From NCBI GenBank assembly GCA_002298885.1, contig DBMK01000182.1, positions 1 to 13,513 of the forward strand: a stretch of 13,513 nucleotides of DNA, read 5' to 3'. Below the pieces are notes generated by a model, which saw nothing but the letters and a program-made list of their open reading frames with translations, was not told where the DNA came from and did not search any database. Position 1 is the first letter of the stretch, and the number at the start of each line of letters is the position of its first letter. Shown piece after piece: positions 1 to 13,513 of the stretch. The translations under genes were made by a program, and so were the position numbers. This DNA comes from Anaerolineaceae bacterium UBA700 (GTDB lineage Bacteria; Chloroflexota; Anaerolineae; Anaerolineales; Anaerolineaceae).

Positions 1-31
1 GTCTATATCTTATCTAATAGGGGTGAGGCAT

Positions 32-3000
32 TTACGGCAGTTTCGTTATTTTAACTGCCACGTCGTCCGCCAGGGCCGCCGGCAAGGTGAGCACCAGCGA
101 GCCGTTGGAGGTGAGGGTCTGGGTCAGGAAGACCGGGTTAGAGGCAGCGTAGGTGTTCCACCACTCGACCCGGTAGCTGCCTGCGGTCACGTTCGGGATG
201 GTGACCGTGCCGTTCACAGCACTGATGGCCGGCCCGTTGACCACCTGCTTCCAGTTGTGCTGCGTGTTCTGGATCCACAGGTGCATCAGCCCGTCGACGT
301 CGTCACGCTGGCCCAACGCTCTCAATTGGGCGTTGGAGGTCTGCGCCAGCAGTTCCTGGTAGCGCCCGTTCGCCAGGGGGATGCCGGCCATGAAGTTCTG
401 GAAGGTGAGATAGTTGCTGTAGATGCTGGTGGGGATCGTCTCGGTGGCCCACCAGAACAGGTCATACATGCCGCCGGCGTTGATCTGGCCCCACACGTTG
501 TTGTGCAGCCAGATGCCCTGGGTGTCCTTCAGCAGATCCTGGTTGTAGTTCTGGTTGCCGACGAAATCGACGCCGGTCTCGCCGCGCACCAGTGGCTTGT
601 GAGCTCCGACCATGCTCCCACCGCCGAACACCTGGGCATAGGCCTGGTTGTACCAGGCGGTGTCCGTGTCCATCGGCGTGGTGTCGAACTGGCCGATCAC
701 CGGCTGGACCTTGCCGGCCGGGCTGACGATCTGCACGTCGTCGATCCATGCGGTGCCGCCGGTGCCGTTGCTGTTTTCCAGCAGCAGGTTCAGTTCGTGG
801 GGCTGGCTGTCAGTTAGAATGATGCGAGCGCTCGCCGGCAGCAGATTGCCATCGCGGTCACCGGTACTGGTGAACTGCTTCCAGTCGAATGTCCCTGCCG
901 GAGAGGTGCATAAGAAATCCTTGCTCTCGCTATTCGCCGGCAAAACGCCTTCTCTACCGCCGTTATATGGACCGCCGTCGAGCTGCCAGCGGATGCGCAG
1001 CATGCTGCCGCTGCCCGAGTACGGGCAGGTTGCGGTCAGCCCTTCGGCTTTCATCCAATAGGTAATCACCCATTCCCCCGGCCCCTGGATCACCAGGCCG
1101 CGCGGCACCATGGTCGTGCTCGACCCGCTGGCCCCGCTGATCTTGGCCGAGGCGGTCCCGGAGTGCACGTAGCCCGGCCTGGTCTCGATCATGCTCTGGG
1201 GCAGGAAACTGGCGTCCAGCCCCCAGCCGGTTGAGATGTACGCGTGCAGGTCGGCGTAATCCAGGCTGGAATACTGCGGGTTCGACCAGAACTCCTTGTT
1301 GGGGAAGGCCGCCCAGAAGGATGTGGTCACCATGTGGTGCGCCGGATCGTTCTGGTGGAAGTACTTCGCCATGGCGTCGGCAGCCTCATACAGGTGCCCG
1401 TCGTATGGGTCGCCTTCGTTGATGTATTCGAAGGAATGAATGGCGGTGCTGTAACCCCAGCGGGCGATGATGTAGCGCCACCAGGCCTGTTCCAGCCAGC
1501 GCACCTTGGTGCCCGGCGCAGCGTAGAAATTGTCGTTGCTGCCGGTGGCGGTCATCGTTCCATTTGCCGTCATGTGGTCGCGAATCCATTCGTTCTTCTC
1601 GTCGATGACCAGCTTGAGGTACACCCCGTGCTGCTCCGCCGATTGGATGTAGAGATCCCATTGGGCAGCATTCATCGGGCTGAAATGCTCGATGGTGTTG
1701 GCGTACGGCTGGCGCAGCAGGTTCACCTGGGCCGGGTCGCCGTTGCGCCACATGCGCGCTTCGTCGACGTAGACCTGGCCGCCGGTGGCATTCTCGCGGG
1801 CCAGGTACAGGTTGCCCAGCCACTTGTCACTGGAGCCGGTGGTGTAGGTGCCGCTCACGGTGATCCAGCCGGATGTCCCGGCGACCGGGGCAGTGATACG
1901 CGTGCCGGTTCCGCTCTTGACGCAGTCGGTGGTCAGCCATCCGCCCTGCTTGATGACGAAGCCGTAGTCCCCGGCGGCTGCCGGCCCGCTGACTGCATTA
2001 ACTTTTACCCGGGCCCAGACCTGGTAGGTGGTGTTGGGCTCGACGGGCACGCCGCCTTGCCAGAAATCGGCGTACAGGCAGGGGCCGGCGTCGTCCAGGC
2101 GCATAGAAACCGGGCCGCCGTTGTAGGTGTTGGCGATGTCGAAGCTGGTGCCGGGCAGGTAGCCATCCTGCGGCAGGAAGTTCGACGCCCAGGAGGTCCA
2201 CTGCGAGCCGTTGATGCCCGAGCCGCTCATCCAGACGCGCATGAAGTTCATCTGGTTCTGTTGGTAGCTGGTCATCTTCTGCTCCACACTGGCGCTGTCG
2301 CTGAAGCCATCGTTAAAGCCCACTCCCACGAACGGGGTTCCATTCTGGAACTGGAAGTAGCGGCTGTCGGTAGGGCTCACTTTCAGGATGCCTTTTGCGG
2401 CGAACGGATTGCTCGAAGTGGCGCCGGCGGTGAAGCTCAAGGCGGGCTGGCCCAGGTCTGGGTAGTAGCTTATGCCCTGGCTGTCCTGCACGCTAAGTCG
2501 GTACTGCCAGGCGCCGGCCTGCTGGACGGCGAAGCGTACGTCCCACACCGGCGCGCCCGAGGGGGTGAAGTGGTCCTTCCCGTTCACCACCGTGTGGACG
2601 TAAGGCTGGTTGAGGAAGCCTGGCTGGGTCAGGCTGGTCTTCCAGTTGTCGGCGGAGAACAGGGCGTTGACGCTGACGCCGATGCCTGCCTGGACGCCGG
2701 CCGGCGGGTTCGGATCGTACGGCATATCCAGGTTCGTGGCCGATGTCTGGACGCTGAACTGGACCTCGAATTTGTCGTTGACCGCCGGGCTGCCGGACAG
2801 CGCCTGCACGCTGCTGATCCGCCCGGGGGCGGGGGAAGCGGTCGGCGTGGCCGAGGGCGCCGGGCTGGCCGTGCTCGTGGCGGTCGGGGCGCCGGTGGGG
2901 ATGGCGGTGGCCGTCTTGGTGGCGGTCGGCAGCATGGTCGCCGTGGGTAAGGGGGTGTTCGTGGACGTAGGGATGGTCGTCCAGGTTGCTGTCGGCAAGG

Positions 3001-6000
3001 GTGTATTGGTCGAGGTCGGCAGCGGCGTCCTCGTCGAGGTTGGCGCGGACGTTTTCGTCGAGGTCACCAGGGGCGTCCGGGTTGGTTTTACGGCGCGAGT
3101 CTTCGTTGCAGTCGGCAGGGGGGTCCTAGTCGAGGTTGGCGGAGGCGTCCTGGTCGCAGTCGGCGGCTGGGTGTTGGTGGAAGTGGGTAGAGGCGTATTG
3201 GTAGACGTCGGCAGCGGCGTTTTGGTCGACGTCGGCAAGGGGGTGTTGGTCGATGTGGGTAACGGCGTATTCGTCGAGGTTGGCAGAGGTGTGCGGGTTG
3301 ACGTGGGCAGGGGCGTGTTGGTCGCTGTCGGCGGGACGCTGGTCGCGGTGGCCGTAGGCCCGGAGCCGGACTTGCTCAGGGTGATCCCGGTCAGGGCCGG
3401 GGAGGCGGCGGTGTCGGCAGTGGTCAGGTTGGCCTGGAACTGCACGAAGCGAGCCGGGCTGGTGAGGGCGCTGCCACTGGCGGCCAGGCTGCTCCAGCCG
3501 TTCCAGGTCGTCCCGTCGGCGGAGGTGCGCGCCTGGAGGGCCAGCCCGGTATTGGCCGGCAGGGCCTGGCTCCAGGCCAGCGACTGCCAGGCAGAGCCGG
3601 CGCCGGCGTCCAGAGCGCAGCTCGTGTAGCTGCCGCTGGCCACGTAGGCTGGCGCTTCCTGGGCCTGGTCGACGACCAGGTTGGCGCTGCCAGAGTTAGA
3701 GAGGTACAGGTAGAAGTTGGAGGCGCCGGCGTTGTTGACGCTGAAGGAGGCCACCTGGGCGCCGTCGAGGAAGAAGGCCAGGCTGTCGGTGGTGGCGTTG
3801 ACGGCGGTCCATTCGATGCGGTAGCGGTGGAGTCCGGTGGGGATGGGGCCGAGCTTGACCTGCTGCTCGCTGGCGTTGTTGTTGACCCGGGCATAAAGGT
3901 TGCCGTCGCCGGAGTAGGTGCTGAAGAGGAAGTAGCGGTTGCCGGTGAAGCCGTCGCTGCCGAAGCCGATGTGCTCCCAGGCGCCGGAGCCGAATTGGGC
4001 CATAGTTTCGAGCATGCCGTGGGTGTAGGTGGCCTTGGAGCGCACGTAACCGCTGCCGGTGGCTGTGAGCAGGCTGTTCGCCTGAGTGGGGGTGTAGCTG
4101 CCGCCGGACCAGGATCCGGAGGACCACAGGGCGGTGCTAAGGGAGGAAGCGTCGAAATGGTCGGCATTGGCCGCGGCCAGGAGCACGCTGCCGCCGTTGA
4201 GGTCGCTGACGTGGGTGTTGGCCTGAGCGGAGCAAACCGGGCTGAAGTCAGCGTAGGTTTTTAGCGTCAGGCTGCCGGAGGGCTGAGTGGGAGCGGCGGT
4301 GGGCGCTGTAGTCGCCGTAGCCGGGCTGGTGGGAGTGCGGGTTGCCGTGGGCGCCAGGGTGGGCAGCGCAGTGGCCGTCCAGGTGGCCGAAGGCAGGGGC
4401 GTGTTCGTTGAAGTGGGCTGTATTGTAGACGTCGCCGTGGGCGGCGGTGTTGTAGCTGTTTTGGTTGCCGTGGGCGGGAGTGGCGTGGCGGTATTGGTTG
4501 CCGTCGGCGGCAAAGGTGTTTGAGTTTTGGTCGCTGTCGGCAGCGCGGTCGAGGTCGGCAGGGACGTGGCGCCGGAGGTAGGCGTTGAGCTGGGCCGGGT
4601 GGTCGGCGCAGGGGTGGCCGTGGCCGTGGCTGCGCCACCGCTAGTTCGGAAGACGCTCAAATCGCCGCCGTTGCCCTCCACCACGATCAGGCCGCCGCTG
4701 ACGTAGGTGTAGCGCGGCAGCAAGCCGTCGCTGTAGGCGCTGCCGGCCACGGTTGGCGGGTCCATCGTGTTCCAATACACCCAGAAACCCGGCCCGTTCC
4801 AGTAGCGCCCATCCCCATAGAGAGTCAGGCCGCAGGTGGTCTGGTGGGTTGCCGGGTTGAAGCTGGAGCAGGACTGCTGCCGCCGGATGACGGCCGGGTG
4901 GCCCTGGGAGGTGATCGGAGTGGCGGGGGTCAGCCCCTTGGCGGCCGAGCGGTCCAGGATGGTGGCGCTTTCGCTGGCGCCCCAATGGGCATGGAAAAGC
5001 GTGTTGCCGGCCATAGTGTAGGGCGTTTGTTCGTCGGTGATGTTGGAATACGAGTTGGGGAAGTCGACGAAGCGCAGGTCGCCCGCCGCCAGCCCGGGAA
5101 CGGTCGTGCCGTCCAGCGCCATCTCGCCCATGTGCGAGTCCCAGCGGCCGTCGGGTACGTTGCCCTGCCCGCTGCGGAAGGGCAGGTAGGCCACTTCGCT
5201 GCCGTCGGCGTTCACCTTGACCACCGGCGCCGGGCCGGATTGGATGTCGAAGACGCCGCCGCTGGTCTTGTACTCCACGCCGCCGTAACCCACCGCCGGC
5301 ACGAACTTCTGGCTGCCGTCGTTCAGGTCCAGCGCAAACAGGTTTTGCAGGGCGCCGTTGTTGCTCAGCAGCAAGGCGCGCGTGTCGGCGTTGGTCAGCG
5401 GGTATACCCCGCCGCCCGATGTCCCCTGCAGAGGGCCGCTCCACAGCGTGTCTGCCGCCAGGGTCAGCCGGACGAACACCACGCCGTGCTGCTCGGCCAC
5501 CACCGGCCAGTAGCCCACGAAGGTGTACGGGGCCTGGGCAGTATGGCTGGTGGGCTTGACCCGCCACTGCGCCGCGCCATCGGCGTCGCGCACGGCGTGC
5601 ACGTACAGGTCGGCTGTGCAGAAGATCACCAGGCCGGCTTTGGCCGAATAGGCTGCCGGTGTGGACGTATTCGAGCCCGCGGCGTAGACCCAGGCCCGGC
5701 TCATGTCCGCCGTGTTCACCTTGTGCAGCTGTCCGCTGTCGGTGAGCATGTAGGCGCTGCTCCCCACCAGCATGACGGCCTTGTTCAGTCCGTTGCCGGC
5801 GGGGTAAGTGCCCAGCACGCTGCCGCTGTTGCTGTCGATTTTGTACAGGTTGCCGTCGGCTCCGCCGGCGAACACTGCGCCGGAAGCCGGATCGTAGGCG
5901 GGAGTTGCGTTGAACGTTGTGGCGGTCAGGCGCCAGGCCTGGCTGCCGTCGCTTTTACGCAGTGCGTACAGGCCCATCGCGCCGGCCGGTACGTAAATAT

Positions 6001-6343
6001 TGTTCCCTCCGGTGACGGTACGAGCATCCTTCGGTGCGTTGTAGGTGTGGCCGCCCGTCCCGCCGTTGGCATCCGGACCGTTCCAGGTCCACGCCTGCGT
6101 CCACGGCTCCGCCGGCTCTTCGGCGGTGTAACCGGTACGTTGGGCGTCGTGGGCTTCCTGGGTCCATTCAGATGCGGCGGCGGCCGAGGCCACCTGCGCT
6201 CCGAGCCAGTTCCCCACAGCCAGGCCCTTGAATACGGCCAGCGGACTCCCCAACGCTGCGGTAAAAACCATGACCCCTAATAGGGCCAGGCTGAAAATTC
6301 CCCTCGTCCACGAGCTCAAAGTAGTCTCTCGATGTTCGTGCAT
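32..6343 (-). CDS. Giant secreted multidomain protein: PQQ-type beta-propeller, lectin-like sandwich, DUF5060 and clan GH-A-like glycosidase barrel
   Basis: A 2103-residue exported protein, probably binding and cutting extracellular polysaccharide. Residues 1-57 hold a basic start, a hydrophobic core (about 16-31) and an Ala-rich cleavage region. Residues 58-565 look like a PQQ/WD40-type propeller (repeats such as [12 protein letters not shown]). A Thr/Pro linker (about 568-690) leads to a concanavalin-like sandwich plus a second beta domain (690-995), a longer octad linker (about 993-1173), DUF5060 (about 1174-1335) and a TIM-barrel-like region. The barrel is interrupted by two jelly-roll-like inserts ending in VYVDEARMW and AWIDDVQIV (about 1376-1535 and 1718-1880). 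E1643 in YINEGDP and E1922 in VRGETG fit the acid/base and nucleophile of clan GH-A; the pairing is inferred. A beta-sandwich ends the protein. The ATG has GGGAGGGA four bases upstream. The substrate and GH family are not recognised; an adhesin role is possible. A c-di-GMP aptamer lies in its leader. Confidence 0.88.
2824..3366 (-). repeat. Tandem 24-bp repeats coding a Thr/Pro octad linker
   Basis: Within the giant exported protein, about 15 tandem units of eight codons follow the pattern P-T-(S/A)-T-x-T-P-L, where x is N, R, K or W. They are followed by a less regular Thr/Pro/Ala tail. The period is 24 bp and the units are imperfect at DNA level. One stretch is degenerate ([19 protein letters not shown]), suggesting old copies. 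The linker separates the lectin-like part from the DUF5060/barrel part. Such linkers are usually extended and often glycosylated; that is general knowledge, not seen here. Confidence 0.9.
4270..4640 (-). repeat. Irregular Thr/Pro/Ser linker between propeller and lectin-like domain
   Basis: A roughly 120-residue low-complexity coding stretch rich in Thr, Pro, Ala and Ser, with recurring TATKT, TATNT and PLPPTAT units of variable spacing. It joins the beta-propeller to the lectin-like sandwich. It is less regular than the octad linker further toward the C terminus, so it has probably diverged longer or grown by unequal exchange of other units. Confidence 0.8.
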
Positions 6344-6355
6344 GGGTCCCTCCCG

Positions 6356-6398
6356 AAAAAATTAAAAAAATACCCCTCACGCCAAATAGCCTGAGGGG
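6356..6398 (-). terminator. Intrinsic terminator of the c-di-GMP riboswitch (expression platform)
   Basis: Read on the minus strand, CCCCTCA (6398-6392) pairs with TGAGGGG (6379-6373) around a 12-nt loop. TATTTTTTTAATTTTTT follows at once, then the ribosome binding site of the giant exported protein. A terminator between an aptamer and a start codon is expected of a transcriptional riboswitch. The loop-side bases CAGGC (6393-6389) can pair with GCCTG (6425-6421) at the 3' end of the aptamer, giving a competing antiterminator. Confidence 0.8.
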
Positions 6399-6420
6399 CA
6401 ATATATAGTACACAACTGTC

Positions 6421-6516
6421 CAGGCGGCTCGGCGATCATGCGGGCCAGGTTGAAACAACTGGTGTCCCGTTTAGACCCGTAACTTTGCGGCCCTGCCTTT
6501 CGGCAAGTTAGCTTTT
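6421..6516 (-). ncRNA. Cyclic-di-GMP-I riboswitch (GEMM-I) aptamer
   Basis: Read on the minus strand, the conserved parts of the class I c-di-GMP aptamer appear in order. A TGCC/GGCA stem is closed by a GAAA tetraloop (6498-6501). It is followed by GGGCCGCAAAG, whose GCAAAG core lies at 6488-6483. Next is GGGTCTAA, the usual tetraloop-receptor side (6478-6471). A second hairpin has CCAGTTG facing CAA(C)CTGG. The 3' conserved block GATCGCCGAGCCGCC lies at 6437-6423. TAAC before the first hairpin can pair with GTTA after GCAAAG, a covarying version of the usual GGC/GCC. The match was made from memory of the family consensus. It lies on the same strand as, and 78 bases before, the ATG of the giant exported protein. 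Confidence 0.9.
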
Positions 6517-6580
6517 TTCTGTTTTTCTTATCTTCGCATTAATCCAGGGTTTTCGTTAGATTTGTGACGGCGGCTTGCTG

Positions 6581-6598
6581 TGTGAAATAAAATTCACA
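6581..6598. promoter_or_regulatory. Perfect inverted repeat TGTGAA-N6-TTCACA, operator candidate
   Basis: Six-base arms TGTGAA and TTCACA around the AT-rich spacer ATAAAA. It lies between the candidate -10 at 6620-6625 and the riboswitch, just downstream of the predicted start of the giant-protein transcript. It resembles a CRP/FNR-family half-site pair, but the TGTGA/TCACA spacing is 8 rather than the usual 6, so the binding protein is unknown. Confidence 0.4.
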
Positions 6599-6619
6599 AT
6601 ATCGCCATTCACTCCACGC

Positions 6620-6625
6620 ATTATA
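6620..6625 (-). promoter_or_regulatory. Candidate -10 box for the riboswitch-giant protein transcript
   Basis: On the minus strand a perfect TATAAT lies about 100 bases before the aptamer. No good -35 hexamer is present at 16-18 bases, so an activator or another sigma factor may be needed. Transcription would start near 6613, giving a leader of about 270 bases that includes the palindrome, the aptamer and the terminator. Confidence 0.4.
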
Positions 6626-6635
6626 ACTACCTTTT

Positions 6636-6698
6636 GGGTGTTCCACCCATAACAAATGTGTTATATACCCCCGCTGTTATGCGCGCCGCCGGCATAAC
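6636..6698. repeat. Cluster of three short inverted repeats after the sensor gene
   Basis: Three perfect hairpin-forming units stand side by side: GGGTG/CACCC (6636-6648), ATAACA/TGTTAT (6649-6664) and GTTATGC/GCATAAC (6676-6698). The motif ATAAC or its complement recurs in the last two and again near 6623-6627. None is followed by a T-run on the minus strand, so they are not clear intrinsic terminators for the sensor gene, although they could stop or stabilise its 3' end or act as an operator cluster. Confidence 0.5.
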
Positions 6699-6705
6699 AA
6701 AAATG

Positions 6706-9700
6706 TTAATCGGAGCGTTGGTTTGCCGCCGGATCCTGGTTTTCGCTCTCCACGATTTTGAGGAACGCATCCGCCACACACGGGTCAAAATGCTTGCCGG
6801 ATTGCTCGCGGATGTAGGTAATCACCTCGTCGCGCGGCCACGGGTCGCGGTAGCGGCGTTTCGACAACAATGCATCCCAAACGTCCACCACAGCGAAAAT
6901 GCGCGCCGCCATCGGAATCTCCTCGCCTTTCAGGCCGCGCGGGTAGCCGCTGCCGTCCCATTTTTCGTGGTGGCAGAAGGGAATGTCCAGAGCCGGGCGC
7001 AGGAAGGGAATCAGCGACAGCATTTCGTGAGCGTACGCCGGGTGGCGGCGCATGATCTTCCACTCGTCCGGGGTCAGCGGCCCCGGCTTATTCAGAATGG
7101 TATCCGAAACGCCGATCTTGCCGAAATCGTGCAGCCAGGCGCCCCGGCGTATGTTGACCAGTTCTTCATCCTCGACGCCCATGGCCCGGGCCAGGCGCAG
7201 AGTCAGCTCGGTTGAACGATAGCTGTGCTCCTCGGTATCTTCGTCGCGCAGGGCCAATGCCTTGCCCAGGCTTGCCAGGGTCGAATCAAACGCCTGGGTC
7301 AGCTCGATGTTCGATTTCTGCAGTTCTTTAAACAGCGTGGCGTTATCGATGGCGATGGCGGCCTGCCCGGCCAGCGTTTCCAGGTAGTTCAGCCACTCTG
7401 AGTCGGCGGCAAAGCTGGTGCGATGGAATACCTCCAGCACGCCGCGCACCTGGCCCTTGGCAATCAGCGGCACCGCATGGTAGGTAATGAAACCTTCCCC
7501 GGCCAGCGGGCCGGCGCGCAGGAAGGCTTTCCCCAGCTCGGGCAGGTTCGGAACGGAGACGATGATGCGTTCCTTGGCGGCCCGCCCGGCATGCCCCTCT
7601 CCGAACTGCAGTTGGGCTGCCTCGATCGCCTGGGTGCGGAAGCCCTGCCCGGCTGCGTATTCCAGCGTGTGCAGGTGCTGATTCAGCAGCAGCACATCCG
7701 TTGCGTCGCCGTGGAGCTGAGCCAGGGTCTGTTCGAGCAGGATTTCGAGGGTGACTTTCAGGTCGAGGCTGTTATTGATAGCAATGTCGATCTTGCGCAG
7801 GGCCGTAAGGTGCTTCAGGCGCCGTTCGGTTTGCTCGTGCAGGCTGGTGCGTTGGATGGCGTTGGCCGAAATGTCGGCCACGGACGTCAGCACGCGCATT
7901 TCGTCCGGCTTGATCTCGCGGTTGCGTCCCACCGCCAGCACCCCCAGGACGATGCCCTGGGTCGTAAGCGGAGTCACCGCCAGCGCCTCCACCATCTTCA
8001 GCCAGCCAGTCTGCACCAGGCCGGGATGGTTCTTGAGGTCGTTATCCAGGTAAGGCTGTCCACTGGCGATTACGCTTCCGACCTCACCCTGGCCCGGGCG
8101 CAGGCGGATGCCTCGGCTTTGCTCGAAAACGCCGCGGGTCAGCTCAAACACAACTTCGCCGCTGCCTTCATCGATCATCCCGATGGCGGCTCCGTCGACG
8201 TTTAGCAGCTCGGTGATCTGGTCCAGGATCACCGGCAGCATCTCCGCCCGGTTATTGGCCTTGCGCAGGGCAGCGCTGACAATTGAAATCGATTCCAGCT
8301 CTCGCTCGCGCTGCTTACGCTGGGTGATATCCCGCGAGATGCCAAACGTGCCCACGATCTTGCCCTGTGGGTCGCGCAGGGGCAGCTTGGTGCTGGAAAC
8401 CCAGTTGGATGGCCGGCCTGGCCACCTTTCTTCGGCTTCTTCACCGATCACTGGCTGGCCGGTGCGAATGATTTGCTGCTCGCTTTCGTAAAATGAACGG
8501 GCTACGTCCTCGTCGAAGAAATCGAAATCCGATTTGCCGACGGCATCCTTTGGATCGGCGATCCCGAATTTTTCAATGTGCATTTTGCTGATGCGAATGA
8601 AGCGGCTGTTGAGATCCTTGAAGTACAGCGCATCCGGGGAGTTGTTCATCAGAGCATCCATCAAAAATTGCTCATGCGCCAGGGCTTCCTCGGCCTGTTT
8701 CAGCTCGCTAACGTCCGATATATAACCCTCGATTGCGCTGACCGCGCCGGTGGCGTCGAAAATTCCCTGCCCCTGTTCCCACACCCATTTTTTCTTTCCC
8801 CCTTTGGCGGTAATCTGGTAGCTGAGCCGGAACGGCTGTTTTTCGGCCAGCCCAGCTGCCACTTCGTCCCGCACTCGCTGCTGGTCCTCGGGGCAAATGA
8901 TATCGTTGTAAGCGATGCGTTTGCTCCCGATCAGGTCCTCGGGTGCATATCCGGTCAGTTCCAGGCAGCCCTGGCTGACGAAACTCATCGTCCAGGAAGG
9001 ATCGTTGTGGCAGCGGTAAGCCATGCCCTGCAAATTGCTGAACAGGGTGGCCATCGCGCGCTGGCTTTCTTCCAGGGCACGCTCCACTTTCTTGCGCTCG
9101 GTGATGTCGCGGATTGCCATCACCAGGCGCGGCTTCCCGCCCAGGGAGGCCAGGCGGATATTCACTTCGATCCAGAATGCCTGCCCGGCCTTGTTGCGCG
9201 TGCGCCACTCTACGAGTTGAGGTTTCTCGATGGCGGCCTTGCGGAAGTGGTGCATGGCCTCCCGGTATGTGTACGGTGGCTCGTCCAGGCAGAAATCGCG
9301 AATGCCCAGTTTGATTACTTCCTCGCGAGTATACCCAAACAGCTCGGTTACCCGCGGGTTAGCGTCCAAGATCGCTCCGCTGGCCAAATCGTTCACCAGG
9401 ATTGCGTCGTTCACCGAATCGAAAATTGCCCGCAATTGCTGCTGGCCGTCCGCCTGCGCAGCCTGTGCGCGCTGGCGCTGGCTCAACACGCTGGCCACGA
9501 TCAATGTCGTCAGGCTGAGGGTGGCTATATATACCTGTACCAGTAGCAGGTTTTCGCTGGGCGTGGCACTCACAAATGGGCCGACGTCGTGCAGGGTGGC
9601 CAACACGGCCGTAATCGCGATGATCAGGGTCGAAAGGGTTGCGCCGCGGAATCCCAGGCGGAAGGTGGCCCACAATACCAGGGGAAAAGTCAGGTATTTG

Positions 9701-10374
9701 AAATACCCGGGCGTTGAGGTCCATAACCCGGGAAAAAATACCAGGATACCGCTGGCGGCGACGATCGTGTAAACCAGCAGGGACTCAAGCAGGTGTCGTT
9801 TCGCCGCATATGGCGCGGGCATGCGGCCCCAGCTCAGCAGGAAAGGCGTTATGACCAGGATTGTGGCTAAATCTGCAATCCACCAGTTGAGCCATAATGG
9901 GCCAAAGTTGACCCAACTGGTGATCCCCACCAGGCATGCGCCGGAGAGGCCGATAGTGGTATAAAACGCTTGGGAAATGGCGCCGCCCCACACCAGTGGA
10001 GCAATAATTTCGGAAAGGGAATCGGCCGTCCTCTGGCTGCCGGCAGCGCGCCGAATTAAATAGGCGCCGAGCAGGGGAGAAAGAGTATCAGCGGCGGCTG
10101 AAAACAGGACGGCAATCAGTACATTCCCCGGAGCATGTTCCGGAATCAGGAAGAATGTGGTCAGGGCGGATGCGACGGTGAACGCCGGCCAGATGGTGTA
10201 GCCCAGGAGCAGGACCGCCGCCAGGGATACGCCGGCAGGCAGCCAAAGCGCCGACACGTTGGTGCCGGCGATGGAAAGCTGCGACGCGAGCTGGGAGGTA
10301 ACAATAAAGATTGCCCCCACTACCGTTACTTTAAGCAGCCAGATTAACCACCTTGGCCAGGCTGTAAATTTCAT
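6706..10374 (-). CDS. Membrane sensor with MASE1, three PAS, two GAF and HD-GYP domains; predicted c-di-GMP phosphodiesterase
   Basis: A 1222-residue signalling enzyme predicted to hydrolyse cyclic-di-GMP in response to membrane and cytoplasmic cues. Residues 5-300 form a multi-helix MASE1-type membrane domain (NVSALWLPAGVSLAAVLLLG). Three PAS/PAC units follow (about 308-430, 430-561 and 565-691), closing with RDITERK, SDVSELK and RDITQRK. Two GAF domains (about 691-848 and 855-1022) come next. The HD-GYP domain (about 1025-1215) keeps EEHSYR, HDFGKIG, HPAYAHEML, HHEKWDGSGYP and GKHFDP, so the metal and GYP residues look complete. There is no GGDEF domain. An upstream in-frame TTG at 10536 would add 54 residues that look non-coding. 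I chose the ATG at 10374, just before the first helix and after AAAGGG; ATG 10413 is the alternative. Downstream on the same strand is the c-di-GMP riboswitch. Confidence 0.93.
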   Translation of the reverse strand: MKFTAWPRWLIWLLKVTVVGAIFIVTSQLASQLSIAGTNVSALWLPAGVSLAAVLLLGYTIWPAFTVASALTTFFLIPEHAPGNVLIAVLFSAAADTLSPLLGAYLIRRAAGSQRTADSLSEIIAPLVWGGAISQAFYTTIGLSGACLVGITSWVNFGPLWLNWWIADLATILVITPFLLSWGRMPAPYAAKRHLLESLLVYTIVAASGILVFFPGLWTSTPGYFKYLTFPLVLWATFRLGFRGATLSTLIIAITAVLATLHDVGPFVSATPSENLLLVQVYIATLSLTTLIVASVLSQRQRAQAAQADGQQQLRAIFDSVNDAILVNDLASGAILDANPRVTELFGYTREEVIKLGIRDFCLDEPPYTYREAMHHFRKAAIEKPQLVEWRTRNKAGQAFWIEVNIRLASLGGKPRLVMAIRDITERKKVERALEESQRAMATLFSNLQGMAYRCHNDPSWTMSFVSQGCLELTGYAPEDLIGSKRIAYNDIICPEDQQRVRDEVAAGLAEKQPFRLSYQITAKGGKKKWVWEQGQGIFDATGAVSAIEGYISDVSELKQAEEALAHEQFLMDALMNNSPDALYFKDLNSRFIRISKMHIEKFGIADPKDAVGKSDFDFFDEDVARSFYESEQQIIRTGQPVIGEEAEERWPGRPSNWVSSTKLPLRDPQGKIVGTFGISRDITQRKQRERELESISIVSAALRKANNRAEMLPVILDQITELLNVDGAAIGMIDEGSGEVVFELTRGVFEQSRGIRLRPGQGEVGSVIASGQPYLDNDLKNHPGLVQTGWLKMVEALAVTPLTTQGIVLGVLAVGRNREIKPDEMRVLTSVADISANAIQRTSLHEQTERRLKHLTALRKIDIAINNSLDLKVTLEILLEQTLAQLHGDATDVLLLNQHLHTLEYAAGQGFRTQAIEAAQLQFGEGHAGRAAKERIIVSVPNLPELGKAFLRAGPLAGEGFITYHAVPLIAKGQVRGVLEVFHRTSFAADSEWLNYLETLAGQAAIAIDNATLFKELQKSNIELTQAFDSTLASLGKALALRDEDTEEHSYRSTELTLRLARAMGVEDEELVNIRRGAWLHDFGKIGVSDTILNKPGPLTPDEWKIMRRHPAYAHEMLSLIPFLRPALDIPFCHHEKWDGSGYPRGLKGEEIPMAARIFAVVDVWDALLSKRRYRDPWPRDEVITYIREQSGKHFDPCVADAFLKIVESENQDPAANQRSD

Positions 10375-10467
10375 TCGCCCTTTGCTGCCGTTAAAAATAT
10401 CTGCCAGTTCCATGCAATGTTTAAGCCAATCTTCAAAGGCATTAACGACCGACCCGCAAGGGTGACC

Positions 10468-10487
10468 AAAAATAACGGGGTCCCGTT
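10468..10487 (-). terminator. Hairpin with T-run in the sensor gene leader (possible attenuator)
   Basis: On the minus strand AACGGG and CCCGTT face each other with only two bases between them; in practice this is a 5-bp stem with a 4-base loop. ATTTTT follows. It lies about 95 bases before the chosen ATG of the sensor gene and downstream of the candidate promoter at 10570-10597. It could terminate or attenuate the transcript. I recognise no known riboswitch above it. Confidence 0.35.
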
Positions 10488-10569
10488 GACGGTATTGGAG
10501 CGCTGCACTTCTATTTTCGCGCCGGGTAGGCTTCAAACCAGGCTTCAGTAAGGCCTTAAACCAACATGA

Positions 10570-10597
10570 ATTTTAATCCTTTTTAATGTTCAGACAA
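10570..10597 (-). promoter_or_regulatory. Candidate promoter of the HD-GYP sensor gene
   Basis: On the minus strand TTGTCT (10597-10592) and TAAAAT (10575-10570) are 16 bases apart, close to the housekeeping consensus. The site lies in the roughly 300-bp gap between the transporter stop (10682) and the sensor start (10374). Transcription would begin near 10563 and leave a leader of about 190 bases. The rest of this gap shows only short repeats and the hairpin at 10468-10487. Confidence 0.4.
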
Positions 10598-10681
10598 ATC
10601 CGATTAATGCTACCTTACGAAATTGTTAAATCAAATGCCGTCTATCTTCATTGGCGAAGTTAGCCGCGTGCAAATCGTTTC

Positions 10682-11572
10682 TTACGGCTCTACCGCGCTG
10701 GAAGAAATGGTCCGCTGGCGTAAAATCCAGGACTCGGCCGAGAAGATTGCCAGGGCGACCCAGATGATGCCGAAACCAATCAGGCGTTCAAGCGTGAGCG
10801 GCTCGCCGTACAGCAGCACACCGATCAGGAACTGCAGGGTTGGCGCGATGTATTGGAGCAGGCCCAACGTCGTCAGGGGCACGTTTTTTGCGCCGTTGGC
10901 GAACAACAACAGCGGAATGGCGGTCACCAGGCCAGTCAGGGCCAGCAGCAGAGAGGGGACCACGCCGGCGTGCCCGAAGGCTCCCGTGCCGCTTGCCTCC
11001 GAGAAGATGAGGAAGCCGGCTGCCGGGACGAAGATCGCTGCCGTTTCCAGTGCCAGGCCATGCAGCGAGCCCAATGGGGCGATCTTCTTCATCAGGCCGT
11101 AGAAGCCGAAGGAAAACGCCAGAACCAGGGCAATCCACGGAAGCGAGCCGTGGCTGATTGTCAGGTAGGTCACCCCGCAGGCGGCCAGCCCCACCGGCAG
11201 CCACTGCGCCCGGCGCAGCTTTTCACCCAGGAAGACCACCCCCAGTACCACGCTCACCAGCGGGTTGATGAAATAGCCCAGGCTGCTTTCTACCACGAAC
11301 CCTGCGCCGACCGCCCAAACGTAGGTCAGCCAGTTTACCGCCAGCAGGGCGCCCGCCGCCAGGTACACCAGCCCCACGCGCCAGGTGATGGCAGCCCGCA
11401 AGGCGCCCAGCTCGCGCCGCCAGGCTACCACCAGGAGCAGGAATAAGAACGACCACACCACCCGGTGCGCCGTCACCTGGAACGCCGAGATTTCATTTAT
11501 GGCTTTGAAATAGATAGGAAAGAAGCCCCATATCGTGTATGCGGCCGCAGCGTAAAGGATACCTTTATTCAT
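10682..11572 (-). CDS. rarD: RarD-type EamA/DMT superfamily membrane transporter
   Basis: A 296-residue integral membrane protein with about ten hydrophobic helices in two EamA-type halves, the usual length for RarD. Diagnostic stretches are YTIWGFFPIYFKAI near the start, SSLGYFINPLVSVVLGVVFLGE (about 95-116, acidic end of a helix) and LLQYIAPTLQFLIGVLLYGEPLT near the end. RarD is linked by name to chloramphenicol sensitivity in E. coli, but its substrate is not firmly known, so export of a small metabolite is only the family expectation. The ATG has no clear Shine-Dalgarno: ACATTTTTTATCGATGA precedes it. A perfect 43-bp palindrome lies 12 bases upstream. It shares its strand with the zinc-ribbon gene before it and the sensor gene after it, but is spaced from both. 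Confidence 0.92.
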   Translation of the reverse strand: MNKGILYAAAAYTIWGFFPIYFKAINEISAFQVTAHRVVWSFLFLLLVVAWRRELGALRAAITWRVGLVYLAAGALLAVNWLTYVWAVGAGFVVESSLGYFINPLVSVVLGVVFLGEKLRRAQWLPVGLAACGVTYLTISHGSLPWIALVLAFSFGFYGLMKKIAPLGSLHGLALETAAIFVPAAGFLIFSEASGTGAFGHAGVVPSLLLALTGLVTAIPLLLFANGAKNVPLTTLGLLQYIAPTLQFLIGVLLYGEPLTLERLIGFGIIWVALAIFSAESWILRQRTISSSAVEP

Positions 11573-11584
11573 CGATAAAAAATG

Positions 11585-11627
11585 TTTTTATTGATTTGGG
11601 CTGCAAAGCAGCCCAAATCAATAAAAA
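11585..11627. terminator. Perfect 43-bp palindrome between zinc-ribbon and transporter genes
   Basis: Two 20-base arms match without a mismatch around a 3-base loop; the GC-rich tip is GGGCTGC/GCAGCCC, with AT-rich ends. It begins about 6 bases after the zinc-ribbon stop codon. As RNA it would form a very stable hairpin. The T and A runs are inside the arms, so it is not a textbook terminator for minus-strand transcripts, although ATTTTTT follows about 6 bases beyond the stem core. It could end the zinc-ribbon transcript, limit read-through into the transporter, or be a protein-binding site. Confidence 0.6.
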
Positions 11628-11633
11628 AATATG

Positions 11634-12401
11634 CTAAATCATTTTATTCCCGCAGTTGGGGCAGAATTTGGCTCCGCCCGTCTCGGTGCCGCACTTGGGG
11701 CAAACGGTGGAGGCGGGAGCTGCTTCGACCTTCGTCCCGCAGTTGGGGCAGAACTTGGCACCTTTGGTCTCGGTGCCGCAGTTGGGGCAGACCGCAGCGG
11801 CCACTGGGGCCGGCTGCACCATCGGGCTGCCGCAGTTCGGGCAGAACTTGGTCCCGGCGGGCGCCTGGGTGCCGTCATTGGGGCAGCGGGCCATGCCGGC
11901 CCTGGCACGTTGCTGGGCTTCCTCGGCCGCCTGTTTGGCCTTGTCGATGGCGTCGCCCAGGCCGAACGCCGCAGCGAAGCCTTTGAGCGCTGCCCCAGCC
12001 TGCGCCCCACGCGCTTCGTCGATCTGCTGGGCGCGCGGGCTGTCCTCGGTGCAGAAGCCGCTCTGCACGTCGAAATCCGACAGGCAGACGATCCGGTTGC
12101 AAGTGGGGCACTCGCCGAAATGCACCTGCACCTGCTGCCAGGCCTTGTCGAGCTGGGCCTGCGACATCTTGTAGGAATAACGCGGGTCCTCCACCACATT
12201 GTCGGCCACCGCGCTGCCTACCAGGGGAATGTTGCGCAAGAGTCCGCCCAGCGCGCTACGGCCTACATCCTGTTTGACCGAGTTTGCAATATCCGGTTGG
12301 CTGCGGAACTCTCGCCCGCAGCTGTCGCAGTAGAAAATTGCATAAGGGCCGGCTCCATCATTGCGAATATCGTAGCGCGGCATGCGCGAAAACGTTGCCA
12401 T
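11634..12401 (-). CDS. Zinc-ribbon protein with a Gly-rich amphipathic segment and three C-terminal ribbons
   Basis: A 255-residue protein of unknown function, probably binding several zinc ions. The N-terminal part has C25-x2-C28 and C98-x2-C101, which could form one ribbon split by a 70-residue insert. Inside the insert, residues about 49-70 (SALGGLLRNIPLVGSAVADN) are small, hydrophobic and Gly-rich, suggesting membrane or protein contact. C106 and C117 are further candidates. An Ala/Gln-rich helix (about 125-170) leads to three ribbons: C173...C187-x2-C190 with CPND instead of CPNC, then C205-x2-C208/C218-x2-C221, then C234-x2-C237/C247-x2-C250. The ATG is well supported by AGGAGG eight bases upstream. 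Such ribbon proteins often serve as scaffolds; no catalytic motif is visible. The gene diverges from the phosphotransferase. Confidence 0.88.
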   Translation of the reverse strand: MATFSRMPRYDIRNDGAGPYAIFYCDSCGREFRSQPDIANSVKQDVGRSALGGLLRNIPLVGSAVADNVVEDPRYSYKMSQAQLDKAWQQVQVHFGECPTCNRIVCLSDFDVQSGFCTEDSPRAQQIDEARGAQAGAALKGFAAAFGLGDAIDKAKQAAEEAQQRARAGMARCPNDGTQAPAGTKFCPNCGSPMVQPAPVAAAVCPNCGTETKGAKFCPNCGTKVEAAPASTVCPKCGTETGGAKFCPNCGNKMI

Positions 12402-12408
12402 AGCATTA

Positions 12409-12416
12409 TCCTCCTG
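12409..12416 (-). promoter_or_regulatory. Strong ribosome binding site of the zinc-ribbon gene
   Basis: On the minus strand ACAGGAGG stands eight bases before the ATG at 12401. It is the strongest Shine-Dalgarno in the window and fixes this start over the ATG six bases upstream. Confidence 0.7.
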
Positions 12417-12449
12417 TTAAATTCGGTAATCGGAAAAGACTTATACCTA

Positions 12450-12477
12450 AGTCTATATCAATCCCGGCGACTGTCAA
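12450..12477 (-). promoter_or_regulatory. Candidate promoter of the zinc-ribbon gene
   Basis: On the minus strand a perfect TTGACA (12477-12472) is followed after 16 bases by TAGACT (12455-12450), a 4-of-6 match to the -10 consensus. It lies in the 130-bp divergent gap, about 50 bases before the ATG at 12401. Confidence 0.5.
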
Positions 12478-12520
12478 GATATTTGCAATATTAGCGTGCG
12501 CGATTCACCCAACGGGCGGA

Positions 12521-12526
12521 TAATAT
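12521..12526 (+). promoter_or_regulatory. Candidate -10 box of the phosphotransferase gene
   Basis: TAATAT lies only five bases before the ATG at 12532. If used, transcription would start at or within a base or two of the ATG, giving a leaderless mRNA, which fits the lack of a clear ribosome binding site. No good -35 box is seen. Confidence 0.3.
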
Positions 12527-12531
12527 ACCCC

Positions 12532-13497
12532 ATGTATAGTTTTTCTAAGATCCCATTGACCAAAGATATTGCCCGCTCCATCGTCAGTGCCCATTTCGGC
12601 TCGCAGCGCGGGCTGCATTCCTTTGAGGAACTGAAAGAAGGCTATTACAATGCGGCGGCCCTGCTGGAGCTGGACGACGGCTTGAAATGCGTGCTCAAGG
12701 CGGCCCCGCCCGATTCGGTGCAGGTGCTGCGCTACGAAAAGGATATCATGCGCACGGAAGTCAGCGTCATGCGCCTGGTGCGCGCCCAGACCGAGGTGCC
12801 CTGCCCGCAGGTTTTAGTTTACGATACCTCGCGGCGCCTGTTGGACGCCGATTTCTTCATCATGGAGTTCTTGAACGGGATTCCTTTCAACCGGCTGCGG
12901 CGTGACCTGGCCCAGCCGGCCCAGGCGCGGGTCGAGCGCGGCATGGGCCGCCTGGCCCGGCAGATCAACCGCATCACCGGCCCGGCCTTCGGTTATTTCG
13001 CTCAGCCGGAGAAACCCGGCGGCACCTGGCGGGACTGCTTCGCCAACATGCTGCGCGACCTGCTGCTGGACGGCTGGGAGGCCGGGGTGGTCCTGCCCTT
13101 GGGCTACGAGGAGCTCTTCCATCGCCTGGAATCCCATTTCGACGCCCTGGACGAGGTGGAAACGCCCTGCCTGCTGCATTGGGACCTGTGGGACGGCAAT
13201 ATTTTTGTCGATCCGCACACGCACAAGATCACCGGGGTAATCGACTACGAGCGCGCCTTGTGGGGCGACCCGCTGATGGAAGTGATCTTCTCGAACCTGG
13301 ACCCGTCCAGCGCGTACGTCCAGGGCTACCGCACCAACCTGCTGGCCACGCCCAACCAGCGCCGGCGCCGCCTGCTTTACAACGCCTACCTGTACCTGAT
13401 CATGGTCATCGAATGCACCTACCGCAAATACGAGACTAACGACCAGGAAAATTGGACCCGGCCGCGGCTGGAGGAGACGCTGAACGCGTTAAAATAA
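12532..13497 (+). CDS. APH-family (aminoglycoside phosphotransferase-like) small-molecule kinase
   Basis: A 321-residue protein of the APH/choline-kinase fold, predicted to transfer phosphate from ATP to a small molecule. K56 in CVLKAA is the likely ATP-binding lysine, with E76 a candidate partner. The catalytic loop LLHWDLWDGN places H216, D218 and N223 in the HxDxxxxN pattern, and VIDYERALWGDP supplies the metal-binding D238. These are the usual active-site residues, so it is probably active. The substrate cannot be told from sequence; antibiotic resistance should not be assumed, since most chromosomal relatives are of unknown role. I chose ATG 12532; GTG 12496 would add 12 residues without a ribosome binding site. 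It diverges from the zinc-ribbon gene and stands alone on the plus strand. The stop is 16 bases before the window end. Confidence 0.88.
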   Translation: MYSFSKIPLTKDIARSIVSAHFGSQRGLHSFEELKEGYYNAAALLELDDGLKCVLKAAPPDSVQVLRYEKDIMRTEVSVMRLVRAQTEVPCPQVLVYDTSRRLLDADFFIMEFLNGIPFNRLRRDLAQPAQARVERGMGRLARQINRITGPAFGYFAQPEKPGGTWRDCFANMLRDLLLDGWEAGVVLPLGYEELFHRLESHFDALDEVETPCLLHWDLWDGNIFVDPHTHKITGVIDYERALWGDPLMEVIFSNLDPSSAYVQGYRTNLLATPNQRRRRLLYNAYLYLIMVIECTYRKYETNDQENWTRPRLEETLNALK

Positions 13498-13513
13498 AAA
13501 TTCGGTTGGGCGG

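Follow-up and report, generated by a model that had tools for sequence, protein, structure and literature searches.

A GEMM-I riboswitch with a cGAMP-type pocket base and a predicted OFF platform upstream of an Anaerolineales gene for a large, probably exported glycosidase

The minus strand of the window, by which we mean the whole stretch of 13,513 nucleotides that was analysed, carries a real riboswitch in the leader of a 2103-residue open reading frame, and the class name of this riboswitch conceals a pocket base of the cGAMP type and an expression platform of the OFF type. The aptamer has the GEMM-I fold with an adenine at position 20 (A20), and downstream of it lie an intrinsic terminator and a segment complementary to the 3' side of the aptamer, the two together forming a predicted antiterminator. 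We read the whole as an Anaerolineales GEMM-I OFF switch that prefers cGAMP and stands before a large, probably exported glycosidase gene, in whose nascent leader the cyclic dinucleotide would be sensed, and give this reading a probability of roughly 0.4.

The aptamer and its class

The preliminary description of this DNA had recognised an ordered GEMM-I signature on the minus strand, made up of a GAAA-capped stem, GCAAAG (6488-6483), GGGTCTAA (6478-6471) and a 3' block, GCCGAGCCGCC (6433-6423), and every one of these elements is present. The covariance-model check that it had proposed gave significant matches. When the window was searched with cmscan against 4227 Rfam families, the top match was RF03167 (c-di-GMP-I-GGC) at 6522-6419, with 51.5 bits and an E value of 6.9e-10, which falls short of the gathering score of that family, 59 bits. 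Two lower-scoring overlapping matches of the same clan were omitted from the output; they presumably included RF01051, only the best clan member being reported. A covariance model of our own, R1, was built from 32 aligned GEMM-I aptamers with the window excluded (position 20 being G in 27, A in four and C in one), and it matched 6523-6420 with 59.3 bits and an E value of 1.1e-14 on a rough calibration, this being its single match at E ≤ 10 across the 13.5 kb window. Thus, on sequence grounds, the leader belongs to the GEMM-I class with near certainty. The folding energy of the aptamer is not unusual, and since 250 of 500 shuffles were equally stable it is uninformative as a score.

The aptamer occupies 6523-6419 on the minus strand as a P1-P2-P3 three-way junction; the span given earlier, 6356-6516, leaves out the 5' strand of P1 as well as some of J1/2. 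Vc2 and 4YAZ numbering was put onto the window by our own alignment. By folding, P1 is a short helix of C6521-A6520-G6519 with C6423-U6422-G6421, and it is followed by J1/2, AAAAAA in the alignments (6518-6513), the last base of which, A6513, is position 20 in Vc2 numbering and A14 of 4YAZ. P2 (6512-6487) opens with the pair G6512-C6487 (21-46), is capped by the GAAA loop (6501-6498) and has an internal loop with the unusual bases U6510 (23) and C6490 (43). A6486, at the start of J2/3, aligns with the ligand-contacting A47. P3 (6483-6427) contains a receptor-like CUAA/AUG and, at its apex, a lengthened hairpin (6469-6441) that is absent from the Rfam model, and by folding the 27-base insertion relative to that model lies within this hairpin. 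On the 3' side, C6424 aligns with the ligand-contacting C92, and C6423 (C93) closes P1 in a predicted pair with G6519. The features reported for GEMM-I in PMC3764141, namely a GNRA loop on P2, a receptor in P3 and the interhelical C44-G83 pair, have their counterparts here in the GAAA loop, the CUAA/AUG receptor, and C6489 and G6433, which stand in invariant columns and were equated with C44 and G83 by position only.

Pocket bases and the likely ligand

R1 was run on the window and 67 further loci, and the resulting 53 matches (alignment A3) were used to survey the pocket. Column 47 is A and column 92 is C in all 53 rows. Two rows duplicate two others (L025 and L016 being the same contig), which leaves 51 distinct places, with G at position 20 in 44, A in six and C in one. 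The 30 genome-derived places contribute 27 G, two A and one C, the 20 IMG/VR places 17 G and three A, and the window itself an A that is aligned with full posterior. The genome-derived places come from 299 genomes of the single phylum to which Catenovulum belongs; 22 of these genomes gave matches, at 35 places in all, of which 30 were used. The IMG/VR loci were chosen by a pattern that leaves position 20 free. U23 is unique to the window (one of 53 rows), as is C43, where 47 of the 53 rows have A.

Other A20 aptamers occur at L016 (twice), L040, L050, L051 and L075, and thus A20 is not confined to Geobacter. An exported-looking protein follows the aptamer in L040, L051 and L016, and a response regulator in L050; by eye only, L040, L050 and L051 appear Firmicutes-like. 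L016 carries its two A20 aptamers in tandem at 974-1279 of the minus strand, with a GUAA loop and on a contig of 5 kb. At 61.6 and 61.5 bits both score above the RF03167 cut-off; our guess is that this contig may not belong to the genome under which it is filed. The protein behind the L051 aptamer (12707-12797) has long Thr/Pro repeats like the linkers of the window's target. A search of a plasmid collection with the leader returned 30 records at E ≤ 10 (best E 1e-3), and the first three of the 30, all from Bacillaceae, were analysed and contain true GEMM-I aptamers, with R1 scores of 72.9 (L073), 80.7 (L074) and 45.5 bits (L075); position 20 is G in the first two and A in L075. The latter (1497-1569) lies on a Peribacillus asahii plasmid before a gene for a large PAS domain S-box protein, and offers a named species in which the ligand of an A20 aptamer could be tested. 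The Thermomicrobium plasmid L065 is a record without a match. Other pocket variants found with R1 were C at position 20 in L017 (1501-1585), and, in L019, L020 and L023 (at 1501), G20 combined with an inverted first pair of P2 (C21-G46, as in 4YAZ). The IMG/VR pattern loci L069-L072, considered as further A20 aptamers, were rejected, as they gave no R1 match and their sequence reads as coding.

The preliminary description had named c-di-GMP as the ligand, and the fold, A47 and C92 agree with this, but position 20 is A, as in cGAMP aptamers. We take A20 to be the mark of the whole GEMM-Ib subclass, and A6513 provides it within a GEMM-I pocket. Of the Vc2 ligand contacts G20, A47 and C92 (PMC4744006), the window retains the last two. 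Geobacter GEMM-Ib riboswitches bind cGAMP, one of them about 1200-fold better than c-di-GMP, and an A20G change in Gmet_0970 shifts selectivity from cGAMP to c-di-GMP (PMC6456294); conversely, a G20A mutant of GEMM-I binds cGAMP and has been used as a cGAMP sensor (PMC7288161, PMC11352751). A second published route to cGAMP binding, C92U (PMC12032345), was ruled out for the window aptamer, in which C92 is retained. From the combination of A20, A47 and C92 we infer a pocket that most likely prefers 3',3'-cGAMP over c-di-GMP. We put this preference at about even odds, because the evidence for A20 has to be set against the incomplete selectivity reported for position 20 and for cGAMP riboswitches (PMC9262584), the P2 base and the occurrence of A20 in Bacillota. 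In its first P2 pair, a point against cGAMP, the window has the G-C of Vc2 where 4YAZ has C-G, and changes in lower P2 are reported to alter selectivity (PMC9262584). U23 and C43 could weaken ligand binding.

The alternative that survives best, doubtful as we consider it, is an ordinary c-di-GMP-I riboswitch that binds c-di-GMP tightly despite A20 and shuts off the large protein. In its fold, in A47 and C92 and in its G21-C46 pair, the aptamer matches the c-di-GMP class, and A20 is found in Bacillota too (L075). Position 20 has been described as contributing to selectivity without strictly enforcing it, c-di-GMP being bound by cGAMP riboswitches as well (PMC9262584). Against this stand the prevalence of G at position 20 (44 of 51 places), the A found there in tested cGAMP aptamers, and the 30,000-fold loss of c-di-GMP binding that mutation of G20 causes in Vc2 (PMC4744006).

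The adjoining gene, upstream on the same strand (10536-6706), was also considered in this respect. Its product has MASE1, three PAS, two GAF and HD-GYP domains, the last with the HD residues and the HHExxDGxGYP motif (HHEKWDGSGYP), an HD_5 score of 120 bits and an alignment to 4mcw, and its sequence makes it a candidate cyclic-dinucleotide phosphodiesterase. The commonest HD-GYP substrate is c-di-GMP, which would suit a c-di-GMP switch, but some HD-GYP enzymes cleave cGAMP (PMC8177086). PmxA is one such enzyme (PMC8844925), and its selectivity involves a glutamine (PMC8177086). Among solved structures, 4mcw is nearest to the window domain by sequence and 5z7c, a 3'3'-cGAMP-specific phosphodiesterase, is second. 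As HD-GYP enzymes fit either signal, this neighbour does not decide the ligand.

It is also conceivable, but improbable in our view, that c-di-GMP and cGAMP are bound alike, and that the leader is a promiscuous sensor reporting their sum, as one leader in Geobacter is reported to do. The combination of A20 with a Vc2-like P2 base would suit such a sensor, and the OmcST operon riboswitch is reported to respond to both dinucleotides (PMC6456294), but with U23 and C43 the P2 loop of the window differs from both models.

Terminator, predicted antiterminator and direction of control

As had been described, a terminator hairpin and a T-rich tail lie between the aptamer and the ribosome binding site. 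The stem (6400-6371, one mismatch) is followed by seven T (6370-6364), then by GGGAGGG (6354-6348) and the start codon (ATG, 6343-6341). The terminator is a strong one, with a stem energy of -21.9 kcal/mol that none of 1000 dinucleotide shuffles attained. A simple scan of 6300-6760 returned no terminator and no minus-strand promoter; we take the stem mismatch to be the reason why it missed the terminator. The promoter scan of the same region gave a single plus-strand site at chance level.

The predicted antiterminator (6434-6380, -19.5 kcal/mol) pairs 6434-6428 with 6386-6380 and 6425-6420 with 6394-6389, so that C92 (C6424-G6390) and C93 are captured along with the 3' strand of P3, and bases at the top of the terminator hairpin are also taken away. 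Its duplex energy was reached by 19 of 5000 platform shuffles, and the match is modest, being equalled in 15 of 80 coding windows. The aptamer (ending at 6421) and the terminator (starting at 6400) have no base in common, and ligand binding therefore cannot directly exclude the terminator.

Transcripts of increasing length were folded at equilibrium, and the ligand was mimicked at 13 lengths by an energy bonus on P1 of -12, -9 or -5 kcal/mol. Without ligand, the energy model favours other folds over the aptamer by 0.3-1.9 kcal/mol at ends 6411-6393, with a P1 probability of 0.03 at end 6400. At 6388-6384 it is the lower helix of the antiterminator that predominates (0.94-0.97) and at 6380-6375 the complete antiterminator (0.93-1.0), the minimum-energy antiterminator state at end 6378 having -46.6 kcal/mol versus -39.3 kcal/mol with the aptamer kept. 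From 6374 on, the terminator displaces the antiterminator (0.79, then 0.99). With the -12 kcal/mol stand-in, P1 was held at all 13 lengths (0.78-1.0), and with -9 kcal/mol at 11 of the 13, falling to 0.03 at 6380 and 0.42 at 6377. With -5 kcal/mol it was at most 0.15 from 6388 to 6376 and was restored from 6375.

Since P1 is held under the strong stand-in, ligand should allow the terminator to form early, and the direction should thus be OFF. At equilibrium, once 6373 is transcribed, the terminator prevails whether or not ligand is present, and OFF control must therefore be kinetic. The Clostridioides difficile Cd1 riboswitch provides a precedent in which aptamer and terminator coexist and the antiterminator pairs the ligand-contacting C (PMC9262584), and in silico the window leader shows the same arrangement, its terminator being compatible with the aptamer and its antiterminator taking the ligand-contacting C. 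We consider a transcriptional OFF direction probable on the basis of this modelling. In the mechanism that we propose, C92-C93 and the 3' strand of P3 (6434-6420) would leave the unliganded aptamer and pair with 6394-6380, which would keep the terminator open and permit read-through. With ligand, the pocket and P1 would be locked, the antiterminator would come too late, and the terminator would stop transcription.

The opposite direction, in which the ligand turns the gene ON in the style of Geobacter pilM, seems unlikely to us. The Geobacter cGAMP switches considered here are indeed ON switches, among them pilM (PMC9262584) and GSU1761 (PMC6456294). However, the pilM arrangement needs an aptamer and a terminator that are mutually exclusive, whereas those of the window have no base in common and the terminator stem is complete in itself. 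That the aptamer is decayed, with the fold kept, no ligand bound and a terminator that merely attenuates, is very improbable, for while U23 and C43 lie within the conserved P2 loop, the RF03167 score is below the cut-off and the folding energy is shuffle-like, A47, C92, the receptor, C44 and G83 (both by position) and a matched antiterminator are all retained.

Target gene, wider meaning and comparison with known systems

The OFF switch that we favour would act on the 2103-residue open reading frame at 6343-32 of the minus strand, which was characterised by domain and sequence matches. Its product has a hydrophobic N-terminus, matches to a PQQ-type propeller within residues 105-344, Thr/Pro-rich linkers, a middle part that is weakly GH16-like, and a GH5-mannanase-like C-terminal part of 874 residues. 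In the latter a GH5-type barrel could be recognised, its two catalytic Glu residues lying in Asn-Glu and Gly-Glu. The product is probably exported. In the genome contigs one relative was found, the Catenovulum locus L001, with 24% over query residues 1549-1673.

Several other features of the window were recorded. A perfect palindrome, TGTGAA-TTTTAT-TTCACA, lies some 60 bases before the aptamer, at 6581-6598 of the minus strand; we take it to resemble an operator of the CRP/FNR kind, and it could provide a further level of regulation, at the promoter. Directly past the stop codon of the HD-GYP gene, an inverted repeat at 6675-6699 (TGTTATGC/GCATAACA, 8/8) is a possible 3' end structure. Between a zinc-ribbon gene and a RarD gene, a long AT-rich hairpin with T tracts (11585-11628, minus strand), which attracted chance Rfam matches, is probably a terminator. 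Among the relatives listed for the RarD protein, at least 120, the six bearing the name of an organism were from Thermanaerothrix (three), Anaerolineales, Anaerolinea and Bellilinea, two of these genera being confirmed members of Anaerolineales, which supports an Anaerolineales host. An open reading frame at 12496-13497 of the plus strand is APH/fructosamine-kinase-like (PF01636, 83.4 bits); named resistance families matched it far below their cut-offs, and no resistance call was made.

As for a physiological role, we suggest, as a possibility less likely than not, that a cGAMP-sensing OFF riboswitch exists in Chloroflexota and controls a large polysaccharide-degrading enzyme, and that the HD-GYP neighbour may clear the signal. 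Within this study, A20 and the switch platform are known in Chloroflexota from a single leader. If the proposal is true, 3',3'-cGAMP signalling extends past metal respiration of the Geobacter type, and if A20 of the window reads cGAMP, the signal is misnamed wherever a database lists such RNAs under c-di-GMP. Riboswitches in general are known from Chloroflexota (PMC12452182), and cGAMP-sensing riboswitches in other bacteria were hypothesised by the Geobacter authors (PMC8835794). Among the papers listed in searches of the open-licence PMC literature, none was seen to describe a cGAMP riboswitch from Chloroflexota, and none joins Anaerolineae, riboswitches and c-di-GMP.

Among Rfam families, RF01051 (c-di-GMP-I) has its architecture in common with the window aptamer, but its consensus has G at position 20, where the window has A. 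RF03167, whose cut-off the window does not reach, has consensus G at both 20 and 47, and as both are A in the window, the name c-di-GMP-I-GGC, in which GGC presumably denotes bases 20, 47 and 92, was rejected at face value. The target product may be compared with ManDH5, a GH5 beta-mannanase (9gmj), from which it differs by inserted beta domains and by the position of its GH5-like part, predicted to be mannanase-like, behind the propeller and the Thr/Pro linkers.

The Geobacter cGAMP riboswitches (GEMM-Ib: Gmet_0970, Gs1761 and pilM; 4YAZ) are alike in the GEMM-I fold, A20, the equivalents of A47 and C92 and, in 4YAZ, a six-base J1/2; the corresponding elements of 4YAZ are A9-A14 in J1/2, A41 in J2/3 and C75 (PMC6274999). 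In contrast to the window, 4YAZ has C15-G40 as its first P2 pair, where the window has G-C, and U13 where the window has A, and the Geobacter riboswitches differ further in phylum, in target gene and in their ON platform, the window platform being predicted to be OFF. In its platform the window leader is instead like Cd1, a c-di-GMP-I riboswitch with the coexisting aptamer and terminator described above, which nevertheless differs in having G11 at the position of G20, A in the window, and a flagellar gene set as its target in place of a large glycosidase.
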